Shown here piece by piece: positions 1-64,000 of a stretch of DNA of 64,000 bases (position 1 is the stretch's first letter; the number at the start of each line of letters is the position of its first letter). The DNA comes from Streptomyces sp. NBC_01478 (GTDB lineage: Bacteria; Actinomycetota; Actinomycetes; Streptomycetales; Streptomycetaceae). The translations under genes and the position numbers were made by a program. The stretch covers positions 8,165,501 to 8,229,500 of the forward strand of contig NZ_CP109444.1 of the NCBI RefSeq assembly GCF_036227225.1, given 5' to 3'. The notes below the pieces were generated by a model. It did not search any database. It saw only the letters and a program-made list of their open reading frames with translations, and was not told where the DNA came from.

Positions 1-1387
1 CCGAGTCCAGGTGCGCGGTCACGGTGTCCGAGTCCAGCTCGGCGACCACCGTCCCCGGGCGCACCGACGGCAGCGCCTCGACCAGCTCGCCGTCGTAGGT
101 GTAACCGCCGTTGATCACCCCGATGCCCTGCGCGGACGCGATCGGGGCGACCTGCCGGTACTCCTCCACGGTCCGCGTGAAGTGCACCACCGGGTGCCGC
201 TGCGCGAACTCCTCCAGGGACACCCGTCCGTCGGTCGTCTCGAAGGGGAGCCACGGCAGCATCGTGCGCAGCATCTCCTTGTCGTGCCGCGCCAGGGACT
301 TCACCCCCAGGTGGTGCACCGACAGGAACGCGGCCAGCCGCTCCGGATCGCCCGCGGCCAGCCCGGTCAGCCAGGAACGAATCCTTTCCCCGAGCGCCTC
401 CCGTACGGCGGCCAGCGTCTCGTCCTCGTACAGCGACTCGCGCGAGGCCGTGGGCCGCAGACTGTCCGTGTCCAGCACACAGCGCACGAAGAACGCCCAG
501 TCGGGCAGCAGTTGTTCGGCCCGCTCGGTCAGCAGCATGCCCTTGAGGTGCACCCGGTGACTCGCCCGCTGCGCCGGACTCACGGCACCGGGAAGGACGT
601 AGGCCACCCCCCGGATCCCCGCGAGCGGCACGGAGAGATCGATCGAGTCCAACGGCGTGAACCCGAACAGCTCGTGACAGTGCCGGGCCAGCGCCACCCG
701 CCGGGTGCTGGGACTCGGGTACGGCCGGTCCCACGGCGCGGGCAGATCGGTGATCGCCTCGCCGTCCACCCGGACGTCGTAGGGCAGCAGCGCCCCGAAG
801 TCCCGCGCCAGCGCGAGGACCCGCTCCTGGGAGAGCCACTCGCCGGCCCCGGCGCGCGCCACCAGGTGCACGGTGGTGCCCGGTTCGGCGCGCTCGGAGT
901 CGGGCAGGGTCCGCACGGTGTACGACCCGTCGTCGGTCGCCGTCCACTCCACGGGCGGCGCGTCGGGCGTACGGGCGCTGCGGCTGACGACCCGGATCCG
1001 CTCGGCGACCACGAAACAGGCCAGCAACCCGATGCCGAACTGCCCGAGGAAGTCGGAGCGGGCCTCCTGGAGGCCGTCGGCGCGCTTGGAGCTACGGCCG
1101 ATCGTCGCGAGGAGGTTGTGCACGTCCGCCTCGGTGAGCCCGACACCGGAGTCCTCGACGCGCAGGGTGCTGCCCTCGACGTACAGGCGCACGAGGGCAG
1201 GGGAGTCGGGCTGCTCGGCCCGGCGGGCGGTGATCGCGTCCACCGCGTTCTGCAGCAGTTCGCGCAGATAGACCTTGGGGCTGGAGTAGAGGTGATGGGA
1301 GAGCAGGTCCACCAGACCGCGCAGGTCGACCTGGAACGTATGAGGTGACTGGGATGCCTGGGATGACTGTGAGGTCTGGGAGTCCAT
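1..1387 (-). CDS. HSP90 family protein (HtpG-like ATPase chaperone), 3' end cut by window edge
   Basis: This is a cytosolic ATP-dependent chaperone of the HSP90/HtpG family; about 462 N-terminal codons are visible and the C-terminus lies beyond position 1. GHKL ATP-site motifs are clear: ELLQN near residues 43-47 (the Mg-coordinating Asn), DSGVG near 79-83 and GQFGIG near 115-120. The ATG at 1385-1387 is followed by a Ser/Gln-rich leader of about 14 residues before the conserved FQVDLRGLVDLLS segment. It diverges from recG across a 150-bp gap. Many actinomycetes carry a short HSP90 variant with a reduced C-terminal part, and this may be one, but the missing end prevents a decision between it and classical HtpG. 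Confidence 0.9.
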   Translation of the reverse strand, partial: MDSQTSQSSQASQSPHTFQVDLRGLVDLLSHHLYSSPKVYLRELLQNAVDAITARRAEQPDSPALVRLYVEGSTLRVEDSGVGLTEADVHNLLATIGRSSKRADGLQEARSDFLGQFGIGLLACFVVAERIRVVSRSARTPDAPPVEWTATDDGSYTVRTLPDSERAEPGTTVHLVARAGAGEWLSQERVLALARDFGALLPYDVRVDGEAITDLPAPWDRPYPSPSTRRVALARHCHELFGFTPLDSIDLSVPLAGIRGVAYVLPGAVSPAQRASHRVHLKGMLLTERAEQLLPDWAFFVRCVLDTDSLRPTASRESLYEDETLAAVREALGERIRSWLTGLAAGDPERLAAFLSVHHLGVKSLARHDKEMLRTMLPWLPFETTDGRVSLEEFAQRHPVVHFTRTVEEYRQVAPIASAQGIGVINGGYTYDGELVEALPSVRPGTVVAELDSDTVTAHLDS

Positions 1388-1556
1388 CGTCGCAGCGCCG
1401 AGGTGGGGGAGGTGCGTTCGGCGCGGGGGTCGGGCGGTCCCTGTGAGGCGGTGACCGCGGGGGGATGGCCGGAGCACGCCATCCTAGGCCGCGAACGACC
1501 CGCCTGACCAGGACTTTCGCAAGACGTATACGGCATTGTCAGTGGCGTGGTGTGCA

Positions 1557-3776
1557 ATGGATCTCGTGCCCGCACTGGAAGAACCACTAGAACAGCCATT
1601 GAAAACAGTGCTCGGCCCCGCCACCGCGAAGGTGATGGCCGAGCATCTCGGCCTGCACACCGTGGGCGACCTCCTGCACCACTATCCGCGCAGATACGAG
1701 GAGCGGGGCCAGCTCACGCACCTCGCCGACCTGCCGATGGACGAGCACGTCACCGTGGTTGCCCAGGTCGCCGACGCCCGCCTGCACACCTTCGCGTCCA
1801 GCAAGGCCCCCCGGGGCAAGGGCCAGCGCCTCGAAGTCACGATCACGGACGGCAGCGGCCGGCTCCAACTCGTCTTCTTCGGCTCGGGAGTTCACAAACC
1901 CCACAAGGAACTCCTGCCGGGCACACGCGCGATGTTCGCGGGCAAGGTCTCGGTCTTCAACCGCCGCCTGCAACTCGCGCATCCGGCATACGAGTTGCTG
2001 AAGGGCGACGCGGAGGAGACGGTGGAGACCTGGGCGGGCACCCTGATCCCCATCTACCCCGCCACCGCCAAACTGGAGTCCTGGAAGATCGGCAAGGCCC
2101 TCCAGACAGCCCTGCCCAGCGCCCAGGAGGCCGTCGACCCCCTCCCGGACTCCCTCCGCGAGGGCCGCGGCCTGGTCTCCCTCCCGGAAGCCCTCCTCAA
2201 GATCCACCGCCCCCACACCAAGGCGGACATCGCCGCGGCCCGCGACCGCCTCAAGTGGGACGAGGCCTTCGTCCTCCAGGTGGCCCTCGCCCGCCGCCGC
2301 CACGCCGACGCCCAACTCCCGGCCGTAGCCCGCGAACCGTCCCCCGACGGCCTCCTCACCGCCTTCGACGACCGCCTCCCGTTCACCCTCACGGACGGGC
2401 AGGTGAAGGTGTCCAAGGAGATCTTCGACGACTTGGCGACGGAACATCCGATGCATCGGTTGTTGCAGGGGGAGGTGGGCAGCGGCAAAACCATGGTCGC
2501 GCTCCGCGCCATGCTCGCGGTCGTGGACGCCGGCGGCCAGGCCGCGATGCTCGCGCCCACCGAAGTCCTCGCGCAGCAGCACCACCGCTCCATCACCGAG
2601 ATGATGGGGGAGCTGGCCGAGGGCGGGATGCTGGGCGGGGCCGAGCGGGCCACCAAGGTCACGCTGCTCACCGGCTCGATGGGGACGGCCGCCCGCCGCC
2701 AGGCCCTCCTCGACCTCGTCACCGGCGAGGCCGGGATCGTGATCGGCACGCACGCGTTGATCGAGGACAAGGTCCAGTTCCACGACCTGGGCCTGGTCGT
2801 GGTCGACGAACAGCACCGCTTCGGCGTGGAGCAGCGCGACGCCCTGCGCGGCAAGGGCAAGCAGCCTCCGCATCTGCTCGTCATGACCGCCACCCCCATC
2901 CCGCGCACGGTCGCCATGACGGTCTTCGGCGACCTGGAGACCTCCGTCCTCGACCAACTCCCGGCGGGCCGCTCGCCGATCGCCAGCCATGTCGTCCCCG
3001 CCGCTGACAAGCCGCACTTCCTGGCCCGCGCCTGGGAGCGGGTCCGCGAGGAGGTGAGCAACGGCCATCAGGCGTACGTCGTCTGCCCACGCATCGGCGA
3101 CGAGGACGACGACCCCAAGAAGGCCGGCAAGAAGAAGTCCGCCGAGGACGAGGCGGAGAAGCGCCCGCCGCTCGCCGTCCTCGACATCGCTGCCCAGCTC
3201 GCCAAGGGCCCGCTCCAGGGGCTGAGGATCGAGGTGCTGCACGGCCGTATGCACCCCGACGACAAGGACGCCGTGATGCGCCGCTTCGCCGCCGGGGACA
3301 CGGACGTCCTCGTCGCCACCACCGTCATCGAGGTCGGCGTCAACGTGCCCAACGCCACGGCCATGGTGATCATGGACGCCGACCGCTTCGGCGTCTCCCA
3401 GCTCCACCAGCTCCGCGGCCGAGTGGGCCGAGGCTCGGCGGCCGGCCTCTGTCTCCTGGTCAGCGAGATGCCCGAGGCCAGCCCGGCCCGCCAACGCCTC
3501 AACTCCGTCGCCTCCACCCTCGACGGCTTCGAACTCTCCCGCATCGACCTCGAACAGCGGCGCGAGGGCGATGTGCTGGGACAGGCGCAGTCCGGTGCCC
3601 GCACTTCCCTCCGGGTGCTGTCGGTCATCGAGGACGAGGAGGTCATCGCGGAGGCGAGGGAGGAGGCGACGGCGGTGGTGGCGACCGATCCGGAGCTGAC
3701 GGCACTTCCCGGCTTGCGGACAGCCCTGGATGCCCTCTTGGACGAGGAGAGGGAGCAGTACTTGGAAAAGGGCTAG
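1557..3776 (+). CDS. recG: ATP-dependent DNA helicase RecG
   Basis: RecG remodels stalled replication forks and branch-migrates Holliday junctions. The protein is about 739 aa, normal for the family. It has an N-terminal wedge/OB domain (residues about 60-170), a Walker A motif in GEVGSGKT near 305, a DEQH box near 417 and helicase motif VI with HQLRGRVGRG. A Lys/Glu-rich insert (KKAGKKKSAEDEAEK, about 520-535) sits in the second helicase lobe; low-complexity inserts there are common in actinobacterial copies. I chose ATG 1557 (MDLVPAL) because conservation starts there; in-frame TTG 1536 and GTG 1542 are alternatives. It precedes rsmD, separated by an interspersed repeat. Confidence 0.96.
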   Translation: MDLVPALEEPLEQPLKTVLGPATAKVMAEHLGLHTVGDLLHHYPRRYEERGQLTHLADLPMDEHVTVVAQVADARLHTFASSKAPRGKGQRLEVTITDGSGRLQLVFFGSGVHKPHKELLPGTRAMFAGKVSVFNRRLQLAHPAYELLKGDAEETVETWAGTLIPIYPATAKLESWKIGKALQTALPSAQEAVDPLPDSLREGRGLVSLPEALLKIHRPHTKADIAAARDRLKWDEAFVLQVALARRRHADAQLPAVAREPSPDGLLTAFDDRLPFTLTDGQVKVSKEIFDDLATEHPMHRLLQGEVGSGKTMVALRAMLAVVDAGGQAAMLAPTEVLAQQHHRSITEMMGELAEGGMLGGAERATKVTLLTGSMGTAARRQALLDLVTGEAGIVIGTHALIEDKVQFHDLGLVVVDEQHRFGVEQRDALRGKGKQPPHLLVMTATPIPRTVAMTVFGDLETSVLDQLPAGRSPIASHVVPAADKPHFLARAWERVREEVSNGHQAYVVCPRIGDEDDDPKKAGKKKSAEDEAEKRPPLAVLDIAAQLAKGPLQGLRIEVLHGRMHPDDKDAVMRRFAAGDTDVLVATTVIEVGVNVPNATAMVIMDADRFGVSQLHQLRGRVGRGSAAGLCLLVSEMPEASPARQRLNSVASTLDGFELSRIDLEQRREGDVLGQAQSGARTSLRVLSVIEDEEVIAEAREEATAVVATDPELTALPGLRTALDALLDEEREQYLEKG

Positions 3777-3790
3777 CGGTGATACCCCAG

Positions 3791-3847
3791 GCGCGCGGGG
3801 CTGTAGTCCATATGCGGCTACCGCCGCGCGAGCGCGACCAGCCACAA
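3791..3847 (+). repeat. Interspersed palindromic repeat, copy A (recG-rsmD gap)
   Basis: This stretch reads GCGCGGGGCTGTA, then an ATATGCGGCT hairpin core, then GCGCGACCAGCC. The same modules recur at 13701-13766, 20061-20140 and 47891-47962, the last two on the opposite strand. The inner part (GCGGC...GCCGC) can fold. It fills most of the space between recG and rsmD. Confidence 0.75.
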
Positions 3848-3882
3848 TGAAACCTGAAGCCGCCCACGATCAAGGACCCAAG

Positions 3883-4470
3883 ATGACCCGCGTGATCGCC
3901 GGCGAAGCCGGCGGACGTCGACTCGCCGTCCCGCCCGGCACCGGAACCCGCCCCACCTCCGACCGCGCACGCGAGGGCCTCTTCTCCACCTGGCAGTCCC
4001 TCCTGGGCACCCCCCTGAACGGCGAAAGGGTCCTGGACCTGTACGCCGGCTCCGGAGCCGTGGGCCTCGAAGCCCTCTCCCGCGGCGCGAGCCACACCCT
4101 CCTCGTCGAGGCCGACCCGAAGGCCGCCCGCGTCATCAGGGAGAACGTCAAGAACGTCGGCCTCCCCGGCGCCGAGGTCAGGGCGGGCAAAGCCGAACAG
4201 ATCGTCCAGACGCCGGCGCCGACAGACCCGTACGACATCGTCTTCCTCGACCCGCCGTACGTTGTCCCAGATCACGATCTTCGGGAGATTCTCCTCACAC
4301 TCCGGTCGGGGGGCTGGCTCGCGCCGGACGCGCTCGTCACCGTGGAGCGCAGCACCAGAGGCGGCGAATTCGGGTGGCCGGACGGATTCGACGCGATCCG
4401 GGCCCGTCGCTACGGCGAAGGGACCTTTTGGTACGGTCGCGCCGCCTCTACGTGCGAAGACGCACGATGA
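3883..4470 (+). CDS. rsmD: 16S rRNA (guanine966-N2)-methyltransferase RsmD
   Basis: RsmD methylates N2 of G966 in 16S rRNA using S-adenosylmethionine. The 195-aa protein has the SAM-binding [15 protein letters not shown] segment (about residues 50-64) and the catalytic LDPPY motif (about 125), the (N/D)PPY box of amino-methyltransferases. Start ATG 3883 gives [14 protein letters not shown], the conserved family N-terminus; upstream in-frame codons run through the interspersed repeat and are unlikely to be used. Its TGA lies just upstream of coaD, and the two genes are commonly adjacent in actinobacteria. Confidence 0.95.
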
Positions 4471-4496
4471 CCGGACCGGAGAGCGAGGGAACTCAG

Positions 4497-4976
4497 TTGC
4501 GCCGCGCCGTTTGTCCGGGGTCGTTCGACCCCATCACCAATGGACACCTCGACATCATCGCCCGTGCCTCCAGGCTGTACGACGTCGTGCACGTCGTCGT
4601 GATGATCAACCAGTCGAAGAAAGGCATGTTCACCGTCGACGAGCGGATCGAGCTGATCCGCGAGGTCACCGCCGAGTTCGGCAACGTCCAGGTCGAGGCC
4701 TACCACGGCCTGCTCGTCGACTTCTGCAAGCAGCGCGACATCCCGGCCATCGTCAAGGGCCTGCGCGCGGTCAGCGACTTCGACTACGAACTCCAGATGG
4801 CCCAGATGAACAACGGACTGTCGGGCGTCGAAACCCTGTTCATCCCGACCAGCCCCACCTACAGCTTCCTGTCGTCCTCGCTGGTCAAGGAGGTCGCGCA
4901 GTGGGGCGGCGACATCTCCCACCTGGTGCCGGCCGTCGTCCTGGAAGCGCTCACGGAGCGGCTCGGCAAGAGCTGA
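4497..4976 (+). CDS. coaD: Pantetheine-phosphate adenylyltransferase CoaD
   Basis: CoaD transfers AMP from ATP to 4'-phosphopantetheine, the penultimate step of coenzyme A synthesis. The 159-aa protein has the nucleotidyltransferase motif [15 protein letters not shown] at the N-terminus and the YSFLSSS segment near the C-terminus. Two starts are possible: ATG 4467, overlapping the rsmD stop as ATGA, or TTG 4497. TTG is preferred because GAGGGA lies at a good distance upstream and because [12 protein letters not shown] matches the usual N-terminus of the family; the ATG would add ten non-conserved residues. It is probably cotranscribed with rsmD. Confidence 0.93.
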
Positions 4977-5075
4977 GGGACTGACAGTGCGTCACCCGGT
5001 GTCGGGCGGGGCGGGAGTGGTCGTACAGTCGACCCGTCCGTCTCCAACACGTCGGTAGAGAGTGGCGAGCACACG

Positions 5076-6164
5076 GTGGACGTGCAGAAGAAGCTCGACG
5101 AGATCGTCGCCTCGGTCTCCAGCGCCCGGTCCATGCCCATGTCGGCCTCGTGCGTGGTCAACCGCGCCGAGCTGCTCACGCTGCTCGAAGAGGTGCGCGC
5201 GGCCCTGCCCGACTCGCTGGCGGAGGCGCAGGAGCTGATCGGCGGCCGGCACGAGATGGTCGAGCAGGCCCGCCAGGAGGCCGAGCGGATCATCCAGACC
5301 GCGCACGCCGAGCGCGGCTCGCTGATCTCCGACACCGAGGTCGCCCGCCGCTCGCAGAACGAGGCCGACCGCATCCTCGCCGAGGCCCGCCAGGAGGCCG
5401 AGGAGGTCCGCGCGGAGGCCGACGACTACGTCGACTCCAAGCTCGCCAACTTCGAGGTCGTCCTCACCAAGACCCTCGGCTCGGTCGGCCGCGGCCGCGA
5501 GAAGCTGCTCGGCACGGGCCCCGGCATCGACGACCAGGGCTACGAGGACGAGGACGCCCCCGAGCGCAGCCACGACCCCGAGACCCTGCGCCGCGACGCC
5601 GACGCGTACGTGGACGTCAAGCTCGGCGCCTTCGAGGCGGTCCTCGCCAAGACCCTGGAGGCCGTGGGGAAGGGCCGGCAGAAGCTGCACGGCCGGCTCG
5701 CCAGCGACGACCTCGGGGCCCTCGCCCTCGACGACGACGGCAACCAGGTCCAGCACACCAGCGACGCCGACTACCTCGCCGACCTCGCCACCGTCACGGA
5801 CACCCCGGTCTCGGCGACCCCGCTCCAGCCCGAGCAGCAGGACTACGCCCCGCAGGCGGCCTACGACTACCAGCAGACCGCCCAGCAGCAGGATCCGTAC
5901 GGCTATCAGCAGCAGGGCTACGCCCAGCCCCAGCAGCAGGACCCCTACGGGTACCAGCAGGCGGACCCCTACGCCTATCAGGGCTACGACACCGGCCAGC
6001 AGCCCGTGTACGACCCGAACCAGATGCAGCAGGCCCAGCTCGACCAGCAGGGGCAGCAGACCCAGGGGCAGCAGGGCTACGCCCTCGACGAGACCAGCCT
6101 CTTCGACACCGGCATGATCAGCGCGGAGCAGCTGCGGGCGTACGAGCAAGGTCGAGGCCTGTAA
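5076..6164 (+). CDS. DivIVA/SepIVA-like coiled-coil protein with Gln/Tyr-rich tail
   Basis: This 362-aa cytoplasmic protein begins MDVQKKLDEIV and has an Ala/Glu/Arg-rich coiled coil (residues about 60-130). Two related segments follow (DDYVDSKLANFEVVLTKTL near 118 and DAYVDVKLGAFEAVLAKTL near 177), so a unit of about 20 residues is duplicated inside the protein. Databases often label relatives ATP synthase subunit B-like; the mycobacterial relative SepIVA acts in septum or cell-wall assembly. From about residue 250 the sequence is dominated by Gln, Tyr, Pro and Gly (repeated DPYGYQQ-type units), a low-complexity tail. Start GTG 5076; GTG 5082 is an alternative. Role in polar growth or division is inferred. 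Confidence 0.8.
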   Translation: MDVQKKLDEIVASVSSARSMPMSASCVVNRAELLTLLEEVRAALPDSLAEAQELIGGRHEMVEQARQEAERIIQTAHAERGSLISDTEVARRSQNEADRILAEARQEAEEVRAEADDYVDSKLANFEVVLTKTLGSVGRGREKLLGTGPGIDDQGYEDEDAPERSHDPETLRRDADAYVDVKLGAFEAVLAKTLEAVGKGRQKLHGRLASDDLGALALDDDGNQVQHTSDADYLADLATVTDTPVSATPLQPEQQDYAPQAAYDYQQTAQQQDPYGYQQQGYAQPQQQDPYGYQQADPYAYQGYDTGQQPVYDPNQMQQAQLDQQGQQTQGQQGYALDETSLFDTGMISAEQLRAYEQGRGL

Positions 6165-6176
6165 GGATCCACCGGA

Positions 6177-6206
6177 TTGGGCCGTGAGCGAAAGGTCCAG
6201 TATCCT
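6177..6206 (+). promoter_or_regulatory. Candidate promoter for the DUF177-rpmF-rnc-mutM group
   Basis: TTGGGC at 6177-6182 and TATCCT at 6201-6206 are spaced 18 bp, a reasonable fit to a vegetative promoter, just after the preceding gene and about 90 bp ahead of the DUF177 start. Assigned by motif only. Confidence 0.4.
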
Positions 6207-6298
6207 GGCTCTTCGGTCGCGTGTACGTCCGCGATCAACGCTGCCCGGAAGCACCGAAGGGCGGCGTCCTCTTGAGCTCAGCAGACCGAAAGACAGGG

Positions 6299-6952
6299 AT
6301 GGCTCTGAACGCCCGCCTCGACCACCGCAACCCACTCGTGTTCGACACTCACGAGCTGGGTCGGCGTCCCGGTGCGCAGCAGCGCCTGAACCGTTCGATC
6401 GAGGCTCCCAAGGATCTCGGGATCCAGGGAGTCATCGGAGTGCCGGAAGGCGCCCCGATGGAGCTCGACCTCCGCCTTGAGTCGGTCATGGAAGGGGTGC
6501 TTGTCACAGGCACCGCCCGTGCAACGGCCAAGGGGGAGTGCGTAAGGTGTCTGGAGCCGCTTGAGCTGTCGCTCGAAGCGGACTTCCAGGAGATGTTCTC
6601 GTACCCTGACGCCGACGACCGTGGCCGTGTGAAAGCGGAACCGGTCGACGACGCCGAGGAAGACGAGGACATGCTCTTCATCGAGGACGGCTTGTTCGAC
6701 CTCGAGCCCGTGCTGCGCGATGCGGTGGTGCTCGCACTGCCGATGCAGCCGGTGTGCCAGGACGACTGTCTGGGCCTGTGCTCCGAGTGTGGAGTGCGGC
6801 TCACGGACGACCCGGACCACCACCATGAAGCCGTCGACATCCGTTGGGCGGCACTGCAGGGACTCGCCGGTTCACTCGAAGACGGCGAGAAGGACGAGAT
6901 CAGTGGCGAAGCGCCCCGACCGGCGCGCGCCAACGAGAAGCAGGAGAAGTAG
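6299..6952 (+). CDS. YceD/DUF177 family protein (rRNA-accumulation factor family)
   Basis: A 217-aa member of the YceD/DUF177 family, typically encoded directly before rpmF, as here (2-bp gap). Bacterial and plastid relatives affect 23S rRNA processing or accumulation. The family core contains [10 protein letters not shown] near residue 80 and a C-terminal CxxxC...CSECG pattern ([14 protein letters not shown]) consistent with metal binding. An acidic stretch DDAEEDEDM lies mid-protein. ATG 6299 begins the conserved [20 protein letters not shown] 6272 has a better-spaced purine-rich upstream sequence (AAGGGCGG), so translation may start nine codons earlier. Confidence 0.85.
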
Positions 6953-6954
6953 CC

Positions 6955-7128
6955 GTGGCTGTTCCGAAGCGGAAGATGTCGCGCAGCAACACGCGCCACC
7001 GCCGGTCGCAGTGGAAGGCTGCGGTCACCCCTCTGGTTGCGTGCGAGCGCTGCCACGAGCCCAAGCAGCAGCACATCGCGTGCCCGTCTTGCGGCACGTA
7101 CAACAAGCGCCAGGTCCTCGAGGTCTGA
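6955..7128 (+). CDS. rpmF: 50S ribosomal protein L32
   Basis: A 57-aa ribosomal protein of the large subunit. It begins with GTG ([17 protein letters not shown]) and contains an intact four-Cys zinc ribbon: CERC followed by CPSC. Streptomyces genomes often have a second, Cys-less L32 copy used under zinc limitation; this is the zinc-containing form. It starts 2 bp after the DUF177 stop and ends 19 bp before rnc, so translational coupling is likely. Confidence 0.97.
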
Positions 7129-7147
7129 GCGGCTGGTGAGAGGCTCC

Positions 7148-7990
7148 ATGTCTGACGTCAAGGCGGACTCAATCGCCAAGAACCAGGCGGACACGGCCTC
7201 GTCCCCCACGCTGTTGGAAGGGCGGCTCGGGTATCACCTCGAGTCCGCCCTTCTGGTGCGTGCGCTGACCCACCGTTCGTACGCGTACGAGAACGGCGGT
7301 CTGCCGACGAACGAGCGGCTGGAGTTCCTCGGGGACTCCGTGCTCGGCCTCGTCGTCACGGACACGCTGTACACGACCCACCCCGACCTGCCCGAAGGCC
7401 AACTGGCCAAGCTGCGGGCCGCGGTGGTCAATTCTCGTGCGCTGGCGGAGGTCGGTCGCGGTCTGGAACTCGGCTCCTTCATCCGGCTCGGCCGCGGTGA
7501 AGAGGGCACGGGTGGCCGGGACAAGGCGTCCATCCTCGCCGACACCCTTGAAGCGGTGATCGGCGCGGTCTATCTCGACCAGGGCCTCGACGCGGCCTCC
7601 GAACTGGTGCACCGCCTGTTCGACCCGCTCATCGAGAAGTCCTCGAACCTCGGTGCCGGCCTGGACTGGAAGACCAGTCTCCAGGAGCTCACCGCGACCG
7701 AAAGCCTCGGCGTGCCCGAGTACCTGGTCACGGAGACCGGCCCCGATCACGAGAAGACCTTCACTGCTGCCGCCCGCGTCGGAGGCGTCTCGTACGGCAC
7801 CGGCACCGGCCGCAGCAAGAAGGAGGCGGAGCAGCAGGCCGCCGAGTCCGCCTGGCGGTCCATCCGGGCCGACGCGGACGAGCGCGCCAAGAAGGCGAAG
7901 GAGGCGGCCGAACAGCCCGCCGAGCTCACCACCGAGGCCGCTGAGCAGCCTGCCGAGGAGAGCGCCGACCCTTCGTCGGCGTCCGCCTGA
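7148..7990 (+). CDS. rnc: Ribonuclease III (double-stranded RNA endonuclease)
   Basis: RNase III cleaves double-stranded RNA in rRNA processing and mRNA decay; in S. coelicolor the homologue (absB) is also required globally for antibiotic production. The 280-aa protein has the signature [13 protein letters not shown] near residues 56-68, the second acidic site [13 protein letters not shown] near 134, and a C-terminal dsRNA-binding domain (about 173-241, ending in [14 protein letters not shown]). An Ala/Glu-rich tail of about 35 residues follows. Start ATG 7148 overlaps no neighbour; rpmF ends 19 bp upstream. A hairpin separates it from mutM. Confidence 0.96.
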
Positions 7991-8004
7991 CCGAACAGCA
8001 CGAC

Positions 8005-8039
8005 CCGAGCGCCCGTCCCCGAGTGGGGCGGGCGCTCGG
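8005..8039 (+). terminator. Stem-loop between rnc and mutM
   Basis: CCGAGCGCCCGTCCCC (8005-8020) pairs with GGGGCGGGCGCTCGG (8025-8039) with one bulged base and a GAGT loop. No U-tract follows. It lies 30 bp ahead of the mutM start and could reduce readthrough or mark an mRNA end. Confidence 0.6.
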
Positions 8040-8069
8040 ATCGTTCACCCGTCACCAGCAGGGGATGCC

Positions 8070-8924
8070 ATGCCCGAGTTGCCCGAGGTCGAGGTAGTCC
8101 GGCGAGGTCTGGAGCGGTGGGTCGCCCAGCGCACCGTCGCCGATGCCGAGGTGCTGCATCCGCGTGCGGTACGACGTCATGTCGCCGGCGCCGACGACTT
8201 CGCGCACCGGCTCAAGGGGCATCGCATCGGCACGCCGAGCCGGCGCGGCAAGTACCTGTGGCTGCCGCTGGAGGACACCCACCAGGCGGTGCTGGCCCAC
8301 CTCGGGATGAGTGGTCAACTCCTCGTCCAGCAGCACGAGTTCCCCGACGAGAAGCACCTGCGCATCCGGGTCCGGTTCGCCGACGGCCTGGGCACCGAAC
8401 TCCGCTTCGTCGACCAACGCACCTTCGGCGGGCTGTCGTTGCACGACACCACCCCGGACGGACTGCCGGACGTCATCGCGCACATCGCGCGTGACCCCCT
8501 GGACCCGTTGTTCGACGACGAGTTGTTCCACCAGGCCCTGCGCCGCAAGCGCACGACCATCAAACGGGCCCTGCTGGACCAGTCGTTGATCAGCGGGGTC
8601 GGCAACATCTATGCGGACGAGGCCCTTTGGCGGGCCCGCGTCCACTACGAACGCCCGACCGCGAGCTTCACCCGCCCGCGCACCGCCGAACTCCTGGGCC
8701 ACGCACGGGACGTGATGAACGCGGCCCTCGACGTGGGCGGCACCAGCTTCGACAGCCTGTACGTCAACGTGAACGGGGAGTCGGGCTACTTCGACCGCTC
8801 GCTCGACGCGTACGGCCGCGAGGGCCTGCCGTGCCGGCGCTGCGGTACGCCGATGAAGCGGCAGGCGTGGATGAACCGCTCGAGCTACTTCTGCCCGAAG
8901 TGCCAGAGGGCGCCCAGGGGTTAG
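8070..8924 (+). CDS. mutM: Formamidopyrimidine-DNA glycosylase (Fpg/MutM)
   Basis: Bifunctional glycosylase/AP-lyase that removes 8-oxoguanine and ring-opened purines from DNA. The 284-aa protein starts MPELPEVE; Pro2 and Glu3 are the catalytic residues and are intact. The helix-two-turn-helix [20 protein letters not shown] and the C-terminal zinc finger (CRRCGTPM...CPKCQ) are present. Start ATG 8070 is fixed by the requirement for Pro at position 2. It ends convergently with the HxlR-family gene. Confidence 0.96.
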
Positions 8925-8967
8925 AGGTCGCCGAGGGGGCAGGGGGGCGCCGAAGGGCTCCCGGGTC

Positions 8968-9369
8968 TCAGAGTGCGCCGCGTGTCTCGTCGTAGCGCGT
9001 GCGGGCCGCGAGGACGTCACCCATGCGGGACTCCACGAAGTCGACGAGCCCCATGAGGCGTTCGGCGACGCCGTGGCCCAGGGGGGTCAACTCGTAGTCC
9101 ACGCGCGGTGGGTTGGTCGGCTGGGCCTCGCGGTGGACCAGGCCGTCGCGCTCCAGGGCGTGCAGGGTCTGCGAGAGCATCTTCTCGCTCACGCCGTCGA
9201 CACGGCGCCGCAGTTCGTTGAAGCGCAGCGAGCCCTCGTGCAGCGCGCACAGGGTGAGTCCGCCCCAGCGGCCCGTGACGTGCTCCAGGGTGCCTCGGGA
9301 GGGGCAAGCCCTTGCGAAGACGCTGTACGGGAAGTTCTGCTCCTCCGTACGCTCCTGGGTGGTGTCCAT
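8968..9369 (-). CDS. HxlR-family winged-helix transcriptional regulator
   Basis: A 133-aa MarR-like winged-helix DNA-binding protein of the HxlR/DUF24 family. Conserved features are the GRWGGLTLCALHEGSLRFNELRRRVDGVSEKMLSQ region cut into helix-turn-helix and the DGLVHRE wing. One Cys (Cys22) lies just before the DNA-binding domain, at the position where redox-sensing members carry their reactive Cys; the ligand or stress is unknown. It is flanked by convergent mutM and by the CAP-domain gene upstream on the same strand. An operator-like set of repeats lies at 9391-9430 directly upstream of its start, suggesting autoregulation. Confidence 0.88.
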   Translation of the reverse strand: MDTTQERTEEQNFPYSVFARACPSRGTLEHVTGRWGGLTLCALHEGSLRFNELRRRVDGVSEKMLSQTLHALERDGLVHREAQPTNPPRVDYELTPLGHGVAERLMGLVDFVESRMGDVLAARTRYDETRGAL

Positions 9370-9390
9370 ATCCCAAGCGTACGCGAACGC

Positions 9391-9430
9391 AGCGCTAACC
9401 AGAAGGGAGCACTAACCGTTGGTTAGCGCT
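9391..9430. promoter_or_regulatory. Probable HxlR operator: three related half-sites
   Basis: AGCGCTAACC (9391-9400) and GGTTAGCGCT (9421-9430) are perfect inverted repeats, and an extra CTAACC (9412-9417) forms a tight palindrome CTAACCGTTGGTTAG with the right arm. It sits 22 bp upstream of the hxlR-type start, the usual place for autoregulatory binding. A terminator role for the upstream CAP gene is possible but there is no U-tract. Confidence 0.6.
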
Positions 9431-9450
9431 CCCCGTCGTGGTCGGGCGGA

Positions 9451-10710
9451 CTAGTACCCGAAGTCCTGCGTCCACCACGGGCCGTCGGTGCCGAAGTGCA
9501 CACCGACGCCCAGGGTCTTGAAGTCGCAGTTGAGGATGTTGGCCTTGTGGCCCGCGCTGTTCATCCAGGCGTCCATGACCGCGGCCGCGTCGGCCTGGCC
9601 GCGGGCGATGTTCTCGCCGCCGAGGTTGGTGATGCCGAGCTTCTCCGCCCGGTCCCACGGGGTGGCCCCGCTGGGGTCGGTGTGGTCGAAGAAGTCCTCG
9701 GCGGCCATCTGCTGGCTGAAGTTCTCGGCCAGCGTGGTCAGCGAGCTGTTGGCGGCCACCGGGCTGCAACCGACGAGTGCCCGCTGCTCGTTGACGAGCT
9801 TGAGCACCTCGGCCTCGGCGGTGGCCTCCGCGGAGACCGTCACGGGCGTGTCGGCGGACTGCGTGGGCGTCGGGGTGGTGGGCTTCGCCGAGGGAGCCTT
9901 GGTCGTCGGCTCCTCGGTCGGGGTGGCCGCCGGCTTCTTCGCCGGGGCTTTCGTGGCGGGCGCGGTGGCGGACTTGGTCGGAGCCGCCGAGGGCGAGGCC
10001 GCGCGGTCCGCGTCACGGCTCGTGGACGAGCCGTCGTCGCGGGACTGCGCGCTGCCGGACGTACCGCCCTGCTCGGTCGCCGAGTTGCTCGGCGAACCGG
10101 CGGCCTGCACCTTGTCCGAGCCGCCGCCACCGCCGAGCTTGTAGTTGTCCAGCCCCGGCATCGCACCGGTGGCGACCGCCACCGTGCCGATGGCGACCGC
10201 GGCGGAGACACCCAGCAGGCCGGACTTGACGGCCGGCGGCACGCTCTTGCGCTTACGACGGCGCCCACGGCCCGAGCGCGAACCGTCGCCCCGGGCAGAG
10301 GCACCGGCCGCCTCGGGGAAGACCACGGCGTAGTCCTCCGGGGTGGCGAAGAGATAGGCCTCGCTCTTGAGGCTGGACTCGGCCTTCAGCCGGGTCTCCG
10401 CCCGCAGCCGGGCTTCGCTCTTCGGCGGGACCTCGTGGTTCGTGTGCACCTCGCGGACCCGGTGGTCCGCGGGGGACTGGTGGTTCTGGTGGAACTCGGC
10501 GGGGCCCTCCGGGTGGAGATAGGGCGCCATGCCGATCGTCGAGCCGTCGGCCGGGTTCCAGTCGAAGCGGTCGTTCCGGTCGGAGCGGTCGTTCCAGTCG
10601 TACGAGTCATGCGGGTCGTAGCCGCTCGTGTATGAGCCGTGCGTCTCTGTGACCCCCGTGGCGCGGCCCGTGGCGGCGCGGCCGGCGGCGGAGCGTCGGT
10701 GGCGTCCCAT
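9451..10710 (-). CDS. CAP/SCP-domain protein with membrane anchor and long Thr/Pro/Ala linker
   Basis: A 419-aa predicted surface protein. Residues 1-160 are hydrophilic, rich in His, Asp and Arg, and end in a basic GRGRRRKRK stretch. A single membrane segment follows (about 163-183), then a Ser/Thr/Ala/Pro/Lys-rich linker (about 195-290) and a CAP (SCP/PR1) domain (about 300-419) with the GGENIARG and NSAGHKANILN motifs. The order predicts N-in topology with the CAP domain outside the cell. Start ATG 10710 has a purine-rich ribosome-binding region (AAGGCAAGGA). The CAP domain's function in actinomycetes is unknown to me; no enzymatic claim is made. Confidence 0.85.
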   Translation of the reverse strand: MGRHRRSAAGRAATGRATGVTETHGSYTSGYDPHDSYDWNDRSDRNDRFDWNPADGSTIGMAPYLHPEGPAEFHQNHQSPADHRVREVHTNHEVPPKSEARLRAETRLKAESSLKSEAYLFATPEDYAVVFPEAAGASARGDGSRSGRGRRRKRKSVPPAVKSGLLGVSAAVAIGTVAVATGAMPGLDNYKLGGGGGSDKVQAAGSPSNSATEQGGTSGSAQSRDDGSSTSRDADRAASPSAAPTKSATAPATKAPAKKPAATPTEEPTTKAPSAKPTTPTPTQSADTPVTVSAEATAEAEVLKLVNEQRALVGCSPVAANSSLTTLAENFSQQMAAEDFFDHTDPSGATPWDRAEKLGITNLGGENIARGQADAAAVMDAWMNSAGHKANILNCDFKTLGVGVHFGTDGPWWTQDFGY

Positions 10711-10758
10711 GTCCTTGCCTTTCGTCCTTGCGGTCAACTCGTCCGTGCGGTGACCCAG

Positions 10759-10776
10759 CTCACTCGATCGAGTGAG
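10759..10776. promoter_or_regulatory. Perfect 18-bp palindrome (candidate operator) between divergent genes
   Basis: CTCACTCGATCGAGTGAG is a perfect palindrome lying 49 bp upstream of the CAP-domain gene and 90 bp upstream of the acylphosphatase gene, in the divergent gap. The regulator is unknown. Confidence 0.5.
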
Positions 10777-10865
10777 TTTCATATGAGATTCATTGGGGCG
10801 GACGGTACCGCATGGCGCGAGGGGAGCAAGTGTCCAGAGAGACATTGGCCGGTTAGGTTGCAGCC

Positions 10866-11147
10866 ATGAGCGAGGATGTGCGGTTGGTCGCCTGGGTGCG
10901 AGGGCGTGTGCAAGGTGTGGGTTTTCGGTGGTTTACCCGTGCCAAAGCTCTGGAGATCGGCGGCCTGAGTGGTTTTGCTCTCAATTTGGGCGACGGACGC
11001 GTGCAAGTGGTCGCGGAGGGATCGCGCGAGGGCTGCGAAGGACTCCTCGACTGGCTCCAGGGGTACGACACGCCCGGCCGCGTGGATGGCGTCACCGAGA
11101 TCTGGGACACACCTCGCGGCGGTTACGACGGCTTCGCGATCCGCTGA
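10866..11147 (+). CDS. acyP: Acylphosphatase
   Basis: A 93-aa enzyme that hydrolyses acyl-phosphate bonds such as those of acetyl- and carbamoyl-phosphate. The signature [11 protein letters not shown] carries the phosphate-binding loop and catalytic Arg (about residue 21), and the catalytic Asn is in [13 protein letters not shown] (about 40). The segment reads ALNL rather than the usual VRN(L/M), but the Asn is kept. Length and fold order are typical. It starts at ATG 10866, divergent from the CAP-domain gene. Confidence 0.94.
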
Positions 11148-11539
11148 GCACAATCTGCGAAACGGTGTAAAGCGGCCCTGGCGGAAGCGGAGGGACATGC
11201 CACCGGCACCTGCCCACAGCAGAAATGACCTGGTGGTTGCCAAGAACGGCGCGCTCTGGCAGGCTCCCCAGCTAAGAATGATCGCCACACCTGGAGAGGC
11301 CCCGCAGGAGTCGCAACGCCGCCCGGTCAGGGCCGCGTGCCCCCGGGTTGCCGCCAATACGGGGCGTGATCGTGTTGACCGTCAAACTTTTTGGTGAGAC
11401 TCTGAAAGCCCCGCGCACCTTAGCTGTTTGGCATGGAAGAACAGCAGAGCAACACTCAAGACTGTCAAGCACCGCGGGTGCGATTCCCTCACGACCCACA
11501 CCGCTTCGGTCGGTCACTCAGTGTGGAGGACCATCCATC
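11148..11539. other. Intergenic stretch upstream of a small conserved gene
   Basis: No gene was recognised in these 392 bp. A possible -35 element TTGACC lies at 11375-11380, forming TTGAC/GTCAA with the following bases, but the -10 region 17 bp on (GACTCT) is poor. GGAGGA at 11525-11530 is the ribosome-binding site of the next gene. A T-loop-like GGTGCGATTCC near 11475 does not belong to a foldable tRNA. Confidence 0.6.
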
Positions 11540-11743
11540 ATGGCAAAGGCGCTTCTCGGTTACGTCGGCGGTTCCGACCCGCGACTCCTCGCCGAGATGC
11601 GACGGCTCCAGCAGCGCGTCCAGGACCTGGAATCCGAGCTCGTTCGGATCCAGGAAGAGAACGACGCGCTGACGGCTGCCGCAACTCACGATTCGCTTCT
11701 CGAGAGCATCGACGTACGCCAGGCTGAGCCCGCGCTCACCTGA
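11540..11743 (+). CDS. Small conserved actinobacterial protein (67 aa)
   Basis: A 67-aa protein of unknown function, start ATG 11540 with GGAGGA nine bases upstream. The central part (LLAEMRRLQQRVQDLE followed by ELVRIQEENDAL) is a predicted amphipathic coiled coil, and the ends (MAKALLGYVGG and a PALT C-terminus) are the parts I recall as conserved in other streptomycetes at the same place ahead of smc. No enzymatic motif, signal peptide or membrane segment is visible. A strong terminator follows, so it is a separate unit from smc. Confidence 0.82.
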   Translation: MAKALLGYVGGSDPRLLAEMRRLQQRVQDLESELVRIQEENDALTAAATHDSLLESIDVRQAEPALT

Positions 11744-11812
11744 TCACTGCGACGCACCATGACAAACAGTGGCTGGGCTGCCCGCTTCAACCGCTGAGTT
11801 GTCAGAGTTTGC

Positions 11813-11845
11813 AAGGGACGCTTCGGCGTCCCTTCTTTCTTTCCC
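11813..11845 (+). terminator. Intrinsic terminator after the 67-aa protein gene
   Basis: AAGGGACGC (11813-11821), a TTCG loop and GCGTCCCTT (11826-11834) form a perfect 9-bp stem, followed by a T-rich run (TCTTTCTTTCC). This is the only textbook rho-independent terminator with a T-tail in the window. Confidence 0.88.
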
Positions 11846-11959
11846 CCGCATGCCTCCACCCTCTTTAACGTTTGGTGTGCCCTGCACGTTCAAGGGCGAA
11901 ACCGCGGGGAACCGGACGTTCATGGAGAGAGCGAGCAGCGGAAGGTAGAGTCCAGCGGC

Positions 11960-14900
11960 GTGCACCTCAAGGCCCTGACCCTCCGAGGGTTCAAATCGTT
12001 CGCCTCGGCGACCACGCTCCGGTTCGAGCCGGGAATCACGTGCGTCGTCGGTCCGAACGGCTCGGGCAAGTCCAATGTCGTGGACGCGCTCAGTTGGGTC
12101 ATGGGCGAACAGGGCGCCAAGTCGCTGCGCGGCGGCAAGATGGAGGACGTCATCTTCGCCGGCACCACCGGCCGCCCCCCGCTGGGCCGCGCCGAGGTGT
12201 CCCTGACCATCGACAACTCCGACGGGGCGCTGCCCATCGAGTACGCCGAGGTCACCATCACGCGGATCATGTTCCGCAACGGCGGCAGCGAGTACCAGAT
12301 CAACGGCGACACGTGTCGCCTCCTCGACATCCAGGAACTCCTCTCCGACTCCGGCATCGGCCGTGAGATGCACGTCATCGTCGGCCAGGGCCAGCTCGAC
12401 TCCGTCCTGCACGCCGACCCCATGGGCCGCCGCGCCTTCATCGAGGAAGCGGCCGGAGTCCTCAAGCACCGCAAGCGCAAGGAGAAGGCGCTGCGGAAAC
12501 TGGACGCGATGCAGGCCAACCTCGCGCGCGTGCAGGACCTCACGGACGAACTCCGCCGCCAGCTCAAGCCCCTGGGCCGGCAGGCGGCGGTCGCGCGCAG
12601 GGCCGCCGTCATCCAGGCGGATCTTCGGGACGCGCGCCTGAGGCTGTTGGCCGACGATCTCGTACGACTGCGCCAGGCGCTGAACACCGAGATCGCCGAC
12701 GAGGCCGCCCTGAAGGGGCGCAAGGAGGCCGCCGAACTGGAGCTGCGCAAGGCGCTCCAGCGCGAGGGACTCCTGGAGGACGAGGTACGGCAGCTCACCC
12801 CACGCCTCCAGCGCGCCCAGCAGACCTGGTACGAGCTGTCCCAACTGGCCGAGCGGGTGCGCGGCACGATCTCGCTGGCCGACGCCCGGGTGAAGAGCGC
12901 GACATCGGCGCCGCCCGAGGAACGCCGGGGCCGCGACCCCGAGGACATGGAGCGCGAGGCCGCCCGGATCCGCGAACAGGAGGCCGAGTTGGAAGCGGCT
13001 TTGGAGGCGGCCGAGCACGCCCTGGAGGACACGGTCGCCCACCGCTCCGAACTGGAACGCGAACTCACCGCCGAGGAACGGCGGTTGAAGGACGTGGCCC
13101 GTTCCATCGCCGACCGCCGCGAGGGCCTCGCCCGGCTCAACGGCCAGGTCAACGCGGCCCGTTCACGCGCCGCCTCCGCCCAGGCCGAGATCGACCGCCT
13201 CGCCTCCGCCCGCGACGAGGCCCAGGAGCGCGCGGCCACCGCACAGGAGGAGTACGAGACCCTCCAGGCCGAGGTGGACGGCCTGGACGCCGGCGACGCG
13301 GAACTCTCCGAGCAGCACGAGGAGCTCAAGCGCCAACTGTCCCAGGCGGAGGCCGCGTTGACGGCAGCCCGCGAGGCGTCCACAGCGGCAGAACGCAAGC
13401 GAGCCGCCACCCAGGCCCGCCACGAGGCACTGGCCCTGGGCCTGAGGCGGAAGGACGGCACGGGGATACTGCTCGGCGCACGGGACAGGCTCACCGGAAT
13501 CCTGGGGCCCGCAGCGGAGCTGTTGACGGTGACCCCGGGCCACGAGACAGCCCTGGCGGCGGCCTTCGGCGCGGCGGCGGACGCGATCGCGGTGACGACC
13601 CCGGCGTCGGCGGCGGACGCGATCAGACTGCTGCGCAAACAGGACGGAGGCAGGGCGGCGCTGCTGCTGGCAGGGGGCGTTGACCATTCAACGCCGGGCA
13701 CCGGGGCGCCCCAAAGGGGCGCGGGGAACGGCGCGACCAGCCACGACGAGCCCGCAGACGACAGACTGCCCTTCGCCGCTGATTTCGTCCGCGCCCCCGC
13801 CGACCTCATGCCCGCGGTCCGCCGCCTCCTCCACAACATCGTCGTCGTGGACACCCTCGAAGACGCCGAACAACTCGTATACACACACCCTGAGTTGACC
13901 GCGGTGACCGCCGAAGGCGACCTGCTCGGCGCCCACTTCGCCCACGGCGGCTCCGCCGGCGCACCGAGCCTCATCGAAGTCCAGGCCTCCGTGGACGAAG
14001 CCGCCGCCGAACTCGAAGAACTGGCCGTCCGCTGCGAAGAGTTGGCCGCAGCCCAGCAGTCCGCAGGCGAGCGACGGAAGGAATGCGCCGCGCTCGTCGA
14101 GGAGTTGGGGGAGCGCCGCCGAGCCGCAGAGCGCGAAAAGTCGGCCGTGGCGCAGCAGTTGGGGCGGTTGGCCGGCCAGGCTCGCGGGGCCGCCGGAGAA
14201 GCCGAGAGGTCAACCGCGGCGGCGGCACGGGCACAGGACGCACTCGACAAGGCCGTAGAAGAAGCCGAAGTGCTCGCCGAACGGCTGGCCGTGGCTGAGG
14301 AGATGCCGGTCGAGGAGGAGCCCGATACCTCCGTGCGGGACCGGCTTGCCGCTGATGGGGCCAATGCTCGGCAGACCGAGATGGAGGCGCGGCTTCAGGT
14401 CCGGACCCACGAGGAGCGGGTCAAGGGGCTTGCCGGGCGCGCCGATTCGCTCGATCGTGCCGCCCGAGCGGAGCGTGAGGCTCGGGCGCGGGCGGAGCAG
14501 CGGCTCGCGCGGTTGCGGCACGAGGCCGCCGTAGCCGAAGCCGTCGCCTTCGGGGCGCGGCAGTTGCTCGCGCACGTCGAGGTGTCCCTCGTGCGCGCCG
14601 ACGAGGAACGCACCGCCGCCGATGCGGCCAAGGCGCGCCGTGAGCAGGAGCTGACCGCCGCCCGCAACCAGGGGCGCGACCTCAAGGGCGAGCTCGACAA
14701 GCTGACCGACTCGGTGCACCGCGGTGAGGTGCTCGGTGCCGAGAAGCGGATGCGGATCGAGCAGTTGGAGACCAAGGCGCTGGAGGAGCTGGGAGTCGAG
14801 CCCGCGGGGCTCGTCGAGGAGTACGGGCCGCACCAGCTCGTGCCGCCCTCGCTCGCCGCCGAGGGCGAGATCCTGCCCGACGACCCGGAGGACCCGCGCA

Positions 14901-15565
14901 ACCAGCCCCGTACCTTCCACCGCGCCGAGCAGGAGAAGCGGCTCAAGTCCGCCGAACGGGCGTACCAACAACTCGGGAAAGTGAACCCGCTCGCGCTGGA
15001 GGAGTTCGCGGCGCTGGAGGAGCGGCACAAGTTCCTCAGCGAGCAACTGGAGGACCTGAAGAAGACCCGCGCCGACCTGCTCCAAGTGGTGAAGGAGGTC
15101 GACGAGCGCGTCGAGCAGGTCTTCACCGAGGCCTATCGGGACACGGCCCTTCAGTTCGAGGGTGTCTTCAGCCGGCTGTTCCCGGGTGGCGAGGGCCGGC
15201 TGATCCTGACCGATCCCGACAACATGCTCACCACGGGCGTGGACGTCGAGGCCCGCCCGCCCGGCAAGAAGGTCAAGCGGCTCTCCCTGCTCTCCGGCGG
15301 GGAGCGGTCCCTCACCGCCGTGGCACTCCTGGTGTCGATCTTCAAGGCGCGGCCCAGCCCGTTCTATGTGATGGACGAGGTCGAGGCGGCGCTCGACGAC
15401 ACCAACCTCCAGCGGCTGATCCGGATCATGCAGGAGCTGCAGGAGGCCTCGCAGCTCATCGTGATCACCCACCAGAAGCGCACGATGGAGGTCGCCGACG
15501 CGTTGTACGGCGTCTCCATGCAGGGCGACGGGGTCTCGAAGGTCATCTCGCAGCGCCTTCGCTAG
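11960..15565 (+). CDS. smc: Chromosome segregation ATPase SMC
   Basis: SMC is the ATPase of the condensin complex (with ScpA/ScpB) that organises and segregates the chromosome. The 1201-aa protein has the N-terminal Walker A GPNGSGKSN near residue 31, two coiled-coil arms (about 170-490 and 690-1020), a hinge (about 500-680), signature LSGGERS near 1111 and Walker B VMDEVEAALDD near 1137. Start GTG 11960. The unusual feature is in the hinge: residues about 581-603 (GAPQRGAGNGATSHDE region) are encoded by a copy of the interspersed repeat found elsewhere in the window, so this hinge loop appears to be a repeat-derived insertion. Confidence 0.96.
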   Translation: MHLKALTLRGFKSFASATTLRFEPGITCVVGPNGSGKSNVVDALSWVMGEQGAKSLRGGKMEDVIFAGTTGRPPLGRAEVSLTIDNSDGALPIEYAEVTITRIMFRNGGSEYQINGDTCRLLDIQELLSDSGIGREMHVIVGQGQLDSVLHADPMGRRAFIEEAAGVLKHRKRKEKALRKLDAMQANLARVQDLTDELRRQLKPLGRQAAVARRAAVIQADLRDARLRLLADDLVRLRQALNTEIADEAALKGRKEAAELELRKALQREGLLEDEVRQLTPRLQRAQQTWYELSQLAERVRGTISLADARVKSATSAPPEERRGRDPEDMEREAARIREQEAELEAALEAAEHALEDTVAHRSELERELTAEERRLKDVARSIADRREGLARLNGQVNAARSRAASAQAEIDRLASARDEAQERAATAQEEYETLQAEVDGLDAGDAELSEQHEELKRQLSQAEAALTAAREASTAAERKRAATQARHEALALGLRRKDGTGILLGARDRLTGILGPAAELLTVTPGHETALAAAFGAAADAIAVTTPASAADAIRLLRKQDGGRAALLLAGGVDHSTPGTGAPQRGAGNGATSHDEPADDRLPFAADFVRAPADLMPAVRRLLHNIVVVDTLEDAEQLVYTHPELTAVTAEGDLLGAHFAHGGSAGAPSLIEVQASVDEAAAELEELAVRCEELAAAQQSAGERRKECAALVEELGERRRAAEREKSAVAQQLGRLAGQARGAAGEAERSTAAAARAQDALDKAVEEAEVLAERLAVAEEMPVEEEPDTSVRDRLAADGANARQTEMEARLQVRTHEERVKGLAGRADSLDRAARAEREARARAEQRLARLRHEAAVAEAVAFGARQLLAHVEVSLVRADEERTAADAAKARREQELTAARNQGRDLKGELDKLTDSVHRGEVLGAEKRMRIEQLETKALEELGVEPAGLVEEYGPHQLVPPSLAAEGEILPDDPEDPRNQPRTFHRAEQEKRLKSAERAYQQLGKVNPLALEEFAALEERHKFLSEQLEDLKKTRADLLQVVKEVDERVEQVFTEAYRDTALQFEGVFSRLFPGGEGRLILTDPDNMLTTGVDVEARPPGKKVKRLSLLSGGERSLTAVALLVSIFKARPSPFYVMDEVEAALDDTNLQRLIRIMQELQEASQLIVITHQKRTMEVADALYGVSMQGDGVSKVISQRLR
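13701..13766 (+). repeat. Interspersed repeat, copy B, in frame inside smc
   Basis: GGGGCGCCCCAAAGGGGCG, then CGGGGAACGGCGCGACCAGC, then CACGACGAGCCCGCAG match the outer modules of copies A, C and D; the inner hairpin module is missing. The segment keeps the smc reading frame open and adds about 22 residues to the hinge. Confidence 0.75.
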
Positions 15566-15576
15566 ACCCTCACGAA

Positions 15577-15595
15577 GCGTTCAAGTGTTGAACGC
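15577..15595. promoter_or_regulatory. Inverted repeat downstream of smc / upstream of glcP
   Basis: GCGTTCAA (15577-15584), a 3-bp spacer and TTGAACGC (15588-15595) form a perfect inverted repeat starting 11 bp after the smc stop. There is no T-run. It may be the smc transcript end or an operator for glcP, whose promoter lies about 45 bp further on. Confidence 0.45.
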
Positions 15596-15638
15596 CAGGC
15601 GACTACCTGCGACGTCGAACGTCACAACAGACCCCCTG

Positions 15639-15666
15639 TTGACTTCGAAACTTGAAGGCATAGTCT
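15639..15666 (+). promoter_or_regulatory. Candidate vegetative promoter of glcP
   Basis: TTGACT (15639-15644) and TAGTCT (15661-15666) are 16 bp apart, a good match to the principal sigma-factor consensus. They lie about 110 bp upstream of the glcP start codon. An imperfect CTTC/GAAG repeat lies between the two boxes. Confidence 0.6.
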
Positions 15667-15774
15667 CTTCAGCGTTGCTTTTACCTTCAGGTGGTGGGCA
15701 GCCGGAAGCTGTGCGCCACTGGAAGGGTCGCCCCCCCACCCCGGCAGCGACGCCGGTGGCCCCAGGAGTTACAC

Positions 15775-17196
15775 GTGACCAGCACTGCGCAGGCACCTCA
15801 GTCAGGAGCCGGGTCGGCTCATCCCGAACATCTCGGGCACGTCATCTTCATCGCGGCGGCGGCCGCGATGGGCGGCTTCCTCTTCGGCTACGACAGCTCC
15901 GTGATCAACGGCGCCGTCGAGGCGATCCGCAGCCGCTACGACATCGGCTCCGCGGCCCTCGCCCAGGTCATCGCGATCGCCCTGATCGGCTGTGCGATCG
16001 GTGCCGCGACCGCCGGCCGCATAGCCGACCGCATCGGCCGTATCCGCTGTATGCAGATCTCCGCGGTGATGTTCACGATCAGTGCTGTCGGTTCGGCGCT
16101 GCCCTTCGCGCTCTGGGACCTCGCCTTCTGGCGGATCGTCGGCGGCTTCGCCATCGGCATGGCCTCCGTCATCGGCCCCGCCTACATCGCCGAGGTCTCC
16201 CCGCCCGCCTACCGCGGCCGGCTCGGCTCCTTCCAGCAGGCCGCGATCGTCATCGGTATCGCGATCTCGCAGTTGGTCAACTGGGGTCTGCTGAACGCCG
16301 CCGACGGCGACCAGCGCGGCAAGCTCATGGGCCTGGAGGCCTGGCAGGTCATGCTCGGCGTCATGGTGGTCCCGGCCGTCCTCTACGGCCTGCTCTCCTT
16401 CGCGATCCCCGAGTCCCCGCGCTTCCTGATCTCCGCGGGCAAGCTGGGCCGCGCCCACGAGGTGCTGCGTGAGGTCGAGGGCGACGACATCGACCTGGAC
16501 GCCCGCGTCGCCGAGATCGAGCACGCGATGAAGAGCGAGCACAAGTCGACCTTCAAGGACCTGCTCGGCGGTGGCGGCTTCTACTTCAAGCCGATCGTCT
16601 GGGTCGGCATCGGCCTCTCGGCCTTCCAGCAGCTCGTCGGCATCAACGTCGCGTTCTACTACTCCTCGACGCTGTGGCAGTCGGTCGGCGTCGACCCCAC
16701 GGAGTCGTTCTTCTACTCCTTCACGACGTCGATCGTGAACATCATCGGCACCGTGATCGCCATGATCTTCGTGGACCGCATCGGCCGCAGGCCGCTGGCC
16801 CTCATCGGCTCGGTCGGCATGGTCGTCGGTCTCGCGCTGGAGGCCTGGGCCTTCTCCTACGACCTCGTCGACGGCAAGCTGCCCTCCGCGCAGGGCTGGA
16901 CCGCGCTGATCGCGGCCCACGTCTTCGTCCTCTTCTTCGCCCTGTCCTGGGGTGTGGTGGTCTGGGTCTTCCTCGGCGAGATGTTCCCGAACAAGATCCG
17001 CGCCGCCGCCCTCGGCGTCGCCGCCTCCGCGCAGTGGATCGCCAACTGGGCCATCACCGCGAGCTTCCCCTCGCTGGCCGACTGGAACCTCTCCGCGACC
17101 TACGTGATCTACACGGTCTTCGCCGCGCTCTCCATCCCGTTCGTCCTGAAGTTCGTGAAGGAGACGAAGGGCAAGAAGCTGGAGGACATGGGCTGA
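15775..17196 (+). CDS. glcP: Major-facilitator glucose permease GlcP
   Basis: A 473-aa sugar/H+ symporter of the MFS sugar-porter family. Twelve membrane segments are visible, with family motifs GRIADRIGR after TM2, PESPRFL in the central loop, FFVDRIGRR-like DRIGRRPLA after TM8, and the GINVAFYYS segment in TM7. Position after smc and length match the S. coelicolor major glucose permease, which takes up glucose for glucose kinase and carbon repression. Start GTG 15775 has AGGAG at 15764-15768; longer upstream starts lack this. Substrate assignment rests on synteny and family, not on residues I can read. Confidence 0.88.
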   Translation: MTSTAQAPQSGAGSAHPEHLGHVIFIAAAAAMGGFLFGYDSSVINGAVEAIRSRYDIGSAALAQVIAIALIGCAIGAATAGRIADRIGRIRCMQISAVMFTISAVGSALPFALWDLAFWRIVGGFAIGMASVIGPAYIAEVSPPAYRGRLGSFQQAAIVIGIAISQLVNWGLLNAADGDQRGKLMGLEAWQVMLGVMVVPAVLYGLLSFAIPESPRFLISAGKLGRAHEVLREVEGDDIDLDARVAEIEHAMKSEHKSTFKDLLGGGGFYFKPIVWVGIGLSAFQQLVGINVAFYYSSTLWQSVGVDPTESFFYSFTTSIVNIIGTVIAMIFVDRIGRRPLALIGSVGMVVGLALEAWAFSYDLVDGKLPSAQGWTALIAAHVFVLFFALSWGVVVWVFLGEMFPNKIRAAALGVAASAQWIANWAITASFPSLADWNLSATYVIYTVFAALSIPFVLKFVKETKGKKLEDMG

Positions 17197-17274
17197 CCCG
17201 GCCCTCCCCACAAGCTCGGGGAGACGGGCTCCATCCCCCGCCGCCCGTCCCCCCGAAACCACCCCACCCCTCAG

Positions 17275-17634
17275 TCACCAGATGAGGACGCCGCCGCCGA
17301 TCTCCCGGGCCCGGAGAGCGGCGGCCTCGATGTTGTCCAGGCGGCTCTCGACCAGGTCGGGACGCTCACCGACCGCCGCGGCGACAGCCTCCAGATGCTC
17401 CCGCAGCAACGCGAGCTCACGCAGGAAGTCCGGTACGTCCGAGGCCTCGACGTACAGGTCGCTGGAGGCCAGCACGGGAAGGTACGCGCAGCCCAGCGAG
17501 CGCACGGGCGCCGAACCCCACACGGTCTCCCGCCAGTTCTCGAAGCCGGCCGAGTCGTTGCAGCCCTCCGGAACGTCGAGCACGTTCCACTGGCCGTCCG
17601 CGTCACGCAGGAACACATCCACAGCCAAGGTCAT
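17275..17634 (-). CDS. Conserved hypothetical protein (119 aa)
   Basis: I do not recognise a characterised family. The 119-aa protein starts MTLAVDVFLRDADGQWNVLDVPEG and is soluble, acidic and without signal peptide. It has a DxF-L-R-D-A-D-G segment, a central ENWRETVWGS region and a helical C-terminus rich in Leu, Ala and Arg. Relatives seem to be widespread in streptomycetes. It is separated from the oxidoreductase gene upstream by a 9-bp inverted repeat, so it is probably an independent unit. A start 12 codons further upstream (GTG or equivalent near 17670) would run into that repeat and is less likely. Confidence 0.7.
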   Translation of the reverse strand: MTLAVDVFLRDADGQWNVLDVPEGCNDSAGFENWRETVWGSAPVRSLGCAYLPVLASSDLYVEASDVPDFLRELALLREHLEAVAAAVGERPDLVESRLDNIEAAALRAREIGGGVLIW

Positions 17635-17648
17635 GACCGCAGTGGACC

Positions 17649-17674
17649 ACCGGTGGAGCGGCCGGTCCACCGGT
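17649..17674 (-). terminator. Inverted repeat downstream of the flavin oxidoreductase gene
   Basis: ACCGGTGGA (17649-17657) pairs with TCCACCGGT (17666-17674) across an 8-base GC-rich loop. It is placed 30 bp after the oxidoreductase stop on the minus strand. No T-tail. Confidence 0.45.
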
Positions 17675-17704
17675 TGCGGGTAAAGGTCACTCTCCGAGTC
17701 GGGG

Positions 17705-18676
17705 TCACTCCCCGAGCCGCGGCAGCACCCGCTCCGCGAACAGCCGCAGGCTGCGCCATCCCTCGTCCACCGGCATCCCGCCCGACAGCGGATGCAGTAC
17801 GAGATTGTCGAGCCCCAGCGCCACGCACTCGTCCGGCGTGAGGATCCGGTAGACGCCCTCCGCGCGCAGCTCCGCCACGGTCGTGGCCCCCGACTTCACC
17901 GCCGAGCGGATCTCCCCGGACTGCCAGGAGGCGTACGTCCGCGCCTCGTGCAGGAAGTGCGCGCCGTACTCGGCCCAGGCCCGGTCCGGGTCCTCGGCGA
18001 TGTGCAGCAGCGGGGTCTCGGCCCCCGGCATCATCGTCCAGCCCTCGGTGCCGTACTCCACGAGCCGGTCCTTGTAGTACGCCTCCAGGTCGGGAAGGTG
18101 CGCACTGGGGAAGAACGGCAGACCCAGCCGGGCGGCCCGGCGCGCTGCGGCCTTCGAGGAACCGCCGACCAGCAGCAGGGGGTGCGGGTCGGAGAAGGGG
18201 CGCGGGGTGACCCGTACGGTACGGCCGCGGTACTCGAACTCCTCGCCGGACCACGCCTTCAGGACGGTCTCCAGCAGCTCGTCCTGGAGCAGGCCCCGGC
18301 GCTTCCAGTCCACGTCGAACTGGGCGTACTCCTCGGGCCGGTAACCGATCCCGGCCACGGTCACCAGCCGGCCGCCGCTCAGCAGATCGAGCACGGCGAT
18401 GTCCTCGGCCAGCCGGAGCGGGTCGTGCAGCGGGCCGATGACCGCCGAGACGGTCACCGCGATGTGCTTGGTCGCGCCGAACACCGCGCCCGCGAAGGCG
18501 AAGGGCGACGGCATCCAGTTGTTGGCGACGCCGTGGTGCTCCTCCGTCTGCACGGTGGTGATCCCGTGCTCGTCCGCGTACGCGGCCATCTCCAGGGCGG
18601 CCCGGTAGCGGGCGCTCAGCGAGGCGGGGGTCGCGCCGGGTTCGACGAGGTTGAAGCGTACGACCGAGACGGGCAT
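17705..18676 (-). CDS. LLM-class (luciferase-like) flavin-dependent oxidoreductase
   Basis: A 323-aa TIM-barrel enzyme of the bacterial luciferase-like superfamily, which uses FMN or coenzyme F420. It shows the usual features: TVQTEEHHG near residue 40, PLRLAEDIAVLDLLSGGRL near 87-105 and a phosphate-binding LLLVGGSSKAAARRAARLGLP stretch cut as LLVGGSS near 165. The cofactor cannot be told from the sequence and the substrate is unknown. Start ATG 18676 gives MPVSVVRFNL and has GGAGG-type purines upstream. It diverges from ftsY; a small palindrome lies at 18713-18727 in its promoter region. Confidence 0.85.
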   Translation of the reverse strand: MPVSVVRFNLVEPGATPASLSARYRAALEMAAYADEHGITTVQTEEHHGVANNWMPSPFAFAGAVFGATKHIAVTVSAVIGPLHDPLRLAEDIAVLDLLSGGRLVTVAGIGYRPEEYAQFDVDWKRRGLLQDELLETVLKAWSGEEFEYRGRTVRVTPRPFSDPHPLLLVGGSSKAAARRAARLGLPFFPSAHLPDLEAYYKDRLVEYGTEGWTMMPGAETPLLHIAEDPDRAWAEYGAHFLHEARTYASWQSGEIRSAVKSGATTVAELRAEGVYRILTPDECVALGLDNLVLHPLSGGMPVDEGWRSLRLFAERVLPRLGE

Positions 18677-18712
18677 GGGAGGTCCCCCTTCGTGTGTGGT
18701 GGGGGACGGTAG

Positions 18713-18727
18713 CTGACGATATGTCAG
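18713..18727. promoter_or_regulatory. Operator-like inverted repeat upstream of the LLM oxidoreductase
   Basis: CTGACGATATGTCAG has perfect 5-bp arms around a 5-bp AT-rich centre and lies 37 bp upstream of the oxidoreductase start, in the divergent gap with ftsY. The binding protein is unknown. Confidence 0.4.
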
Positions 18728-18842
18728 ATGGCCATGACTACGACCGTCCGGGACCGTCGGCGGGGACCGGGTCAGGGGGGCGACTCCCCGGCCGCGCCCG
18801 CGCTGGGCCCCGGCGAGACCCATGGCTGATACTGGGTGGGTT

Positions 18843-20045
18843 ATGGAAACCGTCATCCTTGCTGTAGTCATCGCCGTGGTCGTGCTCGGTGCGCTCGGCG
18901 GGCTCGTCGTCGGCAGCCGGCGCAAGAAGCCGCTGCCCCCGCCGCCCACCTCCGTGCCCGACATCACCGCCCCGCCGGCCGAGCCGCACGTCGGCGACGA
19001 GGCCGAGACGCCGCGCGACGAAGCGCGCCGGACGATAGAGGAGGTGGATCTTCCGGACGGTTCGGCCCCGGTCGCCGTCGAGGAACCCCCCGTACCGGAT
19101 GTTCCCGAGCTGGATGTTCCCGAGCCGACCGCCGGACGGCTCGTCCGGCTGCGCTCGCGGCTCTCCCGCTCGCAGAACGCGCTCGGCAAGGGGCTGCTCG
19201 CGCTGTTGTCCCGCGAGCACCTCGACGAGGACACCTGGGAGGAGATCGAGGAAATCCTCCTCACCGCCGACGTCGGCGTGGCCCCCACCCAGGAACTCGT
19301 CGACGGGCTGCGCGAGCGTGTGAAGGTGCTCGGCACCCGCACCCCGCAGGAGCTGCGCACCCTGCTCCGCGAGGAGCTGCTCAAGCTGGTCGGCACCGAT
19401 GTCGACCGCACCGTGAAGACCGAGCCCGAGGACCGCAAGCCCGGCATCGTGATGGTCGTCGGGGTCAACGGCACGGGCAAGACCACCACCACCGGGAAGC
19501 TGGCCCGGGTGCTCGTGGCCGACGGCCGTACGGTCGTGCTCGGTGCCGCCGACACGTTCCGGGCCGCCGCCGCCGACCAGTTGCAGACCTGGGGTGAGCG
19601 GGTCGGTGCCCACACCGTGCGTGGGCCCGAGGCCGGGGATCCCGCCTCCGTCGCGTTCGACGCGGTGAAGGAGGGCAAGGAGATGGGGGTCGACGTCGTC
19701 CTCATCGACACGGCCGGGCGGTTGCACACGAAGACCGGGCTCATGGACGAGCTCGGCAAGGTCAAGCGGGTGGTGGAGAAGCACGCGCCGCTCGACGAGG
19801 TGTTGCTCGTCCTCGATGCGACCACCGGGCAGAACGGGCTGGTGCAGGCGCGGGTCTTCGCCGAGGTCGTCGACATCACGGGCATTGTCCTGACCAAGCT
19901 GGACGGTACGGCCAAGGGTGGCATCGTGATCGCCGTGCAGCGTGAACTGGGCGTACCGGTGAAGCTGATCGGGCTGGGTGAGGGTGCGGATGATTTGGCG
20001 CCCTTTGAGCCGGAGGCGTTTGTTGACGCCCTTATCGGCGAGTGA
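18843..20045 (+). CDS. ftsY: Signal recognition particle receptor FtsY
   Basis: FtsY is the membrane receptor for the SRP, partnering Ffh (encoded at 27604) during cotranslational targeting. The 400-aa protein has an N-terminal membrane segment (about residues 4-24), typical of actinobacterial FtsY, an acidic Pro/Glu-rich linker (about 35-100), the N domain, and the G domain with GVNGTGKTTT near 206, DTAGR near 289 and TKLDGTAKGG near 352. I chose ATG 18843, placing the hydrophobic segment at the very N-terminus; ATG 18822 adds seven residues. A repeat and a long hairpin separate it from the convergent prim-pol gene. Confidence 0.95.
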   Translation: METVILAVVIAVVVLGALGGLVVGSRRKKPLPPPPTSVPDITAPPAEPHVGDEAETPRDEARRTIEEVDLPDGSAPVAVEEPPVPDVPELDVPEPTAGRLVRLRSRLSRSQNALGKGLLALLSREHLDEDTWEEIEEILLTADVGVAPTQELVDGLRERVKVLGTRTPQELRTLLREELLKLVGTDVDRTVKTEPEDRKPGIVMVVGVNGTGKTTTTGKLARVLVADGRTVVLGAADTFRAAAADQLQTWGERVGAHTVRGPEAGDPASVAFDAVKEGKEMGVDVVLIDTAGRLHTKTGLMDELGKVKRVVEKHAPLDEVLLVLDATTGQNGLVQARVFAEVVDITGIVLTKLDGTAKGGIVIAVQRELGVPVKLIGLGEGADDLAPFEPEAFVDALIGE

Positions 20046-20060
20046 TGCGTGGTTTGTTTG

Positions 20061-20140
20061 CTGCGGGTCGGTGGGGGCTGGTCGCGCCCACGCGGCGGAG
20101 CCGCACATGTCACAGCCCCGCGTCCCTGAAGGGCGCGCTG
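20061..20140 (-). repeat. Interspersed palindromic repeat, copy C (ftsY-prim-pol gap)
   Basis: Read on the minus strand it contains CGCGGGGCTGTGACATGTGC, the GGCTCCGCC hairpin core, then GGGCGCGACCAGCCCCCACC. It is the most complete copy with D and has the opposite orientation to A and B. It occupies the convergent gap before the terminator hairpin. Confidence 0.78.
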
Positions 20141-20158
20141 TAATCGCCCCTCTTCCAA

Positions 20159-20200
20159 GAAGTGCCCGTCCCTCAACTCACCCTTGAGGACGGGCACTTC
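20159..20200. terminator. Long bidirectional terminator hairpin between ftsY and the prim-pol gene
   Basis: GAAGTGCCCGTCCCTCAA (20159-20176) pairs with TTGAGGACGGGCACTTC (20184-20200) over 17 bp with one bulged base and a 7-base loop. It lies between convergent genes and can serve both. Confidence 0.85.
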
Positions 20201-20211
20201 GGTGTTTACGG

Positions 20212-20877
20212 CTAGGCGCGCGACCTGTGTGCCACGTACGCCAGCGTGCCCAGCAACAGGCGTGCCGCCGGGGGCTTTGTCGCCGAGTCGAGGGCGGGGG
20301 AGCGGAGCCAGCGGACCGGGCCCAGGCCTCCTCGGTCCGAGGGCGGGGCGGTGATGTGGGTGCCGGGGCCGAGGCCGCGCAGGTCGAGGGAGGTGGGGTC
20401 GTCCCAGCCCATGCGGTAGAGCAGGGAGGGGAGTTCGGCGGCCGCGCCGGGGGCGACGAAGAAGTGGGCGCGGTGGTCGGGGGTCGCGGCGACCGGGCCG
20501 AGCGGGAGGCCCATCCGCTCCAGCCGGGCCAGTGCGCGGCGCCCGGCGGGTTCGGCCACCTCGATCACGTCGAACGCTCGCCCCACCGGCAGCATGATCG
20601 AGGCACCGGGCAACTCGGCCCAGGCCGCGGTGACTTCGTCCAGGGTCGCGCCGGCCCGCACCTCGGGCGCGAAGGTCAGTGGATGTGCGCCCGGCGTACG
20701 GCATTCCGTGTCGCCGCAGGAGCACGCGCCCCCCGCGGCCCGGGCGCCCGCGACCACGTCCCAGCCCCAGAGTCCGGTGAACTCGGCCACCGCCGTGCAC
20801 TCCGAAGCGCGGCCGCGGCGGCGCGTGCCGGACCGGATGTCGCGGATACCCCGGCTGCTGCCGATCGTGAAGCCCAT
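20212..20877 (-). CDS. Prim-pol-like domain protein (annotated elsewhere as bifunctional DNA primase/polymerase)
   Basis: A 221-aa protein that resembles the N-terminal prim-pol domain family, with no helicase attached. Visible are the GLWGWDVVAGARA segment near residue 36, a Cys/His cluster CSCGDTEC followed by GAHPL (about 52-66), and C-terminal HITAPPSDRGG. The acidic DxD pair expected of an active polymerase is not obvious; the matching segment reads FDVIEVAEP. It may therefore be inactive or have another role. Similar stand-alone proteins occur beside nsdA in other streptomycetes, as I recall. Start ATG 20877, divergent from nsdA. Confidence 0.65.
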   Translation of the reverse strand: MGFTIGSSRGIRDIRSGTRRRGRASECTAVAEFTGLWGWDVVAGARAAGGACSCGDTECRTPGAHPLTFAPEVRAGATLDEVTAAWAELPGASIMLPVGRAFDVIEVAEPAGRRALARLERMGLPLGPVAATPDHRAHFFVAPGAAAELPSLLYRMGWDDPTSLDLRGLGPGTHITAPPSDRGGLGPVRWLRSPALDSATKPPAARLLLGTLAYVAHRSRA

Positions 20878-21323
20878 GCCCCCTCCAACGGGTCCGACGC
20901 ACCGGTGGTTACGAGACGGATGCGGATCGTCACTCTGCGTCCACGCCTACCCGGTGCCGCAGGATCCAGGCGGCGTCCAGGAGCATCCCGGGTGGTGTGC
21001 TCGGCGGCACGCGCCCCTGCGTGCACCGCTACGCCCACCTCCGGCCGTCCTATGTCAAGTGAATCGTGCGCGGGCAACCGTAGGTTCATTCGAAGGGGTG
21101 GCGAATGGTGGCGTTTCCGGGATCGCCGTGGCTGGACGGGTGATCGTAGGATTACTTTGAGTGCACAAGTCCTCGGGGCACATGCGCTCGTGGGTATGCC
21201 GGAGGCAACTCGTCATCTCGTTCGAAGGGTGACAAGTGCGGGACGGGAAGCCGTATTTACCGGCATTCTGATAGGGCTTGGCGCACAGCGGCGACAAGTG
21301 GTTCCAGGGATGGGGGCGTTCCA
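20878..21323. other. Divergent intergenic region upstream of nsdA
   Basis: No gene is evident in these 446 bp. TAGGAT at 21147-21152 resembles a -10 element, but no matching -35 is seen at 16-18 bp. The region should hold promoters for both the prim-pol gene and nsdA. Confidence 0.5.
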
Positions 21324-22808
21324 GTGGGCGGCAACGGCGGAGGCGGGACAACCGCGGCCAGTACGGACAAGCGCCCCAATGAGCTGCTCGGCTCGTGGTT
21401 CGTGCGCAGCGGCTGGTCCAAGGGCGAGCTGGCGCGTCAAGTGAACCGCCGGGCGCGGCAGTTGGGGGCCAACCACATCTCCACGGACACCTCGCGGGTG
21501 CGCCGCTGGCTGGACGGCGAGAACCCGCGCGAGCCGATCCCCAGGATCCTCTCGGAGCTGTTCTCCGAGCGCTTCGGCTGTGTCGTCTCGGTCGAGGACC
21601 TGGGCCTGCGCGCGGCCCGCCAGGCACCCTCCGTGTCCGGCGTCGACCTGCCCTGGACGGCCCCGCAGACGGTGGCCCTGCTCAGCGAGTTCTCGCGCAG
21701 CGACCTCATGCTGGCCCGGCGCGGCTTCCTCGGCGCCTCGCTCGCCCTGTCCGCGGGACCGTCCCTCATCGAGCCCATGCAGCGCTGGCTCGTCCCCGGC
21801 CCCTCGGCCCACCAGCCGGAGCCCGAGCCCGTGAGCGCCTCCCGGCACGTCGGGCGGCTCTCCCGGCCCGAGTTGGAGCTGCTGGAGTCCACCACGGCGA
21901 TGTTCCGCAAGTGGGACGCACAGTGCGGCGGCGGCCTGCGCCGCAAGGCGGTCGTAGGGCAGTTGCACGAGGTGACCGACCTCCTCCAGGAGCCCCAACC
22001 CGAGGCCACCAACCGCAAGTTGTTCAAGGTCGCCGCCGAACTCGCCGAGCTGGCCGGGTGGATGTCGTACGACGTGGGGCTCCAGCCCACCGCGCAGAAG
22101 TACTTCGTCCTCGCCCTGCACGCCGCCAAGGAGGCCGGCGACAAGCCGCTCGGGTCGTACGTCCTGTCCAGCATGAGCCGCCAGATGATCCACCTCGGGC
22201 GGCCGGACGACGCCCTGGAGCTGATCCACCTCGCGCAGTACGGCAGCCGGGACTGCGCGAGCCCGCGCACCCAGTCGATGCTGTATGCGATGGAGGCCCG
22301 CGCCTACGCCAACATGGGGCAGCCCGGCAAGTGCAAGCGGGCGGTCCGGATGGCCGAGGACACCTTCGGGGACGTACACGACTGGGACGACCCGGACCCG
22401 GACTGGATCCGTTTCTTCTCCGAGGCCGAGCTGTACGGCGAGAACTCGCACTCCTACCGCGACCTCGCCTACGTCGCCGGCCGCAGCCCCGCCTACGCCT
22501 CGCTGGCCGAGCCCGTCATGCAGCGGGCGGTGGACCTCTTCGCCAAGGACGATGTGCACCAGCGGTCGTACGCGCTCAATCTCATCGGCCTGGCCACCGT
22601 GCACCTGCTGCGGCGCGAACCCGAGCAGAGCGCGGTGCTGGCCACGGAAGCGATGACCGTCGCCAAGAAGGTGCGCTCCGAGCGCGTCAACACTCGTATC
22701 CGAAAGACCGTCGACACCGCGTTCCGCGACTTCGGTGATCTGGCCGAAGTCGTCGATCTCACCGAGCGGCTCGCGATCGAGCTGCCGGAGTCCGCCGAAG
22801 CGGTCTGA
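21324..22808 (+). CDS. nsdA: NsdA, negative regulator of sporulation and antibiotic production
   Basis: NsdA of S. coelicolor represses differentiation and antibiotic synthesis when intact; this 494-aa protein matches by order (directly before amtB) and content. The N-terminal part (LLGSWFVRSGWSKGELARQV, then TDTSRVRRWLDGENPR, about residues 20-85) looks like a helix-turn-helix. An internal twin-arginine-like stretch RRGFLGASLALSAG lies near residue 132, as in other large Streptomyces regulators. The C-terminal half is all-helical with TPR-like repeats (for example LVLALHAAKEAGDKPL, ALELIHLAQYG). Start GTG 21324. Its 3' end is partly duplicated in decayed form downstream (22978-23153). Confidence 0.85.
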   Translation: MGGNGGGGTTAASTDKRPNELLGSWFVRSGWSKGELARQVNRRARQLGANHISTDTSRVRRWLDGENPREPIPRILSELFSERFGCVVSVEDLGLRAARQAPSVSGVDLPWTAPQTVALLSEFSRSDLMLARRGFLGASLALSAGPSLIEPMQRWLVPGPSAHQPEPEPVSASRHVGRLSRPELELLESTTAMFRKWDAQCGGGLRRKAVVGQLHEVTDLLQEPQPEATNRKLFKVAAELAELAGWMSYDVGLQPTAQKYFVLALHAAKEAGDKPLGSYVLSSMSRQMIHLGRPDDALELIHLAQYGSRDCASPRTQSMLYAMEARAYANMGQPGKCKRAVRMAEDTFGDVHDWDDPDPDWIRFFSEAELYGENSHSYRDLAYVAGRSPAYASLAEPVMQRAVDLFAKDDVHQRSYALNLIGLATVHLLRREPEQSAVLATEAMTVAKKVRSERVNTRIRKTVDTAFRDFGDLAEVVDLTERLAIELPESAEAV

Positions 22809-22903
22809 ACACCCGAGCCCCGGCCGCGGCCGGCCTTCCCGAACCGCCCGACTCGGCTCCCCCATGCCAGGTCATCGGAAGGCCGACCGCGGCCGGTTTC
22901 ACC
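22692..22903 (+). repeat. Source copy of a duplicated nsdA 3' end plus downstream sequence
   Basis: This segment, from ACTCGTATCCGAAAGACCG through the stop and a GGCCGCGGCC-bearing tail, has a diverged copy at 22978-23153. The tail CGGAAGGCCGACCGCGGCCG corresponds to CGGAAGGCCGGCCGCGGCCG in the copy. Confidence 0.7.
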
Positions 22904-22977
22904 TACGGCCGCCGACCGGGCGGCGCCGGAGGGACGGGTGAGGGTCAGGTGGTCGGACGACCGGTCGGCCCTTTGGG

Positions 22978-23153
22978 ACTCGTATTCGAAAGACCGTCCA
23001 CCGGGCGGTGTGAGGTGCCGGCCCTCCGGCCGAAAACGTCGACCTCGCCGAGAGGCTCCCGACCGAGCCGCGGGAGAGCGCCGAACGGCCCCAGCCCCAT
23101 GCCCCGGCGCCCCCACGCCAGGCCGCCGGAAGGCCGGCCGCGGCCGGTTTCCC
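22978..23153 (+). pseudogene. Decayed duplicate of the nsdA C-terminus
   Basis: In the frame starting CGT at 22981 the sequence reads RIRKTVHRAV, a stop, then ENVDLAERLPTEPRESAER. NsdA ends RIRKTVDTAF...EVVDLTERLAIELPESAEAV. The match continues at DNA level past the nsdA stop codon into noncoding sequence, so it is a duplication of the chromosomal segment rather than convergent peptide similarity. An in-frame stop and small deletions show it is not functional. Confidence 0.72.
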
Positions 23154-23238
23154 CCCGCCGGGAAAGGTTGCGCCACGATAACGATCGCTTGGCCGGAGAT
23201 CCGGCGGTTCATCGACGCGTAACACGTACGGCGCCTTC

Positions 23239-23276
23239 GTCACCCCCGCGAAACATCGAGGGGCTTCGACGGAAAC
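23239..23276 (+). promoter_or_regulatory. GlnR-binding box upstream of amtB-glnK-glnD
   Basis: GTCAC, six bases, GAAAC (23250-23254), six bases, then a degenerate GGGCT, six bases, GAAAC (23272-23276). Spacing matches the actinomycete GlnR pattern GTnAC-n6-GAAAC-n6-GTnAC-n6-GAAAC exactly; three of four half-sites fit. GlnR activates this operon under nitrogen limitation in S. coelicolor. Confidence 0.8.
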
Positions 23277-23281
23277 CGCGT

Positions 23282-23301
23282 TGCGCCAATCTCATGGCGC
23301 A
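23282..23301. promoter_or_regulatory. Inverted repeat in the amtB leader
   Basis: TGCGCCA (23282-23288), six bases, TGGCGCA (23295-23301): perfect 7-bp arms located just downstream of the GlnR box, near the expected transcription start. Function unknown. Confidence 0.4.
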
Positions 23302-23379
23302 TAACCGGACCCCCCGCCTTGACCGGACCGCATACAGGCTTCGCCCGCACGGGGCCGTACAACCGACGAGGAGACGCCG

Positions 23380-25046
<1,667 letters not shown>

Positions 25047-25071
25047 AAAGAAACAGAACAGGAGTCGCTGG

Positions 25072-27522
25072 GTGACGAGTACGGACGTGCGCAAGGATGC
25101 AGAGGACTCCGGACCCAGCGGCTACGCGGCGGCCCGGCTGCGCCTCCTCACTGAGGGGGTGCGGTCCGGGCCGCCGCGCCGTGCCGCCCTCGCCGAACTG
25201 ACCGACGACTGGCTGACCGGCCTCTTCACCGCCGGCAACGAAGCCCTCAAGGGCGTCTCCCTGGTCGCCGTCGGCGGCTACGGCCGCGGCGAACTCTCCC
25301 CGCGCAGCGACCTCGACCTGCTCCTCCTGCACGACGGCAGCGACTCCGGCGCGGTCGCCGCCCTCGCCGACCGCATCTGGTACCCGGTCTGGGACCTCGG
25401 CCTCGCCCTCGACCACTCCGTCCGTACGCCCGCCGAGGCCCGCAAGACCGCCGGCGAGGACCTCAAGGTCCAGCTCGGCCTCCTCGACGCCCGCCACATC
25501 GCCGGCGACCTCGGCCTGACCGCCTCCCTGCGGACGGCCGTCCTCGCCGACTGGCGCAACCAGGCGCCCAAGCGCCTCCCCGAACTCCAGGAACTCTGCG
25601 CCGAACGCGCTGAGCGCCAGGGCGAGTTGCAGTACCTCCTCGAACCCGACCTCAAGGAGGCCCGCGGCGGGCTGCGCGACGCCACCGCGCTGCGCGCCGT
25701 AGCCGCCTCCTGGCTCGCCGACGCCCCGCGCGAAGGCCTCGCCGACGCCCGCCGCCGCCTTCTCGACGTGCGCGACGCCCTGCACCTCACCACCGGGCGT
25801 GCGACCGACCGGCTCGCGCTCCAGGAGCAGGACCAGGTCGCCGCCGAGCTCGGCCTGCTCGACGCGGACACCCTGCTGCGCCAGGTCTACGAAGCGGCAC
25901 GCGTCGTGTCGTACGCCAGTGATGTCACCTGGCGTGAGGTGGGGCGCGTGCTGCGGTCCCGTGCGGTGCGGCCGAGGCTGCGGGCCATGCTCGGCGGGGG
26001 CGCCAAACCCGCCGCCGAACGTTCACCGCTGGCCGAAGGGGTCGTGGAGCAGGACGGCGAGGTCGTGCTCGCCCGCGCCGCCCGCCCCGAACGCGACCCG
26101 GTCCTCCCGCTGCGCGCCGCCGCTGCCGCCGCGCAGGCCGGTCTCCCGCTCTCGCTGCACGCCGTTCGGCGCATGGCGGCCGGGGTGCGTCCGCTGCCCA
26201 CGCCCTGGCCCGCCGAGGCGCGCGAGCAGCTCGTGACGCTGCTCGGTTCCGGACAGCCGACGGTCGACGTGTGGGAGGCGCTGGAGGCGGAAGGCCTGAT
26301 CACGCGTCTCCTCCCGGACTGGGAGCGGGTCCGCTGCCGGCCGCAGCGCAACGCCGTGCACATCTGGACCGTGGACCGGCACCTCATCGAAACCGCCGTC
26401 CGCGCCTCGGAGTTCGCCCGCCGCGTCAGCCGCCCCGACCTCCTGCTGGTCTCCGCGCTGCTGCACGACATCGGCAAGGGCTGGCCCGGCGACCACTCCG
26501 TGGCCGGCGAGATCATCGCCAAGGACGTGGCCGCCCGCATCGGCTTCGACCGCGCGGACGTGGCCGTGCTCGCCACCCTCGTACGCCATCACCTGCTGCT
26601 CATCGACACGGCCACCCGGCGCGACCTGGAGGACCCGGCGACGGTCCGCTCGGTCGCCGAGGCGGTCGGTACGACGAGCACCCTGGAGCTGCTGCACGCG
26701 CTGACCGAGGCGGACGCGCTGGCCACCGGCCCGGCCGCGTGGTCGTCCTGGCGGGCCGGCCTCGTCACCGACCTGGTGAAGCGGGTCGCCGCCGTCCTCT
26801 CCGGGGACGCCCCCGAGGAGCCCGAGGCGGGCGCGGCCACCGCGGAACAGGAACGGCTCGCGATCGAGGCCGTGGCGACCGGCGGCCCTGTGCTCGCGCT
26901 GCGCGCCCAGACCGAACCGCCGTCCGAGGACGAACCCGCCGGAGACCCCGAACCCCTCGGCGTTGAACTCCTGATCGCCGTCCCCGACCAGCCGGGCGTA
27001 CTCCCCGCGGTGGCCGGCGTCCTGGCGATGCACCGCCTGACCGTCCGCACGGCGGAGCTGCGCGCGCTGGACCTGCCCGACGGTGTGGAGGGTTCCGTCC
27101 TGCTGCTGAACTGGCGCGTCGCCGCCGAGTACGGCTCCCTGCCCCAGGCCGCCCGGCTGCGCGCCGATCTCGTACGGGCCCTGGACGGGTCGTTCGACAT
27201 CGCGGCCCGCCTTGCCGAGCGCGACGCCGCGTATCCGCGCCGCCGGGGTGTCGTGGCACCGCCGGCCCGCGTGACGGTCGCCCCGGCCGCCTCCCGGCAC
27301 GCGACGGTCATCGAGGTGCGCGCGCACGACGCCCCGGGACTGCTGCACCGGATCGGGCGGGCGCTGGACGATGCGGGGGTGCGGGTGCGGAGCATGCACG
27401 TCAGCACGCTGGGCTCGAACGCGGTGGACGCCTTCTATGTCACCGGCGCGGAAGGCATGCCCCTGCCGGGGGAGGAGGCCACGGCGGTGGCGCGCAAACT
27501 GGAGGAAACCCTGCGGGCCTGA
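25072..27522 (+). CDS. glnD: PII nucleotidyltransferase (adenylyltransferase) GlnD
   Basis: GlnD modifies and demodifies PII according to nitrogen status. The 816-aa protein has the nucleotidyltransferase motif GGYGRGELSPRSDLD near residue 68, an HD phosphohydrolase domain with HDIGKGWPGDHS near 465 and two C-terminal ACT domains (about 632-700 and 744-816). In S. coelicolor the homologue adenylylates GlnK. GTG 25072 is chosen (VTSTDVRKDAED); AGGAG lies about 8 bp upstream. A longer in-frame start inside glnK is unlikely. It closes the amtB operon; a vegetative-type promoter region precedes ffh. Confidence 0.94.
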   Translation: MTSTDVRKDAEDSGPSGYAAARLRLLTEGVRSGPPRRAALAELTDDWLTGLFTAGNEALKGVSLVAVGGYGRGELSPRSDLDLLLLHDGSDSGAVAALADRIWYPVWDLGLALDHSVRTPAEARKTAGEDLKVQLGLLDARHIAGDLGLTASLRTAVLADWRNQAPKRLPELQELCAERAERQGELQYLLEPDLKEARGGLRDATALRAVAASWLADAPREGLADARRRLLDVRDALHLTTGRATDRLALQEQDQVAAELGLLDADTLLRQVYEAARVVSYASDVTWREVGRVLRSRAVRPRLRAMLGGGAKPAAERSPLAEGVVEQDGEVVLARAARPERDPVLPLRAAAAAAQAGLPLSLHAVRRMAAGVRPLPTPWPAEAREQLVTLLGSGQPTVDVWEALEAEGLITRLLPDWERVRCRPQRNAVHIWTVDRHLIETAVRASEFARRVSRPDLLLVSALLHDIGKGWPGDHSVAGEIIAKDVAARIGFDRADVAVLATLVRHHLLLIDTATRRDLEDPATVRSVAEAVGTTSTLELLHALTEADALATGPAAWSSWRAGLVTDLVKRVAAVLSGDAPEEPEAGAATAEQERLAIEAVATGGPVLALRAQTEPPSEDEPAGDPEPLGVELLIAVPDQPGVLPAVAGVLAMHRLTVRTAELRALDLPDGVEGSVLLLNWRVAAEYGSLPQAARLRADLVRALDGSFDIAARLAERDAAYPRRRGVVAPPARVTVAPAASRHATVIEVRAHDAPGLLHRIGRALDDAGVRVRSMHVSTLGSNAVDAFYVTGAEGMPLPGEEATAVARKLEETLRA

Positions 27523-27603
27523 CCCGTGACCCACTCTTGTGCGACCGGGATACCCTGGAGGGCGATTCCCCAATAGCCACCGACCCCGAGGACCGCGAGC
27601 GCC

Positions 27604-29163
27604 GTGTTCGATACTCTCTCTGATCGCCTCTCAGCCACTTTCAAGAACCTGCGCGGCAAGGGACGGCTCTCCGAGGCGGACATCGACGCCACCGCGCGTG
27701 AGATCCGGATCGCGCTGCTCGAAGCGGACGTGGCCCTGCCGGTCGTGCGCACGTTCATCAAGAACGTCAAGGAGCGTGCCCTCGGCGCCGACCTCAACAG
27801 GGCGCTGAACAACCCGGCCCAGCAGGTCGTGAAGATCGTCAACGAGGAACTCGTCACGATCCTCGGCGGCGAGACCCGGCGCCTCCGCTTCGCCAAGAAC
27901 TCGCCGACCGTGATCATGCTCGCGGGTCTCCAGGGTGCCGGTAAGACGACCCTCGCGGGCAAGCTCGGCAAGTGGCTCAAGGACCAGGGGCACTCGCCGC
28001 TGCTCGTCGCCGCCGACCTCCAGCGCCCGAACGCGGTGAACCAACTGAGCGTGGTCGCCGAGCGCGCCGGTGTCGCGGTCTACGCGCCCGAGCCGGGCAA
28101 CGGCGTCGGTGATCCGGTCAAGGTGGCCAAGGACTCCATCGAGTTCGCGAAGTCCAAGGTCCACGACATCGTGATCGTGGACACCGCGGGGCGCCTCGGC
28201 ATCGACCAGGAGCTGATGCGGCAGGCCGCGGACATCCGCGACGCGGTCAGCCCGGACGAGATCCTGTTCGTCGTCGACGCGATGATCGGCCAGGACGCGG
28301 TCAACACCGCCGAGGCCTTCCGCGACGGCGTCGGCTTCGACGGCGTGGTGCTCTCCAAGCTCGACGGCGACGCCCGCGGTGGTGCGGCCCTGTCGATCGC
28401 CTCGGTCACCGGCAAGCCGATCATGTTCGCGTCGAACGGCGAGAAGCTCGACGACTTCGACGCCTTCCACCCGGACCGGATGGCCTCCCGCATCCTCGAC
28501 ATGGGTGACCTGCTCACCCTGATCGAGCAGGCGGAGAAGACGTTCAGCCAAGAAGAGGCCGAGAAGATGGCCTCGAAGCTGGCGTCCAAGAAGGGCCAGG
28601 ACTTCACCCTCGACGATTTCCTGTCCCAGATGGAACAGGTCAGGAAGATGGGCAGCATCAGCAAGCTGCTCGGCATGCTCCCCGGCATGGGCCAGATCAA
28701 GGACCAGATCAACAACCTGGACGAGCGCGAGGTCGACCGTACGGCCGCGATCATCAAGTCGATGACCCCGGCCGAGCGCGCCGAGCCGACCATCATCAAC
28801 GGCTCGCGCCGCGCCCGTATCGCCAAGGGCTCCGGCGTCGAGGTCAGCGCCGTGAAGGGCCTGGTCGAGCGGTTCTTCGAGGCCCGCAAGATGATGTCCC
28901 GCATGGCCCAGGGCGGCGGGATGCCCGGCATGCCGGGGATGCCGGGCATGGGCGGCGGCCCGGGCCGCAGCAAGAAGCAGCCCAAGCAGGCCAAGGGCAA
29001 GCAGCGCTCCGGCAACCCGATGAAGCGCAAGCAGCAGGAGCTGGAAGAGGCCAAGCGCCGCGAGGCCGGCGCGGCCCAGGGCGGCGGCAACGCGTTCGGG
29101 CTGCCCGAGCAGGGCGGCAAGGACTTCGAACTGCCGGACGAGTTCAAGAAGTTCATGGGCTGA
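27604..29163 (+). CDS. ffh: Signal recognition particle protein Ffh
   Basis: The SRP GTPase that binds 4.5S RNA and nascent signal sequences and docks to FtsY. The 519-aa protein has an N domain, the G domain with GLQGAGKTTLAGKL near residue 109, DTAGRLGID near 193 and TKLDGDARGG-like SKLDGDARGG near 257, and a Met-rich M domain (about 330-440). The C-terminal tail includes a GMPGMPGMPGMGGGPG repeat and a basic segment, ending in a DEFKKFMG motif typical of streptomycetes. Start GTG 27604. A long hairpin follows it. Confidence 0.97.
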   Translation: MFDTLSDRLSATFKNLRGKGRLSEADIDATAREIRIALLEADVALPVVRTFIKNVKERALGADLNRALNNPAQQVVKIVNEELVTILGGETRRLRFAKNSPTVIMLAGLQGAGKTTLAGKLGKWLKDQGHSPLLVAADLQRPNAVNQLSVVAERAGVAVYAPEPGNGVGDPVKVAKDSIEFAKSKVHDIVIVDTAGRLGIDQELMRQAADIRDAVSPDEILFVVDAMIGQDAVNTAEAFRDGVGFDGVVLSKLDGDARGGAALSIASVTGKPIMFASNGEKLDDFDAFHPDRMASRILDMGDLLTLIEQAEKTFSQEEAEKMASKLASKKGQDFTLDDFLSQMEQVRKMGSISKLLGMLPGMGQIKDQINNLDEREVDRTAAIIKSMTPAERAEPTIINGSRRARIAKGSGVEVSAVKGLVERFFEARKMMSRMAQGGGMPGMPGMPGMGGGPGRSKKQPKQAKGKQRSGNPMKRKQQELEEAKRREAGAAQGGGNAFGLPEQGGKDFELPDEFKKFMG

Positions 29164-29208
29164 CCGCCACTCCGGGAAGGCCATGGGCTGACAGCCCGTC
29201 TTCCACGT

Positions 29209-29246
29209 CGCCGAGGGCGCCCCTCTCCGGAGGGGCGCCCTCGGCG
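29209..29246 (+). terminator. Long hairpin after ffh
   Basis: GCCGAGGGCGCCCCTC (29210-29225), a TCCG loop and GAGGGGCGCCCTCGGC (29230-29245) form a perfect 16-bp stem, extendable by one C-G pair. There is no T-tail, as usual for this GC-rich DNA. Confidence 0.85.
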
Positions 29247-29291
29247 CATGCCGGGCGTGCCGACGCCTGGCCCGTGTCGTAACTTGCCCGT

Positions 29292-31229
29292 ATGACCAAC
29301 CCTGCGCCGCCGCGCAAGTCCCCCGATCAGCCTTGGCGTACCGAAGGCACCCCGGACGAGCCCCCGAAGCCGTCGCCGGGCGGGAAGAAGATGCGCGGCG
29401 GCTGGTGGAGCCTGATCCTCACCGCGCTGGTCGTGTACCTGGTCGCGAATCTGATCCTGTCGTTCTTCAACGAGGGCGACGAGCCGACGATCTCGTACAC
29501 GGAGTTCAGCAAGCAGGTCGACGCGGGCAACGTCACCAAGATCTACGCCAAGGGCAACGCGATCCAGGGCCAGCTCAAGAAAGAGCAGAAGAAGCCGGAC
29601 GGCGACGGCAAGTACACCAAGTTCGACACCGAGCGGCCGACCTTCGCGGACGACCAGCTCTGGGAGGACCTGACCAAGCACAACGTCACGGTCACGGCGG
29701 AGCCGGTCGTACAACACCGTAGCTTTCTGGCCAATCTCCTGATCTCGCTGGCCCCGATGCTGCTCCTGGTCGCCCTGTGGCTCTTCATCGCACGGCGGAT
29801 GAGCTCGGGGCTCGGCGGCGCGGGCGGCATGCTCGGCCGCAAGACCCCGCCGAAACCGGTCGAGCTGGAGCCGGGCAAGCAGCGCACGACGTTCGAGGAC
29901 GTGGCCGGCATCGACGAGGTCGAGGGCGAGCTGAACGACGTCGTCGACTTCCTCAAGAACCCCGACGAGTACCGCAAGATGGGCGCCAAGATGCCCCGGG
30001 GCGTGCTGCTCGCGGGTCCGCCCGGCACCGGCAAGACGCTGCTCGCGCGGGCGGTCGCGGGGGAGGCGGGGGTGCCGTTCTTCTCGGCCTCGGCCTCCGA
30101 GTTCATCGAGATGATCGTCGGTGTCGGCGCCTCACGCGTGCGTGAACTGTTCGCGGAGGCCCGCAAGGTGGCCCCCTCGATCATCTTCATCGACGAGATC
30201 GACACCATCGGCCGGGCCCGCGGCGGCGGTTCGGGTATGGGCGGTCACGACGAGCGCGAGCAGACCCTGAACCAGATCCTCACCGAGATGGACGGCTTCT
30301 CCGGCTCCGAGGGCGTCATCGTCATCGCGGCCACCAACCGCTCCGACGTCCTGGACCCCGCGCTGACCCGCCCCGGCCGCTTCGACCGGGTGGTCGTGGT
30401 CTCGCCGCCCGACCGGGGCGGCCGCGAGGCGATTCTGGAGATCCACACCCGTGAGATCCCGCTCGCGAAGGACGTGAACCTCGCCCAGGTCGCCCGGACG
30501 ACCCCGGGCATGACCGGCGCCGAACTCGCCAACCTAGCCAACGAGGCCGCCCTCCTCGCGGTCAAGCGCAAGCAGAGCGAGGTCACCCAGTCCGACCTCT
30601 CCGAAGCCCTGGAGAAGGTCCAACTGGGCGCGGAACGCCCGCTGGTGATGCCCGAGGAGGAGCGCCGGCGCACCGCGTACCACGAGAGCGGCCACGCCCT
30701 CCTCGGCATGCTCCAGCCCGGCGCCGACCCGGTCCGCAAGATCACCATCGTCCCGCGCGGGAGGGCACTCGGCGTGACGCTCTCGACGCCGGACTCGGAC
30801 AAGTACGCGTACACCGAGGAGTACCTGCGCGGCCGGATCATCGGCGCCCTCGGCGGCATGGCCGCGGAACAGGTCGTCTACGGGGTGATCACCACCGGCG
30901 CCGAGAGCGACCTCGAACAGGTCACCAACATCGCGCGCGGGATGGTCGCCCGCTGGGGCATGAGCGAGCGCGTCGGCCGCCTCTCCGCCCTCCCGAACGA
31001 CGCCCAGCAGGCCTACGGCCTCGCCGCGGCGCCGCAGACCCTGGACGTGATCGACGACGAGATGCGCCGCATCGTCGACGAGTGCTACGACGAGGCCACC
31101 CGCAAACTCCGCGACCACCGCGACCAGTTGGACGCCCTCGCGGCGGCCCTCCTGGAGAACGAGACCCTGGAGGAGACGGACGCGTACCGGATCGCGGGCG
31201 TCACGCGCCTGTTCAAGGAAGAGCCGTAG
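29292..31229 (+). CDS. ftsH: Membrane AAA+ zinc metalloprotease FtsH
   Basis: An inner-membrane ATP-dependent protease for misfolded membrane and short-lived proteins. The 645-aa protein has a Pro-rich N-terminus, TM1 (about 37-58), an extracytoplasmic domain, TM2 (about 145-166), Walker A GPPGTGKT near 242, Walker B FIDEID near 299, the second region of homology, and the zinc site HESGH near 464. The third ligand (the Asp of ESDLEQV) is present. Streptomycetes encode more than one FtsH; the mid-chromosome location next to ffh and the length suggest the second paralogue, but this cannot be proved from one window. Confidence 0.95.
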
Positions 31230-31262
31230 TCATCCTCAGGTCGTACGTGCGATGAGTCGTCC

Positions 31263-32120
31263 TCAGGTAGTACGCGCGATCAGATACCGGAAGACGTTCG
31301 GCATCCACACCGTCCCGTCCTGCCGCCGATGCGGATGCAATGCCTCCGCCAACTCCTTCTCCACCTGCACCTGATCCGTCGCGACGATCGCCGCGTCGAA
31401 GAGTCCCGTCGACAGCAGCCCTCGTACGGCACTCTCGACGTCGGCGTAGCCGAAGGGGCAGGCCACCCGTCCCGAGCCGTCCGGCCTGAGGCCCGCGCGG
31501 TGGGCGACCTCCTCCAGGTCGTCGCGCAGGACCGGGCGCGGGCTGCCCGTGCCGCGCAGCGGGTCCGCCAGCCTGGTCGCCACGCGGAGCACGGACGAGG
31601 TCGCGCAGCGCTCCGGCGGGCCCCAGCCCGTCAGCACCACGGGTGTTCCGCGCGCGGCGAGCGGGGTCGCGGTGGCGAGCAGTTCGCCGAGCCCCTCCGA
31701 GTCGCCCGCGAGGCACCCGATGGGCTCGAAGGCGGTCACCAGGGTGTACGCGGGCGTCTCCGCGTCGGCCGCGTCCCTGGGGGAGCCGTAGACAAGCCGG
31801 GTGTGCGCACGCGCGCGTGGGGACCAGGCGGCCGGCAGCAGTCGCTCGCGGGCGAGGGCCAGCCGTTCGGGGGAGAAGCGCTCGACACCGGTGACCGTCG
31901 CGCCTCTGGAGGCCGCCATCAGCAGGGCGAGCCCGGAGCCGCAGCCGAGGCCGAGGAGCCGGGTGCCGGGTCCCACTTCCAGTCGCTCGTAGACCGCTTC
32001 GTGGAGCGGCACCAGCATCCGCTCCTGGATCTCGGACCAATCACGCGCGCGTGCACCCAGGTCCACACGGGGCACGGGCCCCGTATGAGGCAGGTAGTGC
32101 CGCACGAGCGTAGGTGTCAT
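31263..32120 (-). CDS. Class I SAM-dependent methyltransferase
   Basis: A 285-aa Rossmann-fold methyltransferase with the SAM-binding LLGLGCGSGLALLMAA near residues 60-75 and an acidic GVERFSPERLALARE second strand. The N-terminal MTPTLVRHYLPHTGPVPRVDLGARARDWSEIQERML region, read here as separate pieces, may form the substrate cap. Substrate unknown; no neighbours in a common pathway are seen. ATG 32120 begins the conserved part; a longer reading to 32219 lacks a suitable start context. It is convergent with ftsH across a 33-bp gap and divergent from proS. Confidence 0.8.
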   Translation of the reverse strand: MTPTLVRHYLPHTGPVPRVDLGARARDWSEIQERMLVPLHEAVYERLEVGPGTRLLGLGCGSGLALLMAASRGATVTGVERFSPERLALARERLLPAAWSPRARAHTRLVYGSPRDAADAETPAYTLVTAFEPIGCLAGDSEGLGELLATATPLAARGTPVVLTGWGPPERCATSSVLRVATRLADPLRGTGSPRPVLRDDLEEVAHRAGLRPDGSGRVACPFGYADVESAVRGLLSTGLFDAAIVATDQVQVEKELAEALHPHRRQDGTVWMPNVFRYLIARTT

Positions 32121-32318
32121 CGAAAGCGCCCCAATCCGCCGAGAGATGTGGCCGTGCCCGTTTCCGAGGCCCCCGTGATGTGCGCCCGCACTTCCCCCGT
32201 ATGCCAGCAAACTCCGCACTCGCTATCGCGTCCAGGGGTTGTGGGGCCCTGCTTGTGGCTTCTCTGTGGGAGTGGCGAGAATTCACATGACGGCAACGTG
32301 AGCCCGTACCATCGCGCC

Positions 32319-33734
32319 ATGGCCAAGGCACCCGTACTCACTCCCAGGGCGGACGATTTCCCGCGCTGGTACCAGGATCTGATCAGCAAGGCCGAGCTGG
32401 CCGACAACGGCCCGGTGCGCGGCTCCATGGTCATCCGACCGTACGGGTACGGCCTTTGGGAGCGGATGCAGGCCGAGATGGACGCCCGCATCAAGGAGAC
32501 GGGCACCGAGAACGCGTACTTCCCGCTGCTGATCCCGCAGTCCTACCTCGCCCGCGAGGCGGACCATGTCGAGGGCTTCGCGCCCGAGTTGGCCGTGGTC
32601 ACGCACGGCGGCGGCAAGGAGCTGGAGGAGCCCGCGGTCGTCCGGCCCACCTCCGAGATGATCATCAACGAGTACTTCTCGAAGTGGGTGCAGAGCTACC
32701 GCGACCTGCCCCTGCTGATCAACCAGTGGGCGAACGTGGTCCGTTGGGAGCTGCGCCCCCGGCTCTTCCTCCGCACGAGCGAGTTCCTCTGGCAGGAGGG
32801 CCACACCGCGCACGCGACCTACGAGGAGGCGCGCGACTTCGCCGCGCACATCCATCGTCAGGTGTACGAGGACTTCATGGTCAACGTCCTCGCGATGGAC
32901 GTCGTACCGGGCCGCAAGACGGTCAAGGAGCGGTTCGCGGGCGCGATCAACACCCTGACCCTGGAAGGGATGATGGGCGACGGCAAGGCGTTGCAGATGG
33001 CGACCAGTCACGAGCTGGGCCAGAACTTCGCCAAGGCCTTCAATACCCAGTACCTGTCCAAGGAAGGCAAGCAGGAACTGGTCTGGCAGACCTCCTGGGG
33101 CTCGACCACCCGCATGATCGGCGCCCTGGTGATGATGCACGGCGACGACGACGGACTCCGGGTGCCGCCGCGGCTGGCGCACATCCAGGTCGTCGTCCTC
33201 GCGATCAAGGGGGACGAGGCGGTTCTGGCCAAGGTCCGCGAGATCGGGGCCCGGCTGAAGGCGGCGGGCGTGCGCGTCCGCGTCGACGACCGCACGGACA
33301 TCCCCTTCGGGCGCCGGGCCGTCGACTGGGAGCTGAAGGGCGTGCCGGTACGGATCGAGGTCGGGCCGCGTGACCTGGAGAACGGCACGGCGATGCTGGC
33401 CCGCCGGATCCCGGGCGGCAAGGAGCCGATGGCCATCGACTCTCTCCTGGAGCTGCTTCCCGTCATCCTTGAGGAGGACCAGGCGCTGCTGCTGACACAG
33501 TCCCGCGAGCGGCGCGAGTCGCGCACCTCCGAGGTATCGACCGTCGCCGAGGCCGTCGAGGTGGCCACCGCCGGCGGCTGGGCGCGCATCCCGTGGGCGA
33601 CCCTCGGCGAAGAAGGCGAGGCCGAGCTGGCCGAGCACGCGGTGACCGTACGGTGTCTGGTCGCCGAGGACGGGTCGGTACCGGACGCGGACACGGCACC
33701 CGGTAACGTCGCGGTCGTCGCGCGCGCTTACTGA
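32319..33734 (+). CDS. proS: Prolyl-tRNA synthetase, archaeal/eukaryotic-type
   Basis: A 471-aa class II synthetase that charges tRNA-Pro. It matches the archaeal/eukaryotic-type lineage: MVIRPYGYGLWERMQ (motif 1), NAYFPLLIPQSYL, HVEGFAPELAVVTHGGG, VRPTSEMI, and FLRTSEFLWQEGHTAH (motif 2). There is no bacterial-type editing insertion between motifs 2 and 3, and the C-terminus ends in Tyr, as in this lineage. The zinc ligands usual in the C-terminal domain are largely missing, with a single Cys in VRCLVAEDG. Streptomyces normally also carries a longer bacterial-type ProS elsewhere, so this may be a second copy. Start ATG 32319. Confidence 0.9.
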   Translation: MAKAPVLTPRADDFPRWYQDLISKAELADNGPVRGSMVIRPYGYGLWERMQAEMDARIKETGTENAYFPLLIPQSYLAREADHVEGFAPELAVVTHGGGKELEEPAVVRPTSEMIINEYFSKWVQSYRDLPLLINQWANVVRWELRPRLFLRTSEFLWQEGHTAHATYEEARDFAAHIHRQVYEDFMVNVLAMDVVPGRKTVKERFAGAINTLTLEGMMGDGKALQMATSHELGQNFAKAFNTQYLSKEGKQELVWQTSWGSTTRMIGALVMMHGDDDGLRVPPRLAHIQVVVLAIKGDEAVLAKVREIGARLKAAGVRVRVDDRTDIPFGRRAVDWELKGVPVRIEVGPRDLENGTAMLARRIPGGKEPMAIDSLLELLPVILEEDQALLLTQSRERRESRTSEVSTVAEAVEVATAGGWARIPWATLGEEGEAELAEHAVTVRCLVAEDGSVPDADTAPGNVAVVARAY

Positions 33735-33994
33735 AGCGGCGGGCCCCGGCGGCAGAGCGACCGAAAGGCCTCTTGCGCGACGGCGGACCTCAGCTCCCCC
33801 GGCGCGCGGACATCGTCTACACGCCGGGTCGTACGTAGGACTACGCACCAGCTTGGTATGAGCTGTGAGGCTTCTCCGCAGATCAGCGCACCCGCCCTCC
33901 TCCGGACGCATCAGCGGCAACTGACGGGTACGTGCAAATTATTTGGGATGCCCCGGAATCGGAACACAGGGGCACTCCGGCTCGTTGTCATTAC

Positions 33995-34591
33995 GTGAGC
34001 ACGACACAGACACCACCTGTTCTCGCCGCAGAGCTGGCAGAGGCGTGGGCCGACATTCAGCGGTACCACCCCGAACTGCCCGATCTGGCCGCGCCCGAGT
34101 CCCTGATCGGAGAGTCGTCGTCCGCCTGCGGACACGAGCTCTCCTTCGAGCGACTGCTCCATGAGGCAGTCCATGGCATCGCCGCTTCGCGCGGCGTGCG
34201 CGACACGTCCCGTGCCGGTCGCTACCACAACCGCAGATTCCTCGCGATCGCCGAGGAGCTGGGCCTGGACCACCCCGACGAACCGCATCCCAGCAGCGGT
34301 TTCTCGCTGGTCCAGCTCAACCCCGAGGCCAAGCGGCGCTACCGGCCGACGATCGAGCGCCTCCAGCGCGCGCTCAAGGCCCACACCGTCGCCACCTCGG
34401 CGGACACCTCCCGCACCTTCCGCGGCCCGGCCGCCCGGCACGGTTCGTCCGGTGGCGGCGTCCGCGTCAAGGCGGTCTGCGACTGCGGTCGTAACGTACG
34501 GGTCGTCCCGTCCGTGCTGGCCCAGGCGCCGATCGTGTGCGGGGGCTGCGGCAAGCCCTTCCGCATCCCGGAGGTCGTGGGCGCGGCCTGA
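33995..34591 (+). CDS. SprT-like putative zinc metallopeptidase with C-terminal zinc ribbon
   Basis: A 198-aa protein with an HExxH motif in [10 protein letters not shown] (about residues 56-60), which fits the SprT/M48-like zinc peptidase pattern, and a C-terminal zinc ribbon (CDCG...CGGCG, about 167-192). The middle contains [16 protein letters not shown], common to SprT-like proteins. No signal peptide, so it is probably cytoplasmic. Function is not established; in eukaryotes SPRTN-like proteins degrade DNA-protein crosslinks, but that role is not shown here. Start GTG 33995 gives VSTTQTPP; an earlier in-frame start at 33932 lacks an SD. Confidence 0.72.
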
Positions 34592-34866
34592 GGACGCGGC
34601 TGCTCGTGGCAGCCGCATCCCGCAGGTCGGGGTTGCGCACACCCGCGCCGGTCACCTCCCGGCGCCGGGTGTCGCTTCCGCGTGGGCGGGGTCGGCCTCC
34701 CGGTCGGGCGGACCGCCAGGGTGTGGCACAATGGCTAGCTGTACTCGACAGCCGCACAGGAACCCTCTCGCCTCCGGCTGACGCGTCCATCGGGCACTCG
34801 GGTACCGCAACCCCACGCGGCCATCTGCCGTGCCCAACCACGTCAAAACCAGGAGAACCCACTCCC

Positions 34867-35286
34867 GTGGCAGTCAAGATCAAGCTGAAGCGTCTGGGCA
34901 AGATCCGTTCGCCTCACTACCGCATCGTCGTCGCCGACTCCCGTACCCGCCGTGATGGCCGGGCCATCGAGGAGATCGGTCTGTACCACCCGGTGCAGAA
35001 CCCCTCGCGCATCGAGGTCGACACGGACCGCGCGCAGTACTGGCTGAGTGTCGGCGCGCAGCCGACCGAGCCCGTGCTCGCCATCCTGAAGCTCACCGGC
35101 GACTGGCAGAAGTTCAAGGGCCTGCCGGCCCCGGCGCCGCTGCTCGTGGCCGCGCCGAAGGCCGCCCGCCCGGTGTTCGACGCCCTCGGTGGCGACGACT
35201 CGAGCAAGGGTGAGGCGATCACCCAGAAGAAGAAGGCCGACAAGAAGGACGAGGCTGCGGCCGAGTCCGAGTCGACCGAGGCCTGA
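34867..35286 (+). CDS. rpsP: 30S ribosomal protein S16
   Basis: A 139-aa small-subunit ribosomal protein. The N-terminal [25 protein letters not shown] is the family core and is preceded by AGGAG nine bases upstream of GTG 34867. The C-terminus carries a Lys/Glu/Ala-rich extension of about 40 residues typical of actinobacterial S16. It heads the run rpsP-khpA-rimM-trmD-rplS; the 275-bp region before it should hold the promoter, where CACAAT at 34727-34732 is a possible -10. Confidence 0.97.
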
Positions 35287-35288
35287 GC

Positions 35289-35528
35289 ATGCTCGAGGAG
35301 GCTCTCGAGCACCTCGTGAAGGGCATCGTCGACAACCCTGACGATGTGCAGGTCGCCTCGCGCGACCTGCGCCGCGGGCGCGTGCTGGAGGTCCGGGTGC
35401 ACCCCGACGACCTCGGCAAGGTGATCGGCCGCAACGGCCGCACCGCTCGCGCTCTGCGCACCGTCGTGGGTGCCATCGGCGGCCGAGGCGTCCGCGTCGA
35501 CCTCGTCGACGTGGACCACGTCCGCTGA
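35289..35528 (+). CDS. khpA: KH-domain RNA-binding protein (KhpA/YlqC family)
   Basis: A 79-aa single-KH protein. The RNA-binding GxxG loop is GRNG within LGKVIGRNGRTARALR (about residues 43-58). In Firmicutes and related bacteria KhpA pairs with KhpB (Jag/EloR) to bind RNA and affect cell division. It starts two bases after the rpsP stop and lies before rimM, the conserved order in Gram-positive genomes. Confidence 0.95.
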   Translation: MLEEALEHLVKGIVDNPDDVQVASRDLRRGRVLEVRVHPDDLGKVIGRNGRTARALRTVVGAIGGRGVRVDLVDVDHVR

Positions 35529-35609
35529 CGTTTTTCGCAACCGGCTCGGGCCGGGGAGGGCCACTGGCCGTCCCCGGCCCGATCTGTATGAAACAGGAGA
35601 TGTGGACAC

Positions 35610-36155
35610 GTGCAACTGGTAGTCGCACGGATCGGCCGTGCCCATGGCATCAAGGGCGAGGTCACCGTCGAGGTACGCACCGACGAGCCGGAGCTCAGGC
35701 TCGCCCCCGGAGCCGTCCTGGCCACCGAGCCCGCCTCCACCGGCCCCCTGACCATCGAGACGGGCCGCGTCCACAGCGGCCGCCTCCTCCTGCGCTTCGA
35801 GGGCGTCAGCGACCGCACCGGCGCCGAGGCACTGCGCAACACCCTCCTGATCGCCGAGATCGATCCCGAGGAGCTGCCCGAGGAGGAGGACGAGTACTAC
35901 GACCACCAGTTGATGGACCTCGACGTCGTCACCAAGGACGGCGAGGAGGTCGGCCGGATCACCGAGATCTCGCACCTGCCCTCCCAGGACCTCTTCATCG
36001 TGGAGCGGTCCGACGGCAGTGAGGTGATGATCCCGTTCGTCGAGTCGATCGTCATCGAGATCGACCTGGAGGAGCAGCGCGCGGTCATCGACCCGCCGCC
36101 AGGGTTGATCGACGACCGGGCCGAGGTCGCCTCGTCCCGGGAGGAGGAGGCGTAA
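35610..36155 (+). CDS. rimM: Ribosome maturation factor RimM
   Basis: A 181-aa factor for 30S head assembly that binds S19. The N-terminal [16 protein letters not shown] matches the RimM beta-barrel signature and the PRC-barrel domain follows ([21 protein letters not shown] near residue 94). A Glu/Asp-rich linker lies between them. GTG 35610 is the start; the AGGAG at 35596-35600 is upstream. It ends as TAATG with trmD, overlapping by one base. Confidence 0.95.
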
Positions 36156-36988
36156 TGCGGCTCGACGTCGTCACGATCTTCCCCGAGTACCTCGAACCGC
36201 TGAACGTCTCCCTCGTCGGCAAGGCACGCGCGCGTGGACAACTGAATGTGCACGTGCATGATCTGCGCTCCTGGACGTACGACCGCCACAACACGGTCGA
36301 CGACACCCCCTACGGCGGCGGCCCCGGCATGGTCATGAAGACCGAGCCCTGGGGCGATGCCCTGGACTCCGTGCTGGCCGACGGCTACGAGACGGGCTCC
36401 GGCGCGCCCGCGCTGATCGTGCCCACGCCCAGCGGCCGGCCCTTCACCCAGGAACTCGCCGTAGAGCTCTCCGAGCGGCCCTGGCTGGTCTTCACGCCCG
36501 CCCGCTACGAGGGCATCGACCGGCGGGTGATCGACGAGTACGCGACCCGGATGCCTGTCTACGAGGTGTCCATCGGCGACTACGTGCTGGCCGGCGGCGA
36601 GGCGGCCGTCCTGGTCGTCACGGAGGCCGTGGCACGGCTGCTGCCGGGTGTCCTGGGCAACGCCGAGTCCCACCGCGACGACTCCTTCGCGCCCGGGGCC
36701 ATGGCCAACCTCCTGGAGGGGCCGATCTACACCAAGCCGCCCCAGTGGCGCGGCCGGGAGATCCCGGACGTGCTGCTCAGCGGCCACCACGGCAAGATCG
36801 CCCGCTGGCGGCGCGACGAGGCGCTGAAGCGCACGGCCGCCCACCGGCCCGACCTGATCGAGCGCTGCGAGCCCAAGGCCTTCGACAAGAAGGACCGCGA
36901 GATGCTCTCGATCCTGGGCTGGTCACCGGACCCGGCGGGGGAGCCGTACGGCCGATTTTGGCGTGGGCCGGACGGCGTGGAAGAATAG
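36155..36988 (+). CDS. trmD: tRNA (guanine37-N1)-methyltransferase TrmD
   Basis: TrmD makes m1G37 in tRNAs and so prevents frameshifting. The 277-aa SPOUT enzyme has the trefoil-knot SAM-binding motifs: TPYGGGPGMVM near residue 51, the RYEGIDRRVIDEY segment near 118 and SIGDYVLAGGEAA near 137, with the C-terminal domain following. The start ATG 36155 shares a base with the rimM stop, implying translational coupling. It precedes rplS by 133 bp. Confidence 0.97.
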   Translation: MRLDVVTIFPEYLEPLNVSLVGKARARGQLNVHVHDLRSWTYDRHNTVDDTPYGGGPGMVMKTEPWGDALDSVLADGYETGSGAPALIVPTPSGRPFTQELAVELSERPWLVFTPARYEGIDRRVIDEYATRMPVYEVSIGDYVLAGGEAAVLVVTEAVARLLPGVLGNAESHRDDSFAPGAMANLLEGPIYTKPPQWRGREIPDVLLSGHHGKIARWRRDEALKRTAAHRPDLIERCEPKAFDKKDREMLSILGWSPDPAGEPYGRFWRGPDGVEE

Positions 36989-37121
36989 GTCGCTGTTGTG
37001 CGTCGTCCGGCGTGCGCCCCTGCCACAGGGGGACATGACGCCCGCCCCGACACCCACGGCATCCTTCAGAACACCTATCTCCCGTCGGTGACCTGTGGCA
37101 TCGATGAAGAAAGCAGACGAC

Positions 37122-37472
37122 ATGTCCCACCTGCTCGACACTGTCGACAGCGCCTCGCTGCGCACCGACATCCCGGCCTTCCGCCCGGGTGACACCGTCA
37201 ACGTCCACGTCCGCGTCATCGAGGGCAACCGCTCCCGTGTGCAGCAGTTCAAGGGCGTAGTCATCCGTCGCCAGGGCGCCGGTGTCCGCGAGACCTTCAC
37301 GGTCCGCAAGGTCTCGTTCTCCGTCGGCGTCGAGCGCACCTTCCCGGTGCACACCCCGATCGTCGAGAAGATCGAGCTCGTGACCCGTGGTGACGTCCGT
37401 CGCGCGAAGCTGTACTACCTCCGTGACCTGCGCGGCAAGGCCGCGAAGATCAAGGAGAAGCGCGACAACTGA
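37122..37472 (+). CDS. rplS: 50S ribosomal protein L19
   Basis: A 116-aa large-subunit protein located at the 30S-50S interface. The core [27 protein letters not shown], read as parts, and the C-terminal [17 protein letters not shown] match the family. ATG 37122 ([14 protein letters not shown]) gives the usual Streptomyces length; an in-frame ATG nine codons upstream (MASMKKADD) is possible and the SD evidence is not decisive. The next gene, sipW, begins 45 bp downstream. Confidence 0.96.
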
Positions 37473-37517
37473 GGTCGCGGCGGGGTTCATATCGGGGCCG
37501 GATAGCATCTGGCTCCG

Positions 37518-38234
37518 ATGGACACCGAAGCACAGCCCACGGAGCGCGATCGCTCCTCCAGCCCTTCCGACTCCGAGGACCCCTCGGACACCGGAGGACC
37601 GGAGGACCGGTCGCGTTTCGCGTTGCTGTCGCGGGTCGCCGAGTGGGTGCCCGGCGGCCGGATCACCCTGACTGCCCTGGTCTGTCTGGTCTTTCTGCTG
37701 CTTCTCAACACGTTCTTACTGCAGCCATTCCAGATTCCCAGCGGATCCATGGAATCCGGATTGAGGATCGGCGACCGCGTTCTCGTAAATAAGTTGGCGT
37801 ACCGTTTTGGTGCCCGTCCGAGGCGCGGCGACATCGTTGTGTTCGACGGCACCGGCTATTTCGGGGACGCCGACTACATCAAGCGCGTTGTGGGTGTGGG
37901 GGGAGACCACGTGGTCTGCTGCGACGAGAAGGGGAGGCTCGAGGTGAACGGGCGGTCGGTCGACGAGACGGCGTTCCTGTACCCCGGTGACGCTCCGTCC
38001 ACCGTGGCCTTCGACGTCGTCGTACCCGACGGCACGCTGTTCGTCCTCGGTGACCACCGCGGCGACTCGAGCGACTCCCGGGACCACCTGGGCGATCCGG
38101 GCGGAGGCATGATTCCCGTTGGTGACGTCATCGGACGAGCCGATTGGATCGTCTGGCCCGCCGGGCACTGGACCCACCTCGTCCGACCCGGTGCCTACGC
38201 GCGCGTACCCGCCCCGGACGGCGCCCATGGGTAA
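37518..38234 (+). CDS. sipW: Type I signal peptidase SipW-type
   Basis: A 238-aa membrane-bound signal peptidase I that removes signal peptides after Sec or Tat export. One N-terminal membrane segment (about 51-72), the catalytic Ser box IPSGSME near residue 75 and the Lys box YIKRVVGVGGDHV near 121 are present, followed by GDHRGDSSDS. Unlike the next three genes it has no C-terminal membrane anchor, as described for SipW of S. lividans. Start ATG 37518. It overlaps sipX by 8 bp. The cluster of four paralogues is characteristic of Streptomyces. Confidence 0.93.
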   Translation: MDTEAQPTERDRSSSPSDSEDPSDTGGPEDRSRFALLSRVAEWVPGGRITLTALVCLVFLLLLNTFLLQPFQIPSGSMESGLRIGDRVLVNKLAYRFGARPRRGDIVVFDGTGYFGDADYIKRVVGVGGDHVVCCDEKGRLEVNGRSVDETAFLYPGDAPSTVAFDVVVPDGTLFVLGDHRGDSSDSRDHLGDPGGGMIPVGDVIGRADWIVWPAGHWTHLVRPGAYARVPAPDGAHG

Positions 38235-39342
38235 CCGCGGAAGGCCGCGCGGCGCCACGCCGCCGGGCGGCTCCTTCGGGAACGAGAACCTGCTGCCGAC
38301 CGGTTTCCGGCGCGCGGGCGCCCTGGCCCCGGCCGGGGGAGCCGGCCGCAGCCGGGCCGAGCGGCGCAAGCTCCAGCGCAAGGTCAAGCGGCGCCGACGG
38401 CGCGGCGCGGTCCGGGAGATACCCCTCCTGGTCGGTGTCGCGGTCCTCATAGCCCTCGTCCTGAAGACCTTCCTCCTCCAGGCGTTCGTGATCCCGTCGG
38501 GCTCCATGGAGCAGACGATCCGCATCGGCGACCGCGTCCTGGTCGACAAGTTCACCCCGTGGTTCGGCTCCGAGCCCAAGCGCGGCGACGTCGTCGTCTT
38601 CCACGACCCGGGCGGCTGGCTCGCGGACGAACAGACCACCAAGAAGAACGACCCCATCGTCGTCAAGCAGGTCAAGGAAGGCCTCCAGTTCATCGGCCTG
38701 CTGCCGTCCGACAACGAGAAGGACCTCATCAAGCGGGTCATCGGCGTCGGCGGCGACCACGTCAAGTGCTGTGACTCGCAAGGGCGGGTGACCGTCAACG
38801 GCGTGCCCCTGACCGAGGGCGACTACCTGTATCCCGGGAACTCCCCGTCCGAAACGGCGTTCGACATCACCGTCCCCAAGGGGCGGTTGTGGGTGATGGG
38901 CGACCACCGCGGCAACTCGGCGGACTCCCGCGCACACCAGAACACCAGCTACGGAGGCACGGTCGCGCTCAGTTCGGTGGTGGGACGGGCCAAGGTGATC
39001 GCCTGGCCCATGGGCCACTGGACCAGCCTGAACGAACCTAAAACCTTCGCATCGGTTTCCAACTCCGTGTCGGGGACGACCGCCGGTCCCGAACTGTCGC
39101 ATAGGGTTGCCCCGGTCGATCCGAACGGATCGATCCAACTCCCGAGCCCTGCGGAACTCCCGCTCGTTATGGGAGTGGTGGGCCTGCGCCGAGGATGGGG
39201 CAGGCGGCGGCACAGCGTAAGGAGTTGGCGTGGGGGATGTGGCGGTTGGCGCACGGTCCGGACACGACGGCGAGGAGCACCACGGACACCCCGTGGAAGC
39301 CCCCGTCCCGGCCGCGGACAGCGCCGTGACCTCCGGGAGTGA
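38227..39342 (+). CDS. sipX: Type I signal peptidase SipX-type with extended C-terminus
   Basis: A 371-aa signal peptidase with an N-terminal membrane segment (about 66-88), the Ser box IPSGSMEQ near 95, the Lys box IKRVIGVGGDHVK near 172 and GDHRGNSADSR near 224. A C-terminal hydrophobic stretch PAELPLVMGVVGL with RRGWGRRR resembles the tail anchor of sipY. The frame then continues about 40 more Arg-rich residues and overlaps sipY by 113 bp. A TAA directly before the sipY SD lies in another frame, so either the overlap is real or a one-base indel near 39211-39217 has removed the normal stop. The core enzyme looks intact. Confidence 0.88.
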   Translation: MGNRGRPRGATPPGGSFGNENLLPTGFRRAGALAPAGGAGRSRAERRKLQRKVKRRRRRGAVREIPLLVGVAVLIALVLKTFLLQAFVIPSGSMEQTIRIGDRVLVDKFTPWFGSEPKRGDVVVFHDPGGWLADEQTTKKNDPIVVKQVKEGLQFIGLLPSDNEKDLIKRVIGVGGDHVKCCDSQGRVTVNGVPLTEGDYLYPGNSPSETAFDITVPKGRLWVMGDHRGNSADSRAHQNTSYGGTVALSSVVGRAKVIAWPMGHWTSLNEPKTFASVSNSVSGTTAGPELSHRVAPVDPNGSIQLPSPAELPLVMGVVGLRRGWGRRRHSVRSWRGGCGGWRTVRTRRRGAPRTPRGSPRPGRGQRRDLRE

Positions 39343-40204
39343 CTCCGGAGCCGACGAGGACGGTGCGACGCCGGGCGGCCCGACCCGCACCGACGAACAG
39401 GGGCCGGGCGACTCGCCCCCCCAGCCGAAGAAGCCGCGCTCCTTCTGGAAGGAGCTGCCGATCCTGGTCGTCATCGCGCTGGTCCTCGCGCTGCTGATCA
39501 AGACGTTCCTGGTGCAGGCGTTCTCCATCCCGTCCGACTCGATGCAGAACACCCTCCAGCAGGGCGACCGCGTTCTGGTCGACAAGCTCACCCCGTGGTT
39601 CGGCTCCGAGCCCGAGCGCGGCGAGGTCGTCGTCTTCCACGACCCGGACGACTGGCTGGCGGGCGAGCCCGCGGCCGACCCCAACGCCCTGCAGACGGTG
39701 CTCAGTTGGATCGGTCTGATGCCGTCCGCCCAGGAGAAGGACCTCATCAAGCGGGTCATCGGCGTCGGCGGCGACACCGTCTCCTGCAGTGGCACGGGCC
39801 CGCTGATGGTCAACGGCAAGGCGCTGAACGAGCCGTACGTCTACCCCGGCAACACCCCGTGCACCAACGACGACCAGGGCGGCCAGTTCACCGTCAAGGT
39901 CCCCAAGGGCGACATCTGGGTGATGGGCGACCACCGGCAGAACTCGCGGGACTCGCGCTACAACCAGTCCGACAAGCACCACGGCATGGTCCCGGTGAAG
40001 GAGGTCGTCGGCCGCGCGATCGTCAAGGCCTGGCCCATCAACCGCTGGGGCACGCTGCCGGTCCCGGACACCTTCGACCAGCCGGGCATCAACACCCAGG
40101 CCTCGGCCTCCCGGCTCCTGACGGCCGCTCCGGAGGGCCTCGCCCTCGTCGGCGTACTGCCGCTGGCCCTGTGGCGCCGCAGGCGGTCCGCCAAGACCGA
40201 GTAA
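39230..40204 (+). CDS. sipY: Type I signal peptidase SipY-type
   Basis: A 324-aa signal peptidase. A Ser/Gly/Asp/Pro-rich N-terminus (about 1-70) precedes the membrane segment (about 76-98). The Ser box reads IPSDSMQ near residue 102, with Asp in place of the usual Gly, and the Lys box is IKRVIGVGGDTV. A second hydrophobic segment near the C-terminus followed by WRRRRSAKTE forms the tail anchor. GTG 39230 has a good AAGGAG at 39219-39224. In S. lividans SipY is the main enzyme for secreted proteins; equivalence here is by order and topology. Confidence 0.93.
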   Translation: MGDVAVGARSGHDGEEHHGHPVEAPVPAADSAVTSGSDSGADEDGATPGGPTRTDEQGPGDSPPQPKKPRSFWKELPILVVIALVLALLIKTFLVQAFSIPSDSMQNTLQQGDRVLVDKLTPWFGSEPERGEVVVFHDPDDWLAGEPAADPNALQTVLSWIGLMPSAQEKDLIKRVIGVGGDTVSCSGTGPLMVNGKALNEPYVYPGNTPCTNDDQGGQFTVKVPKGDIWVMGDHRQNSRDSRYNQSDKHHGMVPVKEVVGRAIVKAWPINRWGTLPVPDTFDQPGINTQASASRLLTAAPEGLALVGVLPLALWRRRRSAKTE

Positions 40205-40282
40205 AGGCCTTGTAGAGCTTGTGACCTTGGTCCCGGAGGAAGGGCTGACCACCCTCGGTACTGCCGGGTAGGGTGCGGACCC

Positions 40283-41062
40283 ATGGGTGGCGAGAGCGCA
40301 ACACGTACGGCCCCGCGTACCGGCGGTGGCACTGGCAAGGGCCCGGTGGGCAGCCGGACCGGACAGCGGTTGTCCGGACTGGCCGTCGCGCTGGGCCTTG
40401 TGCTGTTCCTCGGGGGATTCGGCTGGGGAGCGGTGATCTACCGGCCGTACACGGTGCCGACCGGTTCGATGACGCCGACGATCGACGCGGGCGACCGGGT
40501 GCTTGCCCAGCGGGTCGACGGCGACGAGGTGCGCCGCGGCGACGTCGTGGTCTTCACCGACGCGACCTGGGTGACGAACGCCCCCGTGGTCAAGCGGGTG
40601 GTCGCCGTCGGCGGGGACACCGTCTCGTGCTGCACGAACGGCAAACTGGTCGTCAACGGCAAGGAGATCGCCGAGAGCTACCTCAAGGGCGGCCCGGCCG
40701 AGATCAAGACGATCCCGGCGGTGAAGGTCCCCAAGGGCCGCCTGTTCCTGCTCGGCGACGAACGCCAGGGCTCCCTGGACTCCAGCGCCCACCTCACGGA
40801 CGTCGCCAGTGGCACCGTGGCGAGCAGCGCCGTGAGCGCCCGCGTGGACGCCGTCGTCTGGCCCATGAAGGGCACGCTGGAGCGCCCCACCGGCTTCGAG
40901 CCGCTCGGCGCCCTCTCCCGCCCCGGCCCGCTGAGCACGATCGTCGCCTTGATCATCGCGGGCGCGGTGCTCGTCCTCGGCGGCGGCGCCTACGGCCCGT
41001 TCGCCAAGCTGGCGGCCGGCCGCCGCGCCCGTACCCGGACGGAGCCCGTCGGTGCCCGCTGA
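40283..41062 (+). CDS. sipZ: Type I signal peptidase SipZ-type
   Basis: A 259-aa signal peptidase with a Gly/Thr-rich N-terminus, membrane segment (about 32-52), Ser box VPTGSMTP near residue 60 and Lys box VVKRVVAVGGDTV near 105. The conserved GDHR(N) box reads GDERQGSLDSS, with Glu in place of His. A C-terminal anchor (STIVALIIAGAVLVLGGG followed by basic residues) is present. ATG 40283 is the start. Its last 11 bases overlap the following Nudix gene, so the cluster runs as one operon. Confidence 0.92.
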   Translation: MGGESATRTAPRTGGGTGKGPVGSRTGQRLSGLAVALGLVLFLGGFGWGAVIYRPYTVPTGSMTPTIDAGDRVLAQRVDGDEVRRGDVVVFTDATWVTNAPVVKRVVAVGGDTVSCCTNGKLVVNGKEIAESYLKGGPAEIKTIPAVKVPKGRLFLLGDERQGSLDSSAHLTDVASGTVASSAVSARVDAVVWPMKGTLERPTGFEPLGALSRPGPLSTIVALIIAGAVLVLGGGAYGPFAKLAAGRRARTRTEPVGAR

Positions 41063-41591
41063 GGCCACCGAGGAGGGCGCGCACGGCGACTCGTACGAGG
41101 GCGGGCTGCGCAAGGTCGCCCGGGTCGTCCTCCTCGACCCGCAGGACCGCATCCTGCTGCTCCACGGCCATGAGCCGGACGATCCGGCCGACGACTGGTG
41201 GTTCACACCGGGCGGCGGCCTGGAGGGCGACGAGACCCACGAGGAGGCCGCACTACGGGAACTCGCGGAGGAGACCGGCATCACCAAGGTCGAACTCGGC
41301 CCGGTGCTGTGGACGCGGACGTGTTCCTTCCCGTTCGCGGGCCGCCGCTGGGACCAGGACGAGTGGTACTACCTGGCCAGGACGTCCGCCACGGCCGAGG
41401 GCGTGCCCGGCGCCACGGCCCTCACCGATCTGGAGCGACGCAGCGTCTCCGGAGCACGTTGGTGGACGTACCGGGAACTGGACCGGGCGCATGAGACGGT
41501 GTATCCGACCAGACTCGCCGAGCTGCTCCGCAGGCTGCTCGACGAAGGTCCCCCGGCCGGGCCCGTGACCCTTGACACCGAAATCGTCTAG
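41052..41591 (+). CDS. Nudix hydrolase
   Basis: A 179-aa pyrophosphohydrolase acting on a nucleoside diphosphate linked to another moiety; the substrate is not known. The Nudix box is complete (GGGLEGDETHEEAALRELAE followed by ETGI, about residues 53-76), with the metal-binding Glu residues of REL-EE in place. GTG 41052 overlaps the end of sipZ by 11 bp. A specific role in secretion is not suggested by the sequence; the gene is a stable neighbour of the signal peptidases in streptomycetes, as I recall. Confidence 0.9.
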   Translation: MPAEATEEGAHGDSYEGGLRKVARVVLLDPQDRILLLHGHEPDDPADDWWFTPGGGLEGDETHEEAALRELAEETGITKVELGPVLWTRTCSFPFAGRRWDQDEWYYLARTSATAEGVPGATALTDLERRSVSGARWWTYRELDRAHETVYPTRLAELLRRLLDEGPPAGPVTLDTEIV

Positions 41592-41647
41592 GGGCGTACG
41601 GGACTGGCGCACAATGGTGGGATCGCACGGCTGAAGGGGAACATGCC

Positions 41648-41956
41648 ATGAGCGCCGAGGACCTCGAAAAGTACGAGACCGAGATGGAGCTGAAGCTCTA
41701 CCGGGAGTACCGCGATGTCGTCGGTCTGTTCAAATATGTGATCGAGACCGAACGGCGCTTCTACCTCACCAACGACTACGAGATGCAGGTGCACTCGGTC
41801 CAGGGCGAGGTGTTCTTCGAGGTGTCCATGGCGGATGCCTGGGTGTGGGACATGTATCGACCGGCTCGCTTCGTGAAACAGGTCCGCGTGCTCACGTTCA
41901 AGGACGTGAACATCGAGGAGCTGAACAAGAGCGACCTGGAGCTGCCGGGCGGGTGA
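41648..41956 (+). CDS. DUF2469 family protein
   Basis: A 102-aa acidic protein conserved across actinobacteria and always near rplS, signal peptidases and yraN. It starts MSAEDLEKYETEMELKLYREYRD, read in parts, and contains DYEMQVHSVQG near 45 and the aromatic ADAWVWDMYRPARFVK near 62. No catalytic motif or membrane segment is visible and I know no demonstrated function. AAGGGG lies about 8 bp before ATG 41648. A perfect 15-bp hairpin follows 60 bp downstream. Confidence 0.9.
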   Translation: MSAEDLEKYETEMELKLYREYRDVVGLFKYVIETERRFYLTNDYEMQVHSVQGEVFFEVSMADAWVWDMYRPARFVKQVRVLTFKDVNIEELNKSDLELPGG

Positions 41957-42016
41957 CGGCGGACACCCGCGGGGTGGCTGTCACTCGTGTGGGTGGCGGA
42001 GTTCTCCACAATCACT

Positions 42017-42051
42017 GAACGGTCCACCAAGATCCACTTGGTGGACCGTTC
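42017..42051 (+). terminator. Perfect 15-bp hairpin between the DUF2469 gene and yraN
   Basis: GAACGGTCCACCAAG (42017-42031), loop ATCCA, CTTGGTGGACCGTTC (42037-42051): no mismatch. It probably ends the signal peptidase/DUF2469 transcript. It sits so close to yraN that the yraN start must be downstream of it (ATG 42085). Confidence 0.82.
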
Positions 42052-42084
42052 CGCGTGACGGTTGGTGCCGGAGGTGGTGCCGAC

Positions 42085-42447
42085 ATGAACGCACGCAGTG
42101 CACTCGGCAAGTACGGCGAGACGGTGGCCGCACGACGGCTGGTAAAGGCCGGGATGACCGTCCTGGAGCGCAACTGGCGCTGTGGCAGGACCGGCGAGAT
42201 CGACATCGTGGCGCGGGACGGGGACGTCCTGGTCGTCTGCGAGGTCAAGACGCGACGGGCCGGTGCCTTCGAGCACCCGATGGCCGCCGTGACACCCCAC
42301 AAGGCGGAGCGACTACGAGGCCTCGCCGAGCGGTGGATCCACGCGCACGGCGGAGCCCCGCCGGGAGGGGTCCGTATCGACCTGGTGGGTGTCGTCCTGC
42401 CCCGGCGCGGCGGGCCCGTGGTCGAGCATGCACGGGGGGTGGCCTGA
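42085..42447 (+). CDS. YraN/UPF0102 family protein (endonuclease-like fold)
   Basis: A 120-aa protein of the YraN family, whose fold resembles Holliday-junction resolvases and restriction endonucleases. The Asp/Glu/Lys site is visible: [20 protein letters not shown] (about residues 37-57), with EID and ExK in the nuclease arrangement. It starts at ATG 42085 with GGAGG 10 bp upstream; a GTG at 42055 is too close to the terminator hairpin. It precedes comM and dprA, the common DNA-processing order in bacteria. Confidence 0.93.
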
Positions 42448-42448
42448 G

Positions 42449-44074
42449 ATGGGGTTCGCTCGTACGTGTTCGGTGGCGCTGGTGGGCGTCGAAGGCGTGG
42501 TGGTCGAGGTCCAGGCCGACCTCGAACCGGGCGTCGCCGCGTTCACGCTGGTGGGACTGCCCGACAAGAGCCTGACGGAGAGCAAGGACCGGGTGCGGGC
42601 CGCGGTCGTCAACTCGGGCGCGCCCTGGCCGCAGAAGAAACTGACCGTCGGGCTCAGTCCGGCGTCGGTGCCCAAGAGCGGCAGCGGGTTCGACCTCGCC
42701 GTGGCGGCGGCCGTGCTCGGCGCGGCCGAGCGGATCGATCCGCGTGTGCTCGCCGACATCGTGATGATCGGCGAGCTGGGCCTGGACGGACGGGTCCGGC
42801 CGGTCCGGGGCATCCTGCCCGCCGTACTGGCCGCCGCGGACTCCGGATACGAGCAGGTCGTCGTGCCGGAGTGCGCCGCCGCCGAGGCGTCGCTCGTGCC
42901 CGGGGTGTCCGTGCTGGGCGTACGCACACTGCGGCAGTTGATCGCCGTGCTCGCCGACGAACCCGTACCCGACGAGGAACCGGACGAGCTGGGACGCCCG
43001 GACCCGCTGCTCGCCGGGCTGCGCATGCCCGGCACGGGCGCTGCCACGGGGATGCACAGCATGGGCGCGGGCCAGCACGACGCGGGGCACGATCTCGCGG
43101 ATGTCGTCGGCCAGTACTCGGCGCGGACGGCGGTCGAGGTCTCGGCGGCCGGCGGCCATCATCTGTTCCTCGAAGGCCCGCCAGGGGCCGGCAAGACGAT
43201 GCTCGCGGAGAGGCTGCCCGCAGTCCTGCCCCGGCTCGGCCGGCAGGAGTCGCTGGAGGTCACGGCGGTGCACTCGGTGGCGGGCCTGCTGCCGCCGGGC
43301 AAACCCCTGATCGACACCGCTCCCTACTGCGCTCCGCACCACTCGGCCACGATGCAGGCCCTCGTCGGGGGCGGGCAGGGGATCGCGCGGCCCGGGGCGG
43401 TGTCGCTGTCCCATCGGGGCGTTCTGTTTCTTGATGAGACCCCAGAGTTCAGTGGTCAGGCGCTGGACGCGCTGCGCCAGCCCCTGGAGGCCGGCCACGT
43501 GGTGATCGCGCGCAGTGCGGGCGTCGTCCGGTTCCCGGCGAGGTTCCTGATGGTGCTCGCGGCCAACCCCTGTCCGTGCGGCCGTTTCTCGCAGGCCGAT
43601 GACTTCTGCGAGTGCGCGCCGATGTCGATCCGGAGGTACCAGGCGCGGCTCTCCGGGCCGCTGCTCGACCGGGTGGATCTACGGGTGGAGGTGGACCGGG
43701 TCACGCGTGACCAGCTCACCGGGCGTGGCTCGCGGGGCGAGTCGACGGCGACGGTCGCGGACCGGGTGCGGGCGGCCAGGGAACGGGCGGCGGCACGGTT
43801 CGCGGACACGCCCTGGCGCACCAACAGCGAGGTGCCCGGCCGTGAACTGCGCAGCCGCTGGCACGCCGAGCGCGGCGCGATGGACGAGGCCGAGCGCAGC
43901 CTGGAGCGCGGTGCGCTCACCGCGCGCGGGCTCGACCGGGTGCTGCGCGTCGCCTGGACGGTCGCCGACCTCGTAGGCCACGACCGACCCGGCGCGACCG
44001 ACGTCGCCCTCGCCCTGCAACTGCGCACGGGCGTACCGCGAGGTGTGCCGATGGGGATCGGGGCGTTGACATGA
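42449..44074 (+). CDS. comM: YifB/ComM family Mg-chelatase-like AAA+ ATPase
   Basis: A 541-aa AAA+ ATPase. In naturally competent bacteria ComM is a helicase that helps integrate donor DNA. An N-terminal Lon-protease-like fold (about 1-190, with a GFDLAVAAAVL segment) precedes the ATPase with Walker A EGPPGAGKTM near 243 and Walker B VLFLDETPEF near 327, and a Cys cluster CPCGRFSQADDFCEC near 375. Start ATG 42449 is one base after the yraN stop. Its stop lies inside the first unit of a 35-bp direct repeat, overlapping an ATG (44071). Confidence 0.94.
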   Translation: MGFARTCSVALVGVEGVVVEVQADLEPGVAAFTLVGLPDKSLTESKDRVRAAVVNSGAPWPQKKLTVGLSPASVPKSGSGFDLAVAAAVLGAAERIDPRVLADIVMIGELGLDGRVRPVRGILPAVLAAADSGYEQVVVPECAAAEASLVPGVSVLGVRTLRQLIAVLADEPVPDEEPDELGRPDPLLAGLRMPGTGAATGMHSMGAGQHDAGHDLADVVGQYSARTAVEVSAAGGHHLFLEGPPGAGKTMLAERLPAVLPRLGRQESLEVTAVHSVAGLLPPGKPLIDTAPYCAPHHSATMQALVGGGQGIARPGAVSLSHRGVLFLDETPEFSGQALDALRQPLEAGHVVIARSAGVVRFPARFLMVLAANPCPCGRFSQADDFCECAPMSIRRYQARLSGPLLDRVDLRVEVDRVTRDQLTGRGSRGESTATVADRVRAARERAAARFADTPWRTNSEVPGRELRSRWHAERGAMDEAERSLERGALTARGLDRVLRVAWTVADLVGHDRPGATDVALALQLRTGVPRGVPMGIGALT

Positions 44075-44125
44075 CCTGGAGTGGTGAGGCGATCGGGGCG
44101 ATGACATGACAGGGAGCGGTGAGGT
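44056..44125 (+). repeat. 35-bp direct repeat spanning the comM stop and the dprA start
   Basis: Unit 1 is 44056-44090, unit 2 44091-44125, identical at 30 of 35 positions (GATCGGGGCG, TGACATGAC, GGTGAGG in both). Unit 1 holds the comM stop overlapped by ATG 44071; unit 2 holds the ATG 44106 used for dprA. Confidence 0.85.
44071..44109 (+). other. 12-codon mini reading frame between comM and dprA
   Basis: ATG 44071 overlaps the comM TGA (ATGA), runs twelve codons, and its TGA (44107-44109) overlaps ATG 44106 of dprA, again as ATGA. Whether it is translated is unknown; it could pass terminating ribosomes from comM to dprA. Confidence 0.5.
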
Positions 44126-46094
44126 GAGTGGGGTCGATGGCTGGAGCAGGGGCGGTGGCTGGGCTGGGAGCGAAGGTGCAGGCGGGGTCGATGGTCGGGC
44201 CGGGGCTGGCGATGTGATCGGGATCGATGACGGGAGCGGGCGCTTTGGCTGGGCTGGGAGCGGTGGCGCGGGCGGGGTCGATGACCGGACCGGGGCCGAC
44301 GGTGTGATCGGGATCGATGACGTGAGCGAGCACCATGGCCGGGCCGGGAGCGATGGCGCGGGCAGGGTCGATGGTCAGGCCGGGAGTGATGGCGTGACCG
44401 GGACTGATGACTGGGCCGGGACCGGTGGTCCGCCCGGGGCTGCTGGCGTGAGCGGGGTGGATGGCTGGGCCGGGACCGATGATGCGGGCGGGGCTAATGG
44501 CCGAGCCGGGGCCGATAGCTGGGCCAGGACTGATGATGCAGGCGGGGGCGGTGGCTATGCCGGGAGTGATGGCGCAGGCGGGGCCGATGACCGGGCCAGG
44601 AGTGACGGCGTGACCGGGGTGGATGGCCGGGCCGGGACTCATGGCGCGGGCTGGGCCAATGACCGGGCCCGGACCGATAGCGCGACTGGGACCGACGCCC
44701 GGACTGGGACCGACGCCCGGACTGGGACCGACGCCCGGACTGGGACCGACGCCCGGACTGGGACCGACGCCCGGACTGGGACCGACGCCCGGACTGGGAC
44801 CGACGCCCGGACTGGGACCGACGCCCGGACTGGGACCGACGCCCGGACCGGGGCCAACGCCCGGACCGAGACCGACGCCCGGACTGGGACCAACGGCCGG
44901 ACCAGGACCGATGACCGGACCGAGACCGATGACCAGACCGCGCCCCAAGACGCGGGCGACGATCTGCTCGCCCGTGTCTTTCTGGCCCGGGTTGTCGAGC
45001 CCGGTGATGAGGTCGTAGGGCGGTGGATCCGGGAGCTCGGGGCTGTGGAAGTGGCTCGGAGGCTGCGGAGCGGAGGGCCGCAGCTCGTCGGGGTGACCGA
45101 CAAGCGGTGGGCCGGGCTGTGTGCGCGGGCCGGAGTGGTCGAGCCTGGGCGGGACCTGGCCGTCGCGCGGGACGCGGGCGTCCGGTTCGTGTGTCCCGGT
45201 GGCGTCGAGTGGCCCGCCCAGCTCGACGATCTCGGGGACGCGCGACCCGTCGGACTGTGGGTGCGCGGGTTGCCCAGCCTGCGGGTGTGGGCGCTCAAGT
45301 CGGTCGCCGTCGTCGGCGCCCGCGCCTGCACCGAGTACGGCGCACACATGGCGGCCACCCTCGCCGCCGGCCTCGCGGAACTCGGCTGGGTGGTCGTGTC
45401 CGGCGGCGCCTACGGAGTCGACGGCGCCGCCCATCGCGGTGCCCTCGGCGCGGGCGGGGCCACCGCCGCCGTGCTCGCCTGCGGTGTCGACCGTCCCTAC
45501 CCGCGCGGCCACGCCGAGTTGATCGGCAGGATCGCCGAACAGGGGCTCGTGGTGGGCGAGTTGCCGCCCGGCGAGCATCCGACGCCGAGCAGGTTCATCC
45601 TCCGGAACAGGGTGATCGCGGCGCTCACGCGGGGCACCGTGGTCGTCGAGGCCGCGTACCGGAGCGGATCGCTCGTCACGGCGCGGGCCGCGCAGCGGTT
45701 GGGGCGCCACACGATAGGGGTGCCCGGCCCGGCCACCAGCGGACTGTCCGGTGGTGTGCACGAACTCCTGCGCGGGGACGCGGTGCTGGTGACAGACGCC
45801 GCGGAAGTAGTCGAACTGGTCGGTGACATGGGCGAACTGGCACCGGACCGACGCGGACCGGTGCTCCCGCGCGACCTGTTGGAGCCGGCTGCCCGGCGCA
45901 TCCTCGCCGCACTGCCCGGCAACAGGGCGGCGCCGCCGCGGGAGATCGCGCGCGGTGCGCAGACGACGGAGGACGACGCCGTCGCCAGACTGTACGAACT
46001 CCGAGCACTTGGTTACGTCGAACGACACAGCGACGGCTGGAAGTTGACACGCCAGGCGATGATCTCGGTCCGGCCCGGTCGGGGGCGCCGCTGA
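44106..46094 (+). CDS. dprA: DNA processing protein DprA with a repeat-built N-terminal extension of about 285 residues
   Basis: DprA loads RecA onto incoming single-stranded DNA. The core starts near residue 287 ([18 protein letters not shown]) and has the Rossmann-fold motifs [12 protein letters not shown] near 401, [16 protein letters not shown] near 434 and [17 protein letters not shown] near 500, then a C-terminal winged helix. The total of 662 aa compares with about 380-400 for relatives. The extra part consists of 30-residue repeats (types GWAGS-GAGGVD-R and GVIGIDD) and then six-residue ARTGTD units. Between the last GTG in the repeats (44619) and the core no ATG, GTG or TTG exists in frame, so the hexapeptide array should be translated. 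The true start could be ATG 44106, GTG 44124 or a later GTG. Confidence 0.85.
44126..44660 (+). repeat. Degenerate 90-bp (30-residue) repeats in dprA
   Basis: In the dprA frame, [19 protein letters not shown] + [11 protein letters not shown] is followed by a second unit [19 protein letters not shown] + [11 protein letters not shown] and a third, [19 protein letters not shown] + [11 protein letters not shown]. Later units decay. Shorter sub-repeats (GAT/GGG-rich) lie inside. All are Gly, Asp, Ala, Arg, Thr rich and presumably disordered. Confidence 0.8.
44683..44934 (+). repeat. 18-bp minisatellite in dprA, 14 units
   Basis: The unit GGACTGGGACCGACGCCC is present eight times perfectly at 44701-44844, preceded by one copy with a single change (44683-44700) and followed by five variants to 44934. 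In frame it encodes RTGTDA, i.e. ARTGTD repeated. A perfect run of this length is expected to change copy number. Confidence 0.95.
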
Positions 46095-46365
46095 CCGAGT
46101 GTGTTCGGCCGTCCGGGGGAACCCCGACACCCTTGGGAATTCCCGCAGTTGGCGCATTCTGATGATCACGCAGAGCGATCGGGGCAACCCGTTCCGGCAC
46201 CCCGGCGAACGCGTCCGTGCCCGGTCCGGGCCCTGCCCTTCGCACACCGCGACACTCCAGTCACGCTACGCTCACGGGGATTCCGGCACAGACCGGCATC
46301 TCCACATCACTCCGACAGGTCACCCAGGCAACCCCACTTCACGGCAGAACGGCACAAGGCGACGA

Positions 46366-47208
46366 ATGCCCCAGCACACCTCCGGGTCCGACCGGGCGGC
46401 GATCCCCCCAGCCGCCCGTGACGGTGGCAGCGTCCGGCCGCCCGCTCCCTCGACGCTCGAGGAGCTGTGGCGGTCGTACAAGACGACGGGCGACGAGCGG
46501 CTGCGTGAGCAGTTGATCCTGCACTACTCGCCGCTGGTCAAGTACGTCGCGGGACGGGTGAGCGTCGGGCTGCCGCCCAATGTGGAACAGGCGGACTTCG
46601 TGTCGTCGGGGGTGTTCGGACTGATCGACGCGATCGAGAAGTTCGACATCGAGCGGGAGATCAAGTTCGAGACGTACGCGATCACCCGCATCCGGGGCGC
46701 GATGATCGACGAACTGCGCGCCCTGGACTGGATCCCGCGCTCGGTACGGCAGAAGGCGCGGAACGTGGAGCGGGCGTACGCCACGCTGGAGGCGCGGCTC
46801 AGGCGCACCCCCAGCGAGGGCGAGGTGGCCGCCGAGATGGGCATCGCGGTGGAGGAACTCCACGCCGTCTTCAGCCAGTTGTCGCTCGCGAACGTGGTCG
46901 CCCTGGAGGAGCTGCTGCACGCCGGCGGTGAGGGCGGCGACCGGCTCAGCCTGATGGACACGCTGGAGGACACCGCCGCCGACAACCCCGTGGAGGTGGC
47001 GGAGGGGCGGGAGCTGCGGCGGTTCCTGGCGCGGGCGATCAACACCTTGCCCGAGCGCGAGAAGACCGTCGTCACGCTGTACTACTACGAGGGCCTCACC
47101 CTCGCCGAGATCGGCAACGTGCTCGGGGTGACCGAGAGCCGGGTCAGCCAGATCCACACCAAGTCCGTGCTGCAGTTGCGCGCCAAGCTGGCGAGTTTCG
47201 GCCGTTGA
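46366..47208 (+). CDS. whiG: Sporulation sigma factor WhiG (FliA-type)
   Basis: WhiG is the RNA polymerase sigma factor that commits aerial hyphae to sporulation; S. coelicolor WhiG is also 280 aa and the start [12 protein letters not shown] fits. Sigma-70 regions are visible: region 2 ([25 protein letters not shown], then [26 protein letters not shown] in parts, about 55-115), region 3 and region 4 ([23 protein letters not shown] in parts, about 246-268). ATG 46366 was chosen over upstream in-frame codons because conservation starts there. It sits 271 bp after dprA with no obvious promoter; in S. coelicolor WhiG activity is held by the anti-sigma factor RsiG. Confidence 0.95.
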
Positions 47209-47302
47209 ACAGAAGTCGTACGACCTTCTCGACCTCGCAGAATCGTGCCTGCGTGGCCCCTGTCACTCCCGTCGGGCGTGGACCGTCCGTAGAGTGGTTG
47301 AC

Positions 47303-47884
47303 GTGCCAAGGATTCGAGCGGCCTCCGTGGCCGAGCACCGGTCGATGCAGCGAGCCGCCCTGCTGGACGCGGCTCGTTCCCTGCTGTCCGAGGGCGGGAC
47401 GGAGGCGCTGACCTTCCCGGCCCTGGCCGAGCGGACGGGGCTCGCGCGGTCGTCCGTGTACGAGTACTTCCGCTCGAGGGCCGCCGTCGTCGAGGAGCTG
47501 TGCGAGGTCGACTTTCCCGTCTGGGCGGCGGATGTGTCGGCTGCGATGGAGCGGGCCGGCTCCGCCGAGGGCAGGGTCGAAGCGTATGTGCGGCAGCAGC
47601 TTGCGTTGGTCGGGGACCGGCGGCACCGGGCTGTCGTCGCCATCTCCGCGAGTGAGTTGGACGCGGGGGCGCGGGAGAAGATCCGGGCCGCGCACGGGGG
47701 GTTGGTGGCGATGATCGTCTCCGCGTTGGCGGAGATGGGGCATGCGGAGCCTCGGTTGGCGGCGATGTTGCTGCAAGGGGTTGTCGATGCGGCTGTGCGG
47801 CGGATCGAGTTGGGGGCGGCGGAGGAGCCCGGTGTGATCACCGAGGCCGCGGTGCGGATGGCGTTGCGGGGCGTAGAAGGCTGA
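47303..47884 (+). CDS. TetR/AcrR-family transcriptional regulator
   Basis: A 193-aa TetR-type repressor. The N-terminal helix-turn-helix is clear: LLDAARSLLSEGGTEALTFP, then ALAERTGLARSSVYEYFRSR (about residues 18-58). The C-terminal ligand domain has no feature that tells the inducer. GTG 47303 is preferred (VPRIRAASVAEHR); GTG 47294 adds three residues. No divergent target gene is adjacent; it may act on itself or elsewhere. The gene ends at the edge of interspersed repeat copy D. Confidence 0.88.
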   Translation: MPRIRAASVAEHRSMQRAALLDAARSLLSEGGTEALTFPALAERTGLARSSVYEYFRSRAAVVEELCEVDFPVWAADVSAAMERAGSAEGRVEAYVRQQLALVGDRRHRAVVAISASELDAGAREKIRAAHGGLVAMIVSALAEMGHAEPRLAAMLLQGVVDAAVRRIELGAAEEPGVITEAAVRMALRGVEG

Positions 47885-47890
47885 GCGTTG

Positions 47891-47962
47891 TCCGCGGGCC
47901 GGTGGGGGCTTGTCGCGCCCCACAGTGGAGCCGCATATCGATACAACCCCGCGCCCCTAAGG
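47891..47962 (-). repeat. Interspersed palindromic repeat, copy D (between tetR-type and peptidase genes)
   Basis: On the minus strand it reads TAGGGGCGCGGGGTTGTATC, GATATGCGGCTCCAC, GGGGCGCGACAAGCCCCCAC, then CGGCCCGCGG. It lies between convergent genes and provides the TAG stop codon (47957-47959) of the peptidase gene. Confidence 0.78.
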
Positions 47963-48532
47963 AACCAGAACAGGCAACAAGCGTGATGGGCCCCTGTTCA
48001 GCAGCCATGGGGGCAGTAGCTCCAGCGGGTTCAGGTATACCTCCCCTCTCAGCAAGCCCCAGTGCACGCACGTCGTCGCGCAGTGCGAGCCGGTGATCTC
48101 CACCGTCCCGACCACCTCGCCCGGCTCCACCTCCTCCCCCTTCTTCACCGTCGCGCTCACCGGTTCGTAGGTCGTGCGGAGGTCTGTGCCGGTCAGTTCG
48201 ACCGCGACCACGCCCCTCCCCGCCACCTGGCCCGCGAAGGACACCCGGCCCGGTGCCACCGCCCGTACCGGAGTGCCGGCCGGGGTTGCCAGGTCCACGC
48301 CTCGGTGGCCCCGGGCGTAGGCCGTCGCCGGGGGCTCCCAGCCTCGTAGGACCAAGGGGTGGGAACCGGCGGGCCAGGTGCGGGCGATGGCCGGTACCGA
48401 GGGGGCCGGGACTCCAGGTGCGGGTGGCGGGCTGTCGTTCGCTCGGGCCGCGCAGGTCAGGAGGGTCAGCAGCAGGCCCAGCAATAACGCCAGGGTTGCG
48501 TGCACAGGTCGGTCACGTCGTCGCGTTCGCAT
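47957..48532 (-). CDS. M23-family (LytM-like) peptidase domain protein, exported
   Basis: A 191-aa protein with a signal peptide ([19 protein letters not shown], a hydrophobic core and an Ala-rich cleavage region near AARAND) and a LytM/M23 fold. The first zinc pair HRGVD is present, but the second motif, normally H-x-H, reads C-V-H-W-G, so the first His (the catalytic base) is replaced by Cys. It may be a pseudo-enzyme or use an altered site; such Cys variants occur in other streptomycetes, as I recall. Start ATG 48532; the 3' end lies in repeat copy D. Likely acts on the peptidoglycan side of the membrane. Confidence 0.8.
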
Positions 48533-48813
48533 GGCGCAAACCGTGCCGTATCCGTGTCGATCATGGCCGGGACCTGTGGACCGCCAGGTGCTTGTGGACA
48601 ACGGCGTCACCCGGTACCTCGCGGGTCCCGTACACTTCCTTTGGCGATCCGGGTCACCGGGTCGACTTCGCACGCCCCGACACCTGGTCCTCCGTCGAGA
48701 GACGAAAACCGGTGTCAGCGCTCCTCGGTCCTCTGGGCACGCGCACGTGGGCGTCAGGCGCGAGTGCCGTCCCGGTGCTCGCGGCACAACCGAGAAAATC
48801 AAGGAGAACGGCC

Positions 48814-49785
48814 ATGGCCGTCGTCACGATGCGGGAGCTGCTGGAAAGCGGCGTCCACTTCGGTCACCAGACCCGTCGTTGGAACCCGAAGATGAAGCGC
48901 TTCATCTTCACGGAGCGCAACGGCATCTACATCATCGACCTGCTCCAGTCGCTGTCGTACATCGACCGCGCCTACGAGTTCGTCAAGGAGACCGTCGCCC
49001 ACGGTGGCACGGTCATGTTCGTCGGTACGAAGAAGCAGGCGCAGGAGGCCATCGCCGAGCAGGCCACCCGCGTCGGCATGCCCTACGTCAACCAGCGCTG
49101 GCTGGGCGGCATGCTCACCAACTTCTCCACCGTCTACAAGCGTCTGCAGCGCCTCAAGGAGCTCGAGCAGATCGACTTCGAGGACGTCGCCGCGTCCGGT
49201 CTCACCAAGAAGGAGCTTCTCGTGCTCTCGCGCGAGAAGGCCAAGCTGGAGAAGACCCTCGGTGGTATCCGCGAGATGTCCAAGGTTCCCAGCGCCGTCT
49301 GGATCGTGGACACCAAGAAGGAGCACATCGCGGTCGGTGAGGCCCGGAAGCTCAACATTCCGGTCGTCGCCATCCTCGACACGAACTGCGACCCCGACGA
49401 GGTCGACTACAAGATCCCGGGCAACGACGACGCGATCCGATCCGTCACCCTGCTCACCCGCGTGATCGCCGACGCCGTCGCCGAGGGCCTCATCAGCCGC
49501 TCCGGTGTCGCCGCCGAGGCCAAGGGTGACAAGGCCGCCGGCGAGCCGCTCGCCGCGTGGGAGCGCGACCTGCTCGAGGGCGAGAAGAAGCCTGACGAGG
49601 CTCCGGCCGCCGAGGCCGAGGTGCAGACCTCCGCCGAGACGGAGAAGGTCGCCGACGCCGAGCAGGCCGACGAGGTTCCCGCCGCCGAGGCCGCTGCCGA
49701 GGTCGAGGCCCCCGCCGCCGAGGCCGCTCCGGTCGCCGAGGCTGAGGTCGAGGCCGCTCCGGCCGCCGACGCCGAGCAGGCCTGA
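48814..49785 (+). CDS. rpsB: 30S ribosomal protein S2
   Basis: A 323-aa small-subunit protein. ATG 48814 follows AAGGAG at 48801-48806. The core has [20 protein letters not shown] near the N-terminus, [10 protein letters not shown] near 72 and the [21 protein letters not shown] region near 191. The last 70 residues form an Ala/Glu/Val/Pro-rich tail (AAEAEVE-type repeats), normal for actinobacteria. A GC-rich hairpin lies between it and tsf. Upstream 280 bp carry the leader; TACACT at 48631-48636 may be a -10 but no good -35 is seen. Confidence 0.97.
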
Positions 49786-49814
49786 CCTTCCGGGCCAAAG
49801 GGCTGACTGAAGTG

Positions 49815-49847
49815 ACGGCGGGTGGTGCCGACCGCGCCACCCGCCGT
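49815..49847 (+). terminator. Attenuator/terminator hairpin between rpsB and tsf
   Basis: ACGGCGGGTGG (49815-49825) pairs perfectly with CCACCCGCCGT (49837-49847) around an 11-base loop; adjacent TGA/TCA can extend it with a bulge. No T-run follows, so partial readthrough into tsf is likely. Confidence 0.72.
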
Positions 49848-49959
49848 TCACCCACAGCCCCTAGATCTTCGTAGCCCGTAGATCTTTGGCGGAAGCCCGC
49901 TCACCACGCGGCCGCCGCCGACTTCGAGACTTCGAACTCCGAGAAGAGATTTTCAGATC

Positions 49960-50796
49960 ATGGCGAACTACACCGCCGCCGACGTCAAGAAGCTCCGCGA
50001 GCTCACCGGCGCTGGCATGATGGACTGCAAGAAGGCCCTGGACGAGGCCGACGGCAACGTCGAGAAGGCCGTCGAGGCGCTCCGTATCAAGGGCCAGAAG
50101 GGCGTCGCCAAGCGCGAGGGCCGCTCCGCCGAGAACGGCGCCGTGGTCTCCGTCATCGCCGACGACAACACCTCCGGTGTCCTGGTCGAGCTGAAGTGCG
50201 AGACGGACTTCGTCGCCAAGGGCGAGAAGTTCCAGGCCGTCGCCAACCAGGTCGCGCAGCACGTCGCCGCGACCGCCCCGGCCGACCTCGAGGCGCTCCT
50301 CGCGTCCGAGATCGAGTCCGGCAAGACGGTCCAGGCGTTCGTCGACGAGGCCAACGCGAACCTGGGCGAGAAGATCGTCCTGGACCGCTTCGCCCAGTAC
50401 ACCGACGGTTACGTCTCCGCGTACATGCACCGCACGATGCCCGACCTGCCCCCGCAGATCGGTGTCCTCGTCGAGCTGGACAAGCCGAACGCCGAGGTCG
50501 CCCGCGGTGTCGCCCAGCACATCGCCGCCTTCGCGCCGAAGTACCTGGCCAAGGAAGACGTGCCGGCCGAGGTCGTCGAGTCCGAGCGTCGTATCGCCGA
50601 GGAGACCACCCGCGCCGAGGGCAAGCCCGAGGCCGCGATCGCCAAGATCGTCGAGGGTCGTGTGGGCGGCTTCTTCAAGGACGCGACGCTGCTCGGTCAG
50701 CCGTACGCGCTCGACCCCAAGAAGTCCGTCCAGAAGGTTCTGGACGAGGCGGGTGTCACCCTGAAGCGCTTCACGCGCATCAAGGTCGGCATCTGA
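49960..50796 (+). CDS. tsf: Translation elongation factor Ts
   Basis: EF-Ts exchanges GDP for GTP on EF-Tu. The 278-aa protein starts MANYTAADVKKLRELTGAGM (cut) with the family motif TGAGMMDCKKAL near residue 17 and VELKCETDFVAK near 74. The C-terminal part aligns with the dimerisation region of longer EF-Ts. ATG 49960 is preceded by AGAAGAGA. It follows rpsB, the conserved operon order in bacteria, with the hairpin at 49815-49847 as possible attenuator. Confidence 0.97.
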   Translation: MANYTAADVKKLRELTGAGMMDCKKALDEADGNVEKAVEALRIKGQKGVAKREGRSAENGAVVSVIADDNTSGVLVELKCETDFVAKGEKFQAVANQVAQHVAATAPADLEALLASEIESGKTVQAFVDEANANLGEKIVLDRFAQYTDGYVSAYMHRTMPDLPPQIGVLVELDKPNAEVARGVAQHIAAFAPKYLAKEDVPAEVVESERRIAEETTRAEGKPEAAIAKIVEGRVGGFFKDATLLGQPYALDPKKSVQKVLDEAGVTLKRFTRIKVGI

Positions 50797-51000
50797 GTCC
50801 GTACCGCGATCGACGCGCGGCGCCCGGCGGAATCCCGCTAGGGTCGTCAGCAGTCGGCCCGGTACGCCGTCGCGCACGCGCGCGTGGCGGACGACAGCAG
50901 ATCTGACGAGGAGGCCATTGCCGAGCATGGGATGCGACAGACACCCCACCGGCAGTGGCCTTCTTCGTATGTGCGACCACGTAAAAGAGGCGAGAACGTC

Positions 51001-51759
51001 ATGACCACCAAGGCCCAGAAGAGCGACGACGGCAAGGTACGCGGCCGGTTCATGTTGAAGCTGTCCGGAGAGGCCTTCTCCGGCGGCGGGGGCCTGGGCG
51101 TCGACCCCGATGTGGTGCACAAGATCGCCCGTGAGATCGCGGCCGTCGTACGGGACGGCGCGGAGGTCGCCGTCGTCATCGGCGGCGGCAACTTCTTCCG
51201 CGGCGCCGAACTCCAGCAGCGCGGCATGGACCGGGCCCGCTCCGACTACATGGGCATGCTCGGCACGGTGATGAACTGCCTCGCCCTCCAGGACTTCCTG
51301 GAGAAGGAGGGCATCGACAGCCGCGTCCAGACCGCCATCACCATGGGCCAGGTCGCCGAGCCGTACATCCCGCTGCGCGCCGTGCGTCACCTGGAGAAGG
51401 GCCGCGTGGTCATCTTCGGCGCCGGTATGGGCATGCCCTACTTCTCCACCGACACCACCGCCGCCCAGCGCGCCCTGGAGATCAACGCCGAGGCGCTGCT
51501 GATGGGCAAGAACGGCGTGGACGGGGTCTACGACTCCGACCCGAAGACGAACTCCGAGGCCGTCAAGTTCGACTCGCTCAGCTACGGCGAGGTCATCACC
51601 CAGGACCTCAAGGTCGCGGACATGACCGCCATCACCCTGTGCCGCGACAACAAGCTTCCGATCCTGGTCTTCGAGCTTCTGGCGGAGGGCAATATCGCCC
51701 GCGCCGTCAAGGGTGAGAAGATCGGCACGCTTGTGGGTGACCAAGGCAGCCAGGGCTGA
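51001..51759 (+). CDS. pyrH: Uridylate kinase PyrH
   Basis: PyrH phosphorylates UMP to UDP, an essential step for RNA and UDP-sugar synthesis. The 252-aa amino-acid-kinase-fold protein has [19 protein letters not shown] near residue 19, IGGGNFFRG near 60, [14 protein letters not shown] near 82 and the [15 protein letters not shown] segment near 167. ATG 51001 is the start. It comes 204 bp after tsf and before frr, the usual order. Confidence 0.97.
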
Positions 51760-51889
51760 TGACCCTGACCGGGGGATGGACAATGTCCTGCCGGTCGGGA
51801 ACCGTGCAGGAAGAAGACGCGACGCAGCCGGCCGCCGACGCCGACACAGCACAGCAGCCGGGCCTACTCAAGACACGCAGGAGCAAGTG

Positions 51890-52447
51890 GTGATCGAAGA
51901 GACCCTCCTCGAGGCCGAGGAGAAGATGGAGAAGGCCGTCGTGGTCGCCAAGGAGGACTTCGCCGCGATCCGCACCGGCCGTGCGCACCCGGCGATGTTC
52001 AACAAGATCGTGGCGGACTACTACGGAGCGCTGACGCCGATCAACCAGTTGGCCTCGTTCTCCGTACCGGAGCCGCGCATGGCCGTGGTGACCCCGTTCG
52101 ACAAGACCGCGCTGCGGAACATCGAACAGGCGATCCGCGACTCGGACCTGGGCGTCAATCCCAGCAACGACGGCAACATCATCCGAGTGACGTTCCCCGA
52201 ACTGACCGAGGAGCGCCGCAAGGACTACATCAAGGTCGCCCGGACCAAGGCCGAGGACTCCAAGGTGTCCATCCGCGCCGTCCGCCGCAAGGCCAAGGAC
52301 GCGCTGGACAAGCTCGTCAAGGACAAGGAGTCCGGCGAGGACGAGGTCCGTCGTGCCGAGAAGGAGCTCGACGACACCACGGCGAAGTACGTCGCCCAGG
52401 TGGACGAACTCCTCAAGCACAAGGAAGCGGAGCTGCTCGAGGTCTGA
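51890..52447 (+). CDS. frr: Ribosome recycling factor
   Basis: With EF-G, RRF splits post-termination ribosomes. The 185-aa three-helix-bundle protein has the motif [19 protein letters not shown] near residue 28 and the C-terminal helix with [11 protein letters not shown] 51890 ([13 protein letters not shown]) has CAGGAG just upstream; GTG 51887 is out of frame. The stop overlaps the cdsA start as TGATG. It is probably cotranscribed with pyrH. Confidence 0.96.
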
Positions 52448-53637
52448 TGAACGACTCTTCCTGGGGGGCACCGCCACAAGCCGGGTACTGGGGGCCGTCC
52501 GACCAGGGGCCTGTCCAGGGGGCTGCCCCGGCGGGTCCCACGTACGATGCGCCTGAGGCGCAGCAGACTCGCCCCATGCCCATCGTGCCCGACGAGCCCG
52601 CATACGGCGGACACCAGGATGACGACCGGGGGGCCGCTCGGCTGAGCGGCCCCTTGTTCCGCGACGAGACGCAGCAGCCGCCGTACGACGTACGGCAGCC
52701 GCCGCCGTACGACCCGCGGACGCAGCCCTCTGACACGCCGCAGGCGCAGCCCTACGGGGCGGTGCCGCAGAATCCGGAGCCCATGCCCGACGTCCCGCCA
52801 CCGGCGCCCGCCCCGCAGAAGAAGAGCGCGGGCCGGGACCTGGGTGCGGCCATAGGGGTCGGCGTCGGGCTCGCCGTGGTGATCGTCGCGTCCCTCTTCG
52901 TGGTGAAGGCCGCGTTCGTGGGAGTGATAGCGGTCGCCGTCGTGGTCGGTCTGTGGGAGCTCACCTCGCGGCTGCAGGAGCGCAAGGGCATCAAGGCGCC
53001 CCTCGTGCCCCTGGCGGTCGGCGGTGCGGCGATGGTCGTCGCCGGATACGTCCGGGGCCCCGAGGGCGCTTGGGTCGCCATGGCGCTCACGGCGCTCGCC
53101 GTCCTCGTATGGCGGATGACGGAGCCGCCCGAGGGCTATCTCAAGGACGTCACGGCGGGCGTCTTCGCGGCGTTCTACGTGCCGTTCCTCGCCACGTTCG
53201 TCGCCATGATGCTCACCGCCGACGACGGCGCCTGGCGGGTCCTGACGTTCCTGCTGCTGACCGTGGTCAGCGACACCGGGGCGTACGCCATCGGCTGGCG
53301 CTTCGGCACGCACAAGCTCGCCCCGCGCATCAGCCCCGGAAAGACCCGCGAGGGCCTGTTCGGGGCGGTGTCCTTCGCGATGGTGGCGGGCGCGCTGTGC
53401 ATGCAGTTCCTGATCGACGACGGCAGTTGGTGGCAGGGCCTCGTCCTGGGCCTCGCGGTCGCGGCCAGCGCCACGCTGGGCGACCTCGGCGAGTCCATGA
53501 TCAAGCGGGACCTCGGCATCAAGGACATGGGCACGGTGCTTCCCGGTCACGGCGGCATCATGGACCGCTTGGACTCCCTGCTGCCGACCGCTCCGGTGGT
53601 GTGGTTGTTGTTGGTGTTGTTCGTCGGGTCCGGCTGA
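52447..53637 (+). CDS. cdsA: Phosphatidate cytidylyltransferase CdsA
   Basis: CdsA makes CDP-diacylglycerol from phosphatidate and CTP, the branch point of phospholipid synthesis. The 396-aa protein has a Pro/Gln/Tyr-rich cytoplasmic N-terminus of about 130 residues, including repeated QPYG and PPYD motifs, then about eight membrane segments. The CDP-DAG synthase signature [20 protein letters not shown] + GIMDRLDS is at the C-terminus (about 354-381). The start ATG 52447 overlaps the frr stop. The low-complexity N-terminus is longer than in most bacterial CdsA but typical of streptomycetes. Confidence 0.95.
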
Positions 53638-53729
53638 GACGCGGTCCGACCTGCGATTTTGCGTACGAGGGGCTCGTTGTCCACAGGGCGGCGAGTCCCT
53701 CTTCGTATGTCTGCGACACTGGTACAGCC

Positions 53730-54836
53730 ATGCCTAAGCCCGGAGAACTCACATTCGTCGCCCCCCGCGGAGCCCAGAAGCCGCCGCGGCACCTTGCCGA
53801 TCTCACGCCCGCCGAGCGCAAGGAAGCCGTCGCCGCGATCGGGGAGAAGCCCTTTCGCGCCAAGCAGCTCTCGCAGCACTACTTCGCGCGCCTCGCGCAC
53901 GATCCGGCGGAGTGGACCGACATCCCCGCCGGTTCACGCGCCAAGCTCCAGGAGGCGCTGCTTCCTGAGCTGATGACCGTCGTACGGCATCTGTCGACCG
54001 ACCAGGAGACCACCCGCAAGACGCTGTGGCGGTTGTTCGACGGGACGCTCGTCGAGTCCGTGCTGATGCGGTACCCGGACCGGGTCACCATGTGCATCAG
54101 CTCGCAGGCGGGCTGCGGGATGAACTGCCCGTTCTGCGCGACCGGTCAGGCCGGCCTGGACCGCAATCTGTCCACCGGTGAGATCGTGCACCAGATCGTC
54201 GACGGGATGCGCGCGCTGCGTGACGGCGAGATTCCCGGCGGTCCCGCGCGGCTCTCCAACATCGTCTTCATGGGCATGGGCGAGCCCCTCGCCAACTACA
54301 AGAGGGTCGTCCAGTCCATCCGCGCCCTCACCGACCCCGAGCCGGACGGCCTCGGCCTCTCGCAGCGCGGGATCACCGTCTCGACGGTCGGACTGGTCCC
54401 GGCGATCCACCGGTTCTCCGACGAGGGCTTCAAGTGCCGGCTCGCGATCTCGCTGCACGCGCCGGACGACGAGCTGCGCGACACCCTGGTCCCCGTGAAC
54501 ACCCGGTGGAAGGTCCGCGAGGTCCTCGACGCCGGCTGGGAGTACGCGGCGAAGTCGGGACGTCGGCTGTCCATCGAGTACGCGATGATCCGTGACATCA
54601 ACGACCAAGCGTGGCGCGGCGACCGGCTCGGCCGGCTCCTCAAGGGCAAGCCCGTGCACGTCAACCTGATCCCGCTGAACCCGACGCCGGGCTCGAAGTG
54701 GACCGCCTCCCGTCCCGAGGACGAGAAGGCGTTCGTCGAGGCCATCGCGGCTCACGGGGTGCCGGTCACCGTCCGGGACACCCGTGGCCAGGAGATCGAC
54801 GGAGCGTGCGGTCAGCTCGCGGCCACCGAGCGGTAA
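53730..54836 (+). CDS. rlmN: 23S rRNA (adenine2503-C2)-methyltransferase RlmN
   Basis: A radical-SAM enzyme that methylates C2 of A2503 in 23S rRNA and A37 of some tRNAs. The 368-aa protein has the iron-sulphur motif CGMNCPFC (CxxxCxxC) near residue 128, the GMGEPL SAM-binding stretch near 180 and the methyl-accepting Cys in DGACGQL near the C-terminus; another conserved Cys is near 124 in SSQAGC. ATG 53730 is the start, 93 bp after cdsA. Methylation at A2503 also touches antibiotic sites, though this is the housekeeping type rather than Cfr. Confidence 0.95.
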
Positions 54837-54871
54837 TCTTCACCCGTACCACCTGTACGTACACCTTCATA

Positions 54872-54964
54872 TCCGACAGGGGAGCGCGCAGCGCTGAGAG
54901 TGCGGCAATCGGGCCGCAGACCCTCTGAACCTCGCCCAGGTCATTCTGGGTAGGAAGTTCGGTC
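54872..54964 (+). promoter_or_regulatory. TPP riboswitch (THI element) upstream of thiBPQ
   Basis: All conserved parts are readable: GGGGAGC (near 54879), GCTGAGAG (54893-54900), ACCCTCTGAACCT (54920-54932) and GGGTAGGAAG (54948-54957), with an outer helix CCGA/TCGG. The GGAAG that closes the aptamer is also the only purine-rich sequence before the thiB GTG (54971), so ligand binding probably hides the ribosome-binding site. Confidence 0.93.
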
Positions 54965-54970
54965 ATCACC

Positions 54971-56050
54971 GTGAACACCAAGAAGTACTGTGCTGTGCTC
55001 GTCGGCCTCGGCCTGGTCACGCTCTCCGCGTGCGGGTCGGGGTCGGACCAGAGCAGCGGCTCCGGATCCGACAAGACCGTCACCCTCGTCAGCCACGACT
55101 CGTGGGCCGTCTCGAAGAACGTCCTCAAGGACTTCGAGAAGCAGTCCGGCTACACGGTCAAGGTCCTCAAGGACGGCGACGCGGGCCAGGCCGTCAACAA
55201 GGCGATCCTCACCAAGGACAACCCCCAGGGCGACGTCTTCTTCGGCGTCGACAACACCCTGCTCTCCCGCGCGCTCGACAACGGCCTCTTCCAGTCCTAC
55301 GACGCGAAGGGCTCCGCCACCGTCAAGCCCGCGTACCGCGTCGACGAGACCAAGCACCGGGTCACGCCCATCGACACCGGCGACATCTGCGTCAACTACG
55401 ACAAGGCGTACTTCAGCAAGCACAAGCTGACCCCGCCGGCCTCCTTCGCCGACCTGGTCAAGCCCGCGTACAAGAACCTCCTCGTCACCGAGAACGCCGC
55501 CACCTCCTCACCCGGCCTCGGCTTCCTGCTCGGCAGCGCGGCGCAGTTCGGGGACGACGGTTGGCAGACGTACTGGAAGAAGCTCCAGGCCAACGGCGTC
55601 AAGGTCGTCGACGGCTGGGAGCAGGCCTACGACCAGGAGTTCTCCGGGTCCGCCGGCGGCAAGAAGGCGGGCGGCGACCGGCCCCTCGTCGTCTCGTACG
55701 CCTCCTCGCCGCCCGCCGAGGTCATCTACGGCGACCCGAAGCCGACCACCGCGCCCACCGGGGTGTCGTACGGCACCTGCTTCCGCCAGACCGAGTACGC
55801 GGGGCTGCTCAGCAACGCCGGGAACACCAAGGGCGGCAAGGCCTTCATCGACTTCCTGCTGACCAAGGAGTTCCAGCAGGACATGCCGCTCAACATGTTC
55901 GTGTACCCGGTGATCGAAGGCGCCCAGGTGCCGCAGGAGTTCGTCGAGTACGGTCGCCAGGCCCCGGATCCCGAGACCATGGCCCCCGCGAAGATCGCCG
56001 CCAACCGGGACCAGTGGGTCAAGTCGTGGACCTCGCTCGTACTGAAGTAG
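54971..56050 (+). CDS. thiB: Thiamine ABC transporter substrate-binding lipoprotein ThiB
   Basis: Binds thiamine (or a phosphate) outside the membrane for import by ThiPQ. The 359-aa protein has a lipoprotein signal peptide with Cys21 in LSAC, so it is tethered to the outer face of the membrane. The mature part begins with a Ser/Gly-rich spacer and fits type II periplasmic-binding folds (NPQGDVFFGVDNTLLSRAL near residue 83, DTGDICVNYDKAYF near 136). Start GTG 54971 immediately follows the TPP riboswitch. Ligand identity is inferred from the riboswitch. Confidence 0.94.
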   Translation: MNTKKYCAVLVGLGLVTLSACGSGSDQSSGSGSDKTVTLVSHDSWAVSKNVLKDFEKQSGYTVKVLKDGDAGQAVNKAILTKDNPQGDVFFGVDNTLLSRALDNGLFQSYDAKGSATVKPAYRVDETKHRVTPIDTGDICVNYDKAYFSKHKLTPPASFADLVKPAYKNLLVTENAATSSPGLGFLLGSAAQFGDDGWQTYWKKLQANGVKVVDGWEQAYDQEFSGSAGGKKAGGDRPLVVSYASSPPAEVIYGDPKPTTAPTGVSYGTCFRQTEYAGLLSNAGNTKGGKAFIDFLLTKEFQQDMPLNMFVYPVIEGAQVPQEFVEYGRQAPDPETMAPAKIAANRDQWVKSWTSLVLK

Positions 56051-57705
56051 CCCCGGCCAAGACCAGCAAGGGCGTACGTGGGAGTGCGGCGCGGCTCGGC
56101 CTCATGGCCCTGCCCGTCGCCTTCTTCGCGGTGTTCTTCGCCTACCCCGTCGCCGCGATCGTCGCGCGCGGTCTCAAGGTCGACGGCGCCTGGCAGTTGG
56201 GCCGTATCGGGGACGTGTTGGCGCAGTCGGACATCCGGCACGTCCTGTGGTTCACCACCTGGCAGGCGCTCGCGTCGACCGTGCTCACGCTGCTGATCGC
56301 GCTCCCCGGCGCGTATGTCTTCGCGCGCTTCGACTTCCCTGGAAGGCACGTGCTGCGGGCCGTCGTGACGGTCCCCTTCGTGCTGCCGACGGTCGTCGTC
56401 GGTACGGCCTTCCTCGCGCTGGTCGGCCGGGGCGGGCTCCTCGACGACCTGTGGGGCGTACGGCTGGACACCACCGTGTGGGCCATCCTGCTCGCGCACG
56501 TCTTCTTCAACTACGCGGTCGTCGTACGGACGGTGGGCGGCCTCTGGGCCCAACTCGACCCGCGTCAGGAGGAGGCCGCGCGGATGCTCGGCGCGTCCCG
56601 GCTCCGGGCCTGGCGGAAGGTGACGCTGCCCGCGCTCGCGCCCGCCGTGGCCGCCGCCGCGCTGATGGTCTTCCTCTTCACCTTCACCTCCTTCGGCGTG
56701 GTGCAGATCCTCGGCGGCCCGACCTTCTCGACCCTCGAAGTGGAGATCTACCGCCAGACCTCGGAGATCTTCGACCTCGCCACGGCGGCCGTGCTCACGA
56801 TCGTCCAGTTCGTCGCGGTCGGCGCGATCCTCGCCGTGCACGCCTGGACGGTACGACGACGGGAGACGGCCCTACGGCTCGTGGACCCGTCGGTGACCGC
56901 GAGGCGCCCGCGTGGAGCGGGCCAGTGGTCCCTGCTCGCCGGAGTCCTCGTCTCGGTCCTCCTGCTGCTCGTGCTGCCGCTCGCCGTGCTGGTCCAACGG
57001 TCGCTGGACTCACCGGACTTCGGCTACTACCGGGCGCTGACCCACGACGACGGCGGCACCTTCCTGGTCCCGCCGATCGCCGCGATCGGCAACTCGCTGG
57101 AGTACGCCGTCGCCGCCACCGCCATCGCCGTGGTGATCGGCGGTCTCGCCGCCGCGGCCCTGACCCGGCGCGATGCCGGGCGGCTGGTGCGGGGCTTCGA
57201 CGCGCTGCTGATGCTGCCGCTCGGGGTGTCGGCGGTGACCGTCGGCTTCGGGTTTCTGATCTCGCTCGACAAACCCCCGGTGGATCTGCGGAGTTCATGG
57301 ATCCTGGTGCCGCTCGCGCAGGCGCTGGTGGGCGTTCCCTTCGTCGTACGGACCATGCTGCCCGTGCTGCGGGCGGTGGACGGGCGGCTGCGGGAGGCGG
57401 CGGCCGTGCTCGGGGCGTCGCCGTGGCGGGTGTGGCGTGAGGTCGATCTGCCGCTCGTGCGGCGGGCGTTGCTGATCGCCGCCGGGTTCGCGTTCGCGGT
57501 GTCGCTGGGGGAGTTCGGGGCGACGGTGTTCATCGCGCGGCCCGACAATCCGACGCTGCCGGTCGCGGTGGCCCGGCTGCTGTCCCGGCCCGGTGATCTC
57601 AACTACGGCCAGGCGATGGCTCTTTCGGCGATTCTGATGGTGGTGTGCGCGGTGGCCCTGCTGGTCCTTGAGCGGCTGCGCACGGACCGGACCGGGGAGT
57701 TCTGA
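56026..57705 (+). CDS. thiP: Thiamine ABC transporter permease ThiP (fused two-domain)
   Basis: A 559-aa permease with two BPD-transporter units, each with the EAA loop that contacts the ATPase: EEAARMLGASRLRAWRKVTLPALAP (cut) near residue 184 and REAAAVLGASPWRVWREVDLPL (cut) near 456. About twelve membrane segments are visible. Start GTG 56026 overlaps the end of thiB by 25 bp; the next plausible start is ATG 56104. It shares a base-overlap (TGATG) with thiQ, indicating a single operon under the TPP riboswitch. Confidence 0.93.
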   Translation: MDLARTEVAPAKTSKGVRGSAARLGLMALPVAFFAVFFAYPVAAIVARGLKVDGAWQLGRIGDVLAQSDIRHVLWFTTWQALASTVLTLLIALPGAYVFARFDFPGRHVLRAVVTVPFVLPTVVVGTAFLALVGRGGLLDDLWGVRLDTTVWAILLAHVFFNYAVVVRTVGGLWAQLDPRQEEAARMLGASRLRAWRKVTLPALAPAVAAAALMVFLFTFTSFGVVQILGGPTFSTLEVEIYRQTSEIFDLATAAVLTIVQFVAVGAILAVHAWTVRRRETALRLVDPSVTARRPRGAGQWSLLAGVLVSVLLLLVLPLAVLVQRSLDSPDFGYYRALTHDDGGTFLVPPIAAIGNSLEYAVAATAIAVVIGGLAAAALTRRDAGRLVRGFDALLMLPLGVSAVTVGFGFLISLDKPPVDLRSSWILVPLAQALVGVPFVVRTMLPVLRAVDGRLREAAAVLGASPWRVWREVDLPLVRRALLIAAGFAFAVSLGEFGATVFIARPDNPTLPVAVARLLSRPGDLNYGQAMALSAILMVVCAVALLVLERLRTDRTGEF

Positions 57706-58727
57706 TGCTGCTCAGTCTTGCGGGCGCGACCGTACGGTTCGGCGGGCGCCCGGTGCTGGACGCCGTGGACCTCGGGGTCGTGGAGCACGAGATCGTGTGT
57801 GTGCTCGGGCCCAGCGGCAGCGGCAAGTCCACGCTGCTGCGGGTGGTCGCCGGGCTCCAACCCCTGGACTCCGGGCGGGTGTTGCTCGACGGCCGGGACC
57901 AGTCGGGCGTGCCCGCGCACAAGCGGGGGGTGGGTCTGATGTTCCAGGACCATCAGCTCTTCCCGCAGCGGGACGTGGCCGGCAACGTCGCCTTCGGCCT
58001 GCGCATGCACGGGGCGTCCAGGCGACAGCAGGAAGACCGGGTCGCCGAGTTGCTCGACCTGGTCGGACTGCCGGGTGCCGCCCGCCGTGCCGTCGCGGGG
58101 CTGTCCGGCGGTGAGCAGCAACGGGTGGCCCTCGCCCGCGCCCTCGCGCCCCGCCCGCGTCTCCTCATGCTCGACGAACCGCTCGGCCAGCTCGACCGGT
58201 CACTGCGGGAACGGCTGGTCGTCGAACTCCGGGAACTCTTCGGGGCGTTGGGCACGACCGTGCTCGCGGTCACGCACGACCAGGGCGAGGCGTTCGCGCT
58301 CGCCGACCGGGTCGTGGTGATGCGGGACGGGCGGATCGCCCAGTCCGGTACGCCGCTTGAGGTCTGGCAGCACCCCGCCGACGAGTTCGTGGCCCGTTTC
58401 CTCGGCTTCGACAACGTGGTCGAGGCCACGGTCGCCGGCGAGGCCGCCGACACCCCCTGGGGCAAGGTTCCGGTCCCCGAGGACGCGCCCCAGGGCACCC
58501 ACACGCTCCTCGTACGCCCCGCGGGCGTCCGGCTGTTGCCCGCCGACGAGGGCCTGCGCTGCACGGTCGCCGCCCGCACCTTCAAGGGCACCCATGTCGC
58601 TGTACGACTGCAGCCGGAGGACGCGCCGCGCCTGGAGGCGGCCTGTGCGCTGCGGGAGGCGCCGGAGGTCGGGGGCACGGTCGGGGTGGAGTTCGACGCG
58701 GCCGAGATCGTCGTACTCGGCACATGA
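57705..58727 (+). CDS. thiQ: Thiamine ABC transporter ATPase ThiQ
   Basis: A 340-aa ATP-binding protein with Walker A GPSGSGKSTL near residue 35, signature LSGGEQQRVALARAL near 133, Walker B LLMLDEPLGQLD near 153 and the H-loop VTHD near 188. A C-terminal extension of about 110 residues resembles the regulatory TOBE-type domain of MalK-like ATPases. The start ATG 57705 overlaps the thiP stop. It powers ThiBP uptake and ends at a terminator hairpin shared with the convergent LAETG gene. Confidence 0.94.
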   Translation: MLLSLAGATVRFGGRPVLDAVDLGVVEHEIVCVLGPSGSGKSTLLRVVAGLQPLDSGRVLLDGRDQSGVPAHKRGVGLMFQDHQLFPQRDVAGNVAFGLRMHGASRRQQEDRVAELLDLVGLPGAARRAVAGLSGGEQQRVALARALAPRPRLLMLDEPLGQLDRSLRERLVVELRELFGALGTTVLAVTHDQGEAFALADRVVVMRDGRIAQSGTPLEVWQHPADEFVARFLGFDNVVEATVAGEAADTPWGKVPVPEDAPQGTHTLLVRPAGVRLLPADEGLRCTVAARTFKGTHVAVRLQPEDAPRLEAACALREAPEVGGTVGVEFDAAEIVVLGT

Positions 58728-58750
58728 GGCGGCGCGTGAGCTGACACGCG

Positions 58751-58783
58751 TGTGGCCCGTCCCCACGAACCGGACGGGCCACA
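58751..58783. terminator. Bidirectional terminator between thiQ and the LAETG protein gene
   Basis: TGTGGCCCGTCC (58751-58762) pairs with GGACGGGCCACA (58772-58783), a perfect 12-bp stem with a 9-base loop, located between convergent stops. Confidence 0.82.
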
Positions 58784-58801
58784 GCGGCAACAGCGGGTGG
58801 A

Positions 58802-59491
58802 TCAGCGGCCGTTGGTCGCTCCGCGACGGCGCATGCCGTAGTAGACGGCTCCGCCGCCCGCGACGACGAACGCGCCCGCGATACCGGCGATCATGCCGGT
58901 GTTGGAGTTGGCACCGGTCTCGGCGAGGTTCGAGGAACCGGCCGCCGGGGACGGCGCGTTGTCCGTCGTCGTCGCGGGAGCGGTGCTGCCGCTCTCCGTG
59001 GCCGACGGGGTCGGGGTGTCGGACTCGGCCGGGGTCGAGGCGCTGTCCGAGGGGGCCGGAGTGGTCTCGCTCGGGGTCGGGCTCGGGCTCGGCGACTCCG
59101 TCGCGCAGGCCTTGGACGGGGTGGTCAGGTTCGGCTTGATGTCGGCGTCGACCTGCTTGCCGGCCACGACGCGGACGCGGTACGTGGCGTTCGGCTCCCA
59201 GTCCTCGGAGAAGGAGACGGATGTGCCCGTCGCCGAGCCCTTGACGGTCTGCGCCTCGCCGACCTGCCTGGCGTCACCGCCGTTGTTCTCCAGGAACACG
59301 GTGATGGTCGCCTCGACGCCGGTGGCGTCCTTGTCGGTCACCGTGATGACACCCTTGGCGCCGTCGCAGGTGGCTTCGGCGGAGAACTCTTTGATGTTGC
59401 AGGCGAGCGCGTTGCCCGCGAAGCCGAGCGTGAGCGCGGCCGAGGCGGACGCGACGCCGAGGATGCGTACGGAACGTCGAGATATGGACAC
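58802..59491 (-). CDS. LAETG-type sortase-anchored surface protein
   Basis: A 229-aa exported protein. The signal peptide ([20 protein letters not shown], then a hydrophobic core) is followed by a compact domain with two Cys (ACNIKEF and ATCDGA), a Ser/Pro/Thr-rich linker with [17 protein letters not shown] runs, and a C-terminal sorting signal: LAETG, a hydrophobic stretch and RRRG. LAxTG motifs in Streptomyces are recognised by class E sortases, so the protein is expected to be linked to peptidoglycan. Start GTG 59491 has AAGGG six bases upstream. Target function unknown; resemblance to aerial-hyphae surface proteins is only architectural. Confidence 0.87.
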
Positions 59492-59652
59492 GTTTGCCCT
59501 TCACGGGATGTGCAACTGCGGGGGGTTTAGGAGGAGATGGGCCAGCATTCGAGGTGAGGCACCATCACCCCCAGGAGTCTCACTGGTCTATAAGTGCTGC
59601 GTAAGCAGTGTCAATGCATATGCGGTGTGCGGCAGTTGGCTTTACCTGCACT

Positions 59653-60774
59653 TTAATGAGTGAGACGTTTCAGCGCGTCCGGAGCCTCCTCGATCCGGTC
59701 AATGAGGGCGATACGGCTCTCCATCGACCGTTCCCGGGCAAGTGCACACAGCAGCGGCCACGTCGGCAGCCGCTCCGTCCAGTGCTCCCGGTCCACGAGC
59801 ACCATCGGCGTGGGCTCACCGCGCGACTCGTAGTAGTTCGGCGTCGCGTTGTCGAAGATCTCCTGTACGGTCCCGGCCGCGCCCGGCAGAAACACCACCC
59901 CCGCGTTCGAGCGGGCCAACAGGCCGTCCTCGCGGGTGGCGTTGGCGAAGTACTTGGCGATGTGCGAGGCGAAGGCGTTCGGCGGCTCATGGCCGTAGAA
60001 CCAGGTCGGGATGCCGATCGAGTGGTTGCCCTTGGGCCAGCGGGTGCGGACCTCGAAGGCGCGCTGCGCCCAGTCGGTGATCGAGGGGCCGAACGACGGG
60101 GAGGCGGCGAGGAGTTCGCAGGCCTCCTCCAGCATCGCGTCCTCGTACGGCGCCGCGTACGCGCCCAGGTTGGCCGCCTCCATCGCGCCGGGGCCGCCGC
60201 CGGTCGCCACCGTGTAGCCGGCCCGGCTCAGCTCCCGGCCCAGGTGCGCGGCACCGCCGTAGGCCTTCGTCCCGCGCGCCATCGCGTGGCCGCCCATGAC
60301 GCCCACCACCCGTGCGCCGCGCAGGAGTTCGTCGAGGGCGTCGGAGATCGAGTCGTCGTGGACGGAGCGCAGCATGGACGCGTAGACGTCGCCGTCGGCC
60401 TTGGTCCGCTGGAACCAGGCGTACGCGAGCGCGTCCGGTGTCTGGTCGTACCCCTTGTCGAGCGAGGCGAACAGCTCGGCGGGCGTGTAGAGATGGCCGC
60501 GGTAGGGGTTGAACGGGAGGTGCGGGACCGGCGGGAAGACCAGGGCGCCCTCGGCGCGGACCTTCGCCGCCGCTTCGTCGCGCATCGGGCAGCCGAGGAA
60601 GACGGCGCCCGCGGTGTCCGTGGTGAGCAACTCCCGCGTACGGTCCGTCAGATCGACGCCCTGGACGCGGTGTCCGGCGAGGGTGCCGCGGGCCGAGACG
60701 GTCGCGTCGAAGTCCTCGACCGTCTCGATCTCGCGTTCGTCGTGGTGGGCCGCATGGGCCGGGCTCGTCTGCAC
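59653..60774 (-). CDS. LOG-family protein (Rossmann-fold, lysine-decarboxylase-like/nucleosidase)
   Basis: A 373-aa protein of the LOG/TIGR00730 type. The nucleotide-binding TGGGPGAMEAANLGAY (about residue 198) and the PGGxGTxxE-like catalytic motif PGAAGTVQE (near 295) are present, the second with Ala-Ala for Gly-x. Related plant enzymes release cytokinin bases from their ribotides; many bacterial homologues have no known substrate. The protein is longer than LOG (about 200 aa), with an N-terminal segment of about 150 residues of unknown role. Start is GTG 60774. It is on the same strand as the VOC and ABC genes but with its own spacing. Confidence 0.85.
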   Translation of the reverse strand: MQTSPAHAAHHDEREIETVEDFDATVSARGTLAGHRVQGVDLTDRTRELLTTDTAGAVFLGCPMRDEAAAKVRAEGALVFPPVPHLPFNPYRGHLYTPAELFASLDKGYDQTPDALAYAWFQRTKADGDVYASMLRSVHDDSISDALDELLRGARVVGVMGGHAMARGTKAYGGAAHLGRELSRAGYTVATGGGPGAMEAANLGAYAAPYEDAMLEEACELLAASPSFGPSITDWAQRAFEVRTRWPKGNHSIGIPTWFYGHEPPNAFASHIAKYFANATREDGLLARSNAGVVFLPGAAGTVQEIFDNATPNYYESRGEPTPMVLVDREHWTERLPTWPLLCALARERSMESRIALIDRIEEAPDALKRLTH

Positions 60775-60799
60775 GCGCCCATGCTAGGCAGTGAGTCGG

Positions 60800-61207
60800 T
60801 CAGCTCTGGACCGCCGCCGGGTCCATCCACACGACCTCCCAGGAGTGGTTGTCGAGGTCCTCGAAGGAGCGGCCGTACATGAATCCCTGGTCCTGGACAT
60901 CGTCGTTGGCGGTGCCGCCCGCCGCGACCGCCTTGTTCACCAGCTCGTCGACCTTCTCGCGGCTCTCGGCGCTCAGACACAGCAGCACCTCGCTGGTCTT
61001 GGCCGAGTCGGCGATCTCCTTCTTTGTGAAGTCGCTGTAGCGCTGCTTGTTGAGGAGCATCACGATGATCGTGTCGCTGATCACGACGCAGGTGTTGTCG
61101 GCGGAGCTGAACTGGGGGTTGATCGAGTAACCGAGCTCGGTGAAGAACTTCCTCGACGCGTCGACGTCGTTCACGGCCAGGTTCACGAAGATCATCTGCT
61201 GGTACAT
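60800..61207 (-). CDS. VOC/glyoxalase-superfamily protein
   Basis: A 135-aa protein with the beta-alpha-beta-beta-beta fold of the vicinal-oxygen-chelate superfamily: MIFVNLAVNDVDASRKFFTELGY at the start and EDLDNHSWEVVWMDPA at the end. Relatives are often annotated as glyoxalase/bleomycin-resistance; the metal-ligand positions are not all classic, so no activity is claimed. The codon use (YSDFTKKEIADSAK etc.) is slightly less GC-biased than its neighbours, which could hint at recent acquisition. ATG 61207 gives MYQQMIFVN; a longer start to 61267 is not supported. Confidence 0.82.
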   Translation of the reverse strand: MYQQMIFVNLAVNDVDASRKFFTELGYSINPQFSSADNTCVVISDTIIVMLLNKQRYSDFTKKEIADSAKTSEVLLCLSAESREKVDELVNKAVAAGGTANDDVQDQGFMYGRSFEDLDNHSWEVVWMDPAAVQS

Positions 61208-61270
61208 GCGGGGTCTCTCCCATCGGGCGTGCGTGCTATTCGGTGGGTAGACCGGCGGTCGGCACAAAAC

Positions 61271-62638
61271 TCATCGGCCGGCCAGCGGCAGAGCCGCCAG
61301 CTCCGCCACGAACAGGGTCAGCGGGAGGAACAGGGCGAGCAGCGCGCCCGCGCGCAGGGCCGCGGCGCTGCGCAGCATGGTGGCGGGAGCGCCGAGGCGG
61401 AGCAGCGCGGCCGTGGTGTCGGCGCGGGCGTGCTTGGCCTCCAGGGCGGCGGTGAGCAGGGTCGCCACCGTGCAGCCGGTGACCAGGAGGCCGCCGAGGG
61501 TGGTCAGCGGGCCGAAGGCCGGGGCGTCCGCGTCGTAGAGCGCCGTCATGGCGAAGCCACCGGACGCCACCGCGCAGACCACGCCCAGCGGGCGGCCGAT
61601 CCGGGTCGCCTCCTCCATCAGCACCCGGCCGGCCAGCAGCCGCAGCGCGCCGGGGCTGACGGACTGGAGCAGCCGCCCGCACAGGTGCGTGAGCCCGGGA
61701 CCGGCCAGCGCCAGCCCGATCGCGGTCAGCACCCAGCCGGCCAGGACGCTCGCGGGCCCGTCGGCCAGACCACCGGGCAGGGACAGCCCGCCGCCGTCCT
61801 TCGCCCGGCTCGCGTACGCCTCCACGGCGAGCCCCGCCGCCAGCACCGCGATACCCCAGGGCAGCCCGCGCGGGGCCTCACGGGGAGCGGCGGGGCGCGA
61901 GGGGTCAGGGTGTTCGGGCCCGGCTGCGGAGTCGCTCGTGCCCTCCAACTGCTCTGGCTGCGCGGGCTGTTCGGCCGGCTCGCCCGCCGGCCCGCTGCCG
62001 CGGCCGGCGCCGCGCAGATGCGCGCCGAAGCGGCCGTACGTCCCGAAGGTCTCGCGGGACCCCGGGCGGCCCAGTGCGCCGAAGCGGCCGTACGACCGCG
62101 CCGGGCCCTTCTCCGAGGCGGGGCGGAGGTCCCGGGGGCGCAGGGCGAGGGCCACCGCGACGGAGGCGGTCAGGGGGACGAGGGCGAGGAGGGTCAGTGC
62201 GGCGGGGAGGGGGAGGGGCTGGTCCGAGGCCAGGAACTCCGCCGCCGCTCCGTCGAAGGGCATGCCCGTGAGGTCGCCGCGGAGGTGGAGGAAGAAGAGC
62301 AGGGCCAGCATGGAGCCGAGGGTGCAGGCGAGGGCGGTCGTGGTCGCCGAGATCGCCATCAGGCGGCCGGGGCCGAGGCCGATCGCGGAGAGGCCGGGGC
62401 GGGGTCTCGTCGCCGGGTCGGTGCGGGCGACGGCCATCGCGAAGTAGACGGTGGCGGCCAGCGGGGTCGCGCACCAGCCGAGGCGGAGGGCCGCGGCGGC
62501 GGGGGAGTCGGGGTGGCCCATCGCGTAGCCGAGGGTGCAGAGGAGAAGGAAGCCCGTGCCCGCCGAGGCCAACGCGACCAGCAGGCGGCGCAGTTGGACG
62601 GCGGGGTGCGAGCCGCGGGTCAGACGGAGAGCGAGCAC
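61271..62638 (-). CDS. ABC transporter permease (FtsX/MacB-like, eight or more TM)
   Basis: A 455-aa integral membrane protein. Hydrophobic segments are seen near residues 15-35, 45-65, 80-110 and then, after a hydrophilic Gly/Arg/Ala-rich middle section (about 190-240, with repeated SYGRFGAL / TYGRFGAH motifs), another four segments toward the C-terminus. It overlaps the ATPase gene by 19 bp, so the two work together. Start GTG 62638 is chosen because it lies at that overlap. Substrate unknown; its arrangement resembles exporters or mechanotransmission ABC systems rather than importers, as there is no binding protein. Confidence 0.75.
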   Translation of the reverse strand: MLALRLTRGSHPAVQLRRLLVALASAGTGFLLLCTLGYAMGHPDSPAAAALRLGWCATPLAATVYFAMAVARTDPATRPRPGLSAIGLGPGRLMAISATTTALACTLGSMLALLFFLHLRGDLTGMPFDGAAAEFLASDQPLPLPAALTLLALVPLTASVAVALALRPRDLRPASEKGPARSYGRFGALGRPGSRETFGTYGRFGAHLRGAGRGSGPAGEPAEQPAQPEQLEGTSDSAAGPEHPDPSRPAAPREAPRGLPWGIAVLAAGLAVEAYASRAKDGGGLSLPGGLADGPASVLAGWVLTAIGLALAGPGLTHLCGRLLQSVSPGALRLLAGRVLMEEATRIGRPLGVVCAVASGGFAMTALYDADAPAFGPLTTLGGLLVTGCTVATLLTAALEAKHARADTTAALLRLGAPATMLRSAAALRAGALLALFLPLTLFVAELAALPLAGR

Positions 62639-63360
62639 GCGGCCCGGCCTTCCGTCTCGGTGACCGGGGGGAGGTGAACCGTGTTCACACGGCGTCCGTC
62701 GAGGAGCGACACCGTACGGTCCGCGAGGGCCGCCGTCTCCGCCTCGTGGGTCGCGAGGACGACCGTGATGCCGTGCGAACGGGCGGCCGTCGTGAGCGTG
62801 CGCAGGACCTGGGCGCGGTCCGCGCGGTGCAGCGGGGCCGTCGGCTCGTCGGCGAACAGGACCGTCGGCGCCGGGGCCAGCGCGCGGGCGATCGAGACGC
62901 GCTGGCGCTCCGCCTGGCGCAGTTCGTGCGGGCGTTTGCGGGCGTGGTCGCCGATGTCGAGGCGGTCCAGCCACTCCAGGGCGGCGGTCTTGGCGCGGCG
63001 TCGGCTGGTGCCGCGCAGCATCAGGGGGAGGGCCGCGTTCTCCCAGACGTTCAGCTCGGGGACGAGCACGGGCGCCGGGTCGATCCAGCCGAAGCGGTCG
63101 CGGCGCAGCCGTTCGCGGGTCATCGGGCCCATGGTGTGCACGGGCACGCTGTTGAACCAGACCTCGCCGCGGCTCGGGCGCTCCAGGCCGGAGAGGCATC
63201 GCAGCAGGGTCGTCTTGCCGCTGCCGCGCGGGCCGCTGACGGCGAGGATCTCGCCCTCCCGGACACCGAGCGAGACGCCGCCGAGGGCGGGCGTTCCGTC
63301 GTGGTGCTGGAAGTGCAGGGCACGTGCCCAGAGCACGTCGTTGTCCGGCGGGGCCACCAT
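62620..63360 (-). CDS. ABC transporter ATPase with non-canonical Q-loop and signature
   Basis: A 246-aa ATP-binding protein paired with the permease. Walker A GPRGSGKTT (residues 43-51), Walker B VLFADEP (167-173, Asp and Glu present) and H-loop THE (204-206) are intact. However the Q-loop site reads GWIDPAP instead of a Gln, and the ABC signature reads LRQAE (147-151) where LSGGQ/E is expected. ATPase activity may be weak or require a partner. Start ATG 63360. It resembles the MacB/LolD group in length. It is separated from the aminotransferase by a hairpin. Confidence 0.82.
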   Translation of the reverse strand: MVAPPDNDVLWARALHFQHHDGTPALGGVSLGVREGEILAVSGPRGSGKTTLLRCLSGLERPSRGEVWFNSVPVHTMGPMTRERLRRDRFGWIDPAPVLVPELNVWENAALPLMLRGTSRRRAKTAALEWLDRLDIGDHARKRPHELRQAERQRVSIARALAPAPTVLFADEPTAPLHRADRAQVLRTLTTAARSHGITVVLATHEAETAALADRTVSLLDGRRVNTVHLPPVTETEGRAACSLSV

Positions 63361-63480
63361 GCGCGTACACCTCGTTCAGATCCGTTTTCCCGTATCGCAT
63401 CCCCCGTCCGGGGGAACGAAGAGGGGGCCGATCGGTCACTGGCACGCTAAGGAGCGGTCGGCGGGAGCCCGGACAGCACA

Positions 63481-63526
63481 CGGCCCCGGGCCGCCGTTTC
63501 TCACTCGAACGGCGGCGCCGGGGCCG
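63481..63526 (-). terminator. Hairpin downstream of the aminotransferase gene
   Basis: CGGCCCCGGGCCGCCGTT (63481-63498) pairs with AACGGCGGCGCCGGGGCCG (63508-63526) with one bulged base and a 9-base loop. It is 37 bp past the aminotransferase stop on the minus strand. Confidence 0.8.
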
Positions 63527-63562
63527 GTGTTGATCATCCAGAAGGAAGATCCCTCTGAACGA

Positions 63563-64000
63563 TCAGAGCTTCGTCCAGGCCTCCGTGAGCACCTGGCGGA
63601 CGATCCCCTCGATCTCGTCGAAGGTCGACTGGTCGGAGATCAGCGGCGGCGAGAGCTGGATGACCGGGTCACCGCGGTCGTCGGCGCGGCAGTAGAGGCC
63701 GTACTCGAAGAGCTTCTTGGAGACGAAGCCGTAGAGCACGCGCTCCGACTCCTCGTCCGTGAAGGTCTCCTTGGTGGCCTTGTCCTTCACGAGCTCGATG
63801 CCGTAGAAGAAGCCGTTGCCGCGGACGTCGCCGACGATCGGGAGGTCGTGCAGCTTCTGGAGGGTCTGGAGGAAGTTGGCCTCGTTGTCGAGGACGTGCT
63901 GGTTGAGGCCCTCGCGCTCGAAGATGTCGAGGTTGGCGAGGCCGACCGCCGCGGAGACCGGGTGGCCGCCGAAGGTGTAGCCGTGCAGGAAGGTGTTGTC
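63563..64000 (-). CDS. Class-III pyridoxal-phosphate aminotransferase, C-terminal part only
   Basis: Only the last 145 residues are inside the window; the N-terminus and probably the PLP-binding Lys lie beyond position 64000. The visible start HGYTFGGHPVSAAVGLANL and the DVRGNGFFYGIELVKDK segment are typical of the 4-aminobutyrate/putrescine/beta-alanine:pyruvate group of class-III aminotransferases. In S. coelicolor a similar gene belongs to a polyamine/putrescine-use region; that role is plausible here but not shown. The C-terminus ends VRQVLTEAWTKL. A hairpin terminator follows. Confidence 0.85.
   Translation of the reverse strand, partial: DNTFLHGYTFGGHPVSAAVGLANLDIFEREGLNQHVLDNEANFLQTLQKLHDLPIVGDVRGNGFFYGIELVKDKATKETFTDEESERVLYGFVSKKLFEYGLYCRADDRGDPVIQLSPPLISDQSTFDEIEGIVRQVLTEAWTKL

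What the first reader, a model, noticed from the sequence alone, without database searches (positions are those of the whole stretch)
44683..44961. Translated 18-bp minisatellite at the N-terminus of DprA
Eight perfect and six variant 18-bp units encode an ARTGTD hexapeptide array directly upstream of the DprA core. The last possible in-frame start codons before the array are GTG 44610 and 44619; none (ATG, GTG, TTG) lies between them and the core at about 44964. So, unless a CTG or an alternative ribosome entry is used, the repeats are made as protein. A copy-number-variable tract on a RecA-loading protein would let strains differ, and could act as a tuneable tether or a disordered, positively charged arm.
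Basis: partly seen in the sequence, partly recalled or inferred. Interest (0 to 1): 0.85.

Follow-up and report, generated by a model that had tools for sequence, protein, structure and literature searches.

The report
Ever-growing repeat tail on DprA
In this Streptomyces the opening codons of the DNA-processing gene dprA seem to have been copied about 47 times into a long, very probably translated tail, and related bacteria have repeatedly grown unrelated tails at the same spot, apparently because dprA translation is tied to the gene before it, so insertions survive mainly if they keep that link.

Summary
The repeat is real and larger than reported. The window is Streptomyces. Two relatives have 44 and 36 units plus the same 9 bases; three near non-carriers have 27 nt, i.e. 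one unit plus 9. In an even draw of the genus the comM-stop-to-core distance runs from 5 to 993 nt; 64 of 135 have at least 60 nt. In 128 of 135 the core-frame start is joined to comM by stop/start overlap: 117 directly (4 nt), 4 by TGATG, 7 through a mini-ORF overlapping at both ends, the window included. Best reading: translational coupling admits mainly duplications that keep dprA coupled, so a disordered, acidic tail grows, largely as a passenger (pN/pS 0.7-1.1 in arrays, 0.15-0.20 in the core). The "positively charged arm" is wrong (27 R/K, 49 D/E). Protein evidence, coupling, tail function and strain variation are untested. Eight searches of an open library listed no report of it.

The parts
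42389..44074 (+). comM/yifB-like ORF (longest form; ATG 42449 is the likelier start), upstream gene
   Evidence: Mg_chelatase, ChlI and Mg_chelatase_C in Pfam; the gene name is recalled; ATG 42449 has a strong Shine-Dalgarno score
44056..44139 (+). 35-bp tandem duplication (2.4 copies) spanning the comM end and dprA start
   Evidence: TRF; sequence
44071..44074 (+). first overlap ATGA: comM stop TGA over ATG of the mini-ORF
44071..44109 (+). 12-codon mini-[15 protein letters not shown], bridging comM and dprA
44106..44109 (+). second overlap ATGA: mini-ORF stop over dprA start ATG
44106..46094 (+). dprA ORF, 662 aa, with a 285-residue N-terminal tail
   Evidence: PF02481 203 bits
44106..44951 (+). 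minisatellite: 47 x 18-bp units in one register with the start codon
44610..44621 (+). last in-frame start codons before the core (GTG 44610 and 44619), AGGAG upstream of 44610: possible alternative start
44952..44960 (+). 9-nt joint GCGGGCGAC, identical in two relatives with arrays
44961..46091 (+). conserved DprA core
   Evidence: matches in 147 of 150 genus genomes; pN/pS 0.15-0.20 against five relatives

Best explanation
It is a coding minisatellite, most likely grown from the start-codon segment of dprA, and held in frame by translational coupling. Inferred steps: dprA is translated by ribosomes that finish comM and restart at the overlapping start codon. Slippage or unequal exchange tandemly duplicates GC-rich segments just after that start. 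A duplication survives mainly if ribosomes still arrive in the core frame: either its length is a multiple of three and it holds no stop, so it becomes DprA tail, or it creates a new overlapping stop/start pair, as the 35-bp duplication did here. In the window's clade an 18-bp segment corresponding to the start and first six codons went from 1 to 36-47 copies. The product would be an acidic, probably disordered N-terminal tail (285 residues here), tolerated mainly as a passenger under a bulk constraint on composition. Shown by sequence: array, register, homologous arrays in two relatives, frame keeping, chained overlaps, near-neutral drift of units. Not shown: that coupling operates here, that the tail is on the protein, that it is neutral, that the start codon was the seed.
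For: (a) Register: W 47 units+9 nt, L033 44 units+9, L035 36 units+9, all ending GCGGGCGAC; relatives L034, L036, L037 have 27 nt = 1 unit+9. The three carriers form one clade of 11 rows, 100/99. (b) Frame: gap mod 3 = 2 in 121 of 135 sampled genomes. Of 64 extensions of 60 nt or more, 51 are in frame and open to the core: 47 from a 4-nt overlap and 4 from TGATG; shuffled sequence of the 51 gives a mean of 33 open, maximum 39 of 50 shuffles. Random order would give 30.7 in-frame stops in those 3242 codons; none is seen (openness is part of how the 51 were chosen, but 51 of 51 correctly framed ones qualified). TRF periods are multiples of 3 in 41 of 43 arrays. (c) Mini-ORF chains in 7 of 12 frame-shifted junctions (14 less L201 and L217) against 1.3 expected; 1 of 300 shuffles reaches 7. 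(d) Over 68 extensions, frame 0 alone is acid-rich (15.5% D/E, 9.0% R/K); the five other frames are net basic. (e) Recurrence: 44 extensions of 90 nt or more fall into 34 groups without DNA similarity at E 1e-5; a comM tree of 138 rows needs 34 label changes, 11 forced by starred branches. (f) Drift: pN/pS in arrays 1.06, 0.73, 0.73, core 0.15-0.20. (g) Published reporter work in E. coli and Haloferax: coupling needs short overlaps, is almost abolished at about 20 nt, and the last 15 nt of an upstream gene can suffice (PMC10666635, abstract, outline and one section read).
Against: Composition is not free: short standard N-termini are 27-29% D/E, and 95 of 120 N-terminal segments are net negative, 8 net positive, so some constraint exists. 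Seven of 135 junctions show no coupling by my criteria (L151, L187, L194, L199, L201, L203, L217), as do 7 of 37 in other genera. Start-codon seeding is not general: 9 of 55 extensions reuse their first 15 nt at p<0.05; L033 and L035 pass, W itself does not. Internal GTG codons have equal or better Shine-Dalgarno scores than ATG 44106. In frames 1 and 2 the array pN/pS of W (0.79, 0.80) is not far from frame 0 (1.06), and the pairs overlap, so the test is coarse. Expanded genomes are clustered on the tree (34 changes against 46 for shuffled labels). The AlphaFold model is too poor to show disorder (mean pLDDT 39, core included).
Confidence: 0.66

Rival explanations
1. Functional acidic arm: the tail is kept because its length and negative charge modulate DprA, for example by weakening non-specific DNA contact or spacing partners, and repeat number tunes it.
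For: Acidity persists in short and long N-termini although random DNA of that composition would give 6% acidic and 19% basic residues; recurrence in 34 unrelated sequence groups; [quoted passage not shown]
Against: Unit residues drift with pN/pS 0.7-1.1; 71 of 135 sampled genomes have under 60 nt and three near relatives have 27 nt; in three genomes (L145, L149, L181) the stretch is largely a separate mini-ORF rather than DprA tail.
Confidence: 0.17
2. Internal initiation: most DprA starts at GTG 44610 or another GTG in the array, so only part of the tail is made, or several forms are made.
For: GTG 44394 and 44610 score -7.5 kcal/mol for Shine-Dalgarno pairing against -6.1 for ATG 44106; database entries for F-525 begin inside the array.
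Against: Overlapping starts are kept in 128 of 135 genomes, and weak Shine-Dalgarno scores are usual at the overlap starts of relatives too (-5.0 to -6.1). Either way the homogeneous array is translated.
Confidence: 0.09
3. DNA-level element: the repeat serves as a binding array or recombination site and its reading as protein is incidental.
For: The unit keeps GG at codon 3 with GGG in every W unit's third position column (entropy 0), i.e. no synonymous drift there.
Against: Other species have unrelated units at the same place; the array is nearly unique in the genome, one other weak match; frame keeping would not be needed.
Confidence: 0.05
4. Assembly artefact.
For: Tandem arrays are prone to miscounting.
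Against: Single 12.1-Mb contig; independent assemblies of two relatives carry homologous arrays in the same register.
Confidence: 0.02

Closest known systems
NeuO poly-psi domain (VNTR-coded N-terminal heptads, E. coli K1)
   Same: Tandem repeat at the gene's 5' end, translated as a variable N-terminal extension that is disordered in the crystal (PMC3046976, passages read)
   Different: NeuO's 7-bp unit gives on/off phase variation, and its heptads are basic and raise activity; here the 18-bp unit cannot shift frame, the tail is acidic, and no effect on activity is known
Translational coupling by termination-reinitiation at ATGA/TGATG overlaps
   Same: Same -4 and -1 nt overlaps (PMC10666635, abstract and one section read)
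   Different: Here the overlap appears to dictate how a minisatellite may grow, and mini-ORFs bridge frame-breaking duplications; coupling itself was not tested
DprA/Smf (e.g. PDB 3maj, 3uqz)
   Same: Core matches PF02481 and solved DprA chains
   Different: The 285-residue tail lies outside every matched stretch shown
In-frame structural variation in M. tuberculosis PE/PPE genes
   Same: Bias to in-frame length change (PMC12817950, abstract and outline read)
   Different: Here it recurs at one operon junction in many species, with unrelated units

Membership tests
DprA/Smf | DNA_processg_A domain (PF02481) | tested here: met
   203 bits, cut-off 29.6; best solved chain 3maj, E 8e-39
DprA/Smf | RecA loading on single-stranded DNA | not testable with these tools
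   needs biochemistry
Coding minisatellite (translated tandem repeat) | tandem units of about 10-100 bp in an open reading frame | tested here: met
   47 x 18 bp, no in-frame stop
Coding minisatellite (translated tandem repeat) | copy number varies | tested here: met
   between species only: 47, 44, 36, and 1 in three relatives; strains of one species not available
Coding minisatellite (translated tandem repeat) | repeat present in the protein | not testable with these tools
   comparative sequence supports it; no proteomics
Phase-variable contingency locus | gain or loss of a unit shifts the frame | tested here: not met
   18-bp unit; periods multiples of 3 in 41 of 43 arrays
Translationally coupled gene pair | -4 or -1 nt stop/start overlap | tested here: met
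   117 direct 4-nt, 4 TGATG and 7 chained of 135; the window is chained through a mini-ORF
Translationally coupled gene pair | downstream translation depends on upstream translation | not testable with these tools
   needs reporters
NeuO-type repeat-tuned enzyme | activity scales with repeat number | not testable with these tools
   needs purified variants

The most novel reading that the evidence does not exclude
DprA of Streptomycetaceae carries a fast-evolving acidic N-terminal arm that has arisen again and again from unrelated minisatellites. Its sequence is irrelevant, but its charge and length regulate DprA's grip on single-stranded DNA or RecA, so that species, and perhaps strains, tune recombination by repeat copy number; the comM-dprA overlap is the frame guard that makes this length variation safe.
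Probability: 0.15. Interest if true: 0.78.

Novelty: new variant of a known kind. Interest (0 to 1): 0.52.

Why it matters
It offers a natural record of how an operon junction filters mutations: dozens of unrelated tandem expansions at one place are kept mostly when they leave the next gene's start joined to the previous gene's stop, and several frame-breaking ones are bridged by tiny overlapping ORFs. That makes coupling a testable evolutionary constraint, warns that database starts of actinobacterial DprA may be wrong, and supplies a ready series of tails (1 to 47 units) for asking whether an N-terminal tail changes a recombination mediator.

Tried and rejected
Charge claim rejected: 27 R/K, 49 D/E. 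Phase variation rejected: frame-neutral units. Dispersed repeat rejected: one other, weak match in the genome, 79 nt at 77%, in an ORF that looks like a histidine kinase (my reading of the translation) with its own GTGAGTGTG run. Protein-level conservation of the hexapeptide rejected: pN/pS 1.06, 0.73, 0.73, and third codon positions are not the most variable by column entropy. The start codon as a universal seed was tried and is not general (9 of 55). Strain-level copy variation: among the 120 listed of 7433 protein hits none exceeds 94% identity, and the database is clustered at 90%, so untestable. A stop count in frame +1 was dropped as evidence because the overlap itself puts a TGA there; in frame +2, 23 of 51 extensions hold a stop. 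Structure: AlphaFold on 20 similar sequences gave mean pLDDT 39 and was not taken to fold search; a charge-hydropathy proxy puts the tail on the disordered side (0.402 against boundary 0.441) and the core on the folded side.

Rows not counted: of 147 genus genomes with a DprA match, 142 loci were held and 135 parsed; 7 loci failed the comM/core search, and 5 genomes with contig-edge or weak hits were not fetched. L201 and L217 were left out of the tree and of the chain null but stay in the 135. Of 40 loci from other genera 37 parsed. The junction control used 20 genomes, of which 15 gave the comM-dprA distance. The 68 extensions mix the even draw with close relatives and include near-duplicates (L025 and L104). 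The 44 are W, L033, L035 and in-frame extensions of the even draw.

Eight paper searches listed nothing whose title or abstract start reports DprA N-terminal repeats; listings were capped and the library lacks most subscription journals. Papers seen: PMC3046976 (passages), PMC10666635 (abstract, outline, one section), PMC12817950 (abstract, outline).

Full report
WHAT IS THERE. The window lies in a single 12.1-Mb contig; its closest named DprA relatives are Streptomyces. The local order is UPF0102 - Mg-chelatase-like comM - dprA - sigma factor (the names comM and whiG are recalled). Laid out from the ORF's ATG at 44106, the whole extension falls into 47 consecutive 18-bp units without a shift, ending at 44951, then 9 bases (GCGGGCGAC) and the core. 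Roughly the first 32 units are degenerate, the last part is almost uniform. The tail would be 285 residues, rich in Gly, Asp, Ala and Thr, with 27 R/K against 49 D/E.

RELATIVES. In many relatives the comM stop overlaps the dprA start (ATGA or GTGA) and the core begins 27 nt after that start: one 18-nt unit plus 9 nt. NRRL F-525 (L033) has 801 nt = 44 units + 9 and S. prunicolor (L035) 657 nt = 36 units + 9, both ending in the same GCGGGCGAC; their unit consensus is the same and differs from W's by one base. The three carriers form one clade (100/99), and their sister group (S. hokutonensis, STR69, MBT53) has no array. Units that begin with V or M, then T or S, then G resemble ordinary DprA starts, so the likeliest seed is the start-codon segment itself. 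This is inferred from register and resemblance; a match test supports it for L033 and L035 but not for W's own diverged first unit.

A RECURRENT EVENT. In an even draw of 150 genus genomes 147 had DprA and 135 junctions could be parsed; the distance from comM stop to core ran from 5 to 993 nt, with 64 of 135 at 60 nt or more. Of 44 extensions of 90 nt or more, blastn at E 1e-5 makes 34 groups. On a comM tree (FastTree, many weak branches) the label needs 34 changes, 11 forced by starred branches, against 46 for shuffled labels: many gains or losses, with some clustering. In 37 parsed loci from other genera of the family the range is 8 to 908 nt, 25 of 37 at 60 nt or more; 26 have a direct 4-nt overlap in frame, 3 TGATG, 1 a mini-ORF, 7 none. 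Control over 20 genomes: UPF0102-comM varies by 2-4 nt (19 genomes) and dprA-sigma factor, intergenic part included, from 233 to 326 (20 genomes), while comM-dprA spans 8 to 555 (15 genomes, SD 168). The other junctions close in W (150 nt or less) have SD up to 63, from a single outlier, and 62; some longer stretches that hold intergenic DNA or other genes vary more. Only about a dozen junctions were compared, so 'exceptional' is local.

WHY IT IS PROBABLY TRANSLATED. Gap length is 2 modulo 3, the value that keeps the overlapping start in the core frame, in 121 of 135. All 51 long extensions with that frame are open to the core, 47 from a 4-nt overlap and 4 from TGATG; shuffled sequence gives 33 on average, at most 39. 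TRF periods are multiples of 3 in 41 of 43 arrays. Only frame 0 has a protein-like charge composition.

THE EXCEPTIONS ARE TELLING. The window's own gap is out of frame for the first overlap: a 35-bp tandem duplication breaks it. But the duplicated piece carries the junction with it, so a 12-codon [15 protein letters not shown], now starts at the comM stop and ends in a second ATGA at the dprA start. Six other genomes of the draw show the same design (L121, L135, L145, L149, L181, L182), and L100 outside it. Of 14 frame-shifted junctions, two (L201, L217) were set aside; 7 of the remaining 12 are chained, against 1.3 expected, reached in 1 of 300 shuffles. Seven of 135 show no coupling by my criteria. 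Published reporter work finds that coupling needs short overlaps and is almost lost at about 20 nt, and that 15 nt of upstream gene can suffice (PMC10666635). A junction under such a rule would pass just these duplications.

IS THE TAIL FUNCTIONAL? Array units differ from each other with pN/pS 1.06 (W), 0.73 (L033) and 0.73 (L035); the two wrong frames give 0.79-0.80 for W and 0.88-1.42 for the others, so the test is coarse. The DprA core between W and five relatives gives 0.15-0.20. Residue identity is thus nearly free while the enzyme is constrained. Composition is not free: short N-termini are 27-29% acidic and 0-4% basic, tails over 250 nt still 13% against 8%, and random DNA of that base composition would give 6% and 19%. 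I read this as a bulk constraint, perhaps against basic tails on a DNA-binding protein, and keep a tuned acidic arm as the main rival. The tail is on the disordered side by charge-hydropathy; the AlphaFold model shows no secondary structure in residues 1-281 but is too poor overall to count.

STARTS. Internal GTG codons, notably 44610 with AGGAG upstream, could give shorter forms. Database entries of 434 and 458 residues lie on contigs of the length of F-525's contig, against 644 from the overlapping start (267 tail residues plus a 377-residue core).

VERDICT. A real, very probably translated coding minisatellite; ordinary in its mutational mechanism (slippage or unequal exchange, inferred), unusual in its recurrence at one junction, its probable start-codon seed and the way coupling appears to police it. 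It is not the positively charged arm proposed, and there is no support yet for tuning, although an acidic arm with a role is not excluded.

Noticed in passing
G027, G082, G092; G185, G194, G199: In six Streptomycetaceae genomes dprA matches come in two pieces about 5-36 kb apart on one contig, with a short overlap of query residues: it looks like an integration hot spot inside the dprA core.
   Followed up: no
window 49594-49776: The C-terminus of what looks like rpsB (name recalled) carries its own Ala/Glu-rich tandem repeats (periods 18-30): another acidic low-complexity tail in the same window.
   Followed up: no
L121, L135, L145, L149, L181, L182, L100: Mini-ORFs between comM and dprA with 4-nt overlaps at both ends.
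   Followed up: yes
L002 (G000:C1:5687638-5687716): The only other match to the array in the genome: an ORF that looks like a histidine kinase, ending in a GTGAGTGTG run.
   Followed up: partly
P0013, P0014: Two DprA entries on contigs of the same length (326,833 bases) begin at different places in the array: database starts for this gene are unreliable.
   Followed up: partly
window 31228-31280: A 27-bp direct repeat, two copies, in the gap before the ORF at 31329.
   Followed up: no
genera g3 and g14: Many DprA matches there report one TGA inside the match, perhaps alignments that run past the true stop.
   Followed up: no
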